The notes under the pieces were generated by a model that saw only the letters and a program-made list of their open reading frames with translations, made no database searches and was not told the origin of the DNA. A stretch of DNA of 64,000 bases from Candidatus Kryptoniota bacterium (lineage in GTDB: Bacteria > Bacteroidota > Ignavibacteria > Kryptoniales > JAKASW01): contig JAHECO010000004.1 in assembly GCA_024641705.1 (NCBI GenBank), positions 124,001-188,000 of the forward strand. The letters run 5' to 3'. This document shows, one piece after another, positions 1 to 64,000 of this stretch. Position numbers and translations under genes: made by a program. The first letter of the stretch is position 1. Every line of letters starts with the position of its first letter.

Positions 1-984
1 GTTCATCAGTCCTGCTTCGATGAGCGGGCGTGCATAATGCGGTGTCGTGGACGGGAACACCAGTACATCCAGCATCTTCACGACGGAAGGTACGTTCAAC
101 ATCGGCCCCATCATGTGAACTCGGCCCTTCAGGGACTCCTCATCGGTCGCTCTGGCGACATTCATCCGGTACTTCCTTTCACCGCTGAGCCAGCCTCGCA
201 GGAACGCAACCGCTGCGGAGTATCCTGAGCGGGTTTTCTTCTGCGGCACCACTCCCAGTATGATAAAGTGTGTGTCCGGAAATTGCCGGACTACCCTGGC
301 GGCAGCTTTCACGAACTCGAGCGTACCCTTTATGGGATGTATCCCGCCGAGCATCCCGGCGACGCGGGCGTTGCCGGGGATGACAGACGACAGCGCTGCA
401 GATCCGGAGACTTTTCCCGGGTCGAATTCACCGGGATCAATGCCGTCGTAGACCACATGAATTTTCGGCGACGGCGGAAACACCCGTGCGTCCGCATTAC
501 AGATAAATACTATGGCGTCCGAGAATTTAATGAGAAGTCTCGTAAGAATGAACCGTCGTAGCCCGATGTAACCCGGATGCAGATGCTCGAGTACGTGCAG
601 AAGGACGGGTGTTTTGCGCAGCCGGGCAGCGATTGCCACGGCCAGGAGTCCGGAGCCGTTCAGGTGGACGTAATCGAAATGGTTGCTTTTGAGAAAACGG
701 TATGCATTCAATATTGAAATGGGAAAGAGGAATAGCCGGTACAGGAACATCGGGAGATATTTGATGGGATACCACACACCGGTCGTGTGCGCGAGATGAT
801 GAATCCCTTTCCCGATGTAAGTCTCTATTCCTTCGTTCCGAAACAAATCTGCCGCCTCGCTCTCGAAGAGACACAATACATGCAGCGAGAACCTGGCACG
901 GTCGAGCGAGCGGATAAGCGTCAGGAGTGTCAGGGGAGCACCGCCTATACCTTTTCCACCGTGGACGAACAGGATACGTTTCAC
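1..984 (-). CDS. GT4-family glycosyltransferase, 3' end outside window
   Basis: The minus strand is open from a GTG at 984 to the window edge (328 codons, no stop), so the C-terminus is missing. The translation begins MKRILFVHGGKGIGGAPLTL, the usual N-terminal Rossmann start of GT-B glycosyltransferases with a glycine-rich loop. It continues with LHVLEHLHPGYIG and VVYDGIDPGEFDP, then GMLGGIHPIKGTLEFVKAA, which marks the start of the second (donor-binding) domain. It ends in VFPSTTPHYARPLIEAG, the family 4 region just before the conserved E-x7-E motif. An in-frame TGA four codons upstream limits the start. Its likely job is to transfer an activated sugar to a surface polysaccharide or glycolipid. 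The flippase-like gene upstream on the same strand supports this, but the substrate cannot be told. Confidence 0.85.
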   Translation of the reverse strand, partial: MKRILFVHGGKGIGGAPLTLLTLIRSLDRARFSLHVLCLFESEAADLFRNEGIETYIGKGIHHLAHTTGVWYPIKYLPMFLYRLFLFPISILNAYRFLKSNHFDYVHLNGSGLLAVAIAARLRKTPVLLHVLEHLHPGYIGLRRFILTRLLIKFSDAIVFICNADARVFPPSPKIHVVYDGIDPGEFDPGKVSGSAALSSVIPGNARVAGMLGGIHPIKGTLEFVKAAARVVRQFPDTHFIILGVVPQKKTRSGYSAAVAFLRGWLSGERKYRMNVARATDEESLKGRVHMMGPMLNVPSVVKMLDVLVFPSTTPHYARPLIEAGLMN

Positions 985-1110
985 GTCGATCTCATTTCAA
1001 TTCGATGAGCCTTAGCATCGATAACATTGGGCCCCTATCTTCAAGCTGACACGATCCAGGTCCGGAGAAAGCCGCTTTTCGCACGTGAGAATTGGCGCGC
1101 ATAACCATCT

Positions 1111-2643
1111 TCATCGGATCTCTCCCTTCGCTGTTATGAATCTCATAGCGTCGATTGCACTTTTGCCGGTGGCAAGCAGCCAGACCACAAGCAATACCGC
1201 GCTGATGCTGATCTGAATTATGGAATTCCCTGCCGTCAGAAAGTTTGCGATAACCATCAACGTTGCTACGAAGACGGTACCGGTCTGAACTCGAAAGAAA
1301 TCGGCATCGACGATCGGCTGGTATCTGTTCAGCAGAACCACATAAACGACAAACGCTGTCACCTGTCCGGCCGCCAGGCCGATCGGTAGCGCGTAATAAG
1401 ACACCAGGTGGACGAGAGGGAGCAATGATATTCCGAAGACGGCGATGAATGTGATGGAAGCATAGAAGAGGAATCGCCCTTTCTTTATCGCCATTGCAGA
1501 CATGCCGAGTTCTGTAGTAAGCAGCGAGGCGTAGTAAAAAGGGAAAAGGCTGAGGAACAACAGGAACATCGTGGCGACTCCGCCGGGCGGTACTTTTCCG
1601 GCGAACAGCACCCCGAACAAATTCTGGAACACCAGGACAGTCGCGAAAACAGTCCCGACGAACAGAATAACGCTGCTCCTCACCGTCTTGAGGAGGAGCC
1701 CTTTTATATCTCCAAATTTCCGCCGGGATGCGGACTCTGATGATTTTATGTAGAAGATCTGGGCAAGCGGGGAGTTTGTCGTTCCGAGAAGGACGGTTAT
1801 GATTTTGTCGGCATAGCTGTAAAGCGTCAGGAAACCCGACGGGAAGTAGGAGAGCACGGTCGTCGTCAGCGGACCACGGAGCATATGTATGATGTTCGCG
1901 CCGCGGACGGGTATGTTCTTCAGGAGGAGGTAAGAGAGGTCCTTCTGACCGAGTGGATTCGCAAATCTGGCCCCCACTTTTAACTTGCAGTAAGCGAACA
2001 CGATGACGAAAGTGAGCATTGAGGCATACACCGTCGCATACATGAGGGAGGCGACGCCGAGGTGTCCCCCGAAGACGAAGAGCGCGATCAAATTGAATAT
2101 CGGCAATATCAGATTCGTAAGGTAGGTCAGGAGCAGGAATGAATTCGCGTTCAGAGTCGAGTTCAGAATCATAGTCATGGAAGTGAATACTATGGACAAC
2201 GAAACTATGCGCAGCATCCGCACCGCTTCGTCGAATTTGGCCATGTGAAATCCGCTCGCGAATGCAGAGATGATTGCGGGGGCGAACGTGTAGATAATGA
2301 GTGTGAGAAGGAGCCCGGACAAAAGAGAGAGCGTCAGAACTCCGCCCGTAAGTCTGGTGGCATATTCGCGCCCGCGGTTCTTCGCGTCATGGTAGATCGG
2401 TATGAAAAGATCGGTCAGGAAGCCGGTCGAAAGCCCCGTGGTAAAAGTCGTTATGGCAAGGATCAGGTAGTAGATGTCGGTCGAGTCGGAAGCCCCGAAA
2501 AACCGTACTATGAGGATCTGGACGACGAAGCCCACGAGAACCGTCACAAGGTTTATTGCATTAAGAAAGAAGATCATTTCACTCGGGGCGAGGTGGTTTG
2601 TTAATCGCGCAAGCCTTTCGTTGTCTGCATCTTGTGCAGACAA
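1111..2643 (-). CDS. MurJ/Wzx-like polytopic flippase of the MOP superfamily
   Basis: The 510-residue protein is almost entirely hydrophobic helices, about 12-14 membrane segments. It opens with the MurJ/MviN-type stretch LVTVLVGFVVQILIVRFFGA followed by a charged turn (SDSTD). Length and layout fit lipid II or O-antigen flippases, which move undecaprenyl-linked glycans across the inner membrane. The neighbouring glycosyltransferase favours a polysaccharide-export role, but MurJ proper is equally possible because no other murJ is visible here. The start is uncertain. A TTG at 2643 gives the full reading, but it lies inside a 9-bp inverted repeat and has no Shine-Dalgarno, and ATG at 2577 is the alternative. 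It diverges from larE. Confidence 0.75.
   Translation of the reverse strand: MSAQDADNERLARLTNHLAPSEMIFFLNAINLVTVLVGFVVQILIVRFFGASDSTDIYYLILAITTFTTGLSTGFLTDLFIPIYHDAKNRGREYATRLTGGVLTLSLLSGLLLTLIIYTFAPAIISAFASGFHMAKFDEAVRMLRIVSLSIVFTSMTMILNSTLNANSFLLLTYLTNLILPIFNLIALFVFGGHLGVASLMYATVYASMLTFVIVFAYCKLKVGARFANPLGQKDLSYLLLKNIPVRGANIIHMLRGPLTTTVLSYFPSGFLTLYSYADKIITVLLGTTNSPLAQIFYIKSSESASRRKFGDIKGLLLKTVRSSVILFVGTVFATVLVFQNLFGVLFAGKVPPGGVATMFLLFLSLFPFYYASLLTTELGMSAMAIKKGRFLFYASITFIAVFGISLLPLVHLVSYYALPIGLAAGQVTAFVVYVVLLNRYQPIVDADFFRVQTGTVFVATLMVIANFLTAGNSIIQISISAVLLVVWLLATGKSAIDAMRFITAKGEIR
2621..2643. promoter_or_regulatory. 9-bp perfect inverted repeat between divergent flippase gene and larE
   Basis: TTGTCTGCA (2621-2629) and its exact complement TGCAGACAA (2635-2643) are separated by TCTTG. 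It has the size of a dimeric repressor operator and lies between divergent genes, overlapping the upstream start candidate of the flippase gene. A 9-bp repeat of this kind can arise about once by chance in 64 kb, so the assignment is weak. Confidence 0.3.
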
Positions 2644-2730
2644 TATAAGCCCGCGTCCCGCTTGTTACAATTTACGGTCGGTAGGGAAAGCCTTTCCATA
2701 TGGCAGCCGGAAATATTAAATTCATTTGAA

Positions 2731-3591
2731 ATGTATTATCCGAAAGAAAATATGACGGCAGAAGCCCACACAGGCAGATTGACGCAGAAGTACGACTCTC
2801 TGAGAAGATCCCTCTCTCAATATACAGCGGAAGGTTTGGTTGTAGCATTTTCCGGCGGAGTAGACAGCGGCTTCCTCGTCTGGGCGGCTGAGGAAGCAAG
2901 AAGGGAATATGGCGGTAAGGTCGTGGCGCTGACGACGAACAGCGAGAGCATGCCGAACCATGACAGAGATGATGTGAGGAAGTTCGTGGAGCGGATCGGC
3001 GTGAGGCACGTCTGGATCGAAAGCAGCGAAGTTGAAAATGCCGAATATCTGAAGAACGATTCCCTGAGGTGCTATCACTGCAAGACGGAGCTTTTCAGGA
3101 TAGCCAAAAGGGTCGCCTCTGAGAACGGCTGCAGGCGCATCGCGTACGGCTACAGCGTTTCCGACAGGTCGGACATTCGCCCCGGCCACAGGGCCGCGCT
3201 CGAGAACGATATACTCTACCCGCTGGCCGCATATGACTTCGCAAAGGACGAAATACGGGAGCTAATGCGGCTGAACGGATTCGAACTTCACGACAAGCCG
3301 TCGAGTCCGTGTCTTAGCTCGCGGATAATGAGAGGAGTGCAGATCACGAAACAGGAATTGAGAAACGTCGACGATCTTGAGGACCTGCTTCGCGAAGGGG
3401 GCATGAAGGTCTTCCGTCTCAGGGTTCACGAGATGGACGGGAAACATTTCCTGCGGCTCGAAACTGCCCCGGACGAAATGGTCCTCGCGCTCAAGCTGAA
3501 GGACAAACTTGCCGCGGAGGCAAAAGAGCGCGGCTACGTCTGGGTAACCCTGGACCTTGAGGGTTACCGGACCGGCGGCGGGACGGCGTGA
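2731..3591 (+). CDS. larE: LarE, ATP-dependent sacrificial sulfur transferase
   Basis: LarE adenylylates the carboxylates of pyridinium-3,5-biscarboxylic acid mononucleotide and turns them into thiocarboxylates, a step in making the nickel-pincer cofactor of lactate racemase-type enzymes. The PP-loop ATPase motif SGGVDSG is at about residues 41-47. Later come YGYSVSDRSDIRPG and KPSSPCLSSRI. The last contains the position of the sacrificial cysteine (C176 of the Lactobacillus enzyme), here about C194. A further C-x2-C pair (CYHC, about 114 and 117) gives the three-cysteine set known from [4Fe-4S]-dependent LarE, so this protein may recycle sulfur through a cluster. Start candidates are ATG 2731 and ATG 2752 (short N-terminus, purine-rich upstream). 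It overlaps larB at TGATG. Confidence 0.9.
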   Translation: MYYPKENMTAEAHTGRLTQKYDSLRRSLSQYTAEGLVVAFSGGVDSGFLVWAAEEARREYGGKVVALTTNSESMPNHDRDDVRKFVERIGVRHVWIESSEVENAEYLKNDSLRCYHCKTELFRIAKRVASENGCRRIAYGYSVSDRSDIRPGHRAALENDILYPLAAYDFAKDEIRELMRLNGFELHDKPSSPCLSSRIMRGVQITKQELRNVDDLEDLLREGGMKVFRLRVHEMDGKHFLRLETAPDEMVLALKLKDKLAAEAKERGYVWVTLDLEGYRTGGGTA

Positions 3592-4379
3592 TGAACGGGG
3601 AACAGCTCAGGAAGATACTCGACGATGTGAGAAGCGGGAAGCTTGACGCGGCCGGGGCGTTTGAGAAGATCAGGTACATGCCGTTTGACCTGGAAGAGAT
3701 AGTGTACGCCACCGTCGATCACGGAAGGGACCTGAGGCTCGGCCTCGGCGAGGTGGTGTACGGAGAGAGCAAGACCAAAGAGCAGATCGTCGGCATAGCG
3801 GAAAAGCTCTCGAAGTCGAAGGACCCGATACTCATCACGAGATTGTCGGATGAAAAGATGAAGGCGCTGAAGAAACACTTTCCAAAGGGGAGAGGGAATT
3901 CGGTCTCCCGAACGTTCACGGTAAATCCCATTCCGCCTAAGGGAAGGGAAAACGATGAGCCTTATATCTGTATCGTCACCGCAGGTACGAGCGACATACC
4001 GATTGCCGAGGAAGCCGCGGACGTCTGCTGCGCGATGGGAGTGGCATTCGTGAAGCTGAACGACATCGGCGTGTCCGGCGTGCATCGCGTGATGAGGAAT
4101 ATCGACGTCATGGAAAACGCGGCTGCGCTCGTTGTCATCGCCGGAATGGAGGGTGCGCTCCCAAGCGTGATAGGCGGGCTGATATCAAAGCCGATCTTCG
4201 CGGTACCTACCGACGTCGGTTACGGCGCCAACTTCAAGGGGGTGACGGCTCTTCTCAGCATGCTTTCTTCCTGTGCGCCGGGGGTCGCAGTAATGAACAT
4301 CAACGCCGGCTTCTCGGCGGCGTATGCCGCGTGCAGGGTCGTCAACGCCCTGAAAGTGTCTCACCGCGGGAATCCTTAG
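3591..4379 (+). CDS. larB: LarB, pyridinium-3,5-biscarboxylic acid mononucleotide synthase
   Basis: LarB carboxylates and hydrolyses nicotinic acid adenine dinucleotide to make the biscarboxylic mononucleotide that LarE then sulfurates. The C-terminal half is the PurE-like domain: VTAGTSDIPIAEEA, NDIGVSGVHR, AGMEGALPSVIGGL and PTDVGYG. The N-terminal half (GEVVYGESKTKEQIVGIAEKL) is the LarB-specific region. The 262-residue length is normal. ATG 3591 shares bases with the larE stop; a GTG one codon earlier is also possible. Translational coupling fits the two consecutive steps. LarC (nickel insertion) and a LarA-type apoenzyme are not in the window, so they must lie elsewhere if the pathway is complete. 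Confidence 0.92.
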   Translation: MNGEQLRKILDDVRSGKLDAAGAFEKIRYMPFDLEEIVYATVDHGRDLRLGLGEVVYGESKTKEQIVGIAEKLSKSKDPILITRLSDEKMKALKKHFPKGRGNSVSRTFTVNPIPPKGRENDEPYICIVTAGTSDIPIAEEAADVCCAMGVAFVKLNDIGVSGVHRVMRNIDVMENAAALVVIAGMEGALPSVIGGLISKPIFAVPTDVGYGANFKGVTALLSMLSSCAPGVAVMNINAGFSAAYAACRVVNALKVSHRGNP

Positions 4380-4454
4380 ACAGCCCAGACAGGTCGTGAA
4401 AGGTCATTCCCCAATCCAGGGTTTGCGTTCTGAGCTGAGGTCCGTGACCGATCT

Positions 4455-5144
4455 CTAGTCGATCGTCTCCGTAAAGACCGTGACCGGGGCGTCCGACAGC
4501 CTCGCCTTGCCGCCGCACGGCAGAAGGAACTCCTCGTGGGTGCAAACGAAATTCATTATGTAATCATCCGCTGCGTTTATGCCGTGGACTTGCAGGAGCT
4601 CATTCTCGACGCCGCCCAGATATCCGCTCAGCGGTTGGCCCGGCATCTCTCTGCGCCTTATCGTCCAGGCAGGCTCGATGATCAGCCCGAACATGACCTC
4701 GTCCGAGAAGTCCCAATGGACGGCCCTTACATCGTAGCCGATCTTTATCCTGAAGTCGTTGCGGATTGTGAAGTCGCTGTCGGGTATCATCTTGGAGCGG
4801 TTTCTGTAGATCCCGAAATAGTGCCGTCCTCTTGATCTCGCGTCGTCGACGAGTCCCTCCACGATAAGCCCCTCCGCCAGCTGGGGTGAATCTTTCAGGA
4901 CGAGCCGGGTCTCCGAAAAGCCGTCATCGGCAAACTTCTCCATCCCGATTCCGTAACCGAAGGCCTGACCTCCGTACGTGAACACCGAGCTTTCCGATTT
5001 TGAAACCCACTTTTGATACTTGAGACGATCTATATCTGCTACCTTGTTGACCTCTGCCGTCATGAACCGGATCGGTTCTTCTGGCAACTGTACCGGAAAA
5101 GCTCGATGAAAAATTCCGAGAGTCTTGTGGCTTTCTTCCATCAT
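4455..5144 (-). CDS. uncharacterised protein, 229 aa
   Basis: I do not recognise this protein. It has no signal peptide or membrane segment. It is rich in acidic residues and beta-strand-like stretches, with notable segments TYGGQAFGYGIGMEKF, DFRIKIGYDVRAVHWDFSD and VMFGLIIEPAWTIRR. The last two faintly recall the N-terminal/linker strands of prokaryotic Argonaute-like proteins, but no PIWI catalytic domain is present and I do not assign that. Two cysteines (VCTHEE, PCGGK) sit near the C-terminus. The start ATGATG at 5144 has a GGAGG a few bases upstream, supporting a real gene. It is monocistronic and convergent with larB. Confidence 0.6.
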   Translation of the reverse strand: MMEESHKTLGIFHRAFPVQLPEEPIRFMTAEVNKVADIDRLKYQKWVSKSESSVFTYGGQAFGYGIGMEKFADDGFSETRLVLKDSPQLAEGLIVEGLVDDARSRGRHYFGIYRNRSKMIPDSDFTIRNDFRIKIGYDVRAVHWDFSDEVMFGLIIEPAWTIRRREMPGQPLSGYLGGVENELLQVHGINAADDYIMNFVCTHEEFLLPCGGKARLSDAPVTVFTETID

Positions 5145-5360
5145 AAACCCTCCGTCTTATGTTGCTTCAAGTTAACCCTTTTCACGAAAACTCCTAATCC
5201 ACATGATCTGCGGGTCGTTCCGATCCCGGCAATCTCCGTAGTTTTCCAATTTTCAAAATAATACGGGGCGTAAAGGTGAAGGATATCAGAGATTTATGCC
5301 TGCAGGGAACAAGCGGGGGCGGTTGAACCGTTGATATGAATGAGCGTCTAAGTTAGTGAT

Positions 5361-5389
5361 TTGACATTTGTTTTGGTTTTGTTTAAAAT
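5361..5389 (+). promoter_or_regulatory. sigma70-like promoter for the exported protein gene
   Basis: TTGACA at 5361-5366 and TAAAAT at 5384-5389 are separated by exactly 17 bp. They lie 24 bp upstream of the ATG at 5413, which has its own GAGGAGGGT ribosome site. Spacing and boxes match the housekeeping consensus. Confidence 0.6.
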
Positions 5390-5412
5390 TTCTTGAGAAT
5401 GAGGAGGGTACG

Positions 5413-5892
5413 ATGAAGAAAATAGCCGGTCTGCTCGTTCTGATGCTCATATTCAGTTCGGTCAGCTACGCCCAGTTCAAGGAGCAGCTTTCGAACAGGA
5501 CGAGCGTCGAGAGTTCACTTTTCCGATCGGGTAACGACGACGGTGGTTCACTCTTCGGATTCTTCAACCCCGCCAATTTCTCGATGCAGCAGTCGATTTC
5601 GATGAACTACATGACGTTCGGCGGGCAGGCCCTGTCGCTCGCCACGTACACGAACAGCATGACGTACAGGATCAGCCAGCCTCTGACCCTGAGGGCCGAC
5701 GTAAGCTTGATGAGCTCGCCTTACAGCACGCTCGGTAACAGTTTCGCGAAGAGCATAAACGGCATTTACCTGACCAGGGCGGAGTTAAACTATCATCCGA
5801 CAAAAGATTTTTCGATAGATGTGCAGTTCAACCAGAATCCTTTATACAGGTATTACAACCCATACTACTATTACGGCCCGCTGGGATGGTAA
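5413..5892 (+). CDS. exported hypothetical protein, probable beta-rich outer-membrane or periplasmic protein
   Basis: ATG 5413 follows a strong Shine-Dalgarno (GAGGAGGGT) and a consensus-like promoter. Residues 1-21 form a classical signal peptide (MKK, hydrophobic core, SVSYAQ) with cleavage likely after Ala-Gln. The 138-residue mature part is rich in Ser, Asn, Tyr and Phe, with alternating strands such as QSISMNYMTFGG, LTLRADVSLMSS and AELNYHPTKDFSIDVQF. It ends in a tyrosine-rich tail (RYYNPYYYYGPLGW). This resembles small outer-membrane-associated proteins of Bacteroidota/Ignavibacteria. The function is unknown. It precedes the LytR_C-rsfS-argS group in the same direction with a 116-bp gap. 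Confidence 0.75.
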   Translation: MKKIAGLLVLMLIFSSVSYAQFKEQLSNRTSVESSLFRSGNDDGGSLFGFFNPANFSMQQSISMNYMTFGGQALSLATYTNSMTYRISQPLTLRADVSLMSSPYSTLGNSFAKSINGIYLTRAELNYHPTKDFSIDVQFNQNPLYRYYNPYYYYGPLGW

Positions 5893-6008
5893 GAGCTTAT
5901 AGGGCAATTTGAAGCGAAGTTCACGTCTGTTAAATCCCCTTTCAGGTACGGCGCTGCCGGCAAGTCTCAGGTTTTCATCCAACCCAATCGGCACTTACTC
6001 CTCAGTTG

Positions 6009-6497
6009 ATGAAGAGGCGTAGGGGAAACACGAGATTATCCGCAGGCGCCTCGAGGTTAGTGTCGGCATCGGTGCTCGTGGTAGTAGTGGTGTTTGCGGG
6101 GGTTCTGATCTACTCCATGGTGGATCGGCTTCTCGTGCACCCGCCGGCGGAAGCCGAGCGTGCCGACGTAAATTCTCCCACGAAGATCGAGAAGGTGATC
6201 CAGATCAGCGTGCGCAACGAATGCGGGGCGAAGGATGTGGCGATGGATTTTACAAATTTCCTGAGGAGAAGAGGATTCGACGTCGTCGAAACCACGAACG
6301 GTTCGATGTTCGACCGGGAATTCACCACGGTCGTGAACGCCTCCGGCAATTATGAGAACGCCTTGCGCGTTGCCGAGGCGCTCGGCGTGAAGAAAGAATA
6401 CGTCATCACCAAACTCGATCCCCAGAGTTACGTAGATGTAGAAGTGCTCATCGGAAAGGATTACGAAAATCTCAAACCAAGAACGGGCATAGAATAA
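6009..6497 (+). CDS. membrane-anchored LytR C-terminal-domain protein
   Basis: After a short basic N-terminus comes one membrane segment (about residues 17-40, VSASVLVVVVVFAGVLIYSM). A linker leads to a LytR_C domain (IQISVRNECGAKDVAMDFTN through RVAEALGVKKEYV), ending with VDVEVLIGKDYENL. The domain is known as a C-terminal appendage of LytR-CpsA-Psr proteins and also occurs alone. In FCB bacteria a stand-alone anchored copy often sits directly before rsfS, as here, with 1 bp between stop and next start. The role is unknown, probably in the envelope. ATG 6009 is chosen over the preceding TTG; no strong Shine-Dalgarno is visible. Confidence 0.75.
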   Translation: MKRRRGNTRLSAGASRLVSASVLVVVVVFAGVLIYSMVDRLLVHPPAEAERADVNSPTKIEKVIQISVRNECGAKDVAMDFTNFLRRRGFDVVETTNGSMFDREFTTVVNASGNYENALRVAEALGVKKEYVITKLDPQSYVDVEVLIGKDYENLKPRTGIE

Positions 6498-6498
6498 T

Positions 6499-6891
6499 AT
6501 GGCACAAACAAAGACCCTCCAGCGTCAGATAGCCGAGCTTGCGTTGTCGAAGAAGGCAAAGGATGTGGTCGTTATGGACCTGCGCAACGTGACGACGATG
6601 ACCGACTACTTTGTCGTATGCAGCGGAGATTCTGAAACCCAGGTCAAGGCAATTGCGGATGCTATCGCGAGCGGAATGGAAGATGTTGGAGAGAGGGCGT
6701 GGCACACGGAAGGTTTTCAGAACCTGCAATGGGTGCTGCTCGATTACGTGGATGTAGTGGTGCATGTCTTCCACAAAGACGCGAGGACATTTTACGGTTT
6801 GGAGAAGCTGTGGGGTGACGCGAAGATGCAGAAGGTCGCCGATAGAAAACCCAGGACCGCGAAGGCAGCGAAGAAACCGGCGGAGAAATGA
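6499..6891 (+). CDS. rsfS: ribosome silencing factor RsfS
   Basis: RsfS binds protein L14 of the large ribosomal subunit and blocks joining with the small subunit when nutrients are scarce. The family core is clear: VVVMDLRNVTTMTDYFVVCSG, QVKAIADAI, and WVLLDYVDVVVHVFHKDARTFYGLEKLWGDA. Length is 130 residues, with a lysine/proline-rich tail after the conserved domain (KPRTAKAAKKPAEK). It follows the LytR_C gene by one base, and its last four bases (ATGA) overlap the argS start, so the three genes are probably one transcript. Confidence 0.95.
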   Translation: MAQTKTLQRQIAELALSKKAKDVVVMDLRNVTTMTDYFVVCSGDSETQVKAIADAIASGMEDVGERAWHTEGFQNLQWVLLDYVDVVVHVFHKDARTFYGLEKLWGDAKMQKVADRKPRTAKAAKKPAEK

Positions 6892-8540
6892 AAGAATATC
6901 TGAGGACGCGAATATTATCGGCGCTGGAAAAAGCCGGCCTCGTGGTGCCGGTGGAAATTTCATTCGAGAAGCCGAAGGCGGAATCTCACGGCGACCTGTC
7001 CACAAATTTTGCTCTGCTTGCCGCGAAGGAGCTGAAGATGAAGCCGCGCGACGTGGCGATGAAAGTCGTCGCAGTGCTGGAAACCGATCCGGACCTGGTT
7101 GAGAAAACAGAAGTAGCTGGACCGGGTTTCATAAATTTCAAGTTCACGGACAAGTATTTCCTTTCTTTTGTCGACAGGGTTCTCGATGCCGGCGAAAACT
7201 TCGGTAGGTCGGCCGCGGCGGCAGGCAAGAAGACGCAGGTCGAGTTCGTAAGCGCGAACCCCACCGGCCCCCTGACGGTGGGACACGGAAGGAACGCGGT
7301 CTTCGGCGACACGGTCGCAAACATTCTGCAGTGGACCGGACATGACGTGACGCGCGAGTACTACTTCAACAATGCCGGCCGGCAAATGCGCGTCCTCGGA
7401 AATTCCGTCAAGCTGAGGTATCTCGAGATCCTCGGCGAGAAAGTCGATTTCCCGGAAGATCATTACCAGGGCAATTACATACGCGATATCGCGCAGCACC
7501 TCTTCGACGAACATGGATCCTCACTCGCCGGCGAGCCGCCCGAAGGAGTCTTCAAAGACAGGGCCGAGCAGGAAATATTCGAAGACATCAAGCAAAGCCT
7601 CGGCAGACTTGGGATCAAGTTCGACGTATTCTACAACGAGAATTCGCTGTACGAGACCGGAAAGATAAAAGAAGTCATCGCGGCGCTCGACTTGGCCGGG
7701 CTTACTTACGAGAAGGACGGGGCGAAGTGGTTCAAGGCAACTGCCGCAGGCGGGGAACAGGACAAGGTGATCGTAAAGAGCACGGGCGAACCGACGTACC
7801 GGCTTCCGGACATCGCCTATCATATAGAGAAGTTCCGCCGCGGGTTCGAACTCGTCGTTGATATTTTCGGTTCCGATCATATCGCGACTTACCCGGACGT
7901 TTTGCTCGCGCTGAAGTCGCTCGGCCACGATACCGAGAAGATTAAGGTATTGATCCACCAGTTTGTCACCATATTCCAGAACGGCGAAGTCGTCAAAATG
8001 TCGACGCGGAAGGCGAACTTCATCACGCTCGACGAGCTGATAGACTGGGTAGGCGCCGATGCGGTCAGGTTCTTCTTCCTCATGAGGAACATCGGCACGC
8101 ACCTGAACTTCGACATAGACCTGGCCAAGAAGCAAAGCGAAGAAAACCCCGTCTTCTACCTCCAGTACGCTCACGCCAGGATCGCCAGCATCCTGAGGTT
8201 TGCGGAGGAGGAAGGGGTACCTCTCAGCGAGGTGATATCCGGCGGGAAGAAGAATTTCGATATTGCGCTGTTGAAGGAGAAGGAAGAGATCGAGCTGTCC
8301 AAAACGCTCGGCAATTTCCCCGAAGTGGTGGATGCGGCGGCGTCGACTTTCGAGCCGCACAGGATTATCAATTATCTCCAGGAAGTCGCGGAAGCCTTCC
8401 ACCGCTTCTATCATGTACACCGCGTCGTGATTCCGGAAAAAGATCTGGCAGCTTCGAGGCTTGCTTTGTGCCTGGCCACAAAAACTGTTCTGGCCAACGG
8501 ATTCAAGATATTGGGAATATCGGCGCCAGAGAGGATGTGA
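6888..8540 (+). CDS. argS: arginyl-tRNA synthetase
   Basis: This is a class I synthetase that charges tRNA-Arg. It has an N-terminal ArgRS additional domain (about 1-90, with ESHGDLSTNFALLAAK), the HIGH-like motif LTVGHGRN at about 129-136 preceded by EFVSANPTGP, and the KMSKS-like KMSTRKANFITLDEL near residue 370. A C-terminal DALR anticodon-binding domain ends in LANGFKILGISAPERM. The 550-residue length is normal. Its last 43 codons have a second, diverged version 1.1 kb downstream (9547-9689), starting at an identical 16-base stretch. The current 3' end may therefore have been brought in by an inserted element. Confidence 0.97.
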   Translation: MKEYLRTRILSALEKAGLVVPVEISFEKPKAESHGDLSTNFALLAAKELKMKPRDVAMKVVAVLETDPDLVEKTEVAGPGFINFKFTDKYFLSFVDRVLDAGENFGRSAAAAGKKTQVEFVSANPTGPLTVGHGRNAVFGDTVANILQWTGHDVTREYYFNNAGRQMRVLGNSVKLRYLEILGEKVDFPEDHYQGNYIRDIAQHLFDEHGSSLAGEPPEGVFKDRAEQEIFEDIKQSLGRLGIKFDVFYNENSLYETGKIKEVIAALDLAGLTYEKDGAKWFKATAAGGEQDKVIVKSTGEPTYRLPDIAYHIEKFRRGFELVVDIFGSDHIATYPDVLLALKSLGHDTEKIKVLIHQFVTIFQNGEVVKMSTRKANFITLDELIDWVGADAVRFFFLMRNIGTHLNFDIDLAKKQSEENPVFYLQYAHARIASILRFAEEEGVPLSEVISGGKKNFDIALLKEKEEIELSKTLGNFPEVVDAAASTFEPHRIINYLQEVAEAFHRFYHVHRVVIPEKDLAASRLALCLATKTVLANGFKILGISAPERM

Positions 8541-8605
8541 GGAATTCGAGATGAGCGCGGCACAGTCGTGTCTCTCCCGAGAATTCCGGGGCGCCGGGCT
8601 GCGGC

Positions 8606-9157
8606 TTAGGTTTGGCCGAGGATCTTGTCGAAGGTTTGGAGTAAATCTCTCTTCTGGCTTTCGTCAAATACACGCAGCCATTTTCTGACATAGTCCGTAT
8701 TCAACGCACTGTTCTTCCGCAAGATCGTCGTCACGTCCTCAATATCTCGCGGCCTCCCGGAAAATATTTTGTGTATGACAAGGTCCTCTGCGGTTGAAAA
8801 CCTTACTTCCGATTTCCCTATAGTTACGCAATTCGCATGGCCGATTGCCTGCTGCTCGTAAGGAGTGAAAGAGAAAATGAAATCGACGCGGATTCCCGTC
8901 TCGCTGTTTCTGACGGGAAGCACGAAAGTCCTTTCCACGAACTCTTTCGGATGGTCCGTCAGAACCTGAAGGTTCATGCCCGGCAACAAATCCATCAGCC
9001 GGCTGATCTCGCCCGGATTGATCCCCAGTGTAATATCTATGTCCTTGGTAAGTCGCGCTTCCCCGTACAAGAGGACGGCCTGTCCTCCGATCACCATATA
9101 GGGAATAGATGCACGATCAAGCGAGGATGAAATTAGCTCAAGAAGTCTCTCGAACAC
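8606..9157 (-). CDS. nucleotidyltransferase, AbiEii/MNT-type toxin-like protein
   Basis: The 183-residue protein has the nucleotidyltransferase signature of MNT/AbiEii-like proteins: YMVIGGQAVLLYGEARLTKDIDITL (about residues 19-43) with GG and the D-x-D pair (DID), then a third acidic position in IRVDFIF. FSTAEDLVIHKIFSGRPRDIEDV is the typical C-terminal helix of the AbiEii/DUF6036-like families. Such enzymes can transfer nucleotides to tRNA or to partner proteins and often act in toxin-antitoxin or phage-defence pairs. GTG 9157 lies 20 bp inside the upstream small gene, so the two are coupled. Activity here is inferred, not shown. Confidence 0.8.
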   Translation of the reverse strand: MFERLLELISSSLDRASIPYMVIGGQAVLLYGEARLTKDIDITLGINPGEISRLMDLLPGMNLQVLTDHPKEFVERTFVLPVRNSETGIRVDFIFSFTPYEQQAIGHANCVTIGKSEVRFSTAEDLVIHKIFSGRPRDIEDVTTILRKNSALNTDYVRKWLRVFDESQKRDLLQTFDKILGQT

Positions 9158-9347
9158 CGTTGAGTATCCTTGCGATCCTGATGTCGGATTCTATCCCGTC
9201 GAGCGGATCTGCGGGTGGAAAGGCGCCGAGTGACCGTGCCTCCTCGTAAAGCCACTGCTGTATTTGGAAGTTTTTCTTGAAGTCGACCGGCTCACTCTCC
9301 TGCATCGTCTTCTCAAACTGCTCCAGGTATTCGCGATCCTTCACCAT
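9138..9347 (-). CDS. small partner protein of the nucleotidyltransferase
   Basis: The 69-residue charged protein (MVKDREYLEQFEKTMQESEP..., then WLYEEARSLGAFPPADPLDGIESDIRIARIL) has no membrane segment or DNA-binding motif I can name. It precedes and overlaps the nucleotidyltransferase gene by 20 bp, the arrangement of antitoxin and toxin genes. Small acidic helical proteins beside AbiEii/MNT-like enzymes commonly play the antitoxin part, but this one has no family I recognise. ATG 9347 is preferred to GTG 9353. No obvious Shine-Dalgarno is visible. Confidence 0.6.
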   Translation of the reverse strand: MVKDREYLEQFEKTMQESEPVDFKKNFQIQQWLYEEARSLGAFPPADPLDGIESDIRIARILNGVRETS

Positions 9348-9441
9348 GCACACAATATAACCAATTCCGATCGATGGAACGAAAATTGTCGGCGGCCAGT
9401 GTTGACCAAGTAACTCTAAGCCGAAGATACCGTGTTGGTCC

Positions 9442-9472
9442 GCTCCGCGAAGGGATTCGCCCTTCGCGGAGC
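9442..9472. repeat. 13-bp perfect inverted repeat (hairpin), 5-nt loop
   Basis: GCTCCGCGAAGGG at 9442-9454 pairs perfectly with 9460-9472 around ATTCG. No T-run follows on either strand, so it is not a standard terminator. It sits between the toxin-like pair and the displaced argS end and could be an element end, an operator or a small structured RNA. Confidence 0.7.
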
Positions 9473-9533
9473 CTCAATTCAGACGCGACGAAGACAATAA
9501 TCACTAACAGTAAGAGACAACAGGAGACTCACC

Positions 9534-9689
9534 ATGGCAGCACAGAATCATGTACACCGCGTGGTCATACCGGACCGGAAGCTGGCCGCATCAAGAATAG
9601 CCCTTAGCCTTGCCGCGAAAACCGTTCTAGCAAACGAGTTCAGGATACTCGGCATTTCTGCGCCGGAAAAAAATGTAATCCTGGAGTAA
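9534..9689 (+). pseudogene. displaced argS 3' end, fused to a start codon (51-aa reading frame)
   Basis: Codons from 9549 onward read HVHRVVIPDRKLAASRIAL...LANEFRILGISAPEKNVILE and stop at 9687-9689. This is an ArgS C-terminus with about 76% residue identity to the end of the intact argS upstream. Most codons differ in the third base while the protein is kept, so both ends evolved as functional gene ends before they came together. An ATG at 9534 (MAAQN) with AGGAGA six bases upstream is in frame, so the fragment could be translated as a 51-residue peptide. The MAAQN start is the same as that of the nearby hicB and may be borrowed from a similar gene. Confidence 0.8.
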
Positions 9690-9732
9690 CTGCCGCAATT
9701 TAGGGCGGAAAGTCATCGCGCAGTCTCAGTAA

Positions 9733-9913
9733 CTACAGGGGAGAAAGACCGAGTTGCTCGACGATAAGTTCACACATGAACTTGCTTAGTTGTGAGTGCC
9801 GTGGGACGGATGTTCTTAAGCCATTTGCAGGATTTAGGTATATGTCGTGCTTTCTTCCGGGTCGCAGGAGAACGCACCCGTGTGAGGTGAGGTAGCGGAT
9901 GAACTGCCGTCAT
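9733..9913 (-). pseudogene. hicA: hicA mRNA-interferase toxin, frame broken at the start
   Basis: On the minus strand, 9909-9733 encodes RQFIRYLTSHGCVLLRPGRK, HDIYLNPANGLRTSVPRH, then SQLSKFMCELIVEQLGLSPL and stop. This is a near-complete HicA double-stranded-RNA-binding-fold toxin, with the catalytic histidine region GRKHDIYLN. There is no start codon in this frame. The ATG one base after the hicB stop (9913-9911) is out of phase by the single base at 9910; removing that A would give MRQFIRYL. Either one inserted base has silenced the toxin, or translation uses a non-standard start or frameshift. A sequencing error is possible, though the site is not a long homopolymer. Confidence 0.75.
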
Positions 9914-9914
9914 T

Positions 9915-10154
9915 TCAGGCAGCTATCTCCAAGCGTTTCACTTTGTACTTACGCTTTCGCTGAACGGACTTGAGATTCTCTGAGGAAGCTTTCAGTTGTC
10001 GCAACGCGTCCTGTAGATTTGAAACCAGTTCGCCCATTGTTTTGCCCTCGCTGATCACCTCGGGGTATTCCTTGAGTTGCCCCACTATCCATTCGCCGTC
10101 TTGCCAATACTTGACCGTTACATCGTATTTTTTATCTTTATTCTGAGCAGCCAT
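9915..10154 (-). CDS. hicB: HicB-family antitoxin
   Basis: The 79-residue protein has the partial RNase H-like fold of HicB: YDVTVKYWQDGEWIVGQLKEYPEVISEGKTMGELVSNLQDALRQL. A basic tail (QRKRKYKVKRLEIAA) follows. HicB neutralises HicA and usually also represses its own operon. Here hicB comes first and its TGA is one base from the ATG of the hicA remnant. The order hicB-hicA and close coupling fit the family. With hicA out of frame, hicB may be an orphan antitoxin. No ribbon-helix-helix or HTH domain follows the core. Confidence 0.82.
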   Translation of the reverse strand: MAAQNKDKKYDVTVKYWQDGEWIVGQLKEYPEVISEGKTMGELVSNLQDALRQLKASSENLKSVQRKRKYKVKRLEIAA

Positions 10155-10431
10155 GTTTGATGTACCTCATTCTCGGTTCTATCAACAAGCTACAAACCGA
10201 TTCCCCAAAGTGTCAAGTCTCCCTGCCGGCAATTTCTACCGGCGCAAATAGCCGCGCTCTCCACGCAAATGTTTAACTACACTAACAGGCACGGACATCA
10301 AAATCTGTCACTGGCGACGGTTGTGTCAAAGGGATAATCCCGGAAAATATCCCTTTCAAGACAGCAATTTTTTGCCTAAATTTTTATCCGATTCAATCAA
10401 ATTGCTGAGAATGTCGTAAAAGGAATATCGT

Positions 10432-11124
10432 ATGCTCAAACCGAGAAAGCGGATCACCAAGAAGGAACTTAAGCAGGACAGGCTGGTCACTGCCTATTTC
10501 AAGATCGTGGATTTCCTGAGGAACAACAGGAAGATAGTGAGCGGGACGGGTACAGGGCTGATCATCGCGGCTATAGTCGTCGTTGCGTACGTAAATAACC
10601 GGCGTTCCGATAACACCAAGGCGGCGACTGAGCTTTCACAGGTTCTGGATGCTTTCAACGGAGGCGCATACCAGGTAGCGATCAACGGAGATCCCACGCA
10701 TAACGTGGCCGGACTCAAGTCGATCGTGGAAAACTACGGCAGCTCGGAGACAGGCGAGCAGGCGAAGATCTTTCTCGCGGATTGCTACTACTATCTCGGT
10801 GACTACGACAACGCACTCAAGTACTTCGACGATTACGATGGCAGCGATAACTTCCTGCAGGCAAGCGCATATGCGGGGATGGCGGAAGTGTACGAGGTAA
10901 AAGGCGAATATGCCAAAGCGGCGGAGTATTACGAGCATGCGGCGTCCAGCGACTCTAAGAATTTTCTCGTGCCCCAATACCTTGTCGGCGCGGCAAGGAA
11001 CGACATTAAGATCGGCAAGAAAGATAGAGCGATAACTCTGCTGACAAGGGTGAAAAAAGACTTCCCCAATTCACAATACGCCGAGAACGTCGACTACCTG
11101 ATGGCCGAGGCTAAGGTCGAATAA
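10432..11124 (+). CDS. membrane-anchored tetratricopeptide-repeat protein
   Basis: The 230-residue protein has a basic cytoplasmic start (MLKPRKRITKKELKQDRLVT) and one membrane segment (about 41-57, TGTGLIIAAIVVVAYV). Three to four TPR units follow outside: AKIFLADCYYYLGDYDNALKYF, SAYAGMAEVYEVKGEYAKAAEYYEHA, and PQYLVGAARNDIKIGKKDRAITLL through FPNSQYAENVDYLMA. The layout matches the YfgM/tetratricopeptide proteins of FCB bacteria, thought to help envelope protein assembly. AAAAGGA lies 7 bp before the ATG. It stands alone and converges with the hydrogenase operon. Confidence 0.8.
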   Translation: MLKPRKRITKKELKQDRLVTAYFKIVDFLRNNRKIVSGTGTGLIIAAIVVVAYVNNRRSDNTKAATELSQVLDAFNGGAYQVAINGDPTHNVAGLKSIVENYGSSETGEQAKIFLADCYYYLGDYDNALKYFDDYDGSDNFLQASAYAGMAEVYEVKGEYAKAAEYYEHAASSDSKNFLVPQYLVGAARNDIKIGKKDRAITLLTRVKKDFPNSQYAENVDYLMAEAKVE

Positions 11125-11183
11125 CCGCAGGACCCGACGACCGCCGGCAGACGGCTTTGGCCCGCGCGTTTTCGACGCCGGCA

Positions 11184-11747
11184 TCACATATCGGAAGTAT
11201 CCCTCTTCCTTCCCTGAATGACTCCGGACAGGACTGTGTCCATGTCGCTCAGGATCCTTTCCCGGACTATCTCAACAGCTTCCTCTACTTCGGGGGACAT
11301 GTTCGGCGTGAACGAGAATTCCTTTCCTACTATCCCGTAGATAAGGACGCTGCCAGGCAGTGAGCCCAGCGCACGCGCGAGCTCTACCGCGGTAGCGGAG
11401 TCGATCGTATGAGTCGTAAAGGAGATGAAATCTTTGGGTACCGGCTCTTCACTGACCTCTACCCTGAAGATGGTCCCGGCAGGAGCCGACGATTGAACCG
11501 CATCGACCATGATGATTGCGTCTGTGGATCGCATTAGCTCAAGGAGATAAGTCTGGTCGCCTGTGAGTTCGACTGTTCTGGCACCTGCCGGAACGCGTTT
11601 GGCAAGTCCTCTCAGGACCGCCAAGCCGACAGCATCATCCCCCCGGAACTCGTTTCCGATTCCGACGATTGTAACCGGGATCCTCTCTGCCCCCTGACAG
11701 GCTGCGGAGGAAGAAACAGGAGTTGTTGCCTGGCGCTTACGGTCCAT
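11184..11747 (-). CDS. hydrogenase maturation protease (HycI/HoxW type)
   Basis: This is the endopeptidase that trims the C-terminal tail of the [NiFe]-hydrogenase large subunit once nickel is in place. Family marks are VGIGNEFRGDDAVGLAVLRGL with the nickel-sensing Glu and Asp, then DAIIMVDAVQSSAPAGT (second metal Asp), TTHTIDS with the conserved His, and LIYGIVGKEFSFTPNMSPEV. It starts 3 bp after the large-subunit gene, the last member of the operon, and its substrate tail (after DPCISCATH) is encoded directly upstream. Length is 187 residues including about 25 non-conserved N-terminal residues, so an internal start is possible. Confidence 0.92.
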   Translation of the reverse strand: MDRKRQATTPVSSSAACQGAERIPVTIVGIGNEFRGDDAVGLAVLRGLAKRVPAGARTVELTGDQTYLLELMRSTDAIIMVDAVQSSAPAGTIFRVEVSEEPVPKDFISFTTHTIDSATAVELARALGSLPGSVLIYGIVGKEFSFTPNMSPEVEEAVEIVRERILSDMDTVLSGVIQGRKRDTSDM

Positions 11748-11750
11748 ATT

Positions 11751-13088
11751 CTAAGTCACGGTTTCTTCGGAGATATCGAGTTTCAGAAAATGCGTCGCGC
11801 AGGAAATGCAGGGATCGTAGTTTCTGACGAGCTGTTCACATCTCAAGGTAAGATCCTGCTTCGACATTTGTATGTTGGACGTTACGAAATTGCGCAGGTC
11901 GGTTTCGATCATTCTCTGGTTCTGGGCGGTCGGCGGGACGATCTTGGCGTCTTTGATGAGGCCGTCGGCACCGATAAGGTAACGGTGATAGAGAATTCCG
12001 CGGGGCGCCTCGGTGCATCCGAAGCCGAAACCTGGTCTCACTTCGTATCTGACCGCGGCTTCTGCCGGCGGTTCGTAGTTCTCGATGATCCTTATCGCTT
12101 CGTCGCAGGCGTATAAAGCCTCAACAGCCCGAACGGTGATGCTCTTGAACGGGTTGAGAATCGGAGGTTTCGCCTTCGCCTCTTCGGCCGCCTTCTTCGC
12201 GAGCGGAGAAAGCTTCTCGAAATTCAGGTTATATCTTGCCAGTGGACCGGTGAGATAAGCACCCCTTCCGTCCGTGGTCGATGTCTGCTGCTCTGCGGGA
12301 CGCGGACTCTTTATCGTCGACTGGAGAGCATTCGAGTACGGAACGTGGCGCTCGTGGAAGACAAGCTCGTACTCCCGCACGTCGATGGTCAGTCCTTTGT
12401 TTGAAACGATCTTCCCCTCGTTGAAAGGGTACTCGTCCGGATGGCTCAGCGCGACGAACTCGTAGTCGTATTCGAAGTCGGGGAACGGGAGAGTTGCGGT
12501 CCATAGCACGGTCTCGTACGCTTCGTCTCTTGCCCGTTTCAGTTTTTCGAGAATCTCGTCGAAGTCTCTCCGGCGGGGGAGCTTATAGAACCCGCCGACC
12601 CTCACGTTGATCGGGTGGATCTCTCTTCCCGCAAGCACCGCAACCAGGTCGTTCCCGGCCTTCTTCAGCCTGAGGCCGCGCCGTACAGCGTCGGGGTGGT
12701 CTACGGCCAGCTGGATGGCGTCATCGTAACCGAGGAAATCGGGGGCATGCAGCATGTAAATATGGAGAGCGTGGCTTTCGATCCACTCGCCGCAGTAGAG
12801 GAGGCGTCTCAGCTCACGGAGCTGTCCGCCGACCTTGACGCCGAAGGCGTATTCCATTGCGTGCACCGAACTCATCTGGTAGGCTATCGGGCAGATCCCG
12901 CAGATCCGGGCCGTTATGTCCGGAGCCTCCGAATATTTCCTGCCTCTAAGAAAAGCCTCAAAGAACCTCGGGGGCTCGAAAATCCTGAACTTCACATCGC
13001 TGACGCTGCCGTCTTTCATTCTGACCAGCAGGGAGCCCTCTCCCTCCACTCGCGCCAGATAGTCGACTTTCACGGCTCTATTGCTCAT
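11751..13088 (-). CDS. [NiFe]-hydrogenase large (alpha) subunit, group 3b type
   Basis: This catalytic subunit holds the NiFe(CN)2CO site. The N-terminal ligand motif is RICGICP (C63, C66). The C-terminal motif is DPCISCATH (C427, C430, H433), followed by a 12-residue tail that the adjacent protease should remove. The 445-residue length and sequence ([29 protein letters not shown]) match the cytoplasmic bidirectional NADP-linked hydrogenases called sulfhydrogenases. ATG 13088 was chosen because the conserved N-terminus begins there; the longer open frame upstream is read-through of the small-subunit gene in another frame. It overlaps that gene by 11 bp. Confidence 0.95.
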
Positions 13089-13866
13089 GTGCCTCGCTCT
13101 CTTTTCTGAACGCGTCCGCGTAGGCGTTGAAGGTTCTGAAGGCGAGCTGGATATCGAACTTCGTTTCGCCCAGCTCTTTGAGTTGAGCCGCGAGCGCCGC
13201 GGTGTTCGGGAATTCCATCGGTCCGAAGCAGCCGTAGCAGCCGCGGTTGAAGGACGGACAGATCGCACCGCATCCAGACTGGGTCACCGGACCGAGGCAG
13301 GGTTCGCCGCGCGAAACCATGACACAGGTGGTTCCTTTCAGCTTGCAGTCGACGCAGACGCTGTGAGTGTAGACATTCGGTTTTCTCTTATTCAGAAATG
13401 CGTTTATGACCTCGATCAGCTGGTACTTGTTTATCGGGCAGCCGCGCAGCTCGTAGTCGACATGAACGAACGAGCCGACGGGAAGGGAACGGTCGAGCGT
13501 CGATACGTACTCGGGCGATGCGTAGACGATATGCACGTAATTCTTGATGTCTTTCCAGTTCCGCAAAGCCTGGATTCCGCCCGCCGTGGCGCATGCGCCG
13601 ATCGTGATGAGTGCCGCCGAGGACTTGCGGATGTCCCTGATTCGCTCCACATCGTGAGGTGTGGTGATGCTTCCCTCCACTATGCCTATGTCGTACGGTC
13701 CTCTTATCATACGGCGGCTTGCCTCGGGGAAGTATGCGATGTCTATCGCGCTGGCAACGTCCAGCAGTTCCTCTTCAGCATCGAGCAGCGACAGCTGGCA
13801 TCCGTCGCATGAGGCAAATTTGAAAACGGCGACCTTGGGTTTGCCGGTTCTCCTGCGCTCTGGCAT
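13078..13866 (-). CDS. [NiFe]-hydrogenase small (delta) subunit
   Basis: This electron-transfer subunit carries iron-sulfur clusters from the NiFe site. [19 protein letters not shown] supplies the first C-x2-C of the proximal cluster. [18 protein letters not shown] and [18 protein letters not shown] are the conserved family blocks, and cysteine-rich segments [32 protein letters not shown] and [11 protein letters not shown] hold the remaining clusters. ATG 13866 is one base from the gamma-subunit stop. The cysteine pattern without a Tat signal marks it as a cytoplasmic group 3 hydrogenase. Confidence 0.95.
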
Positions 13867-13867
13867 T

Positions 13868-14731
13868 CTATATTTCCTTCTTCTCAATGAGGTGTCGAAT
13901 CTGCGGGAGCCTGAACACCGGACCGTCCTTGCAGATGAACTTGGGTCCGAACTGGCAGTGGCCGCACAATCCTACACCGCATTTCATATTTCTTTCCATT
14001 GAAATGAAAATATGCTCCTGCGATACGCCGCGGCGTTCGAGCTCCTCGAACGTGTATTTCATCATGACTTCCGGACCGCAGACCATCGCGATTGTCGATG
14101 GCGTATCCAGCTTGACGTAAGAAAACAGGCCCGTAACCACACCGATGTGTCCTTTCCAGCTCGAGTCCCCCCGGTCTACCGTTGTTATCACTTCAGTGTT
14201 GGGCACTTTGCTCCACTGCTCGAGCTCGACGCGGTAAAGGAGATCGAGCGGGCTTCGGGCACCGTACAATATGATGATCCGCCCGAACTCCGATCTCCGC
14301 CGGATGAGGGTGTATATCACCGGCCTGAGTGGCGCGAGTCCGATTCCGCCGGCCGCGATGCAAACATCCTTGCCGACGGCTTCCTCTATAGGCCAGGCCG
14401 TGCCGAACGGACCGCGGAGTCCTATCATGTCCCCGCGTTTCAACTTTGACAACGCTGATGTCACGGTCCCGACGCGGTGAATCGTGTGGGCCAGCAAATT
14501 TGATTTGGAGGGATCCGAGCTTATGGAGATTGCAGATTCTCCGATCCCGAACGCATAAACCATGTTGAACTGGCCGGGCCGGAACGGAAATTCCTTGCCA
14601 TCCAACCTCGGCGCGTCTATGAGAAGCGTGTATGTGTCGTCGGTTTCCCATATGATCCGGCGAATCGTCGCCGGCAAAGGGGCCATAGAATTCGGGCTTT
14701 TTATTTCATCCAAGACGGGCGTTTCTAACAT
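13868..14731 (-). CDS. hydrogenase gamma subunit, FAD/NAD(P)-binding diaphorase
   Basis: This subunit passes electrons between the hydrogenase and NAD(P). A ferredoxin-reductase-like barrel ([28 protein letters not shown] contact) comes first. The nucleotide-binding half follows ([48 protein letters not shown]). The C-terminal dihydroorotate-dehydrogenase-B-like 2Fe-2S loop is [20 protein letters not shown]. The 287-residue length and cysteine loop match sulfhydrogenase/group 3b gamma subunits. The next gene upstream encodes a cNMP-domain protein, and the small subunit follows after one base. Confidence 0.93.
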
Positions 14732-14764
14732 TCTAACTCCGGTAGCTTGAAATCAACTCTGTAT

Positions 14765-15253
14765 CTAGTAATTCTCTCCTCTGTCACCCATAGCCGAGCC
14801 ATAGACATCGAGAAGCTGGAGGCGGGTCGCCTCCAGGCGCCGTTCCAGGACTTCAGAAAACCTCCTCAGCATTTCATAACCGAAATGGCAGTCCGTCTCA
14901 CACTTCTTGATCAGGCAGGAGGCGTCTATGGCGAATGCATGTACCTGTTCCAGCGCGTACGCGTCGAAGTGCCATCTATAGGGCGAGATTAACCATGACC
15001 ATCCGAGGACTTCGCCGGCTCCGATCGTCTGCACCCTGATCTGTCCGCGTTCTCCGCCGCCAACCTCGAGAGCAACCCGTCCGCTGCGCAAAAGAAAGAA
15101 CGTCTTGGCGTCCTCGCCCTCACGGAACAGGTAATTACCCTCGTCGAATACGATATTCGATGCGCAGGAAGTGAGCGTTTTCACGAATTCTTCGTTCATG
15201 TTGCTGAGGAACGGATGTTTGAGCAGAGATTCCGATAGATCGTGGGGTTTCAT
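14765..15253 (-). CDS. cyclic-nucleotide-binding-domain protein within the hydrogenase operon
   Basis: The 162-residue protein is essentially one cNMP-binding (Crp-sensor-like) beta-barrel: [32 protein letters not shown] and [35 protein letters not shown]-terminal helix follows ([28 protein letters not shown]). There is no helix-turn-helix, so it should not bind DNA by itself. Its place between the beta and gamma subunit genes, seen in other group 3b operons, suggests a regulatory or assembly role in the complex. ATG 15253 is chosen for its GGGAGGGT ribosome site; the longer frame upstream overlaps the beta gene. Confidence 0.85.
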
Positions 15254-15255
15254 CG

Positions 15256-16386
15256 CTACCCTCCCTTTTCTTGTTTGACTTTCGTACCCCTGATTGCCTT
15301 GACCTCCGCGGTGAGATCGATGCCGACCGGGCACCAGGTTATGCATCTCCCGCAACCGACGCATCCCGAGATGCCGAACTGCTCGACCCACGACGAGAGT
15401 TTATGAGTGAGCCACTGCCGGTAGCGCGATTTTGCAGACGTCCGGAAATTACCTCCCGACACTTTCGCAAAGTCCATAGTGAAACATGAATCCCACCGCC
15501 GAGATCGTCCGGCTGTCTGCCCCGACAGATCGGTAGTGTCCTCCACGGTTGAACAGAAACAGGTCGGACAGACCATCGTGCAGTTTCCGCATGTCAGGCA
15601 TCGTTTCGCGACATCGTCCCACCTGGCGTGTTCCAGGTTCTCAGCGAGGAGCTTCGGAAGGCCGCGCGTGTCGAGTGATTTTCCAATTTCCGCCGTGGTC
15701 CGGCGGACCACATTCTCAGCCTCTGCTATCTCGTTCCCGCTTGCCGTGGCGGCGCCGATCTCTGTCAATATTTCCCGGCCTTTTTCTGTCCCGGATGCGG
15801 CGACATAATAATGGTTGTCACCGTCCACCACCTCGGTAAGCGCGATGTCATATCCGTCTTTGGCTGCCGGCCCGGTCTTCATGGATACACAGAAACAATT
15901 GTCCCCCGCCTGGCTGCAGTTGACGGCGACGATAAAGGCGTTCCTTCTCAAGGCGAGATAGTTGTCGTCATGGTATTCACCGGAAGAGAAAACCCTGTCT
16001 TGGATCAGTATCGCGCTGAGCTCGCACGGCCGGACGCCGATGAAAGCATGCTTCTTCTCGCCGTCGTTCTCCTGTGTGAGTTCAAAAGACTTGCCGTTCT
16101 TCTTCGCGGAGAAAAGCTTTCTGGTTGGGGGATAGAGGAATCTTTTCCACGACTGCGGTGAGAGCGTGTATCCGAAACTGGACAGCCCTCCGCCATTTGC
16201 GACGCGATATTTTCCCGGGCCTACCTCGTCCGTCCATCCGACCGGCAAATCCTCGACTGAAGCAATCGTGTCGTAGACAATAGCTTCGTCTGCCAGTGTC
16301 GGCCCGACTGTCTCGTAGCCTCTCTTCTGCAGCGTGGTGAAAAGATGCTGCAGGTTTTCTTGGTCTATTCTGAAGGAATTATCCAT
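15256..16386 (-). CDS. hydrogenase beta subunit, 4Fe-4S ferredoxin type
   Basis: This electron-relay subunit of group 3b (sulfhydrogenase-type) hydrogenase is similar in its first part to HydB/AsrA-like proteins ([37 protein letters not shown]). Two C-terminal ferredoxin motifs are [16 protein letters not shown] (about 266-281) and [17 protein letters not shown]. It is the first gene of the minus-strand operon beta, cNMP protein, gamma, small, large, protease. ATG 16386 fits the conserved start MDNSFRID; a longer frame to 16437 has no supporting homology that I can see. No clear Shine-Dalgarno precedes it. Confidence 0.92.
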
Positions 16387-16693
16387 AGTAAAATCGCTTT
16401 TAGGGTTCACCAGGAATAAGTTCAACAGGTGTGCCACTTCGCTTGCCCAAAACGAAAGGAAATGAGAGCCCTGATCTGGACCAGCGATTTATACTGGGAC
16501 AAAAGGGGGCACAAAGCCCGAAAAAGCCCGCGTGGCCTTTCTCCACACGGCGTTTTTCGACGGTGTTAGGTTTCTCAGCAGAGGATCCAGTCGGTTCCGT
16601 TGAACAGACGGTGGTCAAGGAATGCGAAGCGAAGAGCGCAAACGACCTCGGTCACTTGAAGGGATGGGCTAGGCAATCCCGTCTCTTGCAGGG
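16387..16693. other. 307-bp intergenic region upstream of the hydrogenase operon
   Basis: The likely hydrogenase promoter must lie here. On the minus strand TTGAAC (16425-16420), 17 bp, TAAAAG (16402-16397) is a candidate, but it would leave almost no leader before ATG 16386. I see no gene, repeat or clear operator in the rest. Confidence 0.4.
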
Positions 16694-19153
16694 TCACGGC
16701 TTGAAAAGCAGCCGGGTGTTCAAAAGAAGCGGGGAGCCATCGGTTTCGACACCCACACCCGAGTCCATTCCCCAGAGCCAGGGAAGTTCTTCAACCATCT
16801 GAGAGATCCTTCCGAGCAGTTCCATGAGACTGCCGGACTTGGACAACCCGACGGTTTCAATCATCATCTTCGCATCCCTGTCCGTAAGGGGAGTGATTCT
16901 CTGGATTAACTGACCGCCGGGATCACTAAGGATGATAAGTGGACCGAAGTGCGGATCGGATTTTATTCTCAGCCTCGCGATTTCGGGATGAGGCTGTTTT
17001 CCTGCCGCCTTTCCCTTGGGCTTGACGGCATCGGGATCAGAGACTCTCACGCCGAAGGCGCTCAGGATCGCGGCGGCATCTTTTCCTTCGATCTGTACGG
17101 TTTCGCCCTCCACTCTGTGTGGCGCTGCGCCGCCGTTCTGTTGCGTCATGCCGGACAACGCCGCCCTGGCTGCTCCGAGGTCGACATCGTCATACCATAG
17201 AATTCTTCCTTGCGGCTGCCTTCGGTTCCGCGCATACTCTGTGACTCTTGCCAGCGCCAGGGCAGCCGATTCCGGGAAGCGGTATGACGGAAAGACCGAA
17301 TTGCCTTGGGCATTGTTGCCCGACTGAAAAGTTGCGGACGTGGCGATCTGGACAGCTTTGGTGTTACCCATCAGGCAAAGTACAACAGGCTTCTTGATAT
17401 GCGTCGACCGTTCGGCGAATACAGCTCCTCTTCGTATGGCCCTGCCTACCGGGTCGGGGTCGCATCCGCCGATGCAGGCGAAGATCGCTATCAGCGAGTC
17501 CACATTCTCCTTCTCAAGAAGCCCTTTTACCGAACGTTCATAGTCCTCGGCAGTTGCCAGCGGACCCAGGTTCACGGCATTTTCCCTGGCCACCGAGAGC
17601 CCATTCGCCTCGCATGCGTCGGCGCATATCGTGAGCGCGCCGCCGGCGTTGCTCAAGATAGCCACCTTCTCACCGCCGGGGAGGGGTTGGTTCGCGAGAA
17701 GCATCGCGGCATCGAACATCTCTTCCAGGGTTTCGGCTCTTATCACGCCGGCCTGCTGAAAAAGCGCGTCGACCTCTATGTCCGTCTCCGGCCCGTTGCT
17801 CCTGACCTGGGCGGCTTCGCGCCCGGCTTTGCTCCGCGCGCTCTTCACACAGAGTATCGGTTTCTTTGAAGAAACCCGTCTGGCAACTCTCGCGAAGCGG
17901 CGCGGGTTTCCGAAACTCTCGAGGTAAAGGAGCACGACATCCGTGGAAGGATCTTCTTCCCAGTACTCCAGCAGATCGTTTCCCGACACATCGCCGCGGT
18001 TTCCGCCGGAAACGAACGTGGAAAATCCTATTCCTCTTTCCGCCGCGTAGTCGAGGATAACGATGCCGAGTGCCCCAGTGTGTGAGAAGAACCCGACTTT
18101 GCCCGCCGGCGGCATCAGTTCGGCAAGGCTCGCGTTCAGGCTCATGTCGCCGATCGTGTTGATTATTCCGAGACAATTCGGACCGATCAGCCGCATCCCG
18201 CCCGACCTCACGGTCTCGACAAGCTCTTTCTGCAGCCGCACTCCTTCCTCCCCGTCGTCGGCAAATCCCGCGCTGAGGACTATGATACCTTTAGATCCCG
18301 CGGATACGGCCTCCTTGACGATGTCAATTACGTTTGATGCCGGAACCGCTACGATCACGAGCTCGGGATGTTCCGGAAGACCGGTTATCGACGAGTACGC
18401 TTTGACCCCGCCGATCGACGATGCCTGGTTGTTGACGGGATAAACAGTGCCGCTGTAACGTGATTCGAGTATATGTCTGAAGACGAGGCTCCCGGTGGCA
18501 GTCCTGTCTCTCGATGCGCCCACTACGGCAATCGTAGAAGGTTTCAGAAGAGGGCTGAGCGAGTTCGCGGAGGCTATACGGTCTCTGAGTTCCGCCCGCT
18601 CACGGACGGCGGCATTTCCGGAAACAGGAAACTCAATATGAATCGTGTTTCCTCCTATTGCCTGAACAACTTCGAAGCCCGCATTACTGAAGACGGTCAT
18701 CATCTTGTCATTTGCCGAAAGCATCTCGGCTTCGAATTCGACGAACCCGTTCGCCGCGGCAATCCCTGCGAGCCTCTCGAGAAGCAGGGTTCCGATCCCC
18801 TTACCCTGCTGCTCGTCTCCGACGAGAAATGAGACTTCTGCAGCATTCCTAATGGCCAGGCTGATGTAGTTTCCGATCCCGACTACTTTCCCGTGGCCGT
18901 CGCCGCCTAGAACGGCCAGGAGGCTCGCCCTGTCGGACGGTTCGTTCGCGCACATCGCATCGATGACCGACCTCGACACGTAATTTACTCCAGCCATGAA
19001 GCGAAAGTAGCGGCTCTCCTCGGAAACATGGCTCACGAGATCTTCGACCGCGGCTGCATCGTCGGGCGTCGCCAGTCTAAGGGTTATTCCTGACCCGTCA
19101 CGAAGGAGGACGTGCTCGCGATAGTCCTGCCACTCTCTGATGATTCTGAACAT
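16694..19153 (-). CDS. Pat-like protein: GNAT acetyltransferase fused to ADP-forming acyl-CoA-synthetase-like domains
   Basis: Residues about 1-180 are a GNAT domain (ITLRLATPDDAAAVEDLV; acetyl-CoA loop VGDEQQGKGIGTLLLERLAG). Residues about 200-650 resemble the CoA-binding and ligase domains of ADP-forming acetyl-CoA synthetase (KPSTIAVVGASRDRTATGSL, VYPVNN, RLIGPNCLGIIN, GKVGFFSHTGALGIVILDYA, FVSGGNRGDVSGNDLLEY). The last about 150 residues look like a reduced ATP-grasp part without a recognisable nucleotide loop. Pat/PatZ-type proteins acetylate a lysine of acetyl-CoA synthetase and switch it off. The divergent neighbour is acs, which retains the target motif. GNAT-first order differs from the enterobacterial Pat, where GNAT is last. 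Confidence 0.85.
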   Translation of the reverse strand: MFRIIREWQDYREHVLLRDGSGITLRLATPDDAAAVEDLVSHVSEESRYFRFMAGVNYVSRSVIDAMCANEPSDRASLLAVLGGDGHGKVVGIGNYISLAIRNAAEVSFLVGDEQQGKGIGTLLLERLAGIAAANGFVEFEAEMLSANDKMMTVFSNAGFEVVQAIGGNTIHIEFPVSGNAAVRERAELRDRIASANSLSPLLKPSTIAVVGASRDRTATGSLVFRHILESRYSGTVYPVNNQASSIGGVKAYSSITGLPEHPELVIVAVPASNVIDIVKEAVSAGSKGIIVLSAGFADDGEEGVRLQKELVETVRSGGMRLIGPNCLGIINTIGDMSLNASLAELMPPAGKVGFFSHTGALGIVILDYAAERGIGFSTFVSGGNRGDVSGNDLLEYWEEDPSTDVVLLYLESFGNPRRFARVARRVSSKKPILCVKSARSKAGREAAQVRSNGPETDIEVDALFQQAGVIRAETLEEMFDAAMLLANQPLPGGEKVAILSNAGGALTICADACEANGLSVARENAVNLGPLATAEDYERSVKGLLEKENVDSLIAIFACIGGCDPDPVGRAIRRGAVFAERSTHIKKPVVLCLMGNTKAVQIATSATFQSGNNAQGNSVFPSYRFPESAALALARVTEYARNRRQPQGRILWYDDVDLGAARAALSGMTQQNGGAAPHRVEGETVQIEGKDAAAILSAFGVRVSDPDAVKPKGKAAGKQPHPEIARLRIKSDPHFGPLIILSDPGGQLIQRITPLTDRDAKMMIETVGLSKSGSLMELLGRISQMVEELPWLWGMDSGVGVETDGSPLLLNTRLLFKP

Positions 19154-19618
19154 TATCTCGTTTCTCCTCCGTGAAATTTAATCGGGAAAGGCGCACCATG
19201 AAAGCCCCGGGGCATTTACGAGTGTTAGTGCGAAGTTGAAAAGTGCAGATCAAGAGTCAGTAACGAGATTCGTCGGTTGAGAAGGTTCAATGGTGCGCTC
19301 GTGGCTACGCTACGGCCTCCTGGGTCTTTCCACGGATCCTTTCGATTCCGCCGGATTGGCGGGTCTGTTTGCCAAATGTTCTTTCGGTCGAAACACCAAT
19401 TCCGGCAAAATTATCAACAATTCGGTCCCGTGAAACCTCAGAAATTGTGAATTTGGGGCCTGTGTTTGCCCCCGTGGCATTTTTTCGCCCGACACTTGAA
19501 AACTTTATAAACGATGAATAGGTTTAAATGTATGTGAGGCGTCCGGGTGATGCACACAGGTTCGTCGTCTATCCGGAGTCTTCTTTCGCAAAGGCACAAT
19601 CATAAGGAGGTCAGTACC
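19154..19618. other. 465-bp divergent intergenic region between the Pat-like gene and acs
   Basis: It must contain both promoters. Visible items are a GCCCCGGGGC palindrome near 19205 and a small GC stem (GGGGC...GCCCC, about 19455-19473) followed by a T-run near 19482. Just before acs is a strong ribosome site AAGGAGG ending 8 bp before the ATG. No convincing coding frame fills it. I could not settle on a promoter. Confidence 0.4.
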
Positions 19619-21724
19619 ATGGCGGACGCCAAGACTAATTCCCTCGAGGTCAACGAAGCTCAGATCGCCGCTCACTGGAAGGAAGAGGAATACTACTACC
19701 CTACTACCAAGTTCATCGCCGGCGCCAACCTTGTAGATGCGGAAGTAACAAAGAGGTTCGGCCTGGACAATTTCCCGGAATGTTTCAAAGAATACGCAGA
19801 CCTGCTGGATTGGTACAAGTACTGGCACACGACGCTTGACACGAGCAATCCTCCTTTCTGGCGATGGTTTGCAGGCGGACTTCTGAATGTCAGTCACAAT
19901 TGCGTCGACAGACATCTCGACAGGAAGAAGGGGAAAGCCGCAATAATCTTTGTGCCTGAACTGGAAGAGGAACCTCACACCGTCATCACGTACCAGGAGC
20001 TGTACGTCAGGGTCAATGAGACAGCGGCACTTCTTCGCGATTTCGCCGGGCTGAAGAAAGGGGACCGGGTTACCATACACATGCCGATGGTGCCGGAGCT
20101 TCCGGTGACGATGCTTGCGTGTGCGAGGCTCGGTCTTATACACTCGGTCGTGTTCGGCGGTTTCAGCGGCACCGCGTGCGGGGACAGGATTGCCGACTCA
20201 GGCAGCAGAGTTCTCATCACATCAGACGGGTACTACAGGAACGGGAAGATTCAGAACCATAAAGAGAAGTCGGATGTCGCGGTCGCGCACGCTAAGGAGC
20301 TGGGTACCGAAGTGGACAAGGTATTGGTGTGGCGCCGCTATCCCGGCAAGTACGTCTCGGATACGCCGATGGTGAAGGGGAGAGATTACTTCATGGACGA
20401 AGTCCTCAAGGAGTTCAAGGGCAAGAGAGTCGATCCGGTACCGGTCGCCGCGGAAGACCCGCTCTTCCTCATGTACACGAGCGGCACGACAGGGAAACCG
20501 AAAGGGATACAACACAGCACAGGCGGTTACCTGGCATACGCAGCAGGGACGGCAAAGAACATCCTGGATATTCACCCCGAAGACATCTACTGGTGCATGG
20601 CGGACATCGGGTGGATCACCGGCCATTCATATATAGTCTACGGTCCACTTGCCCTCGGCACGACCAGCGTGATGTACGAAGGCGTGCCGACGTATCCGGA
20701 TGTGGGAAGACCCTGGAGGATTGCCGAACAGCTTGACGTCAACATCTTTCACACCGCTCCTACATCGATCCGCCAGCTTCGTAAGGTCGGTCCGGATCTC
20801 CCGTCAAAATACAACTTCCGTTTCAAGTTGATGGTCACGGTCGGCGAGCCGATAGAGCCGGATGTCTGGAGATGGTACTACGACGAGGTCGGCAAGAAAG
20901 AAGCATCGATTGTCGACACATGGTGGCAGACTGAAACCGGCGGGTTCCTCTGCAGCACGAAGCCCGCACTGGATCCGATGAAACCGGGGAGTGCAGGGCC
21001 GGGCGTGCCGGGCATCCATCCGGTGATCTACGACGAAAACGCCAGCGAGCTTCCTCCGGGCGCCAAGAAGGCCGGAAACATTTGCATAAGAAATCCGTGG
21101 CCCGGCATAATGCAGACGATCTGGGGAGATCCCGACCGCTACGTGAAGACCTACTACTCCAAGTACTGTAAGAATCCGAAGAGCAAAGACTGGAGGGACT
21201 GGCCGTACTTCGCCGGAGACGGCGCGCTCTACGCGGCTGACGGATATATCAGAATACTCGGCCGCGTCGACGACGTAATTAACGTCGCGGGACACAGGCT
21301 CGGAACGAAGGAGCTGGAGTCGGCTTGTTTAACGATTCCAGAAGTAGCGGAAGCCGCGGTCGTTCCTGTGGTCGACCAGGTCAAAGGAAGGGTGCCGGAA
21401 GTTTACATCGCCCTTAAACCCGGCGTGTCGGTCGACCACGGAGAAGTACAGAGGAAGGTTGTCGCGGCGATTGAAAACATGATCGGGAAGATCGCCAGGC
21501 CCTCGCATGTGTGGGTGGCGGAGGATATGCCCAAGACGCGCTCGGGAAAGATTATGCGCAGGGTGCTCGCCGCGGTATCGAACAGCATGCCTGTCGGAGA
21601 CGTGACTACGCTGGCGAACCCGGACGTGGTGGAGCACATTAAGGTGATGGTCCAGTCACAGACCAAACGTGCTCCGGCCGGAGATGCTCCGGAGGACATA
21701 AAGCAATTCGGCAAGGCCGAGTAG
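19619..21724 (+). CDS. acs: AMP-forming acetyl-CoA synthetase
   Basis: Converts acetate, ATP and CoA to acetyl-CoA, AMP and pyrophosphate. The adenylate-forming signature MYTSGTTGKPKGIQHSTGG is intact, followed by DIGWITGHSYIVYGPL, VDTWWQTETGG, and AGDGALYAADGYIRILGRVDDVINVAGHRLG (hinge and CoA region). The C-terminal PKTRSGKIMRR carries the catalytic lysine (about K644) that is the acetylation target in regulated enzymes. Length is 701 residues. ATG 19619 is chosen for the AAGGAGG ribosome site. It diverges from the Pat-like acetyltransferase gene, so enzyme and probable modifier are neighbours. The hairpin at 21756 should end the transcript. Confidence 0.97.
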   Translation: MADAKTNSLEVNEAQIAAHWKEEEYYYPTTKFIAGANLVDAEVTKRFGLDNFPECFKEYADLLDWYKYWHTTLDTSNPPFWRWFAGGLLNVSHNCVDRHLDRKKGKAAIIFVPELEEEPHTVITYQELYVRVNETAALLRDFAGLKKGDRVTIHMPMVPELPVTMLACARLGLIHSVVFGGFSGTACGDRIADSGSRVLITSDGYYRNGKIQNHKEKSDVAVAHAKELGTEVDKVLVWRRYPGKYVSDTPMVKGRDYFMDEVLKEFKGKRVDPVPVAAEDPLFLMYTSGTTGKPKGIQHSTGGYLAYAAGTAKNILDIHPEDIYWCMADIGWITGHSYIVYGPLALGTTSVMYEGVPTYPDVGRPWRIAEQLDVNIFHTAPTSIRQLRKVGPDLPSKYNFRFKLMVTVGEPIEPDVWRWYYDEVGKKEASIVDTWWQTETGGFLCSTKPALDPMKPGSAGPGVPGIHPVIYDENASELPPGAKKAGNICIRNPWPGIMQTIWGDPDRYVKTYYSKYCKNPKSKDWRDWPYFAGDGALYAADGYIRILGRVDDVINVAGHRLGTKELESACLTIPEVAEAAVVPVVDQVKGRVPEVYIALKPGVSVDHGEVQRKVVAAIENMIGKIARPSHVWVAEDMPKTRSGKIMRRVLAAVSNSMPVGDVTTLANPDVVEHIKVMVQSQTKRAPAGDAPEDIKQFGKAE

Positions 21725-21755
21725 TTATCGGCTGATCGGAACTCAGCGTCGTACG

Positions 21756-21790
21756 GCGGCACGATTCGTTCGCACCGGTCGTGCCGCTTT
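21756..21790 (+). terminator. hairpin after acs
   Basis: GCGGCACGA (21756-21764) pairs perfectly with TCGTGCCGC (21779-21787), followed by TTTCT. The T-run is short, so termination may be partial. Confidence 0.65.
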
Positions 21791-21983
21791 CTGATTATCA
21801 AGGCGGGCAGGAAGAATGTCAGGGAGGAATTTGCATGCTTGCCGGTGCCCCTTTAAGTTGAATGTGGAAGATATTAGACTGCCAGTCGGTTTGGCTGGGC
21901 AGCATCGACCGTGACGCCTGTTGTCATGCTCTCATTCACGGAATCATTGGCATTCATTACAGGAGATCGGCTGAGGTAAGGAT

Positions 21984-23468
21984 ATGCATACGGTACCGGT
22001 GATTCCCATCGAATATTTCCTTCTTATCGGTTCCATTCTAGTCCTGCTGAGCATCTTCATAGCGAAGGTGTCCGACAGTCTCGGCTTGCCGATGCTCCTT
22101 CTTTTCATCGCGATAGGCATGCTTGCCGGCTCGGAGGGGATAGGCGGGATCTTCTTCGATAACGCACAGGCAGCCCAATCGATCGGCATCGTCGCGCTTA
22201 TATTTATCCTGTTCGCAGGCGGTTTCGACACGAAGTGGTCCAGCGTGAGGCCGGTTTTCTGGCAGGCCGTGGGATTGTCGACCGTCGGCGTTTTCTTGAC
22301 CGCTCTGGCCGTCGGGATCTTCGCCTCGCGCCTGTTCGGCTTCTCGCCCCTGGAAGGGTTCCTCCTGGGTGCCGTCGTCTCTTCGACCGACGCAGCGGCG
22401 GTCTTCGCAGTTCTCAGGTCGAGGAAGATCAGCCTGAAGGGAAGTATCCGTCCGCTGCTGGAACTCGAGTCGGGGAGCAACGACCCGATGGCGGTCTTCC
22501 TTACAATCGGCACGATACAGCTCATTACTTCGAGCCGCACGTCGCCGATCGGGATCGCGGCCCAATTCGTCTTTCAGATGGGGATAGGGGTGTTGTTCGG
22601 CCTGATCACCGGCCACCTCATGGTAGTGGCGCTGAACAGGCTGAAGATATGGTTCGAAGGTATCTACCCGGTGATGGTTCTTGCCTTCGTGGGGTTCGCG
22701 TACGGAGCGACGACACTGGCGGGCGGGAGCGGGTTTCTCGCGGTTTACGTCGCGGGACTCGTTGCCGGGAACAGCGAATTCGTCCAGAAGAAAAGTCTAC
22801 TCAGATTCTTCGACGGCTTTGCGTGGCTCAGCCAGATAGGGATGTTCCTGACCCTCGGTCTACTGGTTTACCCTTCGCAGGTGTTGGCGGTAATGGGCAT
22901 CGGTCTCCTGGTTTCCGTTTTCCTCATGTTTGTCGCGCGGCCACTCAGCGTGTTCCTGACGATGAGCTTTTCGGGAAGCGGCTGGCGCGAGAAAGCCTTT
23001 GTCTCTTGGGTCGGACTGAGAGGGGCCGTCCCGATCGTGCTCGCGACGTTCCCTCTCATCGCGGGTCTGCCCGGCGCGAGGATGCTTTTCAACGTCGTTT
23101 TCTTCATCGTCCTCACGTCGGCTCTGCTGCAGGGATGGTCTGTTCCCTTTGTCGCCAAGTTGTTCAAAGTCGATGCCCCGATGAAGCCGAAGCAGCGACA
23201 TCCGATAGAGTTTGCGCCGATGGAGGGAATCAACGCGGACCTGGTGGACTTCATCGTGCCTTACAACTCGACGGTGATCGGGAAGTCTATCGTGGAACTC
23301 GGCTTGCCGCAGGATACTCTCGTCGTGCTGATAGGGAGAGACGACGAGTATCTTGTTCCGAGCGGAGGCACGGTTCTTCAGGAGGGAGATACGCTTCTCG
23401 TTCTGGCGAGCGCCGAGAATCTCCCGGAAGTACGGGCGACGCTTCAAAGCGTGAAGCCTCGTCACTGA
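21984..23468 (+). CDS. potassium/proton antiporter, CPA1 NhaP2/CvrA type
   Basis: The 494-residue protein has about 12 membrane segments of the sodium/proton exchanger fold, with the helix-break blocks LFILFAGGFDTKW, GAVVSSTDAAAVFAVLR (conserved Asp pair) and LLELESGSNDPMAVFLTIG. The soluble tail from about 405 (NADLVDFIVPYNSTVIGKSIVELGLPQDTLVVLIGRDDEYLVP) is a TrkA-C/RCK-C domain, as in K+/H+ antiporters of the NhaP2/CvrA group. It probably expels K+ in exchange for protons under osmotic or pH stress. ATG 21984 has GAGGTAAGG just upstream. It converges with the LexA-like gene, 54 bp apart. Confidence 0.9.
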   Translation: MHTVPVIPIEYFLLIGSILVLLSIFIAKVSDSLGLPMLLLFIAIGMLAGSEGIGGIFFDNAQAAQSIGIVALIFILFAGGFDTKWSSVRPVFWQAVGLSTVGVFLTALAVGIFASRLFGFSPLEGFLLGAVVSSTDAAAVFAVLRSRKISLKGSIRPLLELESGSNDPMAVFLTIGTIQLITSSRTSPIGIAAQFVFQMGIGVLFGLITGHLMVVALNRLKIWFEGIYPVMVLAFVGFAYGATTLAGGSGFLAVYVAGLVAGNSEFVQKKSLLRFFDGFAWLSQIGMFLTLGLLVYPSQVLAVMGIGLLVSVFLMFVARPLSVFLTMSFSGSGWREKAFVSWVGLRGAVPIVLATFPLIAGLPGARMLFNVVFFIVLTSALLQGWSVPFVAKLFKVDAPMKPKQRHPIEFAPMEGINADLVDFIVPYNSTVIGKSIVELGLPQDTLVVLIGRDDEYLVPSGGTVLQEGDTLLVLASAENLPEVRATLQSVKPRH

Positions 23469-23522
23469 ATGTGAGCGGCGCTTTTGAGGGAGTGGGGAAG
23501 GCGGTAAATGCCTGGCGAGTTA

Positions 23523-24149
23523 TTACTTTGTCTTGCGGAATGTCAGGACCACTTCACCGGCGACGAAGAACTGTCTGTCGTTGGGGGAGAAGCTGAGTAT
23601 CTGGTAAGACTTGTTGGAGGGTTTCAGGTGAATCTTCTCGTTGGCGAATTCGTAGAACCGGACGATGAGGACGCCGGCTGCGCTGCCGAGGACAAGAGAA
23701 TTCTGGTCGGGTTGGGGGACTCGTCTGCAGACGACGTAATCTCCTTTGAAAAGTCCGACGAAGTTCATGGCGTCGTCGGAGACTTTGACCGCGAACAGTT
23801 CGCCCTCCGGGAGGAGTTTCGCGTCGAAGTGGAGGACGTCGACGATGTTCGAGAATATGATCTCGCGGGATTCGATTCTCGACACGACGGGGATCGTGCG
23901 GACGGAGGGAGGCAGATCCGGATTTGTGAGTTCAGTTCTGGGGAGGTTGATACCGCGGGAACGCCCCGGTTCTCTTTCGATGTAACCTTTCTTTTCGAGG
24001 GCTTTCAGGAGATCGCTGACAGCTCTTGTAGAGCTTATCCCCATTTGTTCGCCGAGTTCACGGAAGGTCGGCGGTTTGGAGTGATCCTTGATATAGCGTC
24101 TTATGAATTCAAGCGCTTCACCTTGCCGTTTTGTCAACCCTCGAGCCAT
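23523..24149 (-). CDS. LexA-family repressor lacking the self-cleavage residues
   Basis: The N-terminal winged helix is plainly LexA: PPTFRELGEQMGISSTRAVSDLLKALEKKGYIERE (about 27-60). The C-terminal S24-like fold is also kept (FAVKVSDDAMNFVGLFKGDYVVC, RFYEFANEKIHLKPSN, FFVAGEVV). However, the catalytic Ser (S119 in E. coli) is Ala127, the catalytic Lys (K156) is Val163, and the Ala-Gly cleavage site is replaced by Glu-Ser-Arg (93-95). RecA-stimulated autolysis should therefore be impossible. It may be a constitutive repressor or respond to another signal, as reported for some cyanobacterial LexA proteins. It diverges from mraZ, 290 bp apart, so it could bind that shared region. Confidence 0.88.
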   Translation of the reverse strand: MARGLTKRQGEALEFIRRYIKDHSKPPTFRELGEQMGISSTRAVSDLLKALEKKGYIEREPGRSRGINLPRTELTNPDLPPSVRTIPVVSRIESREIIFSNIVDVLHFDAKLLPEGELFAVKVSDDAMNFVGLFKGDYVVCRRVPQPDQNSLVLGSAAGVLIVRFYEFANEKIHLKPSNKSYQILSFSPNDRQFFVAGEVVLTFRKTK

Positions 24150-24315
24150 TACGATCTAAATTACACAACACAAGTTTAGGTGTCAAGAAAGAACCCAAAC
24201 TTTTGTTTACCCTGTTTACTACAGAGATTATAACGGCATCTTATGTGAAAAGTAGTCTAAAATTCTGCTGATTTTGTCGGGTTTTGATGGTGGGGAAAAA
24301 GGGTGAAAATAGTGC

Positions 24316-24343
24316 TTGACTTTTGGAGCCCGTTGGTTAAATT
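24316..24343 (+). promoter_or_regulatory. probable dcw promoter upstream of mraZ
   Basis: TTGACT (24316-24321), a 16-bp spacer and TAAATT (24338-24343). The MraZ-type repeats begin 10 bp further on, where a repressor would block initiation. Confidence 0.55.
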
Positions 24344-24353
24344 TCCAACGTGG

Positions 24354-24387
24354 TGGGGAAAAGTGGGGAAGTTCCCAGCTTTTCCCA
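24354..24387 (+). promoter_or_regulatory. MraZ box: four TGGG half-sites at 10-bp spacing
   Basis: TGGGG begins at 24354 and 24364, and the inverted form CCCA begins at 24374 and 24384, all exactly 10 bp apart. Known MraZ operators are TGGGN repeats separated by 5 nt in front of mraZ. A further TGGGG at 24291 followed by GGGT is a weaker copy upstream of the promoter. mraZ starts 53 bp downstream, so this is likely its autoregulatory site. The inverted orientation of the last two half-sites is unusual. Confidence 0.75.
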
Positions 24388-24439
24388 GTGTTTACTAAAA
24401 AAATGTGTCCGAAGGATTTTCGGAGAAGTTTAGAGGAAG

Positions 24440-24898
24440 ATGTCGTCATTCAAAGGACGCTACGAATACGTTTTAGACTCCAAGGGAAGGCTCAGCATCC
24501 CCGCAAAGCTGCGAAAAAGCCTCTCTTCCGAAGCTCATGACACATTTGTCGTGACGCGCGGAGTCGAAAAATGCCTCTACGTTTACCCCCTCGACGAATG
24601 GCGGCGACTTGAAGAAAAGCTCCGCTCCCTCAACCAATTTCTGGAGAAGCACAGATACTTCATCAGAACCCTCCTCATGTGGGCTTCGGAAGAATTCCCT
24701 CTGGACTCACAATCACGCATAACAATTCCCAAAAATCTGCTCGAATTCGCGGAGATCGAGAAAGAGGTCGTCATCATAGGCGCCCTGGAGAGAATCGAAC
24801 TCTGGAATCCTAAGACGTTCAATGAGTATTTGAACTCTCAACCCGAAAACTACGCCTCCGTTGTCGAACAAATCATGGCAGTTAATGTCAACAAATAA
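24440..24898 (+). CDS. mraZ: transcriptional regulator MraZ
   Basis: First gene of the division and cell-wall cluster, and the repressor of its own operon. Two SpoVT/AbrB-type repeats are visible: FKGRYEYVLDSKGRLSIPAKLRKSL with VTRGVEKCLYVYPLDEWRRLEEKL, and EFPLDSQSRITIPKNLLEFA with VVIIGALERIELWNPKTFNEYL. Both carry the D-x-x-x-R-(L/I)-x-IP core. The 152-residue length is normal. AGAGGAAG precedes the ATG. The gene is preceded by MraZ-like boxes, and its last base is the first of the rsmH ATG (TAATG). Confidence 0.95.
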   Translation: MSSFKGRYEYVLDSKGRLSIPAKLRKSLSSEAHDTFVVTRGVEKCLYVYPLDEWRRLEEKLRSLNQFLEKHRYFIRTLLMWASEEFPLDSQSRITIPKNLLEFAEIEKEVVIIGALERIELWNPKTFNEYLNSQPENYASVVEQIMAVNVNK

Positions 24899-25806
24899 TG
24901 GCCGTTTATCACGAACCCGCACTGCTAGAGGAGACTATTGATCTGTTGGTTACCGATTTGGGCGGTACATATATAGACGCGACATTCGGCGGCGGAGGGC
25001 ACACTCGCGGGATCCTTTCAAGGCTCGGCAAAAAAGGACGGGTCATCGCATTCGACGTGGACGACAATTCGCGCCGCGTTGCGGAAGATCTTTCCTCGAC
25101 AGACAACCGGCTGTCGTTTGTCCAGAAGAACTTCTCCTATATAGATGACATCAGGAAGGAAGGACCCTTCAGCGGTTTCCTGTTCGACCTCGGCGTATCG
25201 TCGTACCAGATAGACAGTGAAGAGGGGTTCAGCTACAGGCGCAACGAGAGGCTTGACATGCGGCTGGACAGGAAGCTCGGGACATCGGCCTATGAAGTCG
25301 TGAACTCTTATTCAGCGGACGAGCTTGCCGATGTCTTCTTCAAATATGCCGAGGAGCCGCGCTCGAGAGCTCTCGCCAGGGCGATCCTCAAGGCCAGGGA
25401 AACCGGGAGAGTTGAAACTACCGCTCAGCTTGCCGCCGTTATGTCGCGCGTATGCGGAGGATCGGCCGGGACTCTCTCCCGCCTGTTCCAGGCGATCCGC
25501 ATCGAAGTAAACGGAGAGCTTGACTCGTTGAAGGCGGGCCTCGACGCGGCGGTCGACCTGGCGGCCATCGGTGCCAGGATCGCGGTGATCTCCTATCACT
25601 CCTTAGAAGACAGGATCGTCAAAGAGAAATTCAAATACGAGGCGGCCAGTTGCATATGTCCGCCGGAAGCGATCATCTGCACGTGCGGGAAAACCGCGCG
25701 GGTGAAAGTCCTGACGCGCAAGCCGATCGTCCCCGGCGAGGCGGAGATCAAAAGGAACCGGAGAGCGCGAAGCGCGAAGCTGAGAGTCGCGGAGAAAATA
25801 TCATGA
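24898..25806 (+). CDS. rsmH: 16S rRNA (cytosine-1402-N4)-methyltransferase RsmH
   Basis: Methylates N4 of C1402 in the decoding site of 16S rRNA using S-adenosylmethionine. Conserved blocks are HEPALLEETIDLL at the start, the SAM-binding YIDATFGGGGHTRGIL, FDLGVSSYQIDSEEGFSYR, RLDMRLD, RIEVNGELDSL, and the C-terminal ISYHSLEDRIVKEKF. The 302-residue length is typical. It overlaps mraZ by one base and ftsL by four (ATGA), the standard second place in the dcw cluster. Confidence 0.97.
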   Translation: MAVYHEPALLEETIDLLVTDLGGTYIDATFGGGGHTRGILSRLGKKGRVIAFDVDDNSRRVAEDLSSTDNRLSFVQKNFSYIDDIRKEGPFSGFLFDLGVSSYQIDSEEGFSYRRNERLDMRLDRKLGTSAYEVVNSYSADELADVFFKYAEEPRSRALARAILKARETGRVETTAQLAAVMSRVCGGSAGTLSRLFQAIRIEVNGELDSLKAGLDAAVDLAAIGARIAVISYHSLEDRIVKEKFKYEAASCICPPEAIICTCGKTARVKVLTRKPIVPGEAEIKRNRRARSAKLRVAEKIS

Positions 25807-26174
25807 GCGACGAACCGAAACAGCCCGTCCAGCAGAAGAAATCCTCCGGCGCTTCGTCGCTTTCGGTGTCCAGGTTTATCCTTGTACTTGCAGGAGTGGT
25901 CGCCATGCTCCTGCTGATCGTGAACAACAGCGTGACGGTCGATGCACTGGTAACCGATATCGGGTCACTCAACTCCACATACACAAGGCTGAAATTTCAA
26001 AACGACTCGCTTCAGGCAGAACTTAAGAGACTTTCCAGCGCGGAAAGAATAACCAGGATCGCCTCTGAGAAATTGGGGCTCGTGTACAGCAGCCAGACCC
26101 TGGAACAGATACAGATCGACAAGGACAAGTTGAAGAAAGCCGAAGAACAGGATGCAAGAGACTCCACAAAATAA
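25803..26174 (+). CDS. ftsL: cell-division protein FtsL (septum initiator family)
   Basis: A small bitopic protein of 123 residues. A hydrophilic N-terminus (MSDEPKQPVQQKKSSGA) leads to one membrane segment (about 27-45, FILVLAGVVAMLLLIVN). A periplasmic coiled coil follows (SLNSTYTRLKFQNDSLQAELKRLSSAERITRIASEKLGL), ending in the A-x-x-L-G motif of FtsL/DivIC. FtsL recruits and activates FtsWI with FtsQ and FtsB. Sequence is poorly conserved, so identity rests on position, size and topology. ATG 25803 overlaps the rsmH stop, and the gene end overlaps ftsI by 23 bp. Confidence 0.85.
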   Translation: MSDEPKQPVQQKKSSGASSLSVSRFILVLAGVVAMLLLIVNNSVTVDALVTDIGSLNSTYTRLKFQNDSLQAELKRLSSAERITRIASEKLGLVYSSQTLEQIQIDKDKLKKAEEQDARDSTK

Positions 26175-28368
26175 TCCGCCGGCACCGCGCTCGACCGTGA
26201 GTTATGCCGGCAGGATAAACTTCCTGCGGGTCGTGTTCGCGCTGATCTTCGTCGCTATCGCGGCAAAGCTTGTCGTCATTCAGGGGGTAAGAGGATTCTA
26301 TTACCACAAGATCGCCCAGGGCCAGTACGAAAGCCGCGTGATCCTGAAGGCGAATCGTGGACTTATATACGACCGGAACGGCAGTCTGATAGTCTCGAAC
26401 AGTTATGGGTACTCCTACGCCGCTGATCCGCAGCTTCTCGGCGCCGCCGATAAGTCGAGAATAGCCCAGAAATTTGCCGCCGTCTTCGGCCTGCCGGCCG
26501 GGTATTTCATGGACAAACTCAATACGAAGGGGCGATTCGTTTGGCTGGCGCGCGACATCAGTCCCTCTCAGACCAGCGACCTGCAGGACTTCAAAATGTA
26601 CGGTCTGATACGCCTGCAGGACCAGCAGCGGATTTATCCCTACGGCCCATCTGCAGGCCAGATACTCGGGTTCACGAACGTCGACGGGAAGGGGGCGAGC
26701 GGAGTCGAACTTGAATTCGATTCTCTTCTCGCCGGAACGAACGGCTACGAGATCATGCAGCTCGACGGTCTCGGGAGGAAGATGCCCTCCGTGGATTATC
26801 CCAAGGTCAATCCCGTGCCGGGCTGCAATGTACAGCTTACCCTCGACATGAACATCGAGCAGATCGTCGAGCAGGAACTCGCCGCCGGCGTACAGCGTGC
26901 CGATGCCGCTGCGGGAACCGCGGTTTTCATGGATCCCAACACGGGCCAGATCCTCGCGATGGCGAACTATCCCTCCTTCGACCCGGCGGAGTACGATAAG
27001 TACAGCTACGCCGACTCGCGGGACAGGGCGATAACCGACGTCTTTGAGCCCGGCTCTACGTTCAAGATTGTTACCACTTCGGCTGCCATCGAGGAGGGAG
27101 TTGAAACGCCGGACGATCTTATCTTTGCCGAAAACGGACGTTACACGGTTTACGGGCGCGTGATTCAGGATTTTGAACGGGCGGGATGGATCACCTTCAG
27201 GCGCGCGGTCGAGCTCTCCAGCAACATCGCATTCTCGAAGGTGGGGAGGAAAATCGGGTCGGACAAGTTCTACAGGTACGCAAGGGATTTCGGTTTCGGC
27301 GCCCCGACGGGAATCGGGTTGCCCGGCGAAGTCCCGGGAGAACTGAAGAAGCCCTACGAGTGGTCGAAGGTTTCGCTGCCGTTCATGTCTTTCGGGTACG
27401 AAGTGCTCGTCACGACTCTCCAGATGGCCCAGGCATACTGCGCGATCGCCAACGGCGGTACCCTGATGAGACCCTACATCATCGACAAGATCACAAATCC
27501 TGACGGCGACATGGTCTTCAGCAATACACCCATGAAGATTCGTCGCGTTGTTACCCCCGATGTCGCGCACACTCTCACCGGGCTATTCGTCGATGTCGTG
27601 GAGCACGGGACCGGCGAGGAGGCCGGCATGAGCGACCTGCTGATAGCGGGCAAGACCGGCACGGCGCAGAAACTTGTCGACGGGAAATATTCAAAGAAAT
27701 TCTATCACGCGTCATTCGCGGGATTCTTCCCCGTCCCCAACCCGCAGATAGTCGGATATATAATGGTTGACTCCCCGATGAAAGGCTACACGGGCGGCCT
27801 GGTCGCGGCTCCCATCTTCAAGAAGATCGCGGAGCGCATCTACGGAATAATGCAGCGAAGGACGACGGATCTGACCAACGGCGACATAAGGATGGTTTCG
27901 AATCCCGGCAGCAGCAGGAAATCTTCATCGAAGGAAACTTCATATGTCGCAGCGTCCGAACTCAGAGTTGACAGCGGGAACGTGGTCCGTGTGCCGGACG
28001 TATCGTTCCTCGATTACGCCTCCGCTTCGGCCGTACTCGGGAATTTCGGACTTCAGGCGTCACCATCGGACAACGGCAGCTTCATAGTGCTCTCCGAGAA
28101 GCCCGCGGCGGGGACGCCGGTTGCGAAGGGCTCGACCGTCCGGCTCAAAGTTGCGGATGCCAGCCATGTAACAAGGATGCCCGACTTCCGGGGGGCAAGC
28201 GTGAGGAACGCGACGAGTTTCCTGCTCTCCGCGGGGATACCGTTCCACGTCGTCGGCAGCGGGAAGATAGTGGGGCAATCTCCGAAAGCCGGGCAGCCGG
28301 TCGGCAGGAACGTTACAGTGATTATCAATTGTGAGAATAAAGATTTCAACGTATCAGGACTCTACTGA
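26152..28368 (+). CDS. ftsI: septal peptidoglycan transpeptidase FtsI/PBP3 with two C-terminal PASTA domains
   Basis: A membrane anchor (about 23-44) is followed by a PBP dimerisation domain (RGLIYDRNGSLIV) and the transpeptidase domain. The transpeptidase motifs are S302-TFK (GSTFK), S355-SN (SSN) and K500-TG (KTGTAQ), all intact, so it should be an active D,D-transpeptidase of septal wall. Two PASTA modules follow (about 609-674 and 677-733; VPDVSFLDYASASAVL, MPDFRGASVRNATSFL). PASTA tails are typical of PBP2x/SpoVD in Gram-positives and also occur in some Bacteroidota/Chlorobi. The 738-residue length reflects them. The ATG lies inside the end of ftsL; the stop directly precedes murE. Confidence 0.95.
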   Translation: MQETPQNNPPAPRSTVSYAGRINFLRVVFALIFVAIAAKLVVIQGVRGFYYHKIAQGQYESRVILKANRGLIYDRNGSLIVSNSYGYSYAADPQLLGAADKSRIAQKFAAVFGLPAGYFMDKLNTKGRFVWLARDISPSQTSDLQDFKMYGLIRLQDQQRIYPYGPSAGQILGFTNVDGKGASGVELEFDSLLAGTNGYEIMQLDGLGRKMPSVDYPKVNPVPGCNVQLTLDMNIEQIVEQELAAGVQRADAAAGTAVFMDPNTGQILAMANYPSFDPAEYDKYSYADSRDRAITDVFEPGSTFKIVTTSAAIEEGVETPDDLIFAENGRYTVYGRVIQDFERAGWITFRRAVELSSNIAFSKVGRKIGSDKFYRYARDFGFGAPTGIGLPGEVPGELKKPYEWSKVSLPFMSFGYEVLVTTLQMAQAYCAIANGGTLMRPYIIDKITNPDGDMVFSNTPMKIRRVVTPDVAHTLTGLFVDVVEHGTGEEAGMSDLLIAGKTGTAQKLVDGKYSKKFYHASFAGFFPVPNPQIVGYIMVDSPMKGYTGGLVAAPIFKKIAERIYGIMQRRTTDLTNGDIRMVSNPGSSRKSSSKETSYVAASELRVDSGNVVRVPDVSFLDYASASAVLGNFGLQASPSDNGSFIVLSEKPAAGTPVAKGSTVRLKVADASHVTRMPDFRGASVRNATSFLLSAGIPFHVVGSGKIVGQSPKAGQPVGRNVTVIINCENKDFNVSGLY

Positions 28369-29862
28369 ATGATGCTAGGCGAACTCATCAGAAACGTTTC
28401 GGTAACGGAAGTCGTCGGTGACGTGGAAGGACAGATTACCGAAATCGTGTATGATTCCAGGAAGGCGAAGGAAGGTTCGCTTTTCGTTGCGCTCAGGGGA
28501 GCGCAGTTCGACGGGCATCGGTTCATCGTGGATGCCATAGGTAGCGGCGCGAGCGCGGTCGCGGTCGAGGACAACAGTATCGTCAACGACGACTACTTCC
28601 TCTCTCACCACACCACTAAACTACTTGTCCCCAGTACCCGCCGCGCTCTTGCGCTTATCTCCGCAAATTTCTTCGGGCATCCCGCAGAGCACCTGAAAGT
28701 CGTCGGCATAACCGGCACGAACGGGAAGACCACGAGTTCTTACCTGGTGAAAGCAGTCCTTCAATCGGCAGGCGAAAAAGTTCTCCTTGTCGGAACGATC
28801 GACTACATGTTCGGCGACAAAGTCATAAAAGAGGCGACAAACACCACGCCCGAGTCGTTCGACCTTCAAAGGATGATGGCGTCATCGGTCGAACAGCAAG
28901 GGACTTGCGCAGTCATGGAAGTCTCTTCGCATTCGCTTGCCATGGACCGCGTGTACGGGATACCGTTCAAGGCCGCCTTGTTCACCAACCTTACTCAAGA
29001 CCATCTGGATTTCCATCAGACGATGGAGGAATACTTCAAAGCGAAGAAGGTTCTGTTCGACACGCTCGAGCCCGGCAGCTTCGCCGTCGTGAACATCGAC
29101 GACAGCTACGGCGAGCGGATCGTCGCCGATACGAAAGCGAAGCGCGTTTTCTACGGATTCGACCGCAGAGCGGACTTCCACATAGTCGAGTCGGATTTCA
29201 GTGCCGGCGGGACGGCAATAACCATACACTACGACGGACGCAATTACGCCATCGATTCGAAACTCGTCGGCAAGTTCAACGCTTACAACCTCGCGGGAGC
29301 ATTCTCCGTGGCGGTGACGCTGGGTTACAGCCCGTCGCTCGTAGCCAGGGCGCTTGCCGGCGTGAAGAACGTGAAGGGACGGTTCGAAAGGATCGACTCC
29401 GGAAAAGGATTCGTCGTCGTCGTCGATTACGCCCACACCCCGGACTCACTTCAGAAGACGCTCCAGGCGGCCAGAGAGATACTGCTGTCCGGGAGTAAAG
29501 GCGGAAAACTCATCACGGTTTTCGGATGCGGTGGAAACCGCGACCGCACTAAACGACCCAAGATGGGAAAGATATCCGAAGACCTGAGCGACCTTACGAT
29601 AGTGACTTCGGACAACCCGCGGTTCGAGGACCCGGAAGCGATTGCCGACGAGGTTCTCGCCGGGACTACGAAAGGAAGCGACAAGGTTCTCAAGATCGTC
29701 GACAGGCGGGAGGCTATCCGTGAAGGCCTGAAGAGAGCCGGCTCGCACGACATAGTTGTTCTTGCCGGCAAGGGCCACGAGGATTATCAGATTGTAAAGG
29801 ATGTGAAGATACATTTCGACGACAGGGAAGAGGTCGAAGAAGCTCTCGGTTTGAGAAGTTGA
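28369..29862 (+). CDS. murE: UDP-MurNAc-tripeptide synthetase MurE, meso-diaminopimelate type
   Basis: Adds the third stem-peptide residue to UDP-MurNAc-L-Ala-D-Glu. The Mur ligase ATP loop is GITGTNGKTTSSYL (about 113). TTPESFDLQRMM and MEVSSHSLAMDRVYGI are family blocks, and VVDYAHTPDSLQKTL is the C-terminal domain. The substrate-selecting motif reads DNPRFEDPEAI; DNPR is the meso-diaminopimelate signature (lysine enzymes differ here). This predicts A1gamma-type peptidoglycan. ATG 28369 abuts the ftsI stop. The stop overlaps the TTG start of murF. Confidence 0.97.
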   Translation: MMLGELIRNVSVTEVVGDVEGQITEIVYDSRKAKEGSLFVALRGAQFDGHRFIVDAIGSGASAVAVEDNSIVNDDYFLSHHTTKLLVPSTRRALALISANFFGHPAEHLKVVGITGTNGKTTSSYLVKAVLQSAGEKVLLVGTIDYMFGDKVIKEATNTTPESFDLQRMMASSVEQQGTCAVMEVSSHSLAMDRVYGIPFKAALFTNLTQDHLDFHQTMEEYFKAKKVLFDTLEPGSFAVVNIDDSYGERIVADTKAKRVFYGFDRRADFHIVESDFSAGGTAITIHYDGRNYAIDSKLVGKFNAYNLAGAFSVAVTLGYSPSLVARALAGVKNVKGRFERIDSGKGFVVVVDYAHTPDSLQKTLQAAREILLSGSKGGKLITVFGCGGNRDRTKRPKMGKISEDLSDLTIVTSDNPRFEDPEAIADEVLAGTTKGSDKVLKIVDRREAIREGLKRAGSHDIVVLAGKGHEDYQIVKDVKIHFDDREEVEEALGLRS

Positions 29863-31253
29863 TTACCGTAGACGACATACGCGGCATAAAAGGCGCGAGG
29901 GCCATGAACCTGAACTTCAGGAGTGCCCGGAGCGTGTCCACGGATTCACGCGGCGTGTCTCGCGGGCAGATTTTCTTCGCATTGAGGGGTGAAAAGTTTG
30001 ATGGACATTCATACGTGTTGGACGCCATCTCGAAAGGGGCCGCCTGTGCCGTCGTCGATGCGAGGTGGTACCGGACCAACAAGCATACTCATGCGCAGCC
30101 GTTGCTAGTTGTGGACGACACGTCCCGCGCGCTCGGAGACCTCGCACGGATTTACCGGAGGAAATTCGATATCCCGGTGATCGCGATCGGCGGCTCGAAC
30201 GGCAAGACGACAACCAAGGAAATGGTCGCCAGGGTGCTTGCACGCAAATACAAAGTGGCCAAAACGACGGGGAATCACAACAACCAGATCGGCGTGCCGC
30301 TCACGATATTCGATTTCAAACGGTCGCACGGAGCCGCGGTCGTCGAGATAGGCACAAATCATTTCGGCGAGATCGAGCGGCTGTGCGATATCCTGGAACC
30401 GAGCGCGGGACTTGTCACGAACATCGGCAACGAACACCTCGAGTTCTTCGGGAGCCTTGCGGGGGTCGCAAAGGAAGAAGGGCAGCTTTTCAGATTCCTG
30501 GCCGGAACAGGCGGGACGGGATTCGTCAATCTGGACGACACGCGTCTTGTCGGTCTGGCGCGGACCCTGCGGCGTAAGTTCATCTACGGCTTCCAGCCCG
30601 GCGCACGCCGGCATGTTTCCGGCCGGTTGTTCGGATTCGACACGAAGGGTTGCGCTCTCTTCGAGATAAAATTCGAAGGAAGAACGGAGCTTGTACACCT
30701 GAACGTCCCGGGCATACACAATGCGATGAACGCACTTGCGGCTGCCGCGATCGGTTTCCGTTACGGAGTCGGTCACGCGGAGATAAAGAGAGCGCTCGAA
30801 ACTTTCAGGTCGTACGAGAAGCGGATGCAGATTGTGAAGAAGGCGGGCGTCACGATCCTCAACGATACCTACAACTCCAATCCGGAATCCGCGATAGCGG
30901 CGCTCCGGTGGATGTCGATGGTGCGTTCAACCGGGAAGAGGATTGCCGTCCTTGCCGATATGCTCGAGCTCGGGGGGGCTTCGATGCGTGAACACAGGAG
31001 AGTCGGCAGGGAAGTCGCAAACGAAATGGTCGACTACCTGTTCACGTTCGGGAAGAGGGCGAAGGAAATAGCAGTTGCGGCGGACAGTAAGGCGGAGACC
31101 GAATCGTTCGTCGACAAACAAAAGCTCTCGAAGAAACTGCTGTGTACGGTAGCGCCGGGAGATCTCGTGCTGGTGAAGGGCTCCCGCGGGATGAAAATGG
31201 AAGAAGTGGTCGAGGCTCTGGTGAGCGGACTCGACGCCGGGAGGGTGCGGTAA
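29859..31253 (+). CDS. murF: UDP-MurNAc-tripeptide:D-Ala-D-Ala ligase MurF
   Basis: Attaches D-Ala-D-Ala to complete the pentapeptide precursor. The N-terminal MurF domain (SVSTDSRGVSRGQIFFALRGEKFDGHSYV) comes first, then the ATP loop AIGGSNGKTTTKEMVARVL. GNHNNQIGVPLTIFDF and EIGTNHFGEIERLC are diagnostic of MurF, and ILNDTYNSNPESAIAALRWM and VLADMLELGGAS form the C-terminal domain. The start is TTG 29859, overlapping the murE stop as TTGA; the next ATG would cut the conserved N-terminal strand. The stop TAA shares one base with mraY. Confidence 0.95.
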   Translation: MITVDDIRGIKGARAMNLNFRSARSVSTDSRGVSRGQIFFALRGEKFDGHSYVLDAISKGAACAVVDARWYRTNKHTHAQPLLVVDDTSRALGDLARIYRRKFDIPVIAIGGSNGKTTTKEMVARVLARKYKVAKTTGNHNNQIGVPLTIFDFKRSHGAAVVEIGTNHFGEIERLCDILEPSAGLVTNIGNEHLEFFGSLAGVAKEEGQLFRFLAGTGGTGFVNLDDTRLVGLARTLRRKFIYGFQPGARRHVSGRLFGFDTKGCALFEIKFEGRTELVHLNVPGIHNAMNALAAAAIGFRYGVGHAEIKRALETFRSYEKRMQIVKKAGVTILNDTYNSNPESAIAALRWMSMVRSTGKRIAVLADMLELGGASMREHRRVGREVANEMVDYLFTFGKRAKEIAVAADSKAETESFVDKQKLSKKLLCTVAPGDLVLVKGSRGMKMEEVVEALVSGLDAGRVR

Positions 31254-32362
31254 TGCTCTATTATTTGTTCGACCTGCTCGAGAAACAGTTTCATCCGCCT
31301 GGTTTCGGCGTATTCAAGTACATCACATTCCGATCGGCGCTTGCTGCACTTACCGCACTCTTCATCAGCTTCGTCATAGGTCCGATGGTGATAAAGAAGC
31401 TGCGCAAACACCAGATCGGCGAGCAGGCGAAGGCGGAGGGCCCGAAGTCGCACATGTCGAAGGCGGGGACGCCGACGATGGGAGGGCTCATTATCCTGGG
31501 TTCCGTCGTCATACCGCTCCTGCTGTGGGGCGATCTCACGAATCCATACGTCCTTTTGATACTTCTGATAACGATCTGGCTCGGCATACTCGGTTTCACT
31601 GACGACTACATGAAGGTCGTCAAGAAGAAGCGCAAAGGGCTTATCGCGCGTTACAAACTGATCGGTCAGATCACGATAGGTCTTCTGGTGGGCGCCGTGC
31701 TCTACTTCTCCCCGGAGCTCCACCCGTTCAACTCAATAACGACTGTGCCGTTCTTTAAGAACCTGAATTTCGACTACGGGATCTTCTACATACCCGTCGT
31801 GATCTTCATAATAACCGCCACGTCGAACGCCGTGAACCTTACCGACGGCCTTGACGGGCTCGCTATCGGTACGGTCGGTATTACTGCGCTCACGCTGGCG
31901 TTGATGTGTTACGTGTCGGGAAATATCGAATTCAGCCGCTACCTGAACATCATTTACCTCCGCGGTTCCGGTGAACTCACGGTTTATTGTTTCGCACTCG
32001 TAGGTGCGTCGCTCGGATTTTTATGGTTCAACACGTACCCCGCTCAGGTCTTCATGGGAGACACCGGATCGCTCGCGCTCGGAGGTGCCATTGCCGGAAT
32101 CTCCATAATGATAAAGAAGGAGCTTGTACTCCCGATTATCGGCGGGATTTTCGTCGCGGAAGAGTTATCGGTAATACTCCAGGTCCTCTATTTCAGGTAC
32201 ACGAAGAAGAAGTACGGAGAGGGGAGGCGCATTTTCAAGATGGCGCCTTTGCATCATCATTTTGAACTGGACGGAGTGCCGGAGCCCAAAATAGTCACGA
32301 GGTTTTACATCGCCGGGATACTCCTGGCCATTCTGAGTCTGACGACTTTCAAGGTGAGGTAA
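31253..32362 (+). CDS. mraY: phospho-MurNAc-pentapeptide transferase MraY
   Basis: A polytopic inner-membrane enzyme that moves phospho-MurNAc-pentapeptide to undecaprenyl phosphate, making lipid I. Family marks are KAEGPKSHMSKAGTPTMGGLII, the magnesium-binding LGFTDDYMKVVKKKRKGL, SNAVNLTDGLDGLAIG, the FMGDTGSLALGGAIAGISI stretch and the C-terminal MAPLHHHFELDGVPEPKIV with the HHH motif. There are about 10 membrane segments in 369 residues. ATG 31253 shares a base with the murF stop and matches the known N-terminus MLYYLF; a longer in-frame extension upstream is inside murF. Confidence 0.97.
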   Translation: MLYYLFDLLEKQFHPPGFGVFKYITFRSALAALTALFISFVIGPMVIKKLRKHQIGEQAKAEGPKSHMSKAGTPTMGGLIILGSVVIPLLLWGDLTNPYVLLILLITIWLGILGFTDDYMKVVKKKRKGLIARYKLIGQITIGLLVGAVLYFSPELHPFNSITTVPFFKNLNFDYGIFYIPVVIFIITATSNAVNLTDGLDGLAIGTVGITALTLALMCYVSGNIEFSRYLNIIYLRGSGELTVYCFALVGASLGFLWFNTYPAQVFMGDTGSLALGGAIAGISIMIKKELVLPIIGGIFVAEELSVILQVLYFRYTKKKYGEGRRIFKMAPLHHHFELDGVPEPKIVTRFYIAGILLAILSLTTFKVR

Positions 32363-32363
32363 G

Positions 32364-33719
32364 TTGAGCAAGCCGGAAAAAATAGAAGCAGCAAGCGTAT
32401 CGGTACTCGGAGCCGCGAGGAGCGGTATAGCCGTCGCCAGGCTTCTAAAAGCGAAAGGCGCCAGGTTGTTCGTGAGCGACAAGAAGCCGCGCGAAGAAGC
32501 GGCGCAGCAGATTCAGATGCTCGAGAGCATGGGTGTGGAATATGAGTTCGGGGCGCATTCGGACAGGCTGTTCGACGCAGATTTCATCGTCGTCAGCCCG
32601 GGCGTACCGTCGAATCTCAACCTTGTCCAGCATGCGATGAAGGTCGGATTGAACGTGTACAGCGAGGTGGAAGTTGCCTCCTGGTTCTGCCGCGCTCCGA
32701 TCGTCGCGATCACGGGATCTAACGGGAAGACGACGACCACGACATTGATAGGAAAGATTTTCGAGAAGTCCGGCCGCAAGACGGTTGTCGCCGGCAACAT
32801 CGGATACCCGATTTCGGACTACGTCGCGGAAATGGACGAGGATGCGGTCGCGGTGCTCGAAGTGTCGAGTTTCCAGCTCGACCACGTCGACACGTTCAAG
32901 CCGAGAGTCGCGGTGCTTCTTAACATCACGCCGGACCACCTCGACAGGTACGATAACTACCAGGCTTACATGAACGCGAAGTTCAAGATCTTCATGAACC
33001 AGTCCGCGGATGACACGTCGGTGTATAGCCACGACGACGAGGCGGTTGACAAACACTGCCGTGCCCTCGGGACCGTGAGGAAGCCGTTCAGCGTAACAGA
33101 GAAGATCGCCTGCGGCGGATTCGTGGAGGACGGGAAAGTATATCTCGTGGAGAACGGCAGCCCGGTTCACCTGATCGACTGGAAGGAGATCAGGATACGC
33201 GGGGTTCATAACCTGTACAATTCGATCGCGTCCGCACTCGCGGCCAGGGCCATGGGAGTCGACATGGATGTTATTGCCGATACGCTGAGAGAGTTCCCGG
33301 GTGTCGAGCACAGGCTCGAACCGGTGCGCGAGCTCGAAGGTGTGAAGTATATCAATGATTCCAAGGCGACGAACGTTGACGCGGTCTGGTACGCGCTCGG
33401 CAGTTTCGATGCGCCGATCGTGCTGATCGCCGGCGGTAAGGACAAAGGCAACGACTACTCTCCGCTCTTCGGACCTGTGAAAGAAAAAGTGCGCGCGATG
33501 ATCCTGATAGGTATGGCCGCCCCGAAAATGCAGAGAGAGTTTGCAGACAAGACTAAGTGCGTGATGGCGGCATCTATGGAAGACGCCGTCGCCAAGGCAC
33601 GGCGCGAGGCACGGAAAGGAGACATCGTCCTCCTTTCGCCTGCATGCGCGAGCTTTGACATGTTCCAGGATTACGAACATAGAGGACGCGAATTCAAAAG
33701 ACTGGTGATGGAGCTGTGA
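32364..33719 (+). CDS. murD: UDP-MurNAc-L-Ala:D-Glu ligase MurD
   Basis: Adds D-glutamate to UDP-MurNAc-L-Ala. The N-terminal Rossmann part is SVLGAARSGIAVARLLKAKGARLFVSDKK. The ATP loop is AITGSNGKTTTTTLIGKIF. AGNIGYPISDYV, LEVSSFQLDHVDTFKPRVAVLLNITPDHLDRY and VKYINDSKATNVDAVWYAL follow, all standard MurD blocks. Near the end, LLSPACASFDMFQDYEHRGREFKRLV is the conserved C-terminal motif. Length is 451 residues. It starts at TTG 32364, one base after the mraY stop, and ends as GTGA overlapping ftsW. Confidence 0.97.
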   Translation: MSKPEKIEAASVSVLGAARSGIAVARLLKAKGARLFVSDKKPREEAAQQIQMLESMGVEYEFGAHSDRLFDADFIVVSPGVPSNLNLVQHAMKVGLNVYSEVEVASWFCRAPIVAITGSNGKTTTTTLIGKIFEKSGRKTVVAGNIGYPISDYVAEMDEDAVAVLEVSSFQLDHVDTFKPRVAVLLNITPDHLDRYDNYQAYMNAKFKIFMNQSADDTSVYSHDDEAVDKHCRALGTVRKPFSVTEKIACGGFVEDGKVYLVENGSPVHLIDWKEIRIRGVHNLYNSIASALAARAMGVDMDVIADTLREFPGVEHRLEPVRELEGVKYINDSKATNVDAVWYALGSFDAPIVLIAGGKDKGNDYSPLFGPVKEKVRAMILIGMAAPKMQREFADKTKCVMAASMEDAVAKARREARKGDIVLLSPACASFDMFQDYEHRGREFKRLVMEL

Positions 33720-34942
33720 GCCGCTCGAACTCAAATATCGCGAGCACTATTTTGCCGGCGGTCGAAGTCACCGGGAATCACGTGAGACCTGCGGACAAAC
33801 TTTTCCTCTTCGCGATAGTGTCGCTCATGTTTATGAGCCTCGTCGTTGTCTACAGCGCTAGTGCCTTCTGGGCCGAGTTGAAATTCCAGAACCCGGCGTA
33901 CCTGCTGCAGAGTCATCTCTTCAAGGTGGCGATAGGGATGGTGCTGATTTTTGTGGTCGCGAAATTCGACTACCACAGGTATCAGAAGTACGCGATGCCG
34001 CTGCTGGTCATCTCCGTGTTTCTCCTCCTGGTGGCTATCGGGCAGCGCGTCGTCATAAAAGGCGCGTCCCGCTGGATACACCTCGGCATCTTCAGTTTCG
34101 AGCCCTCCGAGGTCGCGAGGATGGCGATCCTTTTCTTCACGGCGGCTTTTCTGGCTGAGAACGCGGAAAAACTGGGGGATTACAGGAATCTGATGACGCC
34201 AATCGTTGCCACCGCCGTAGTCACGGGATTGATCGTTTTACAGCCCAATTTCAGCACCGCTTTGATGATACTTGCGGTTGTCGGCGTGATGTTCCTGGCT
34301 GGCGGCGTAAGAAAGACTCATTTCGCGGCCCTTTTGGGCGCCGCGATAGCCATCGGGGCGGTTGTTCTGATGTTTGAGTCATACCGGGTTCACAGGGTCG
34401 AGACCTGGCTGAATCACGGGTCCGGGAATTACCAGGTTCGCCAGTCGGTCATCGGATTCGGCAACGGCGGTCTGTTCGGAGTCGGCCCCGGCAACAGCAA
34501 ACAGCGGAACCTGTTCCTTCCCGAATCATACGGAGATTTCATCTACTCCATCATCGGAGAGGAATACGGACTGTGGGGGGCCACACTCATACTTTTGATT
34601 TTCCTTTTCATCGCGTTCCGCGGGACGGCAATCGCCAAGCGGGCGCCGGACAGGTTCGGTTACCTCCTCGCGACGGGAATCACGAGCGGGATCTGCTTCT
34701 ACGCTTTCGTGAACGCCGGAGTCGCGACCGGGCTCTTCCCGACGACCGGACTGCCGATGCCGTTCGTGAGTTACGGCGGGACGGCAATGATAATCAATTC
34801 GATAGCGGTCGGAATTTTATTGAATGTTTCGAAACAGGTTCCGGAATTGCCGGAGGTACGGGCGGTGCCATCCGCATCAGCGCCGTCCAGGAAGCGGAAG
34901 GTTAGGAGCGATGAGCCTGTAGTCGGGAGGATATACAGCTAA
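33716..34942 (+). CDS. ftsW: septal peptidoglycan glycosyltransferase FtsW
   Basis: A SEDS-family polymerase that elongates glycan strands at the septum with FtsI. It has ten membrane segments, with conserved blocks VVYSASAFWAE, VVIKGASRWIHLGIFSFEPSEVARMAILFFTAA, LQPNFSTALMIL, GLFGVGPGNSKQRNLFLPESYGDFIYSIIGEEYGLWG (the extracellular catalytic loop region) and GLFPTTGLPMPFVSYGGTAMI. The GTG 33716 start overlaps the murD stop. A basic C-terminal tail (PSRKRKVRSDEP) follows. The TAA stop shares a base with the murG ATG. Confidence 0.96.
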   Translation: MSRSNSNIASTILPAVEVTGNHVRPADKLFLFAIVSLMFMSLVVVYSASAFWAELKFQNPAYLLQSHLFKVAIGMVLIFVVAKFDYHRYQKYAMPLLVISVFLLLVAIGQRVVIKGASRWIHLGIFSFEPSEVARMAILFFTAAFLAENAEKLGDYRNLMTPIVATAVVTGLIVLQPNFSTALMILAVVGVMFLAGGVRKTHFAALLGAAIAIGAVVLMFESYRVHRVETWLNHGSGNYQVRQSVIGFGNGGLFGVGPGNSKQRNLFLPESYGDFIYSIIGEEYGLWGATLILLIFLFIAFRGTAIAKRAPDRFGYLLATGITSGICFYAFVNAGVATGLFPTTGLPMPFVSYGGTAMIINSIAVGILLNVSKQVPELPEVRAVPSASAPSRKRKVRSDEPVVGRIYS

Positions 34943-36030
34943 TGGTACGCGTGGTGTTTGCGGGCGGCGGAACCGGCGGTCATGTGTTTCCTGCGGTGGC
35001 GATAGCGGAACGACTGATGACGGCGAAAGATGTCGACGTAATGTTTGTCGGAACGAAAAATAAAATCGAGGCGCGGATTGTGCCTCAGCTCGGTTACAAA
35101 TTCCGCGCGATATGGATCGGCGGCTTCTCAAGAAAGTTCAAGCTTTCAAACTTCCTCCTTCCCGTGAAGATCGTCGTGTCGGTGGCGCAGTCTCTCAAGC
35201 TGCTGCTCGCTTACAAACCGCAGGTTGTCGTCGGTACGGGCGGATATGTTTCCGGTCCGGTGTGCGCGGCGGCGGTGATGACGAGGACGCCGATAGTTCT
35301 GCAGGAACACAACAGCTACCCTGGAGCAATGACGAGACTGTTCGCGCCTTTCGCACGCGAGATACACATTGCATTTGAGTCGTCGAAAAGGTATTTTTGT
35401 GTGCGCCGCAGTTTGCATGTGACGGGAAGTCCCGTCAGAAAGATGCCGAGGGTAAAGCGAGAGGAAGCGCGGAACTTCTTCGGCCTGAGCGCTGAGAGAA
35501 GAACACTCCTTGTAACAGGCGGCAGTTTGGGAGCGGTAAGACTCAACAGTGCTGTAGCAAAAGTCGTTGACGAGTTAATAAGCCGCAAATACCAGTTGAT
35601 ATGGCAGACGGGCTCCGTTGATTACGAGAGAATCAGCGAGAGCCAAAGAGCTCACTCGGATTGTATCCGTGTCGAGCAATTCGTGGAAAGAATGGATTAC
35701 GCCTACGCGGCGGCTGACATCGCCGTCTGCAGAGGCGGGGCGACCACCATCGCCGAACTCATCTATTTCAACCTCCCGGCTCTCATCATTCCTTATCCGT
35801 ACGCAGCCGCCAACCACCAGGCGGAGAACGCCCGCGCTCTCGTTGAGAGCGGCGCCGCGATAATGGTTCAGGAGTCGGAGACGGAAGAGAAGTTTGCCCG
35901 TGAACTCCTCGGGCTTCTCGACAACCCATCGCGGATGGACGCCATGCGCGAGAAAATCCGCGCGCTGTCGCACGAGGATGCAGCGGATGTCATAGCCAAA
36001 TCTGTATTGAGGATAGCCGCCGATGCGTAA
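34942..36030 (+). CDS. murG: UDP-GlcNAc:lipid I N-acetylglucosaminyltransferase MurG
   Basis: Transfers GlcNAc to lipid I, giving lipid II at the cytoplasmic membrane face. The N-terminal glycine loop is VVFAGGGTGGHVFPAVAIAERL. VVGTGGYVSGPVCAAAVM and VLQEHNSYPGAMTRL follow. The C-terminal donor site includes LLVTGGSLGAVRLNSAV, the RGGATTIAELIYFNLPALIIPYPYAAANHQAENARAL stretch with the GATT motif and the acidic residue that holds UDP-GlcNAc. Length is 362 residues. It overlaps ftsW by one base and the next membrane-protein gene by 8 bp. Confidence 0.97.
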   Translation: MVRVVFAGGGTGGHVFPAVAIAERLMTAKDVDVMFVGTKNKIEARIVPQLGYKFRAIWIGGFSRKFKLSNFLLPVKIVVSVAQSLKLLLAYKPQVVVGTGGYVSGPVCAAAVMTRTPIVLQEHNSYPGAMTRLFAPFAREIHIAFESSKRYFCVRRSLHVTGSPVRKMPRVKREEARNFFGLSAERRTLLVTGGSLGAVRLNSAVAKVVDELISRKYQLIWQTGSVDYERISESQRAHSDCIRVEQFVERMDYAYAAADIAVCRGGATTIAELIYFNLPALIIPYPYAAANHQAENARALVESGAAIMVQESETEEKFARELLGLLDNPSRMDAMREKIRALSHEDAADVIAKSVLRIAADA

Positions 36031-36517
36031 ACACTTCAAGCGCAGATTCGAATTTTACTACCAGTCGGTAGCGGTTTACGCGATAGCGCTCATAATCTAC
36101 GCGGTCGTACGGGGAACATTTGCCGAGAGCGAATTCAGACTAGTTTTCAGGGACCCGATCGTCTATGCGTTCATAATAGTCCTCGCGTATTCGGTGTTCA
36201 TCCTCGGCTTCAACATGCTCTATCAGAGGGATGTCGTCGTCACGGACGATTCGATAATCCTTCAGAACAGGTTCGACAGCAAGGAAATCAAGCTTTCCGA
36301 GATCGAGTGGATCCGCGTCGGTAAGGCCAAACGGATGAAAGTCCGCGGAAGCTTCAGGGTGATCAAGATGAAGCTGAAAGACCAGATGCGGGCGGTCCGC
36401 ATCAATCCCGTCCACTTCCATGACGAAAAAGAGATGACCGAGACTTTCAGGGAACTCGCTCAGAAGGTGGGCTCACCCGCCGGATCCAGATGGAAGAAGG
36501 AGAGCGGCCATGTTTAA
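36023..36517 (+). CDS. small membrane protein with PH-like domain, inserted between murG and murC
   Basis: The 164-residue protein has a basic start (MRKHFKRRFEFYYQ) and two membrane segments (about 15-30 and 43-63). A soluble part follows, DVVVTDDSIILQNRFDSKEIKLSEIEWIRVGKAKRMKVRGSFRVIKMKL, resembling bacterial PH-like domains (DUF304/bPH2 type): a polar strand, a hydrophobic turn, then the I-x-W-I pattern. I do not recognise a function. It overlaps murG and murC by 8 bp each, so it is co-translated with the dcw genes and probably expressed with them. Most dcw clusters have no such gene here, making an envelope or division accessory role plausible. Confidence 0.75.
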   Translation: MRKHFKRRFEFYYQSVAVYAIALIIYAVVRGTFAESEFRLVFRDPIVYAFIIVLAYSVFILGFNMLYQRDVVVTDDSIILQNRFDSKEIKLSEIEWIRVGKAKRMKVRGSFRVIKMKLKDQMRAVRINPVHFHDEKEMTETFRELAQKVGSPAGSRWKKESGHV

Positions 36518-37913
36518 GAGTGTGAGAAAGATTCACATGGTCGGTATCGGCGGCATCGGTATGAGCGGGATCGCCGAGATACTCCTCGACAGCGGGTTCG
36601 AGGTCACAGGGTCCGACCGTCAGCTCAGCGAGATTACCGAACGGCTGGAGAAGCTGGGAGCGAAGGTCTACAGGGGCCACGCGGCGAAAAACCTCGACGA
36701 AGCGGACGTAGTCGTGTATTCGTCGGCCGTCCACCAGGACAATCCAGAGCTCCTCGCCGCGGCGGAGAAAAAGATCCCCGTGATCCGCAGGGCGGAGATG
36801 CTTGCCGAACTCATGCGCATGAAGTACGGCATCGCGATCGCCGGCACGCACGGCAAGACGACCACGACCAGCATGACCAGCCTGGTCCTCATGGAAGGTG
36901 GGCTCGACCCAACGGTCATAGTCGGCGGAAAGCTTTCGAGTTTCGGCGGTACGAACGCGCGCCTCGGCCACGGCGACTACATCGTCGTGGAGGCGGACGA
37001 GTTTGATCGCTCATTCCTCCAGCTTACCCCGGTTATCGCGGCGATTACCACCCTCGAGCGCGAGCACCTCGACATCTACACCGACCTGGAGGACATCAAG
37101 CGCGCCTTCGTAGAGTTCGCGAACAAGGTGCCTTTTTACGGTTTTGTGATACTCTGCCTGGACGAGCCATCGATCCAGGAGATACTCCCGCTGATCAGGA
37201 AAAAGGTCGTCACGTACGGCCTCAACGCCCAATCCGACCTGCGTGCCGTGAACATCTCGTTCCACGAGAACAACAGCACCTTCAACCTTATCCGGCACGG
37301 CAAAGACCTCGGGGAAATCAGGTTGAAAGTCCCGGGTTTGCACAACGTTAAGAACTCGATGGCAGCGATCGGAATCGGGCTCGAGCTCGGACTCGATTTC
37401 CAACAGATCAAGAAAGCAGTTGAATCCTTCACGGGAGTTTACAGGCGTCTCGAGATAAAGGCGGAGGCGGATGGAGTGATGGTTGTCGACGATTACGCGC
37501 ACCACCCTACCGAAGTGAAGGCGACTCTGTCGGCGCTCAAGTCGGGATGGCCCGAGAAGCGGGTGGTCGCGGTTTTCCAGCCACACCTCTATTCGAGAAC
37601 GCGGGATTTCCATGAAGAGTTCGGAAGGAGTTTTCTCAACGCCGACGTCCTCATCGTCACCGAGGTCTACCCGGCACGTGAGGAACCGATACAGGGAATC
37701 ACCGGAGAGCTCATCGTGAACGATGCGAGAGCCTTCGGGCACAAGGAAGCCTACTACGTCGAGGACAAGAAACAGCTTCCCGAGTTTTTGATGAAAACTA
37801 AGAAGCACGGCGATATCGTCGTCACGCTCGGGGCGGGCGACATTTCGAAGTTCGGTGAGTCTTTCATATCCATGTTGAAGGGAAAAGGATCCAGGCAGAA
37901 GACAAGAAGATAG
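36510..37913 (+). CDS. murC: UDP-MurNAc:L-Ala ligase MurC
   Basis: First of the Mur ligases: it adds L-alanine to UDP-MurNAc. N-terminal HMVGIGGIGMSGIAEILLDSGFEVTGSD and VVYSSAVHQDNPEL are MurC-specific. The ATP loop is IAGTHGKTTTTSMTSLV. VEADEFDRSFLQLTP, the EREHLDIYTDLEDI region, VVDDYAHHPTEVKATLSAL and FQPHLYSRTRDF complete the family pattern. Length is 467 residues. murB, commonly fused to or next to murC, is not found in this cluster; neither is ddl. It overlaps the PH-domain gene by 8 bp; ftsQ follows after 4 bp. Confidence 0.97.
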   Translation: MFKSVRKIHMVGIGGIGMSGIAEILLDSGFEVTGSDRQLSEITERLEKLGAKVYRGHAAKNLDEADVVVYSSAVHQDNPELLAAAEKKIPVIRRAEMLAELMRMKYGIAIAGTHGKTTTTSMTSLVLMEGGLDPTVIVGGKLSSFGGTNARLGHGDYIVVEADEFDRSFLQLTPVIAAITTLEREHLDIYTDLEDIKRAFVEFANKVPFYGFVILCLDEPSIQEILPLIRKKVVTYGLNAQSDLRAVNISFHENNSTFNLIRHGKDLGEIRLKVPGLHNVKNSMAAIGIGLELGLDFQQIKKAVESFTGVYRRLEIKAEADGVMVVDDYAHHPTEVKATLSALKSGWPEKRVVAVFQPHLYSRTRDFHEEFGRSFLNADVLIVTEVYPAREEPIQGITGELIVNDARAFGHKEAYYVEDKKQLPEFLMKTKKHGDIVVTLGAGDISKFGESFISMLKGKGSRQKTRR

Positions 37914-37917
37914 TAAG

Positions 37918-38691
37918 ATGCTGAAGATTGAAAGGACATACCTGAATCTGATACTGGTGCTGAGCGCGGTGACCGCGCTCTATCTTCTTTCCCAGAGCTG
38001 GAAGGACCAGCTGGTTGTGGAGAATGTCGAGGTCTATGACACGCACATCCTCACCGGCGATCAGGTGAAGTCTCTGGCGGATGTCGCATTCGGAAGCCCG
38101 CTCTACAAGCTGAGCCTGATGAAGATTGCCAGGAAAGTCGAAGAAAATCCGTTTGTCGGCCGGGCCGTGGTTGTGCGCGCGCTTCCTTACGACGTGACGA
38201 TTACGGTCCAGGAGCGCGATCCGATATCGTTGATAGCGACAGCGACTTCCATGTTCTCCGTCGACGGCAACGGTGTGGTGCTCCCCCTCCCAATGAAGCG
38301 CAAGAACAATATGCCCGTGATCACCAACGTCCGGGACCAGCTGCAGGTCGGCGACACGGTAAAGGGAACCCTGATGCAGGCGGTCAAATTCGTGAGGGAC
38401 GCTCAGAAGTACGGCGCCTCGCTGAGTGCGAGCATCGCGGAGGTCAGGCTCGACGGCGACAACCTTGTCGCCTACACGACGGCGTCTTCTTTACCCGTCA
38501 TTATCGGGAAGAACGATTTCGAAAGGAAGCTCCTTTATCTTCACAAGTTTCTAACAGAGGTTGCCGGCAGCGGCGATCCGAATTGCAGCTACGTCGATTT
38601 GAGATTCAACGGACAGATCGTACTCGGAACAGGCTCCGGAAGTGCCAACAGGCAAATTGCGATGATGAGATCGACCGGCAAAGAAAACTGA
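37918..38691 (+). CDS. ftsQ: cell-division protein FtsQ
   Basis: A bitopic divisome protein: one N-terminal membrane segment (about 9-24, LNLILVLSAVTALYLL), then a POTRA domain (VENVEVYDTHILTGDQVKSLADVAFGSPLYKLSLMKIARKVEENPFVGRAVVVRALPYDVTITVQE stretch). A beta domain follows (SVDGNGVVLPL, and the late YVDLRFNGQIVLGTG, the conserved end of FtsQ). FtsQ links early and late divisome proteins and binds FtsBL. The 257-residue length and position between murC and ftsA support the call despite low sequence conservation. Confidence 0.9.
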   Translation: MLKIERTYLNLILVLSAVTALYLLSQSWKDQLVVENVEVYDTHILTGDQVKSLADVAFGSPLYKLSLMKIARKVEENPFVGRAVVVRALPYDVTITVQERDPISLIATATSMFSVDGNGVVLPLPMKRKNNMPVITNVRDQLQVGDTVKGTLMQAVKFVRDAQKYGASLSASIAEVRLDGDNLVAYTTASSLPVIIGKNDFERKLLYLHKFLTEVAGSGDPNCSYVDLRFNGQIVLGTGSGSANRQIAMMRSTGKEN

Positions 38692-38700
38692 GGTGTTTAG

Positions 38701-40008
38701 ATGAGTAACAACAACATGATAGTGGCGCTCGATATAGGAACGACGAAGGTCTGCGCGCTGGTCGTCGAAAGCGACCAGAACGGCAAGCTGAACGTCCTGG
38801 GCATAGGCACGAGCAAATCGGGCGGGATGAGCCGCGGAGTCGTGGCGAATATCGACAGGACGGTAAAGTCCATTCAGGAGGCCGTCCAGATCGCAGAATC
38901 GAAACCCGGGACGAAGATCAAGAGCGCGATCGTCGGGATAGCAGGCGAGCACATAGACAGTTTCAAGACTAACAGCATCATTACGATCAGCAACGCGGAA
39001 CACGAAATTACCGAAAGCGACATCGACCGCCTGATAGAAGATGCGAAACGGGTCCACCTGTCGCGCGACAGGGAGATCATCCATATCATCCCGCAGGAGT
39101 TCATAATCGACGGCCAGACGGTAACGCACGATCCGATCGGCATGGCGGGAGTGCGGGTCGAAGCCTCGATGCATGTGGTCACGGGGCTTGTCACCGCGGC
39201 ACAGAACATTCATAAGTGCGTCGAGAGAGCGGGGCTGAAGGTCGAAGAGCTCGTGCTTCAGCCGCTCGCGTCGAGTTACTCCGTGCTGACGGAAGACGAG
39301 AAGGAAGTGGGCGTGGCTCTGCTGGACATCGGCGGCGGTACGACCGACCTGGCGGTGTTCGAAGACCGCACGATCCGCCACACGGCCGTAATCCCGATAG
39401 CGGGAGACCACATAACCACGGACATCCGGAAAGGGCTTGGAATCCTCCCCGAGCAGGCCGAGGAGCTGAAGGTGAACCACGGCTACGCGATGGTTGCCGA
39501 AGTCGTGGACGACGAGCCGATACTTATCCCGGGCATCGGCGGACGAAAGCCGATCGAGATCAACAAGAAGCTTCTTGCACAGATCATTCAACCTCGGATC
39601 GAGGAGCTCCTCGACATCGTGGCGATGGAAATAAAACGTTCCGGTTATTCACGACATCTATCGGCAGGTATAGTGCTGACCGGCGGCGGCGCGCTGCTGA
39701 AGGGCATGCCGGAGCTTGTAGAGTACGTGCTCGGCGTGCCGTCGAAGATAGGCATCCCGCAGACATTCGACGGAGGGTTCGCGCGCGAAGTGGAGAACCC
39801 CATATACGCGACTGCGGTCGGGCTTGTGCAGTACGGGCTCAAGCGCGGCGCGGGGAAGTCGACGATCGAGTTTGCCGAGTCTTCACACGATGCCGACAGC
39901 CCGGAAGAGAAGGCTCCCCCGAAGAATGGGAGGGACGAAAAAGGTTTTGTAAGCAGAGGAGTTCAGTTCCTCAAAAAGTTTATCAATAAAAACATAGACA
40001 ATGTCTGA
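38701..40008 (+). CDS. ftsA: cell-division protein FtsA
   Basis: An actin-like ATPase that tethers FtsZ to the membrane. Phosphate-1 motif VALDIGTTKVCALV comes at the start, then the 1C subdomain (SAIVGIAGEHIDSFKTNSIITI). Phosphate-2 is ALLDIGGGTTDLAVFEDRTI, and the adenosine motif is GIVLTGGGALLKGMPELVEYVLG. The C-terminus RGVQFLKKFINKNIDNV is the amphipathic membrane-targeting helix typical of FtsA. Length is 435 residues. GAGGTGTTTAG lies before the ATG. FtsZ follows after 17 bp with its own AAAAGGAGG site. Confidence 0.97.
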   Translation: MSNNNMIVALDIGTTKVCALVVESDQNGKLNVLGIGTSKSGGMSRGVVANIDRTVKSIQEAVQIAESKPGTKIKSAIVGIAGEHIDSFKTNSIITISNAEHEITESDIDRLIEDAKRVHLSRDREIIHIIPQEFIIDGQTVTHDPIGMAGVRVEASMHVVTGLVTAAQNIHKCVERAGLKVEELVLQPLASSYSVLTEDEKEVGVALLDIGGGTTDLAVFEDRTIRHTAVIPIAGDHITTDIRKGLGILPEQAEELKVNHGYAMVAEVVDDEPILIPGIGGRKPIEINKKLLAQIIQPRIEELLDIVAMEIKRSGYSRHLSAGIVLTGGGALLKGMPELVEYVLGVPSKIGIPQTFDGGFAREVENPIYATAVGLVQYGLKRGAGKSTIEFAESSHDADSPEEKAPPKNGRDEKGFVSRGVQFLKKFINKNIDNV

Positions 40009-40025
40009 AAAGGAGGCATAACAAC

Positions 40026-41267
40026 GTGTTCGAACTAGACACAGACAAACAGGGCCCGCGGATTAGAGTAGTGGGCATTGGAGGATGCGGTGGCAACGCC
40101 ATCAACAGCATTTCCAAGCGAGGGATCCACGGTGTCGATCTGATTTCCGTGAACACCGATATGCAGGACCTGGAAAGGAGCATCGCGCCGAACAAGATCC
40201 AAATCGGCAAGAACACAACGCGAGGGCTCGGTGCGGGATCGAACCCGGAAATCGGGAGGCGTGCCGCCATAGAGGCGCGGGACGAGATTTACCGTGCCCT
40301 AAAGGACAGCGACATGGTCTTTATCACCGCAGGAATGGGCGGCGGGACCGGGACAGGAGCGGCCCCGGTCATTGCAAGTATATTGAAAGGCGTCGACCGT
40401 GACGAGGTCAAGAAAGACGGCCAGGAAGAACACGCGCCGCTTGTGGTTGCAGTAGTCACGAAGCCTTTCACCAACGAGGCGAGTGAACGGATGCGCAATG
40501 CCGACACCGGCATAGAAGAGCTCAAGAAGTACGTCGATGCGCTTATCGTTATCCCCAACGAGAAACTTCTCACAATATCTGACAAGTCCGCCGGATACCT
40601 GGCGTCGCTGCAGAAGATATACGACGTTCTTTACGATGCCATCCGCGGAATATCCGAGATCATCACCAAACCGGGCTTCGTCAACGTCGATTTTGCCGAT
40701 GTGCGTACGGTCCTTGCCTCCAGGGGCGACGCAATCATCGGTACCGGAATCGCCGGCGGCGACAGGCGGGCGGCGGAAGCTGCTGCGGCTGCCATATCCA
40801 ACCCGCTGCTCGAAGAGGTATCTCTCGAACGCGTCGAAGGGATACTCGTCAGCATCACCGCGGGTACGAGCTTCGGCCTCCACGAATACGACGAGATCGT
40901 CAAGACAGTCCGCGGCGTCGCTAAGAACGGCGACGACGAAACCAAGGTCATCGTCGGTGTTTCGATCGACGAGAAGATCGAAAAAGACGTGATCGTCACC
41001 GTCATAGCGGCGGGGCTGAACAGCCGCCCGCAGCCGCTCCCGACTCCCACTCCGGATCCGAGGAGAAGGCTCACGCTCAAGGACAGGGAGAAGGCCAAAG
41101 ACCAGACATGGAGCATAAAGGACTGGCGGTCCTTCGACGAACCTACCTTCGAGCGAAACGGCATAAATATCCATCTCAACAAGCTTGAGGACGAAGGCGG
41201 ACCGGATGATGCTCCAGCCCCCAAACCGGGCGAAAGACCGGCGTTCCTGAGAAAGGTCATGGACTAA
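40026..41267 (+). CDS. ftsZ: cell-division GTPase FtsZ
   Basis: The tubulin-like protein that forms the Z-ring. [16 protein letters not shown], the GTP signature GGGTGTG (105-111), [24 protein letters not shown], and the T7 loop region [18 protein letters not shown] are intact. The C-terminal peptide PAFLRKVMD matches the conserved FtsA-binding tail. Between [10 protein letters not shown] and VVAVVTKPF there are about 15-17 extra residues ([18 protein letters not shown]), where most FtsZ proteins have only a short turn. The GTG 40026 start lies 8 bp after AAAAGGAGG, the strongest ribosome site in the cluster. Length is 413 residues. Confidence 0.97.
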
Positions 41268-41296
41268 CCCGGAAAAAACAGGATTGGATTAATCAC

Positions 41297-42031
41297 ATGG
41301 AAGCTTTAAACTCTGTTACCGACATAAGGAAAGCTTTTGCGATGGAAAAGCGCGAACTCAACATAATGATGATCGAGGATGACCCCGATATCCCGAAACT
41401 GGCCCGTCTGTACCTGAAGCCGTACAAGGATGCGGGGTTCAACCTCGTCTGGGTCGAGACCGGCGAGGACGCGCTTAAATTCCTTCAGGACAGCCAGAAC
41501 CTGGATATCATCCTGGTCGACTACCAACTCCCGGGAATGAACGGGCTCGAGACGACTCGCATGATTCGGGAAAAGGGAGTACGGATCCCGATCGTTTTCC
41601 TTACGAACGCCATCGATTTCAAGATCGCCATCGAGGCGATGAAGCTCGATGTCGAAGACTACCTTCTCAAGGAAGAAGCGATCACGTCCATACTCCCGAG
41701 CATAATACTCAACGTGGTCGAGCGGGTCAGGCTGCGCGAGAAGCTCGCGGAAGCCGAGATGAACAAGGTCGCCCAGCGTGAGAGGATCGACGGGATAAAG
41801 AGCCTGATCGTGACGATATCGCACGAGCTCAATAATCCGCTCGCGGCACTCAAGCTGGCAATCAACGTCCTCCAGCGCAAACAGATACCCCCGGACATCC
41901 TCAGTTACCTCGCCATCATGAAGGAGAACACCGAACGGATCGAGGGAGTCGTGGCGAAGTTGAGAGACTTGAAGGGGGACAAAGTAACGGCGTACATTGG
42001 CAACATCAAGATGATAGACCTGTCTGAATGA
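41297..42031 (+). CDS. receiver domain fused to a histidine phospho-acceptor (DHp) domain without ATPase
   Basis: Residues about 20-140 are a CheY-like receiver with the acidic pair E27-D28-D29, phospho-acceptor D75 (LVDYQLPGMNG), T103 and K125. Residues about 165-222 form a HisKA-like helical hairpin with the H-box TISHELNNPLAALK (H176). The protein ends at 244 residues with no HATPase N, G1 or G2 boxes. It could accept a phosphoryl group on D75 or H176 but cannot autophosphorylate, which fits a phosphorelay intermediate. It starts 29 bp after ftsZ and ends 4 bp before the NtrC-type regulator, its likely partner. ATG 41342 is an alternative start. Confidence 0.85.
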   Translation: MEALNSVTDIRKAFAMEKRELNIMMIEDDPDIPKLARLYLKPYKDAGFNLVWVETGEDALKFLQDSQNLDIILVDYQLPGMNGLETTRMIREKGVRIPIVFLTNAIDFKIAIEAMKLDVEDYLLKEEAITSILPSIILNVVERVRLREKLAEAEMNKVAQRERIDGIKSLIVTISHELNNPLAALKLAINVLQRKQIPPDILSYLAIMKENTERIEGVVAKLRDLKGDKVTAYIGNIKMIDLSE

Positions 42032-42035
42032 ACGA

Positions 42036-43391
42036 ATGGCCGAGATCCTGAATGCACTCGTCGTCGACGATGAAAAGAACGTATCGGACCTTCTAAAGCT
42101 CCAGCTTGACGAAACAGGTTTCTCGGTAGACGTAGCCAACGACGGTGCGGCGGGGATAAACAAGATTCAGGCGAAGAGGTACGACGTCATACTGCTCGAC
42201 CTCAAGATGCCTCGGGTAAACGGGATAGAAGTCCTCAAGTTCGCGAAAGAAAACCAGCCGGACGCGCAGGTACTCATACTTACCGGATACGGCGATATCA
42301 AGACTGCCGTCGACACGATCAAGATGGGCGCCTTCGATTTCATTCCGAAGCCTTACAATTTCGACGAGCTCATGGTCTCGGTGAAGAACGCGCTGGAGAT
42401 GCGGCGTCTCATCGTTGACAACAAGGTGATGAAGATGCAGATCGGCCAGGGAAAATTCGATCTCGTCGGCCAGAGCCCGGCCCTGCAGAAAGTCGTAGAA
42501 GTCGCCCTGAAGGTTGCCCCGAGCGACGCGTCGGTGATGATCACGGGTCCGAGCGGATCGGGAAAGGAGCTGATTGCCCACCTCATCCACGACAAAAGCG
42601 AGCGGTCGAAGAAGCCGTTCGTCGCGCTCAACTGCGCATCCATTCCCGACACGCTTATCGAGAGCGAGCTCTTCGGACACGAGAAGGGGGCGTTCACGGA
42701 TGCTCATTCGCTCAAACAGGGGCTGGCGGAGATCGCCGACGGAGGAACCCTGTTTCTGGACGAAGTCGGCGACATCAGCAGTATGGTGCAACCCAAGCTT
42801 CTCCGTTTCATAGAGACGGGCACGTTCAGGCGCGTCGGCGGAACCGTCGAGATGAGCGTCAACGTCAGGATCCTCTCCGCGACGAACAAGGACCTCGAGC
42901 GGGAGGCCGAGGAGGGGAAATTCCGGGAAGACCTTTTGTATAGACTCAACGTCGTCCACGTGGAGGTGCCGCCGCTCGGTCAGCGCAGAGAGGACATACC
43001 GCTCCTCGTTGAGCACTTCCTTACGAAGAAGCAGCACGCACGCCGTGCTAAGAGAATATCCAGGGAAGCGATTAAGATGCTGATGGAATACGATTGGCCC
43101 GGCAACATCCGCGAGCTCGAGAACGTCATCGAGCGGGCAGCGATACTTGCGACCGGGGACGAGATTACGCCAGAGTTCATCGCGCTCACCTCGAAGACGA
43201 AGTCCACAGACCTGCGCAGGATACCGACGCGGCTGTCACTCGCGGAGCTGGAGAAGATACATATCGAGAACGTCCTCAAGGCGAACAACTTCAACCGAAA
43301 CAAGTCCGCCAAAGCGCTGGGCATCAGCCTGAAGACGCTTTACCTCAAGATCAAACACTACGACATCGAAACGCCAAACGGCAAGGGGTAA
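42036..43391 (+). CDS. NtrC-family response regulator with variant GAFTDA loop
   Basis: The receiver domain (about 5-118) has D11-D12, phospho-acceptor D55 (LLDLKMPR), T83 and K105. The AAA+ domain has Walker A GPSGSGKE (171-178), ELFGHEKGAFTDAH (GAFTGA loop as GAFTDA, 218-223), Walker B GGTLFLDEVGD, and the arginine finger region FREDLLYRLNVVHVEVPPL. A Fis-type helix-turn-helix ends it (KANNFNRNKSAKALGISLKTLYLKIKHY). Such proteins remodel sigma54-RNA polymerase. Replacing the second Gly of GAFTGA, the sigma54-contact loop, by Asp could alter activation, although some natural family members vary here. The kinase is not in the window. Confidence 0.92.
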   Translation: MAEILNALVVDDEKNVSDLLKLQLDETGFSVDVANDGAAGINKIQAKRYDVILLDLKMPRVNGIEVLKFAKENQPDAQVLILTGYGDIKTAVDTIKMGAFDFIPKPYNFDELMVSVKNALEMRRLIVDNKVMKMQIGQGKFDLVGQSPALQKVVEVALKVAPSDASVMITGPSGSGKELIAHLIHDKSERSKKPFVALNCASIPDTLIESELFGHEKGAFTDAHSLKQGLAEIADGGTLFLDEVGDISSMVQPKLLRFIETGTFRRVGGTVEMSVNVRILSATNKDLEREAEEGKFREDLLYRLNVVHVEVPPLGQRREDIPLLVEHFLTKKQHARRAKRISREAIKMLMEYDWPGNIRELENVIERAAILATGDEITPEFIALTSKTKSTDLRRIPTRLSLAELEKIHIENVLKANNFNRNKSAKALGISLKTLYLKIKHYDIETPNGKG

Positions 43392-43499
43392 TTCCGCGCC
43401 CGCCGTCTTCCGGCGATCTTGACTCCACTCAGAATTTACATTTCCAAAAAGCTGTCGACACAGAGTCCAGGCCTTTCAAGTAAATGCCGCCGGGCTGCC

Positions 43500-43549
43500 G
43501 GGGCCGGCGATGCGTCAGTTTGGCCGCATGGGAGCGTCTCGCCGGCCCC
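43500..43549. terminator. long GC-rich inverted repeat between convergent genes
   Basis: GGGGCCGGCGA (43500-43510) pairs perfectly with TCGCCGGCCCC (43539-43549). Inside it ATGCG (43510-43514) pairs with CGCAT (43525-43529). It lies between the regulator gene end and the pstS end, so it could terminate both strands. No T-run follows, so a structured RNA remains possible. Confidence 0.55.
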
Positions 43550-43571
43550 GTGAATCGGCACGGGTGGAGAT

Positions 43572-44618
43572 CTACTTCAGAATTGGCTTGCTGTTGTAGG
43601 TTACCGATCTCAACTTCTGGATATCGAGCTTCCGGATTTGTTCCGGAAGGGGAGCATAGTCGAGATCTGCGGAATATTTCTGCCCCTCGGTGACGGCCCA
43701 ATGCATGAACTCGAGCACGGCCTTTGCCCGATTGTAGTTCGCCTGCTCCTTGTAAACGAGCAGCCAGGTTGCACTCGAGATGGGGTAGGAGTCTTTACCC
43801 GGTGCATTTGTTATGGAGAACCGCAGGTCTGCGGGAAGAGTTTTCGCGGCGTTGCCCAGAGCCGCGGTGACGCCCGGGATGGAGGGGTGAACGTACACTC
43901 CGGCGGCGTTCTTTATGTCGGCGAATGCTATTTCGTTCTGGAGAGCGTAGATGAGCTCCACATACCCTATCGCACCAGGCGTGCGGGATACCTGACCTGA
44001 GACACCGTCATTTCCCTTACCACCGATCCCCACGGGCCAGTTGAGGCTCGTCGATTTGCCGACCTTCCCGCTCCACCCGGAGCTGACTTTGGAGAGGTAG
44101 TCGGCAAAAATATATGTCGTTCCGCTCCCGTCGGCACGGTGCACGACCAGTATTCTCGTGTTCGGAAAGTTCACTCCCGGATTGAGTCCTTTAATCCTTG
44201 CGTCGTCCCATGAGGTGATCTTCCCGAGGTAAATATCCGCTACCGTTGGGCCGTCAAACTTCAAGGCCCGGGTAACTCCGGGGATGTTGTAGACGACCAC
44301 CACTGCTCCGAGCGTTTCCGGGATGTGGAGGACTTCTCCGTGTGCCTTCTTCGCATCCGCCAGCTGCTCTTCGGTCATCGGTGCGTCGCTGGCGCCGAAA
44401 TCGACGGTGCCTGCGACGAGCTGTCTTATTCCGCCGCCGCTGCCGATTGCCTGGTAGTTGATCTGCGCATCCGGCTTAATCTTGTGGTATTCGCTGGACC
44501 ACTTTGAAATGAGTGGGTAGGGGAACGTTGCTCCCGCCCCGTTGAGGATCGTCTGTCCCTTCGCCGCGGCCATCGACACGAGGACGACGACGAAGGCTGT
44601 CACGACTCGCCTTAGCAT
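43572..44618 (-). CDS. pstS: phosphate ABC transporter substrate-binding protein PstS (copy 1)
   Basis: A periplasmic phosphate receptor. The signal peptide spans about 1-21 (MLRRVVTAFVVVLVSMAAAKGQ). Mature ILNGAGATFPYPLISKWSSEYH, the phosphate-contact block INYQAIGSGGGIRQLVAGTVDFGASDAPMTEEQL, HRADGSGTTYIFADYL and TPGAIGYVELIYALQ are PstS signatures. Length is 348 residues. It has its own Pho-type promoter directly upstream. A second PstS lies upstream on the same strand; the two differ enough (for example Asn-to-Asp and loop changes) to be old paralogues. pstCAB and phoU are absent from the window. Confidence 0.96.
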   Translation of the reverse strand: MLRRVVTAFVVVLVSMAAAKGQTILNGAGATFPYPLISKWSSEYHKIKPDAQINYQAIGSGGGIRQLVAGTVDFGASDAPMTEEQLADAKKAHGEVLHIPETLGAVVVVYNIPGVTRALKFDGPTVADIYLGKITSWDDARIKGLNPGVNFPNTRILVVHRADGSGTTYIFADYLSKVSSGWSGKVGKSTSLNWPVGIGGKGNDGVSGQVSRTPGAIGYVELIYALQNEIAFADIKNAAGVYVHPSIPGVTAALGNAAKTLPADLRFSITNAPGKDSYPISSATWLLVYKEQANYNRAKAVLEFMHWAVTEGQKYSADLDYAPLPEQIRKLDIQKLRSVTYNSKPILK

Positions 44619-44707
44619 GTCTGGTCTCCTGACAATTTGTTAGAATAATTGTTTTGTGAAATTCGGAATATCAAAATCGCGCACAATTTGCCCTTATGCT
44701 CGCTATT

Positions 44708-44750
44708 AATTTAGCAAGGCGGTGTGACATTCGGGTTAATCTGGTGTTAA
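44708..44750 (-). promoter_or_regulatory. Pho-type promoter of pstS copy 1
   Basis: On the minus strand three 7-base repeats, TTAACAC, TTAACCC and GTCACAC, begin at an 11-bp period (plus-strand starts 44744, 44733, 44722). Eight bases later comes TAAATT (44713-44708) as -10. This is the geometry of PhoB/PhoP boxes. The porin promoter at 47182-47224 has the same layout and the same sequence ahead of the first repeat (ACAAATCC). Confidence 0.75.
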
Positions 44751-45032
44751 GGATTTGTGAAGGACCGATGGAGTACTTACGACGAAGGCCCGAAGGATTG
44801 TTTCTATTTTCTTTGCGTCTTCGCGCCTCCCGTTCATTAATATCAAAAGAGGATACACGGGATGCCGCGCTTGTGCGCCGGCCCGTCCGCCGAAACGGCG
44901 TGGAGGCGGAAGCGCCCCAGCACGCAGGCGCAAGGCGGCATTTGCGGTGAAACGCAGGGAAAAAAATAGCGGAGCCGCAGTTATTAGGCTGCAGGCCCCG
45001 CATCCTCTTGCCCCAAAAACGGGAAGCTTGAC
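44751..45032. other. intergenic region between the two pstS genes
   Basis: Together with 44619-44750 this is a 414-bp gap. Besides the Pho promoter it holds a GC-rich segment around 44864-44942 with several imperfect inverted repeats (TGCCGCGCTTGTGCGCC against GGCGCAAGGCGGCA; GTCCGCCGAAACGGCG). This is probably folded RNA at the end of the pstS copy 2 transcript. No coding frame is convincing. Confidence 0.4.
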
Positions 45033-46076
45033 TTACATCAGGCTCTTGCCTTTGTAGTTGACTTTACGGAGGAGGTTGAGCTCCATCTTCTGGATAGGCT
45101 TCGGTATGGGAGCGTAGTCCAGAGCGGGTTCCATTTCCTGTCCCTTCGTGAGAACCCAGTGAAGGAACTGCACGGTCTCTTTGGCAACTTTGTAGTCGGT
45201 CTGATTGACGTAAACGATCAACCAGGTGGCGCTTGAGATCGGGTAGGACGATTTGCCGGGAGCGTTGGTGATAGAGAACCTCAGATCCTTGGGGACGATT
45301 TTGGCAGCATTCGCCGCGGCATCGCTGACGCTCTTTATTGTCGGGTGGATGAACTCGCCCGCCGCGTTCTTCACCGAGCCGAACGGAACGTTGTTCTGCA
45401 GAGCATATATCAGAGTTATGTAACCGATGGAGTAGGGGGTTTGCTCGAGCTGTCCGGTAACTCCCTGGTTCCCTTTCGCGCCGATGCCTGCGGGCCAGTT
45501 CACGCTTGTGCCTTTACCGACCTTGTCCTTCCACTCCTTAGATACTTTGCAGAGGTAGTCGACGAAGATGTACGTGTCTCCGCTGCCGTCGGAACGGTGG
45601 ACGACGATGATCGGCTTGTTCGGAAGGTCGACTCCGGGGTTCAGTGCTTTGAGTTCCGGGTTATCCCATGTTGTGATCTGGCCGAGGAAGATCTTCGCGA
45701 TCGCGTCGCCTGTGAACTTGAGGGTGGCGCTGACGCCTGGAGTGTTGTACGAAATTGCGACCGCTCCCATCGCCTCCGGAAGATGAACCACGGCGCCGTG
45801 CGCCTTCTCCGCTGCTGCGATCTGTTCGTCGTTCAGCGGCGCGTCGCTGGCGCCTATCTCTACCGTACCGGCAAGTAACTGTCTGATCCCGCCGCCGCTC
45901 CCGATGGCCTGGTAATTGAACTCCACATCCGAATGATTCTTATGGTAAACATCCGACCATTTCGAAAACATCGGGTAGATGAAAGTCGACCCCGCACCGT
46001 TGATCAGCGTTTGTGCGTTGACCATCGCGGTTGAAACGAGGACGGCAGCTAGAGCGATTAAAACCTTTCTAAGCAT
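45033..46076 (-). CDS. pstS: phosphate ABC transporter substrate-binding protein PstS (copy 2)
   Basis: A second PstS of 347 residues with a signal peptide (MLRKVLIALAAVLVSTAMVNAQ). Its blocks are LINGAGSTFIYPMFSKWSDVYHK, FNYQAIGSGGGIRQLLAGTVEIGASDAPLNDEQI, HRSDGSGDTYIFVDYL and TPYSIGYITLIYALQ. It is clearly paralogous to copy 1. ATG 46076 is chosen for AGAGGAG upstream and for agreement with copy 1 (both begin MLR). It lies 70 bp after the porin gene on the same strand with no Pho box between, so porin and this pstS are probably one transcript: outer-membrane entry plus periplasmic capture. Confidence 0.96.
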   Translation of the reverse strand: MLRKVLIALAAVLVSTAMVNAQTLINGAGSTFIYPMFSKWSDVYHKNHSDVEFNYQAIGSGGGIRQLLAGTVEIGASDAPLNDEQIAAAEKAHGAVVHLPEAMGAVAISYNTPGVSATLKFTGDAIAKIFLGQITTWDNPELKALNPGVDLPNKPIIVVHRSDGSGDTYIFVDYLCKVSKEWKDKVGKGTSVNWPAGIGAKGNQGVTGQLEQTPYSIGYITLIYALQNNVPFGSVKNAAGEFIHPTIKSVSDAAANAAKIVPKDLRFSITNAPGKSSYPISSATWLIVYVNQTDYKVAKETVQFLHWVLTKGQEMEPALDYAPIPKPIQKMELNLLRKVNYKGKSLM

Positions 46077-46146
46077 CACTTTGCTCCTCTCTCTTTTAGT
46101 TCTTATCATTTGAATTAAACTCTGGTGCATTCAATATACCGCTTTT

Positions 46147-47154
46147 TCAGAAGCTGATGTAGAACGTCATTCTCGCGAGCACGTCGGGGTTTGATCCGGA
46201 AAGACCGTAGGACGTATACTCGACATTAGGCATGAAGTGGACGTTCTTCTTGGCGGTCCAGTCGAAGCCGGCGAGAATGAAGCTCTGTGTGCTTGTACCG
46301 ATCGTCGTGTTCTTGAACGTGCCGCTCGTTATCGGCGTGTAGTTGTCGTATCTCGCGACGAAGCGGAAGTTGTCCATGAGAGCAACCCAACCGTTCAGAC
46401 TGAGGCCGTTCCTGCTGAGCGTGGAGCCGTCCGGCGCCGATTTGGCGACCGAGTTTATGAAGTACTGCGCGCCGAGGCTGAAGTCGTTGTTCGAATAGTT
46501 AACAATGACGTCGCCGGTCGTTACGTCCGCTCCTCCAGCGGCACCGGAATATTGACCGTTGAGCAGGACCACCAGTTCCTTCATGGGCTTGTATTGAATG
46601 TAAAGATATCCGGTCTTGTACCTGTATTTCAGATCGCTCATGGCGCTGTTCCCGCTGTTGTTGCCGAGGAGCAATCCGGCGGAAAACTCATCCGAGAACT
46701 TCTGGTTGAATGAAATTCCCATATCTCTGGACGACGAGATCCCGTGCAGATCCTGAATGGTCTTTTCAAGAGGACGATAGCCGAAGATTCCTTCAGCCAT
46801 GTTGATCTCGGGGGTTCCCTGCAAACCGATTATGATATTCCCGCCGTCGGTGACGTTGTTTATCTTGAACCACGCGTCCTTGACCATCGTGGTAAGTTTA
46901 CCGTTGGTAAGGCTCGATGCGCCGGGATCCGATTCCAGACGGAATCTTGCCATGACATCCTGTGTGATGTCATAATCGGCAGTAAGGTAGATTCTCCTGT
47001 AATCGAACGCCTGCATGTTTTTCTGTGTTGCATCGTGGTTGTTCATGGTGTAGTAGTAATCACCGAAGAACAAGCCCGAGAACTTCGGAAGATTCTGGGC
47101 AAACGATACTCCTGCAAACAGCAGAAGAGCCGCAAAGACGTAAATTGATCGCAT
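46147..47154 (-). CDS. outer-membrane porin, probably phosphate-inducible (OprP/OprO-like)
   Basis: The 335-residue protein has a signal peptide (MRSIYVFAALLLFAGVSFAQ). About 14-16 alternating amphipathic beta strands follow (FSGLFFGDYYYTMNN, RRIYLTADYDITQDVMARFRLE, AWFKINNVTDGGNIIIGLQGTPE), and it ends on Phe (LARMTFYISF), the outer-membrane insertion signal. Size and style resemble phosphate-selective porin families. Its Pho-type promoter and the pstS gene behind it support a phosphate-starvation role. Substrate selectivity cannot be read from sequence. Confidence 0.85.
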   Translation of the reverse strand: MRSIYVFAALLLFAGVSFAQNLPKFSGLFFGDYYYTMNNHDATQKNMQAFDYRRIYLTADYDITQDVMARFRLESDPGASSLTNGKLTTMVKDAWFKINNVTDGGNIIIGLQGTPEINMAEGIFGYRPLEKTIQDLHGISSSRDMGISFNQKFSDEFSAGLLLGNNSGNSAMSDLKYRYKTGYLYIQYKPMKELVVLLNGQYSGAAGGADVTTGDVIVNYSNNDFSLGAQYFINSVAKSAPDGSTLSRNGLSLNGWVALMDNFRFVARYDNYTPITSGTFKNTTIGTSTQSFILAGFDWTAKKNVHFMPNVEYTSYGLSGSNPDVLARMTFYISF

Positions 47155-47181
47155 GAGGTTTCTTGCTCCTTTTTTGACAAT

Positions 47182-47224
47182 AATCTACCCTAATGCTGTA
47201 ACTTGGGTGTTAAAAGTGTGTTAA
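47182..47224 (-). promoter_or_regulatory. Pho-type promoter of the porin-pstS2 unit
   Basis: Minus-strand repeats TTAACAC, TTAACAC and GTTACAG start at an exact 11-bp period (plus-strand starts 47218, 47207, 47196). After 8 bases comes TAGATT (47187-47182). This matches the pstS copy 1 promoter base for base in spacing. Confidence 0.78.
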
Positions 47225-47349
47225 GGATTTGTAAACCGGGGTGGAAAGGCCGCAGCAATGGCTCTGAGGGGAAAAACGGAATGGTGGAATGTTGGAATAG
47301 GGAGCAGGTGGCCGGGAGGCGAGTCACGGCCACCTGTTGAGCCCGGCGG

Positions 47350-48711
47350 TCACATTCTGCTTATTGAGTCGAAGAACTTGACGAACGTCTTGACGCCGAC
47401 CGAGAACTGCCCGAAATCGAAGTTTTCGTTCGGGGCGTGGTAGCCATGCTCGGGAAGGCTCAGGCCCATCATGGTTATCGGAGCCTTCAGATACTTGTCC
47501 ATGGTTACGACGGCGCCGATGGAGCCTCCTTCACGAATGAACGTCGGCTTCTTCCCGAACGCGAATTGTACAGCGTCGGAGGCGGCCTTTGCAACCGGTC
47601 CGGAGAAATCCCCGAGATAGGGGCCGAGAGTACTCGCAGGCTTTACAACGACATCCGGATTCAGCTTCTTCACGTAGGCTGTGAGGAGCCTGAGCACTTT
47701 CTGCGGCGACTGTTTCGGAACGAGGCGCATGCTGATCTTCGCCTCCGCCCTCGGTGGTACGACTGTTTTCACGCCCGGCCCGGAGTACCCGCCGACAATG
47801 CCGTGGACCTCGAGAGTCGGCATTCCCCAAATTCTCGTCAACACGTCGGCGGGTTTCTTCGCGCGCATGCTCTTGAAGCCGTGGACCTTCTGGAAGTTGC
47901 TCACCTTGAACCCGCTGGCGAGAAAGTTCTGGAGTTCCTTCTTCTTCAGCGGTACCACGTCGTCGTAGAAGTGCGGTATCTTCACCTTGCCCGTCTTCGC
48001 ATCGTAGAGCTGCGAGATAAGCTGCGCGAGCTCGCCTACCGGGTTTCTGGCCGCGCCTCCGGTCACTCCTGAGTGCGCGTCGTTAGTGCCGGTCTCCAGG
48101 TGAAGCGTCACGCCTTGCAGCCCACGGAGTCCGTAGGTGATTGCCGGTTTCGTGCGGTCGAGCCAGAGCGTATCCGAAACCACGATGACATCCGACTTCA
48201 GCTTGTCCTTCTTCGCTTTGATGAGCGTCTCGAAATTCGGACTTCCGATTTCTTCTTCGAATTCCCAGATGAAGTTTATGTTTATCGGCATGCTGTTCAG
48301 TCGAGCATAGTTCGCGGCGTATAGTACGGTCATCGCCGGTCCTTTGTCGTCGGTGGTGCCGCGGCCGTAGTACGTATCTCCTTCCACCTGGAACCTGAAA
48401 GGCTCCCGCACCCATTCCGGCTCGTTTGCAGGCTGGACGTCGAGGTGGTTGTAGATTGAAACCGTCTTGTTCCGGGGGAGGGATCCGAATTTCGCGATCA
48501 CTCCATGGCTTCCGCCGGTCGCCACGATCTCGGCCGTGCCGCCCATCGACTCGACGATCAGCTTGGCCTTCTCGGCGCCGCGAAGCATGTCGGCCTTGTG
48601 GGACGGATCCATAGAGATTGTCTGAATCTCGACCATCTCCTTTAGTGTATTCTCGAAGTCCGCCCTTGATGCCTGGACGTACCCATCCAGATTTGAAAGC
48701 GTGTCGCTCAT
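47350..48711 (-). CDS. M20-family dipeptidase/metallopeptidase
   Basis: A 453-residue zinc peptidase of the M20/M25/M40 type. Metal-binding blocks are SIYNHLDVQPANEPEW (first His with the following Asp), YYGRGTTDDKGPAMTVLYA (bridging Asp) and WEFEEEIGSPNFETLI (catalytic Glu pair). VVSDTLWLDRTKPAITYGLRG adds a metal Asp, and GLSLPEHGYHAPNENF supplies the last His. The lid domain contains DAHSGVTGGAARNP. These enzymes cleave dipeptides or acylated amino acids in the cytoplasm. ATG 48711 has GGAGG nine bases upstream. No signal peptide is present. The 15-residue start before the conserved part is normal for the family. Confidence 0.93.
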   Translation of the reverse strand: MSDTLSNLDGYVQASRADFENTLKEMVEIQTISMDPSHKADMLRGAEKAKLIVESMGGTAEIVATGGSHGVIAKFGSLPRNKTVSIYNHLDVQPANEPEWVREPFRFQVEGDTYYGRGTTDDKGPAMTVLYAANYARLNSMPININFIWEFEEEIGSPNFETLIKAKKDKLKSDVIVVSDTLWLDRTKPAITYGLRGLQGVTLHLETGTNDAHSGVTGGAARNPVGELAQLISQLYDAKTGKVKIPHFYDDVVPLKKKELQNFLASGFKVSNFQKVHGFKSMRAKKPADVLTRIWGMPTLEVHGIVGGYSGPGVKTVVPPRAEAKISMRLVPKQSPQKVLRLLTAYVKKLNPDVVVKPASTLGPYLGDFSGPVAKAASDAVQFAFGKKPTFIREGGSIGAVVTMDKYLKAPITMMGLSLPEHGYHAPNENFDFGQFSVGVKTFVKFFDSISRM

Positions 48712-48802
48712 CGATCTTATCCTCCTTCAGGAATATTTCGAGTTGTTTTCTTTGACTGAAAATACTAACCATCGTCAAAAGAAACATGACTTCGGTCGGT
48801 CC

Positions 48803-48840
48803 AATAAAAAAGGGGAACACCGGAATACAGGTGGTCCCCT
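48803..48840 (-). terminator. intrinsic terminator of the radical SAM gene
   Basis: On the minus strand AGGGGACCACC and GGTGTTCCCCT form an 11-bp stem with one mismatch, followed directly by a run of six to seven T. It lies 23 bp after the radical SAM stop. Confidence 0.85.
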
Positions 48841-48862
48841 CAATAAGCGAAGATGGCGTTCG

Positions 48863-50149
48863 CTATTTCACGAGTTCCTTCTCCTGCTCTTGTTCGATTT
48901 CCACTTCGTTCTTCGGAATCATCCTCAGGAAATCGCCGTACTTCATCGGTTCCTCGAGTCTGCAGGACCAGACGAGCTGCTCTCTTCCTTTGTCGTCTTT
49001 CCAGTAAGTGATATCCGGGCAGCCGTCGCACATGCTCTGGTCGCCGTTAGGCATCAGGTCGACAGGCTGTATGATCATTATCGACTGCATGTGGACCTTC
49101 CTGAACAGCCTGAGCGGGTTGGCAGCAACGTATTTCATGTACTTCCCGAGCGCGCGTCTGACCCCCTTGTCGAGGCCCCAGGTCGCAAGGAGTGTCGTCC
49201 TCCCGAGACCGAGCGCCTTCGGCGAAGCGTAGGAGATGTACCTGTCGTGTTTGTAGTGGTAGAAGGTCATCACCATTTCGAGGAATTTGTTTCCAGCGTA
49301 GCCGAATATCTTGTCTTTCGTCCCGATCCTTTCGGTGAGGAGCCACTTGAAATGGTCGGGCCTGTGCGTCCCGTTCAGGTATGCCGCCGGCTGAAAGTCG
49401 GGGTATCTCTCGCGTAATTTGGCGACCACATCCGGCGCCATTATGTCGGTGACTTCGCTCTTGTCGGAATGATAGTGTATGTCGTCCATGACGATTTTTC
49501 TGGTGCCGGCGTAATAGTCGAACGGCGTATCGGGCGTCAGATAGCGGAACAGTATGAACACCATCGTGTGCACGATATCGATGTGTCTCTGTGCCCACTC
49601 GACGAGATCGGGGACATACGGGAGAGTATCCTCATAGACGGTCGAGTTGAACGAACAGGCTATTCCTCCCTCGGCGGCGACCATCTGCGCGTAATGGAGT
49701 CTCAGCTCGTTGAGTTCGATCTCGTTCTTGCCGAGCCACTCCTTCTCACGTCCTCTTCCTTGCTTGCTGTCGATATGGAAAGTGAAACCGAAGATTCCGG
49801 CCTTTTTCAGCTCGTGGAGGAGTTCCTTTGTGAGGGCAATGCCGTTTGTGTTTATGATCGGCTTCAGTCCGCGCCGCTTTATGTCCGCTATCAGCTCGAC
49901 GATATCCGGGTAAACCAGGGGATCGCCGCCGGCGATGGAGATGCAGTCGGTCTTCCGCACGGACTGGAAGAAGTCGAGTTCGTGTTTCACATCTTCGAGA
50001 GGCTTATGGGAATTCTTCACGTTCTTTCTGTAGCAGCCGTAACAGTTCAGGTTGCACTGTGCCGTCGGTTCCAGCCAGGTTATGCCGTTGTCCGGCATCG
50101 TCCACGGCAGGCGGTACAACTCTCTTGCGTCGACAACCGGTCTATCCAT
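48863..50149 (-). CDS. radical SAM protein with C-terminal cysteine motif
   Basis: The cluster-binding motif CNLNCYGCYR (C-x3-C-x2-C, about residues 33-42) is followed by the SAM-binding ISIAGGDPLVYPDIVELI (GGE-like motif as GGD) and IINTNGIALTKELLHELKKAGIFGFTFHIDS. Near the C-terminus CDGCPDITYWKDDKGREQLVWSCRLEEP adds three cysteines that could hold an auxiliary cluster. Length is 428 residues. ATG 50149 has AAGGAGC upstream. It resembles MoaA/SPASM-like proteins that modify peptides or cofactors, but I cannot name the substrate and no precursor peptide gene is visible. It stands alone and ends at a clear terminator. Confidence 0.9.
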   Translation of the reverse strand: MDRPVVDARELYRLPWTMPDNGITWLEPTAQCNLNCYGCYRKNVKNSHKPLEDVKHELDFFQSVRKTDCISIAGGDPLVYPDIVELIADIKRRGLKPIINTNGIALTKELLHELKKAGIFGFTFHIDSKQGRGREKEWLGKNEIELNELRLHYAQMVAAEGGIACSFNSTVYEDTLPYVPDLVEWAQRHIDIVHTMVFILFRYLTPDTPFDYYAGTRKIVMDDIHYHSDKSEVTDIMAPDVVAKLRERYPDFQPAAYLNGTHRPDHFKWLLTERIGTKDKIFGYAGNKFLEMVMTFYHYKHDRYISYASPKALGLGRTTLLATWGLDKGVRRALGKYMKYVAANPLRLFRKVHMQSIMIIQPVDLMPNGDQSMCDGCPDITYWKDDKGREQLVWSCRLEEPMKYGDFLRMIPKNEVEIEQEQEKELVK

Positions 50150-50542
50150 GTCAAGCTCCTTTTCGGTATTTGTCTATACAAACTGTCAAAAGGTTTATTC
50201 GAACCGGGGGGAGAACGAAAATTGCTTCATCATCGCTGACGCGAAGATGGGACATCTCTCCGGCGGTTTTGGATTTATCTGAAAATTGAGCGCTTCAGGT
50301 GCGTCGCCGCATGCTGATACGGAAGATCGGGCGGCAGAAGTGCTTTTTTAACCCTGGTTGTCTATCTCTTCTACTATGTACAGATCGGGAGACAAGCGCT
50401 CCCATTGTGCTTATGGGATTTTAACAACCACTTTGGGAAAAGTCAAGATTAGATCGGTCGGATCTGGTCCAGCCTTGCGAAAGTTATGCTGCTCTGCAGA
50501 CTCTATGAAGTTGCTGTGCAGGGAACCTTTGCGAGGTGAACA
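50150..50542. other. 393-bp intergenic region upstream of the radical SAM gene
   Basis: It should hold the radical SAM promoter. TTGACA (minus strand, about 50192) is followed by TATAGA only 5 bp later, which is too close for a standard pair. No coding frame or strong repeat is seen in the rest. Confidence 0.35.
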
Positions 50543-51586
50543 TCACCCTGCGCCTCCGTTCTCCACTTCCGTTTTGATGAGCTTTCCGAGCGATCTCGAT
50601 TTCAGCTTCCGCGCGAAAATGACCGCGAAGATCGAGCCTACTATCGTAATTGCAATATATCCGAAAAGGTGAGTGAGCGTCGCGTAGGTCAGGGCCTCGT
50701 CCTTCGGCACACCCGATATGATGACCAGCGCCTGCGAGACGAAAAGGTGGTAAACTCCCGTTCCTCCCGGGCTCGGTACAGTCCACGCTATGCTCGTGAT
50801 CAGTATGAGGAGGAAGGCGTCGTAAAGCGTCAGGTGCAGCCGCGCTCCGAAACCGAACGCGAAAAACGGGATGTACATTGTATAGATGTAAACGATCCAA
50901 ATCAGGGCGGTGTAAAGCGTTATGATGGCAACGTGTTTCCCTGACCTGAGAAGCTTGAACGAGGTGAGGAACGAGAGGAAGATATCCTCAGCCTTCCTGG
51001 CAACCTTCGCGGGGAACACCGCTTCAACAAACCGCAGTATTGTCCTCTGAAATTTCTCGGAAATGGACGCTATGTAGAGGACTGCACCTATGACGACCGA
51101 TCCGGCTACGAGCACTACGCCCGCAACGCGGAGAAAGGGAAAGGACGCGATCAGGTCGCCATGGTACATGAAGAGGGCAACCCCGAAGAGTATCCCGGCA
51201 GAAAGCATATCGAAGAGTCTTTCGAGTACGATGGTCCCGAGCACGCCGCTGACACTTATCTCTTCGAGACGCCCGGTGGCGTAGGCGCGGACTACTTCGC
51301 CGAGACGCGGGACGAAATTGTTGAAGAGATAACCGACCATCACGCTTCCCCAGGTATCGACCACGGAGACGTGCTCTTTCAGCTCCTGCAATATCACCCG
51401 CCAGCGAAGCGCGCGGATAAAATGACTTGTCAGAACGACCAGCGTCGTCAGGAGGAGGATATAGATATTTGCCCGAAGGGCGTCATGGAGGAGCGAATCG
51501 AAGGATATCCCCCTGAAGGCGATGTAAACGAAAAGGGCTGCAATTACAAGGCCGATCAGAGTCCGCAGTAAGTTGGATTTCTTCAA
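50543..51586 (-). CDS. YbhN/UPF0104-type integral membrane protein
   Basis: The 347-residue protein has about eight membrane segments. Family blocks are LTSHFIRALRWRVILQEL, VMVGYLFNNFVPRLGEVVRAYATGRLEEISVSGVLGTIVLERLFDM (the R-x-G-E region of the LPG-synthase transmembrane family) and AWTVPSPGGTGVYHLFVSQAL. These are shared with the flippase half of MprF and with stand-alone proteins near glycosyltransferases. The function is unproved, probably movement of a lipid or lipid-linked molecule. It ends with a basic tail. The lolA gene lies 44 bp upstream on the same strand. Confidence 0.88.
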   Translation of the reverse strand: MKKSNLLRTLIGLVIAALFVYIAFRGISFDSLLHDALRANIYILLLTTLVVLTSHFIRALRWRVILQELKEHVSVVDTWGSVMVGYLFNNFVPRLGEVVRAYATGRLEEISVSGVLGTIVLERLFDMLSAGILFGVALFMYHGDLIASFPFLRVAGVVLVAGSVVIGAVLYIASISEKFQRTILRFVEAVFPAKVARKAEDIFLSFLTSFKLLRSGKHVAIITLYTALIWIVYIYTMYIPFFAFGFGARLHLTLYDAFLLILITSIAWTVPSPGGTGVYHLFVSQALVIISGVPKDEALTYATLTHLFGYIAITIVGSIFAVIFARKLKSRSLGKLIKTEVENGGAG

Positions 51587-51630
51587 TAGGCTGCTGTCCC
51601 GCTGGTTGGATTCAAAGGTCGGCGTGCCCT

Positions 51631-52272
51631 TTAGTGCTGCCGTAGATCCACTACCTGGGCCCCCTTCGGCGGCACAAACTTGAACTCCGAGTCGGGAAGA
51701 CCGGTGTTTGTCGCGAGGCTGTCGACGGTGTAAGTGTACCTGGTGTCATTCATATCGGCGACCTCGGCGCTGCTTACAGTCCAGTCGCCTTTGATGACGA
51801 TCCTGATCGACCTTATGAACGAGTTATCGCTCTTAGGGGTGAGCCGCAGCGTGTACACATCCCCGCTGTCGCTCTTCTTGGTTGAAAGAAGGACAGCGAA
51901 ATAATCGGACGGCACGTTGAGCAGAAACCTGTCTGGAGTTATCGTGTTCTTGTCGTCGCGGAAGTTGTCGATGAGGACCTGCTGCGAACCGGGGAGGTAC
52001 ACCCATGAGGTCTTCCCGTCCGTGACGATCACCTTGTCATCGGTGTCAATCCGGTACTTGTTCCCCTTCTTCAGGAAAAGTGTGCCCGTGATAGTCTTGG
52101 AAATTTTCGAGACCGGGTAGACCACTGTCTGCGTGAAGCGGATGGTGGCGTCGTTTGTCCGGTTGTAATTCTCCTGCACGTTCTTGATTATCTCGGACGC
52201 CGTAGGAGTACCGGCAAGCGAGGGCACCGTTGTGAGCGTCAGGAGGGCGAATATGGTCAGGATCTTCTTCAT
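51631..52272 (-). CDS. lolA: outer-membrane lipoprotein carrier protein LolA
   Basis: A periplasmic chaperone that ferries lipoproteins from LolCDE to the outer membrane. The signal peptide is MKKILTIFALLTLTTVPSLAG. The mature protein has SEIIKNVQENYNRTNDATIRFTQTV, GTLFLKKGNKYRIDTDDKVIVTDGKTSWVYLPGSQQVLIDNF, and PDSEFKFVPPKGAQVVDL near the end, the LolA fold pattern. Length from ATG 52272 is 213 residues; the 21 codons upstream in frame do not look like a signal. It sits 103 bp after ftsK on the same strand, a pairing frequent in FCB bacteria and proteobacteria. Confidence 0.93.
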   Translation of the reverse strand: MKKILTIFALLTLTTVPSLAGTPTASEIIKNVQENYNRTNDATIRFTQTVVYPVSKISKTITGTLFLKKGNKYRIDTDDKVIVTDGKTSWVYLPGSQQVLIDNFRDDKNTITPDRFLLNVPSDYFAVLLSTKKSDSGDVYTLRLTPKSDNSFIRSIRIVIKGDWTVSSAEVADMNDTRYTYTVDSLATNTGLPDSEFKFVPPKGAQVVDLRQH

Positions 52273-52375
52273 GACATCCGTTTCCAAACTATAAAGGGTG
52301 GGAGAACAAAATTCAAGTAACAATTGCAACACCAACCTGCCGCTTTATCCGTCAGACGCGGGACTCCCGCCCCGG

Positions 52376-54853
52376 TCACATCCCCAGTTCGCGGAGCTTG
52401 TCGTTGAGCGCCTCTTCGTTTTCGAGGAGGACTTCTCTTCCTTTGCTCCCCTCGAACGGCCCGATGATGCCGGCCGACTCGAGCTCGTCTATCACTCGCG
52501 CGGCCCTGCCGTAACCGAGCTTCAACCTCCGCTGCAGGAACGACGTCGAAGCCTGCTGGTGCCTCACGACGAGGATCGCAGCCTCTTCGAACATCTCGTC
52601 GAACTCGGACGCAAGCCCCCCTCCGTTCTTCTTTCTGTTTAGGACTGATGGAAGCTGGTACGGTCTGGAATAGCCCTGTTGATTCGCAATATGATCCACT
52701 ACCCGCTCCACTTCTTCAGTTGAGAGAAAGGAGTTCTGAATCCTCTCGGGCTTCGAACTGCCTGCAGCGAGGTAGAGCATGTCGCCGTTGCCGAGAAGCT
52801 GCTCGGCTCCGTTCTGGTCGAGTATCGTGCGGGAGTCGATGCGGGAAGCCACCTGGTACGCGATACGTGCGGGGAAGTTCGCCTTGATTAAACCTGTAAT
52901 AACGTCCACAGAGGGCCTCTGCGTCGCAAGAACCAGGTGAATGCCGACCGCTCTGGCAAGCTGAGCAAGGCGTGTGATCGGATCTTCTACTTCACGCGCT
53001 GCGGTCAGCATAAGATCCGCAAGTTCGTCGATGAAAATCACTATGTATGGAAGCCGAGTGAACTTGGTATCCTCCGTATCGTTCAACTTGCCGTCGGCAA
53101 GCCTCTTATTGTAGTCCTGAATATTGCGAACACCGGCTTTCGCAAGAATGTTGTACCGCTTGTCCATTTCTGCTTCAGCGCACTTTAGGGCTAGAACTGC
53201 ATTGCTCGATTCGGTGATGATCTCTTCCGGCACGTCGGGAGACACGGCTAGGAAATGCCTGCTCAGCTTTCTGTACAGAGATAACTCGATTTTTTTCGGG
53301 TCGATGATGACGAACTTTATCTCGCTCGGGTGGAGCTTGTAGATCATGCTCATCATTATCGTGTTTATGCCGACGCTCTTGCCCGATCCCGTAGCACCTG
53401 CGATTAATAAGTGAGGCATGCGGGAAAGATCGTCTATCACTACTTCACCGGTCGTAGTTTTCCCCATCGCTAGAGGAAGATTGAACCTCATATCTTTAAA
53501 CTTTGGCGAAGACACGATACTACGGAATTTCACCATCTGGGGCTTTTTGTTGGGGATCTCAACGCCAACCGCACCCTTTCCTGGGATCGGCGCTATGATC
53601 CGGATGCCTCGGGCCTGCAACGCTAGAGCGAGATCATCGGACAGGCTTGTGATCCGGCTGATTTTCACCCCTTCTGCAGGGACCAATTCATAAAGCGTGA
53701 CGACAGGGCCTGGGATCACGCTCACGCTTTCGATTTGTATGTCGAATACTTCCAACTTTGAGCGAAGCAAGTCGGCATTAGCGCGCAGCTCCTCGTCCGA
53801 AACCTTATCGACCTCGACGGAGACGTCCAGAAGATCATGTGAAGGGGGATCATACTCGATCTCCTCGTCGATGTTCTCCGACTCGATCGCTTCTCCGGAA
53901 GACGGCGCGGCAGCCGCGACTTTCCTGGAATACGACTCCCTCTCTTCGTCTTCCTCGGTTTCAGGCTCTTCATCCTCTCCGAGCTCTTCATCCTCCGGGA
54001 GTTCTGCTCTCGTCATCGTCCGCTTCACAAGTTCCTTTGCTTCGTCGAGAAGGTTAGAGTCCTGTTTCTGTTTGGCATCCTCGCGGACGATCTTCACAGG
54101 GGCCGCGTCTCCCTTCGTTCCGTTTCCCTTTTCGGCGGCCGGCCTGGCGATCTTGACGCCTGCGCTTGCCTTGCCTCCTGCCCCTGCCAGCGATGCGAAC
54201 AGAGATTTCAGCGAGCCGAGGAGCCACGTGCCGGCGGAAGCGAACATGTCGAGCAGCTCACGCGGCGAGAGTTTCAGCGTGAACACGACGAGCGCGAACG
54301 CAAGGAGGAATATGACTCCTCCCGCTCCTACCGCACCGAATGCGCGGACGAGGGCGAGCGAAGAGAACTGCCCTATCAGGCCGTACCATTCCTTGCCGAA
54401 TTTGTCCGTCCCGAAAAGGGTCTTCAGATAACCGGAGAAAATCGAAATCACCAAGGCGTACAGGAGCACCATCGTGCTGGCACGGGCAGCCTTCCGGTAG
54501 TCTCGCTTGAGGAGCGCCGTCCAGCTGAATATGAGGAGTATGGCCGGGAAGGCGATCGAAAAGTAGCCCAGCGTCGAGTTGACGAAGAAATTGGCGATGT
54601 ACGCTCCGAAGATGCCGAGCCAGTTGTGGATCGTATCGGCTTTGGACCGGATGCTTTCGTCGCCGAGGAGGAGCTTAAACGTGTCGAAGAGGCCTATCTC
54701 CGAAGTAGCGTCGTCGGCCGGCGAATACGAAAAGATGCTTAGACTGACGAGTATGGAGATTACGATAAGCGAGAAGTTTATTACTTCGGAACGGAGAGAC
54801 TTCTTCTGTTTCTTCTTTCCGTTCTTTTCCGTTGTCTCTTTAGCTTCAGCCAT
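52376..54853 (-). CDS. ftsK: DNA translocase FtsK/SpoIIIE
   Basis: Pumps chromosome DNA through the closing septum. Four or so N-terminal membrane segments (about 25-200) are followed by an acidic linker rich in Glu (EDEELGEDEEPETEEDEER). The motor has a FtsK alpha region (VPAEGVKISRITSLSDDLALAL), Walker A LIAGATGSGKSVGIN, Walker B YIVIFIDELADLM, and RLAQLARAVGIHLVLATQRPSVDVITGLIKANFPARIA. The C-terminal gamma winged helix (STSFLQRRLKLGYGRAARVIDELESAGIIGP) reads KOPS-type sites. Length is 825 residues. It follows comB by 6 bp on the minus strand. Confidence 0.96.
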   Translation of the reverse strand: MAEAKETTEKNGKKKQKKSLRSEVINFSLIVISILVSLSIFSYSPADDATSEIGLFDTFKLLLGDESIRSKADTIHNWLGIFGAYIANFFVNSTLGYFSIAFPAILLIFSWTALLKRDYRKAARASTMVLLYALVISIFSGYLKTLFGTDKFGKEWYGLIGQFSSLALVRAFGAVGAGGVIFLLAFALVVFTLKLSPRELLDMFASAGTWLLGSLKSLFASLAGAGGKASAGVKIARPAAEKGNGTKGDAAPVKIVREDAKQKQDSNLLDEAKELVKRTMTRAELPEDEELGEDEEPETEEDEERESYSRKVAAAAPSSGEAIESENIDEEIEYDPPSHDLLDVSVEVDKVSDEELRANADLLRSKLEVFDIQIESVSVIPGPVVTLYELVPAEGVKISRITSLSDDLALALQARGIRIIAPIPGKGAVGVEIPNKKPQMVKFRSIVSSPKFKDMRFNLPLAMGKTTTGEVVIDDLSRMPHLLIAGATGSGKSVGINTIMMSMIYKLHPSEIKFVIIDPKKIELSLYRKLSRHFLAVSPDVPEEIITESSNAVLALKCAEAEMDKRYNILAKAGVRNIQDYNKRLADGKLNDTEDTKFTRLPYIVIFIDELADLMLTAAREVEDPITRLAQLARAVGIHLVLATQRPSVDVITGLIKANFPARIAYQVASRIDSRTILDQNGAEQLLGNGDMLYLAAGSSKPERIQNSFLSTEEVERVVDHIANQQGYSRPYQLPSVLNRKKNGGGLASEFDEMFEEAAILVVRHQQASTSFLQRRLKLGYGRAARVIDELESAGIIGPFEGSKGREVLLENEEALNDKLRELGM

Positions 54854-54859
54854 TCGGGA

Positions 54860-55618
54860 TTATGCCGGTTGGTCCGTCTTGGGCACGGTTTCAGGGACGG
54901 CGTATTTCAGCTTTACGCTGAGGCCCGACATGACAGGAACAACCGGAACACTGTCGACGTCGGCACACAATGCGAGGTCGTCTCCGGACCCGATTGAGAT
55001 CAGGTACTTGCCGTGCAGTGATTTTTTTAACATACTAAGGATATTCTTCCTGAAGTTCTTGTACAATATGAGGGCCGTCAGTCCGGCATCCTCTATATCC
55101 ACACCGGTCAGCGCCTGGACCTGTGAGATAATCATCCCTGCGCATGTCGCATCCTCCACCGAGAAGGAGCCCTGGCGTCCGGAGCAGAGGATCGTCCAGG
55201 TCCCTCCGATTTCGACGACGGTCTGAACTATCGCGGACATGTTCACGAAGCTCGCGATGAGCGCCGTGGAGGCGTACCTGCACCTGTAGATAGCCCCCGC
55301 ACCGTTGGTGGTGCTGAAAATGATCGTCTTGCCCGTCACCTTTTCGGAAGTGTATTCCGCCGGCGAGTTGCCGAGGTCGAAACCGTCTATCTTCTTTCCC
55401 TGTCTTTCGCCTCCGAGGAGCTGCGCATCGCTGCTCAGGTTCGACGAAATCTTGGTCGCATTCTCTATATCCGGGGCGGGGATAACTTCCCGCGCGCCGT
55501 TCCGTAGAGCGGTGCAGATGCTGGTCGTCGCGCGAAGCACGTCGATTATCACGACGTTTCTTCCGCGCATGCCGAGTTCATCCACCGCGGCGGGTGAAAA
55601 GAAAACTTCGATCTTCAT
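54860..55618 (-). CDS. 2-phosphosulfolactate phosphatase-like protein (ComB family)
   Basis: The 252-residue protein matches ComB: NVVIIDVLRATTSICTALRNGAREVIP at the N-terminus, then LLGGERQGKKIDGFDLGNSPAEYTSEKVTGKTIIFSTTNGAGAIYRC, and SFSVEDATCAGMIISQV. ComB removes phosphate from 2-phosphosulfolactate in coenzyme M-type sulfonate synthesis in archaea. Bacterial homologues exist without the rest of that pathway, so the substrate here may differ. No comA or comC is nearby. It sits between gcvT and ftsK with 6-8 bp gaps, probably co-transcribed. Confidence 0.88.
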   Translation of the reverse strand: MKIEVFFSPAAVDELGMRGRNVVIIDVLRATTSICTALRNGAREVIPAPDIENATKISSNLSSDAQLLGGERQGKKIDGFDLGNSPAEYTSEKVTGKTIIFSTTNGAGAIYRCRYASTALIASFVNMSAIVQTVVEIGGTWTILCSGRQGSFSVEDATCAGMIISQVQALTGVDIEDAGLTALILYKNFRKNILSMLKKSLHGKYLISIGSGDDLALCADVDSVPVVPVMSGLSVKLKYAVPETVPKTDQPA

Positions 55619-55626
55619 CTATCCCC

Positions 55627-56733
55627 TCAATTCTTCTTCGCAACAAAAGGAAGTTTGACGACGTGTGCGCGCGCCTTCTTCCCGCGAATGTCTATCAGCA
55701 ATTCGCTGTCTGCCGCTGCGTGAGATGCCTCGACGTAACCCATGCCGATTCCGATCTCCAGCGACGGGGAAAAAGTCCCGCTCGTCACAACGCCTGTTTT
55801 GCCGCTCTCCGAAGATTGGCCCGAAGGGGCCGGATAGATTTCGTAGCCGTGCCGGGGAATGGCGCTCTCATCCATCCTGAATCCGACCAGCTTACGCGTG
55901 ATGTTCTGTTTTGCACTTACAATCGCATCGCGACCGGTGAAGTCTCCTTTGTCTATTTTGGTGATCCATCCGAGGCCCGCCTCGATGGGGTTTGTGGTTT
56001 CATCGATATCGTTCCCGTACAGGCAGTATCCCATTTCGAGCCTGAGCGTGTCGCGCGCGCCGAGCCCTATGGGCGTGATGCCGAAATCCTTTCCCGCATC
56101 GAAGATTGCGTCCCACATCTTCTCGCAGTCTTCGTTCTTCGCGCCGAAGAAGACTTCGAAACCGACTTCACCGGTATATCCCGTGCGCGATATTATCGCG
56201 TCGATCCCATCGATTTTCCCCTCCGCGAAGTGATAATACTGGATCGCGGATAGATCGATGTCGGCGAGTCTGCGCAGCGTCTCGGGAGCACTCGGGCCCT
56301 GGATCGACAGCAGCGCCGTGGCATCGCTGGCGTTTTCCAGCTTCACGTCGCCTGTTATCCTGGACGAAAATGCCTTGAAGTCCTTCTCGATGTTCGAGGC
56401 ATTGGCGACGATCATGTACGCGCTGTCCAGCTTGTAGACGATCAGGTCGTCGAGGAGAAGGCCGTTTTCGTTGACGAGTGCCGTGTACTGCGCCCTCCCC
56501 GGGGTCAGCTTGGTGACGTCGTTGAGCGTGTTCCGCTGCAGAAAGGACTCCGCGTCCTTACCGTGCACGAAGAACTCGCCCATGTGCGATACGTCGAAGA
56601 CGCCGACGCTTTCACGCACCTTCCTGTGCTCGTTGACGATACTGGTATACTGTATCGGCATCTCGAAGCCTGCGAATTCTACAAGCTTGGCCCCGAGTTT
56701 CCTGTGAATCTCGTTGAACGGCGTTTTTTTCAT
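55627..56733 (-). CDS. gcvT: aminomethyltransferase, glycine cleavage T protein
   Basis: Transfers the methylene group from the aminomethyl arm of protein H to tetrahydrofolate, releasing ammonia. Family blocks are [86 protein letters not shown], and [16 protein letters not shown]. The folate-interacting Asp in the N-terminal part is present. Length is 368 residues. It overlaps the transaldolase gene by four bases. gcvH and gcvP are not in the window. Confidence 0.95.
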
Positions 56734-57383
56734 TTGGGGTTCGCTTTTTTCCAGTCTGCGAGGAACCTCTCCAGCCCGATGTCCGTGAGGGGATGTTTTA
56801 TAAGCTGGTCGATGACTTTGAAGGGCATCGTCACGACGTCGGCGCCGAGCAGTGCCGCCTGGACCACATGCATCGGGTGCCTGACGCTGGCGACCAGGAC
56901 TTCGGTGTCAAACCCGTAGTTCCCGTAAATCGTCACGATCTGTTCGATCAATTCCATCCCTTCCGTGCTGATGTCATCGAGCCTCCCGATGAACGGGCTG
57001 ATAAACGATGCGCCGGCCTTCGCGGCCATGAGTGCCTGGTTCGGGGAGAAGCAGAGAGTCACGTTCGTCTTGATCCCCTCCGCTTTGAGGCGCTTCACCG
57101 CTTTCAGGCCGTCCTTGATAAGCGGGATCTTTACCACGACGTTGTTCGCGATCTTTGCGAGGTCTTGCGCTTCTTTCATCATGCCTTCGACATCCGTGGA
57201 GACGACTTCCGCGCTGACCGGACCCGGCACGATCTTGCAGATTTCGCCGATCAATTCCTTGAAGCTGATATCGTATTTCTCTTTTGCCACCAGGCTGGGA
57301 TTGGTTGTAACGCCGTCGAGTATCCCAAGTTCTGCGGCCTCTTTAATCTCATCCAGGTTTGCAGTGTCTATGAAGAATTTCAT
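56730..57383 (-). CDS. tal: transaldolase, small TalC/FSA-like family
   Basis: A 217-residue barrel of the short transaldolase/fructose-6-phosphate aldolase subfamily. It has [32 protein letters not shown], the Schiff-base lysine in [15 protein letters not shown] (about K86), [31 protein letters not shown], and [27 protein letters not shown]. The residue before IGRLDD is Phe (SPF), as in transaldolases, where fructose-6-phosphate aldolase has Tyr. True transaldolase activity in the pentose phosphate pathway is therefore the better call. It is the first gene of the tal-gcvT-comB-ftsK run. Confidence 0.93.
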
Positions 57384-57759
57384 CTAATTAACCTCCGCTT
57401 GCTTTCATATAGTACTGCGGTCCAAGGCCAAACGGTCATCATGGAGCATATTCGCCACTTGTCCTCTTCTGTGAATTGTAGCCAAAAATTAGCAATCCGT
57501 GGAGTAAAATGAAAGGGGAGATTCCGCGTGCCGCGGCGCTCCGAGCTTGGCGGTGTCTCGGTCTTTCGTGTGAATTGTGATGGTTCCAGGAATTAAACAC
57601 AAAGGCACATAGGACTTATAAATAACCATCCCTATGCGGTTCAATTCAGACTGAGGCACTGCCCCGGGTTTGAACGAATGCGATTGGAGACTATATTCAC
57701 CTCGGCATGCGGTCGATTTCCATTTAAATCACGTAATACATATTCCAGGGGGGATTGCT
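57384..57759. other. 376-bp region upstream of tal and of the OmpA remnant
   Basis: Promoters for the minus-strand tal operon and the plus-strand remnant should lie here. A GC-rich stretch near 57525-57560 (GCGTGCCGCGGCGC) can fold. I see no gene or defined operator. Confidence 0.35.
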
Positions 57760-58076
57760 TTGAGAACTTACTTAGTAATTTCGGTTCTCTCTGTTTTCTT
57801 CGCAGCAGGCTCCCTTTCTGCTCTGGCGCAGGAGGAATCGGAGGAAGGGCAAGACACCGGCTCCGTAGCTCAGGAGACCGCGCCGGCGATGAGAAGATGA
57901 ACCTCGACCTGTCCAGGAAGCGGGCGGCTCCCGTCAGAAACACGCTGTCCGGTGAATTCGGCATAGAAGCGTCAAGGATGGAGGTCGACGGCAAGGGTGA
58001 AAGCGAGCCGGCCAGCCCTAACAACACACCGGAAGGGAAAGCCAACAACAGGAGAGTCGAGTTCGTGAAGCTCTAG
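57760..58076 (+). pseudogene. remnant of an OmpA-family outer-membrane protein
   Basis: A TTG at 57760, behind AGGGGGGA, starts a signal peptide (RTYLVISVLSVFFAAGSLSALAQEE), and the frame stops at 57899. In the next frame from about 57884 the DNA reads GDEKMNLDLSRKRAAPVRNT..., then GIEASRMEVDGKGESEPASPNNTPEGKANNRRVEFVKL and stop at 58076. This is the last third of an OmpA peptidoglycan-binding domain (N-x-x-LS-x-x-RA, GKGE, N-x-T-x-G-x-A-x-NRRVEF). The first half of the domain, including the HTD motif, is missing and the frames disagree. An internal deletion is therefore the simplest reading. Confidence 0.78.
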
Positions 58077-58157
58077 GAATCTGTCGGAGCCTCTTCTTAG
58101 GAAGAGGAGGCTGTGCCAGGAGAGTGCTGTCAAATGAACGGGTCGTGTGAATCAACG

Positions 58158-58212
58158 CAAATCCGCATGCGGCGGATTTGAGCTCGTTGAGGCGTCGATT
58201 TGAATCGATGCC
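58158..58212. repeat. two adjacent hairpins between the OmpA remnant and pyrG
   Basis: CAAATCCGC (58158-58166) pairs perfectly with 58172-58180. GGCGTCGAT (58191-58199) pairs with ATCGATGCC (58204-58212) with one G-T wobble. They lie downstream of pyrG on the minus strand and may be its terminator or a structured 3' region, though no T-run follows. A looser stem (AGCCTC...GAGGCT) is at 58089-58114. Confidence 0.6.
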
Positions 58213-58270
58213 ACCCGGGACAACATGCTTTAGTACTCGGCCCCGGGCAGTGAAGCGGGGAACGCCCGCT

Positions 58271-60668
<2,398 letters not shown>

Positions 60669-60822
60669 CAGCGCTCAGCTCCCGGCTTCGTGAAGAACAC
60701 GCATGACAAGCCCTTCCGCACTTCTTGATCACGCGGTGGATGCTCGATAGCACTGTAAGTCTGCATTGCCGATACTGTTGGATATTTCATTCTCTCAAAA
60801 ATTCATCAAAAATCATTTCCGG

Positions 60823-60864
60823 TTGCCGAAAGCTGAACGCTGACCGCCGAGAGCAGACCGCTAC
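60823..60864. repeat. degenerate 7-bp tandem repeat (GCTGAnn type), upstream copy
   Basis: From 60823 the sequence steps in sevens: TTGCCGA AAGCTGA, then ACGCTGA CCGCCGA, then GAGCAGA CCGCTAC. It ends at the gatC stop codon. The same family occurs at 61232-61269. Confidence 0.6.
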
Positions 60865-61151
60865 CTATCAATCACCTTCGGCACCTTGAAGAACTTCTCG
60901 TCCTTCGCAGGCGCGTTTTTCAGCGCCTCTTCTGTCGGCAGCGAGCCTCTTACTTCATCATCGCGCAGCACGTTCTGAAGTTCGATGACGTGTGAGAGCG
61001 GCTCTACGTTCGACGTGTCCAGCTCGTTGAGCTTCTCCATGAATGAGAGGATCTGGTTGAACTGCTCGGTGAATTTTGACTTCTCTTCTTCGGAAAAACT
61101 CAGCTTCGCGAGCTTTGCTATATGATCTACATCCTTCATAGTCACTGCCAT
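60861..61151 (-). CDS. gatC: Asp/Glu-tRNA amidotransferase subunit C
   Basis: The small subunit that stabilises GatA-GatB, which convert Glu-tRNA-Gln and/or Asp-tRNA-Asn to the amides. The sequence has VDHIAKLAKLSFSEEEKSKFTEQFNQILSFMEKLNELDTSNVEPLSHV, then NVLRDDEVRGSLPTEEALKNAPAKDEKFFKVPKVID, the complete GatC pattern. Length is 96 residues. ATG 61151 has AAAGGAAGG before it; an ATG four codons later is also possible. gatA and gatB are not adjacent. Both flanks carry 7-bp-period repeats. Confidence 0.95.
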   Translation of the reverse strand: MAVTMKDVDHIAKLAKLSFSEEEKSKFTEQFNQILSFMEKLNELDTSNVEPLSHVIELQNVLRDDEVRGSLPTEEALKNAPAKDEKFFKVPKVIDR

Positions 61152-61231
61152 CCTTTACCTTCCTTTCGACTCCCGTCATGCAATGTGCCTCGGATCGCTT
61201 TTTCTTATGTCCAATCACTCGGTCTTCATGT

Positions 61232-61269
61232 CTCGCTGTCGGCTTTCAGCTATCGGCTGTCAGCTGCTG
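61232..61269. repeat. degenerate 7-bp tandem repeat, downstream copy
   Basis: Units CGCTGTC GGCTTTC, AGCTATC GGCTGTC, AGCTGCT follow each other at a 7-bp period. Read on the other strand these are GCTGAnn units like those at 60823-60864. The array overlaps the stop codon of plsC and the last codons (SSS). Confidence 0.65.
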
Positions 61270-61997
61270 GAAGCCTGCGGCAAGAGGGCCGGAGTATTCC
61301 CTCTTGTGTAGTTCCTTTCGATAATCTCCCGCACTCTGTTCATGAGAGCTATAGCGCCCTGCTTATCGCGGTACTCGTGCACCTCGATGGGCGGATCGAC
61401 AAGAATAGTAATCACTCCCTTTCGCACGCTGAGCCTGCCCTTGGGCATGATATCGTAACTTCCCAGTATGGTCAGTGGGACGATGGGTACGCCGGCCTGA
61501 ATTGCCAGGGAAAACGCGCCTCTCTTGAAAGGAAGCATTTTGCCGTCCCGCGTGCGCGTCCCCTCGGCAAAAACGATCACGCTCTCGCCGAGGGCGATTC
61601 TTTTCGCCGCCTTTTCGAGGCTCCGCGCCGAGTCGGGGCCGCTTTTCCTGTCGACCATGATATGCGCCCTGGCTGTTGCCCAACCGAAGATCGGCACCCT
61701 GGTGATTTCCTTCTTCGCGATGAACCGGACATACCTGCTGACTGCGACGACAACGGCCGTTATGTCGAACAGACTCGCGTGGTTGGAGACGTAAACGTAC
61801 GGTTTGGATTTGTCGATCTTCTCCAGACCCAATGCAATTACCCTTATGCCGGTTACTGCAAAGACGGCCTTTGACCACCAGTATGCCACGAAAGAAAACG
61901 ACCTGTTCCTCTTGTCGAAGGGAATTGACGCGAGATAGAACACGGAGAAAAGGATGGTCATGACCCCCGCCGTCAGGGCGCCCAGCAGGAATCTCAC
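61260..61997 (-). CDS. plsC: 1-acyl-sn-glycerol-3-phosphate acyltransferase (PlsC family)
   Basis: Adds the second acyl chain to lysophosphatidic acid, making phosphatidic acid at the inner membrane. An N-terminal membrane segment (about 3-20) is followed by the catalytic NHASLFD (H-x4-D motif) and FIAKKEITRVPIFGW. VIVFAEGTRTRDGKMLPFKRGAFSLAIQAGVPIVPLTI is the substrate-binding block with E-G-T-R. Length is 245 residues. It overlaps the upstream M48 protease gene by 4 bp. The final residues (LLPQASSS) run into the repeat array, which may have replaced the native end. Confidence 0.92.
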   Translation of the reverse strand: MRFLLGALTAGVMTILFSVFYLASIPFDKRNRSFSFVAYWWSKAVFAVTGIRVIALGLEKIDKSKPYVYVSNHASLFDITAVVVAVSRYVRFIAKKEITRVPIFGWATARAHIMVDRKSGPDSARSLEKAAKRIALGESVIVFAEGTRTRDGKMLPFKRGAFSLAIQAGVPIVPLTILGSYDIMPKGRLSVRKGVITILVDPPIEVHEYRDKQGAIALMNRVREIIERNYTRGNTPALLPQASSS

Positions 61998-63187
61998 TTT
62001 GCCCCCTCTTCAGAGGTTTTGGGGACGACCGGATCGTCGGGATTAAGAGCCGATTTGATCCGCGCGCCGATCGAGGGGTGGCTGAAGAATATCTTCTCTA
62101 TCCATGCGGGCGGGTTCTCCGGCGTCATGTTAAGCCTTCCGAGCTTTCTCATCGACTCAGCGAACTCCTCTCTCATGCCGGTGGCGGATAAAGCGAACAT
62201 GTCCGCCTCGTGCTCGATCCTGCGGGAGAAGGAGTTACCGAGCGGCATGGCGATCACGCCGAAGACCGATACGAGCAGCGCCAGGAACGGGATCGCCTGC
62301 AGACTTTGAATTGGCAGACCGGAGGCCGCGGCATACGCCGAGTAAAGCCGGGCGACAACGAAGAATCCTGCCAAGCTGACGACCGCACCGGCTAATATTC
62401 CTTTCATTATGTGGTGCCTGACAAGGTGGCCGAGCTCGTGAGACACCACCACCTCGATCTCGTCTCCCGAAAAATTATCGAGAAGGGTGTCGCTTATGAT
62501 TATCTTCCTTGTCCTTCCGAGGCCGGTCAGCGCGGCGTTGGCCTTCCGCGTCTCGCGGCTGAGGTCGAATGAAAACACGCCGGTCATCCTGTAGCCGAAT
62601 TTCTCGACGAGCGATTTCAGCCGGGAGTGCAACTCGTTGTCGGCAAGAGGCTTGAGTTTGTAAAAAAGCGGAAGGATAATCGAAGGGAACAGCTGCGCTA
62701 TCACTACCTGAAACACGAAGAAGAAAGCGGCAAAGATCAACCACCAAATTTTGGGAAAGTTCACGAGAAGAAAATAAAAGGCGATCAGAAGTATGGCTCC
62801 GAGAATGCCGCCGACGAGAGCGGCTTTCAGTTTCCGGAATAGCCATGACCCGAAGCGCTCGTTTGAGAGGGCGAAGCGGTGCTCGAGCACGAAGTCGCCG
62901 TAGTAATCGAGAGGAAACTTCACGAGAGACAAGATAATCTCGATGGCAATGACGAAGATGAGGAAGCTGACATAAATATTCCGGTAGACGGAGGCAAGTG
63001 CGACCAGCGGGTTCTTTGCCCCGGTAAATGCGAGGATCGCGAGATAGACAAGGGTCAGCAGAATGCCCGTCAACGACAGGGAAATCTTTTTCCTGAGGTA
63101 AATTTCAGAAGAAGCAGGATTATCAGGAGACAGTGAGCGTGTAAAGTAGAAAAATTCTCGACCCGAGAAGGAAATTCCGCTTTGCAC
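61994..63187 (-). CDS. M48-family membrane metalloprotease (Ste24/CAAX-protease-like)
   Basis: The 397-residue protein has about seven membrane segments. Zinc-binding motif is VVSHELGHLVRHH (H-E-x-x-H), with the third ligand in RRIEHEADMFAL (E-x-x-x-D). The preceding VFSFDLSRETRKANAALTGLGRTRKIIISDTLLDN is the Ste24-like substrate domain. SHPSIGARIKSALN near the end is typical of M48A proteins. Bacterial members take part in membrane-protein quality control. The start at 63187 leaves about 30 less conserved residues; an internal start is possible. It is the first gene of the M48-plsC pair. Confidence 0.9.
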   Translation of the reverse strand: MQSGISFSGREFFYFTRSLSPDNPASSEIYLRKKISLSLTGILLTLVYLAILAFTGAKNPLVALASVYRNIYVSFLIFVIAIEIILSLVKFPLDYYGDFVLEHRFALSNERFGSWLFRKLKAALVGGILGAILLIAFYFLLVNFPKIWWLIFAAFFFVFQVVIAQLFPSIILPLFYKLKPLADNELHSRLKSLVEKFGYRMTGVFSFDLSRETRKANAALTGLGRTRKIIISDTLLDNFSGDEIEVVVSHELGHLVRHHIMKGILAGAVVSLAGFFVVARLYSAYAAASGLPIQSLQAIPFLALLVSVFGVIAMPLGNSFSRRIEHEADMFALSATGMREEFAESMRKLGRLNMTPENPPAWIEKIFFSHPSIGARIKSALNPDDPVVPKTSEEGAK

Positions 63188-64000
63188 TTGATAAAATAAA
63201 GATGAGGGAGGTTAAAAACAAACCAGAGTAGTATCTGTGTCGGGACATCGTTACCAGGGTAGAAGAGGAGTGAAAGGGCATCCCTCATTTGTTGCGGGGG
63301 AAACAGCCGAGTTATGGATGAAGAGCATCTCCGATTGAATTCCGACAATCGGAACCCGCCCTTCATTCCGGTCCCGCGTCGATTCACAGGAGAGCGAAGT
63401 CGACGGAGCGCGCGAATATTTGCCGCTCCAGTTCGACATCTCATGGAAGGAGGTTGCCTGAAAGGGGAAACACAAGAGAAATCGGGAAAAGGGGAATTAA
63501 TTTTGAGCAGCAAAGGTGCTCGGACAGGGGAGTCGATCTATGATGAGTACCGCACAATCTATGTTGTGCACGGAGTTCTCTTCACAAATCTTGTTTTCCC
63601 GGTGTACTATTTCTTTCGGTGAAAAAAGAAGGTGTTCATTTCCGCATCGACAAACGGAACGAAGGAGGAGATAGCACGGGAAGTTACCGGTAAAGTGTGG
63701 CGGGCATATCCGCCTCGATTGCGCCGTCAATTTTTCGACAGAGTGAACCAAGGCATCATGAAGAGTCGGTCGATGTCGGGAAGAGAAAAGACTTGCGTGA
63801 TCAATTCGAAATTTGTATAATGTGCTGTCGTGCTACAGCGGTTTGTCGCTCCGCAATAAAGTGACTGACAAAGTTTTCCGAGGTCGATCAACGCGGCCTC
63901 TGGTTGCACCATCGCGAAGAACATTTCTGTCGGTGAGGGATCGTTGAGGAGGCCCCGCCGTCAGTTCAAAATGTTCGATGTCGGCTTAATCTAAAGTACC
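63188..64000. other. 813-bp terminal region without a recognisable gene
   Basis: Several short open frames occur on both strands (63314-63622 and 63632-63820 plus, 63497-63751 minus). None has a convincing ribosome site together with a family-like sequence. The 63632 frame (FISASTNGTKEEIAREVTGKVWRAYPP) is the most protein-like, but I cannot place it. The M48 promoter should lie near 63190-63260. No tRNA, repeat array or transposase end is visible. Confidence 0.4.

Follow-up and report, generated by a model that had tools for sequence, protein, structure and literature searches.

The window, a stretch of 64,000 nucleotides from a Candidatus Kryptoniota bacterium, encodes a 208-residue LexA paralog that has lost the residues needed for self-cleavage and lies back-to-back with mraZ, the first gene of the dcw cluster (Table 1). 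The reading that we favor, with reasonable though not full confidence, is that this protein is a LexA-derived repressor that is no longer a protease and serves as a dedicated, RecA-independent local regulator of its own promoter, possibly of mraZ and dcw output too.

A reading made from the sequence alone had described a LexA homolog devoid of the self-cleavage machinery, and the profile searches and alignments bear this out: the protein is a full-length LexA-family member without the Ala-Gly bond, the catalytic Ser, or the catalytic Lys. It matches the TIGR00498 LexA model with 127 bits (cutoff, 111), its N-terminal domain is LexA_DNA_bind (PF01726, 83.7 bits, residues 3 to 66), and its C-terminal domain has the Peptidase_S24 fold (PF00717, 46.8 bits), with an identity of ~26% to LexA structures. 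In alignment with cleavable LexAs, the scissile position, Ala-Gly or Cys-Gly in proteins that cut themselves, is Ser94-Arg95, the Ser position of the Ser-Lys dyad is Ala127, and the Lys position is Arg164. Two of the residue assignments made earlier, Glu93-Ser94-Arg95 and Ala127, agree with this alignment; Val163, named as the substitute for Lys, is one residue off and aligns with the residue preceding it. Since both the dyad and the scissile bond are missing, it follows from the sequence that a classical RecA response should be impossible for this protein. An AlphaFold2 model built on an 18-sequence family alignment (mean pLDDT, 87; pTM, 0.63) predicts an intact LexA fold, and its C-terminal domain superposes on LexA C-terminal domains with a TMt of ~0.8, suggesting that the dimerizing domain is intact and that only the chemistry is gone. 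The Asp125-Arg164 pair probably replaces the catalytic contact, a role in which the two side chains would touch each other. An antisense open reading frame of 223 amino acids (window positions 23508 to 24179, plus strand) covers the entire lexA gene and is probably a mechanical overlap.

Table 1. Features of the noncleavable lexA-mraZ locus in window coordinates
Feature	Position	Strand	Basis
Noncleavable LexA paralog (208 aa, stop included)	23523..24149	-	ORF; TIGR00498, PF01726, PF00717; orthologs
Winged-helix DNA-binding domain, residues 1-70	23940..24149	-	PF01726 residues 3-66; AF2 helices 7-23, 29-36, 41-53
S24 (LexA C-terminal) domain, residues 83-208, catalytically dead by sequence	23526..23903	-	PF00717; fold match to LexA C-terminal domains
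Ser94-Arg95 at the Ala-Gly cut site of cleavable LexA	23865..23870	-	Alignment
Asp125, invariant in clade; Gly in all cleavable LexAs compared	23775..23777	-	Alignment
Ala127 replacing catalytic Ser	23769..23771	-	Alignment
Arg164 replacing catalytic Lys	23658..23660	-	Alignment
Conserved lexA promoter block: -35 TTGACA (24181-24186), 17-bp spacer, -10 TAATTT (24158-24163)	24157..24188	-	Conservation in 11 genus genomes; consensus-only promoter reading
Putative operator 1, AAC-N4-GTT, within lexA promoter spacer	24167..24176		Same position as TGAACATTTGTTCA in sister family
Putative operator 2, AAC-N4-GTT, 31 bp from the first	24198..24207		Kept in about half of genus genomes
Conserved ATAACGGC element (ATAACG(G)C) between lexA boxes and mraZ promoter	24227..24238		Conservation; not genome-unique
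Conserved mraZ promoter-like block (TTGACT ... TTAAAT)	24316..24345	+	Consensus reading only
GTGGGG repeats upstream of mraZ gene, downstream of mraZ promoter	24350..24370	+	Conservation
mraZ, divergent partner, first gene of dcw cluster	24440..24898	+	TIGR00242 132 bits, PF02381

Arg-type sequences, in which Arg takes the place of the catalytic Lys, were sampled at 46 loci, which belong to the window's genus (f1), its sister family f2 (one member of which goes under the name Candidatus Thermokryptus), families f5, f8, f16, f24, and f27 of the same class, the Ignavibacteria MAG UBA7675, the MAG GSL.Bin8, and five families from a second class. Among the distinct rows finally retained, Asp125 is found in 45/45 Arg-type rows versus Gly in 99/99 Lys-type rows, and the Ser position is occupied by Ala, Gly, or Thr in all Arg-type rows but one, which retains Ser. 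In the clade member L217 (G143), position 127 is still Ser (APDSSM), while Arg stands in for Lys and Val-Thr occupies the Ala-Gly site. In quick trees without bootstrap, from which 26 columns around the three catalytic sites had been removed, a single branch separates the Arg-type rows from all others (SH-aLRT of 100 with 35 rows and 96 with 45 rows); D125 and R164, lying within one clade, count as one evolutionary event, not 45. Alignment of orthologs at the cleavage positions, a check proposed along with the earlier reading, revealed that the catalytic dyad is missing from the noncleavable gene in 13/13 genomes of the genus. The single clade, its invariant D125/R164, and a loss common to families and two classes all speak strongly for the settled change of mechanism that the sequence-only reading had supposed. 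One genus genome, G002, holds two noncleavable copies on different contigs (L010 on C51 and L032 on C26), which may represent a strain mixture in the bin (5% contamination). As judged from these sequences, the family is old and conserved in early-branching Bacteroidota, spanning at least two classes.

What does a LexA that cannot cut itself regulate? The gene is indeed divergent from mraZ, as had been claimed, and mraZ is followed by rsmH and then by more dcw-type genes. A divergent mraZ adjoins the noncleavable lexA in 34 of the 43 observable loci (3 of the 46 are cut by contig ends), distributed over several families and two classes: 11 loci of the genus, 7/7 of f2, 4/4 of f16, GSL.Bin8, and 11/11 of the other class. 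At the remaining nine loci (f5, f8, f24, f27, and UBA7675), mraZ does not adjoin lexA within the available flanks. On the trees, the association needs three to four changes if the three cut loci are treated as linked. The gene on the opposite side of the noncleavable lexA differs between lineages.

The region between the two genes carries conserved promoter elements and putative operators. The lexA promoter block is nearly invariant in 11 genomes of the genus, and the genus box AACACAAGTTTAG has its best match at the noncleavable lexA in every genome scanned, one-mismatch sites elsewhere in these genomes being at control level. The spacer in the sister family carries TGAACATTTGTTCA once per genome in 6/7 genomes and always at this site, and the seventh has one changed base; Gram-positive LexA boxes are built from the same half-sites, GAAC-N4-GTTC. 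Genomes of the other class show two GGTGAAA-N4-TTTCACC boxes, 32 bp apart, in 6/7 of those scanned, and at up to two mismatches this pattern occurs nowhere else in the six genomes except for one weak match; in the seventh, one of its boxes is seen at up to two mismatches, with none elsewhere. Overall, 13/14 genomes of two lineages have strong sites in the lexA-mraZ intergenic region and essentially nowhere else. Family f16 has two CTGAA-N6-TTCAG boxes, 41 bp apart, in 4/4 genomes, with a looser pattern that also matches elsewhere in the genome, above all in the larger genome. Across 35 intergenic regions (one genome counted twice), a full TGAA-N6-TTCA core, picked after looking, is present in 18/35 versus 0.6% of shuffles, and two sites of at least 7/8 are present in 17/35 versus 1.4% of shuffles, although the regions are related and so are not independent trials; the genus box has diverged from this core. 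The boxes are spaced by 22, 31, 32, 33, or 41 bp (54 bp with a weaker second box), each deviating from a multiple of 10.5 by no more than 1.5 bp, a post hoc observation that places tandem boxes on one helix face and suggests cooperative binding of two dimers. Between the boxes and the mraZ promoter, the ATAACG(G)C element lies 43 to 45 bp from the lexA -35 in the genus and f2 and is also found in lexA-mraZ regions of f16 (e.g., L088, L215, and L216 across f2 and f16). The GTGGGG repeats nearer to mraZ are, by analogy with known MraZ boxes, probable MraZ sites.

Motif scans for the noncleavable LexA box found no multigene DNA repair regulon and hardly any strong sites away from its own locus. 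The earlier suggestion that the protein couples some other signal to cell division or DNA repair divides into two parts. Conservation of the divergent arrangement and operators private to the locus strengthen the division link; the repair link gains no support, as no strong second site was found. Two candidate regulon signals were discarded in the course of the scans: a set drawn from a relaxed CTGAACATTTGTTCAA scan with up to 3 mismatches, which chance matches swamp, and ATAACGGCGTTAT, which is not genome-unique and has counts resembling those of controls.

These observations are consistent with a simple scheme, in which winged-helix dimers would occupy a single palindromic box, or two of them, between lexA and mraZ. 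Occupancy of the first box, which overlaps the lexA promoter, would bring about autorepression and hold the protein's own level steady. Tandem boxes on one helix face would allow two dimers to bind cooperatively, perhaps via the retained S24 domain. Through the shared region, the protein may also tune the divergent promoter of mraZ, where the dcw cluster begins, and release would come by dilution, a ligand, a partner, or another protease instead of RecA. Since the boxes are nearer to lexA than to mraZ, the protein may exert no control over mraZ at all. The alternative to be taken most seriously, although we consider it unlikely, is a pure autoregulator that leaves mraZ unaffected, its place in the genome being kept merely by the stability of the dcw region, with its true targets elsewhere or at weak sites. 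In its favor, the boxes overlap the lexA promoter and lie >100 bp from the mraZ promoter, and nine clade members have no adjacent mraZ; against it, the pairing with mraZ persists in two classes although the other neighbor of lexA changes from lineage to lineage, and strong sites elsewhere are missing from the scans. Returning to the local regulator that we favor, an old and conserved family, its usual pairing with mraZ, and an action seemingly exerted mainly at one spot imply that the signal it answers is probably other than DNA damage. A bolder version, which we offer only tentatively, is that an ancient nonproteolytic LexA branch of at least two Bacteroidota classes is now a dedicated regulator of mraZ, and hence of the division and cell wall cluster, acting cooperatively on tandem, helically phased boxes in response to a non-DNA-damage signal, perhaps sensed at the remodeled D125-R164 pocket.

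Another question is how the noncleavable form relates to ordinary LexA. The search for a second, cleavable LexA that the sequence-only reading had recommended was positive: the window's genome also encodes L002, which has Ala-Gly, Ser, and Lys, adjoins dinB, and is only ~33% identical to the noncleavable copy. Both forms are present in 13/13 genus genomes examined, the window's own included. The box of the cleavable LexA, TAGTAGA-N6-TCTACTA, is unrelated to that of the noncleavable copy and matches the window's genome perfectly only once, in the lexA-dinB promoter; two weaker sites were inspected and show no clear SOS gene. A third LexA-like gene, absent from the window's genome, was found in 6/13 genus genomes (L039, L040, L041, L043, L045, and L050), with Gly-Gly or Ala-Gly, Ser and Lys kept, and palindromes of the GTATAC-N4-GTATAC type near its start. 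Families f40, f49, f51, and f53 have, besides the noncleavable form, a full-length LexA with Ala-Gly, Ser, and Lys. In the sister family, 2/7 genomes (L051 in G018 and L056 in G019) encode a cleavable LexA with a UmuD-like gene after it, the former also with a Y-family polymerase alongside, and a LexA model search found no cleavable LexA in the other 5/7 (93 to 98% complete). The noncleavable copy is the only LexA-model match in 13 genomes (five of f2, G044, G143, G171, G181, and four of f30), and in G131 and G199 the model adds just a shorter UmuD-like match.

The coexistence of both LexAs in 13/13 genus genomes, together with the retained dimerizing domain, could point to a dominant modulator of the cleavable LexA, which would limit SOS induction through mixed dimers or as an uncleavable competitor for its boxes. 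The two proteins have different operators and only ~33% identity, and 13 genomes contain the noncleavable form without a cleavable full-length LexA, all of which make such a role quite improbable. Slightly less probable still is a regulator that continues to answer DNA damage and is inactivated in trans by a separate protease or a RecA-dependent partner. Some genomes do lack a cleavable LexA, and DdrO-like repressors are known to be cut by a separate protease (PMC8072749), but no multigene regulon of the noncleavable box was found and no recognizable protease gene adjoins lexA in the window. Finally, the loss of all three catalytic elements might be taken for a decaying relic or an assembly error, an explanation with almost no chance of being right given the 46 loci, the invariant D125/R164, the conserved promoter, and a dN/dS of ~0.03 among genus copies, a rough figure because dS is near saturation; clade-wide conservation and strong purifying selection rule out sequencing error and decay.

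The noncleavable paralog can be set against several known systems. It shares with canonical LexA (TIGR00498; PF01726 plus PF00717; Escherichia coli, Bacillus subtilis, and L002) the winged-helix domain, the linker, the S24 domain, and a palindromic operator in its own promoter but lacks Ala-Gly, Ser, and Lys and bears the Asp125-Arg164 signature; compared to L002, it has a different box, no SOS regulon that we could find, and mraZ instead of dinB as its partner. In phage CI-type repressors, the S24 domain can enable dimers to bind cooperatively at spaced operators; their N-terminal domain differs from that of the window protein, for which box spacing suggests cooperativity. LexA without cleavage is already known in general from Synechocystis sp. 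PCC 6803, whose LexA, without the Ala-Gly site and the catalytic Ser, has been suggested to act outside SOS (PMC4759255). As compared by description, the window protein has the same losses, but the Synechocystis protein reportedly affects many genes of other processes, whereas here the strong sites cluster in the lexA-mraZ region alone. Ala-Gly, Ser, and Lys are all present in two other cyanobacterial LexAs, which fall outside the clade. The noncanonical LexA of Bacteroidetes, an S24-family repressor of the same phylum, has a CI-like N-terminal domain and keeps its cleavage residues (PMC8565304), while the window protein has a LexA_DNA_bind domain and has lost them. Leptospira LexA2 resembles the window protein in being an additional LexA whose own promoter carries an operator of another type, but its Ser-Lys dyad and a Cys-Gly bond are retained, and the protein is lost after UV-C (PMC3789691). 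A link between LexA and mraZ has a precedent in B. subtilis LexA, which binds a site upstream of a human gut metagenome mraZ in EMSA (PMC3998124); that case involves an ordinary cleavable LexA acting in trans, unlike the noncleavable paralog encoded back-to-back with mraZ here.

In the open-access literature, to which our search was confined, no description of the clade, the D-R signature, or the mraZ pairing was found, nor anything relevant on LexA with Kryptonia or on a LexA divergent from mraZ. LexA is usually read as a marker of the SOS response. Noncleavable copies from f1, f2, f5, and f8, among others, exceed the NCBI equivalog cutoff, so automatic annotation would call them LexA, and since the noncleavable form is the sole LexA-model match in 13 genomes, LexA-controlled SOS is probably overpredicted there. 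Thanks to its D-R signature, the family can readily be recognized and reannotated. If the mraZ link is true, it would mean that a DNA damage repressor has become a permanent regulator of the division and cell wall cluster, whose control is poorly understood, and the family would provide a natural experiment on S24 domain function in the absence of proteolysis.
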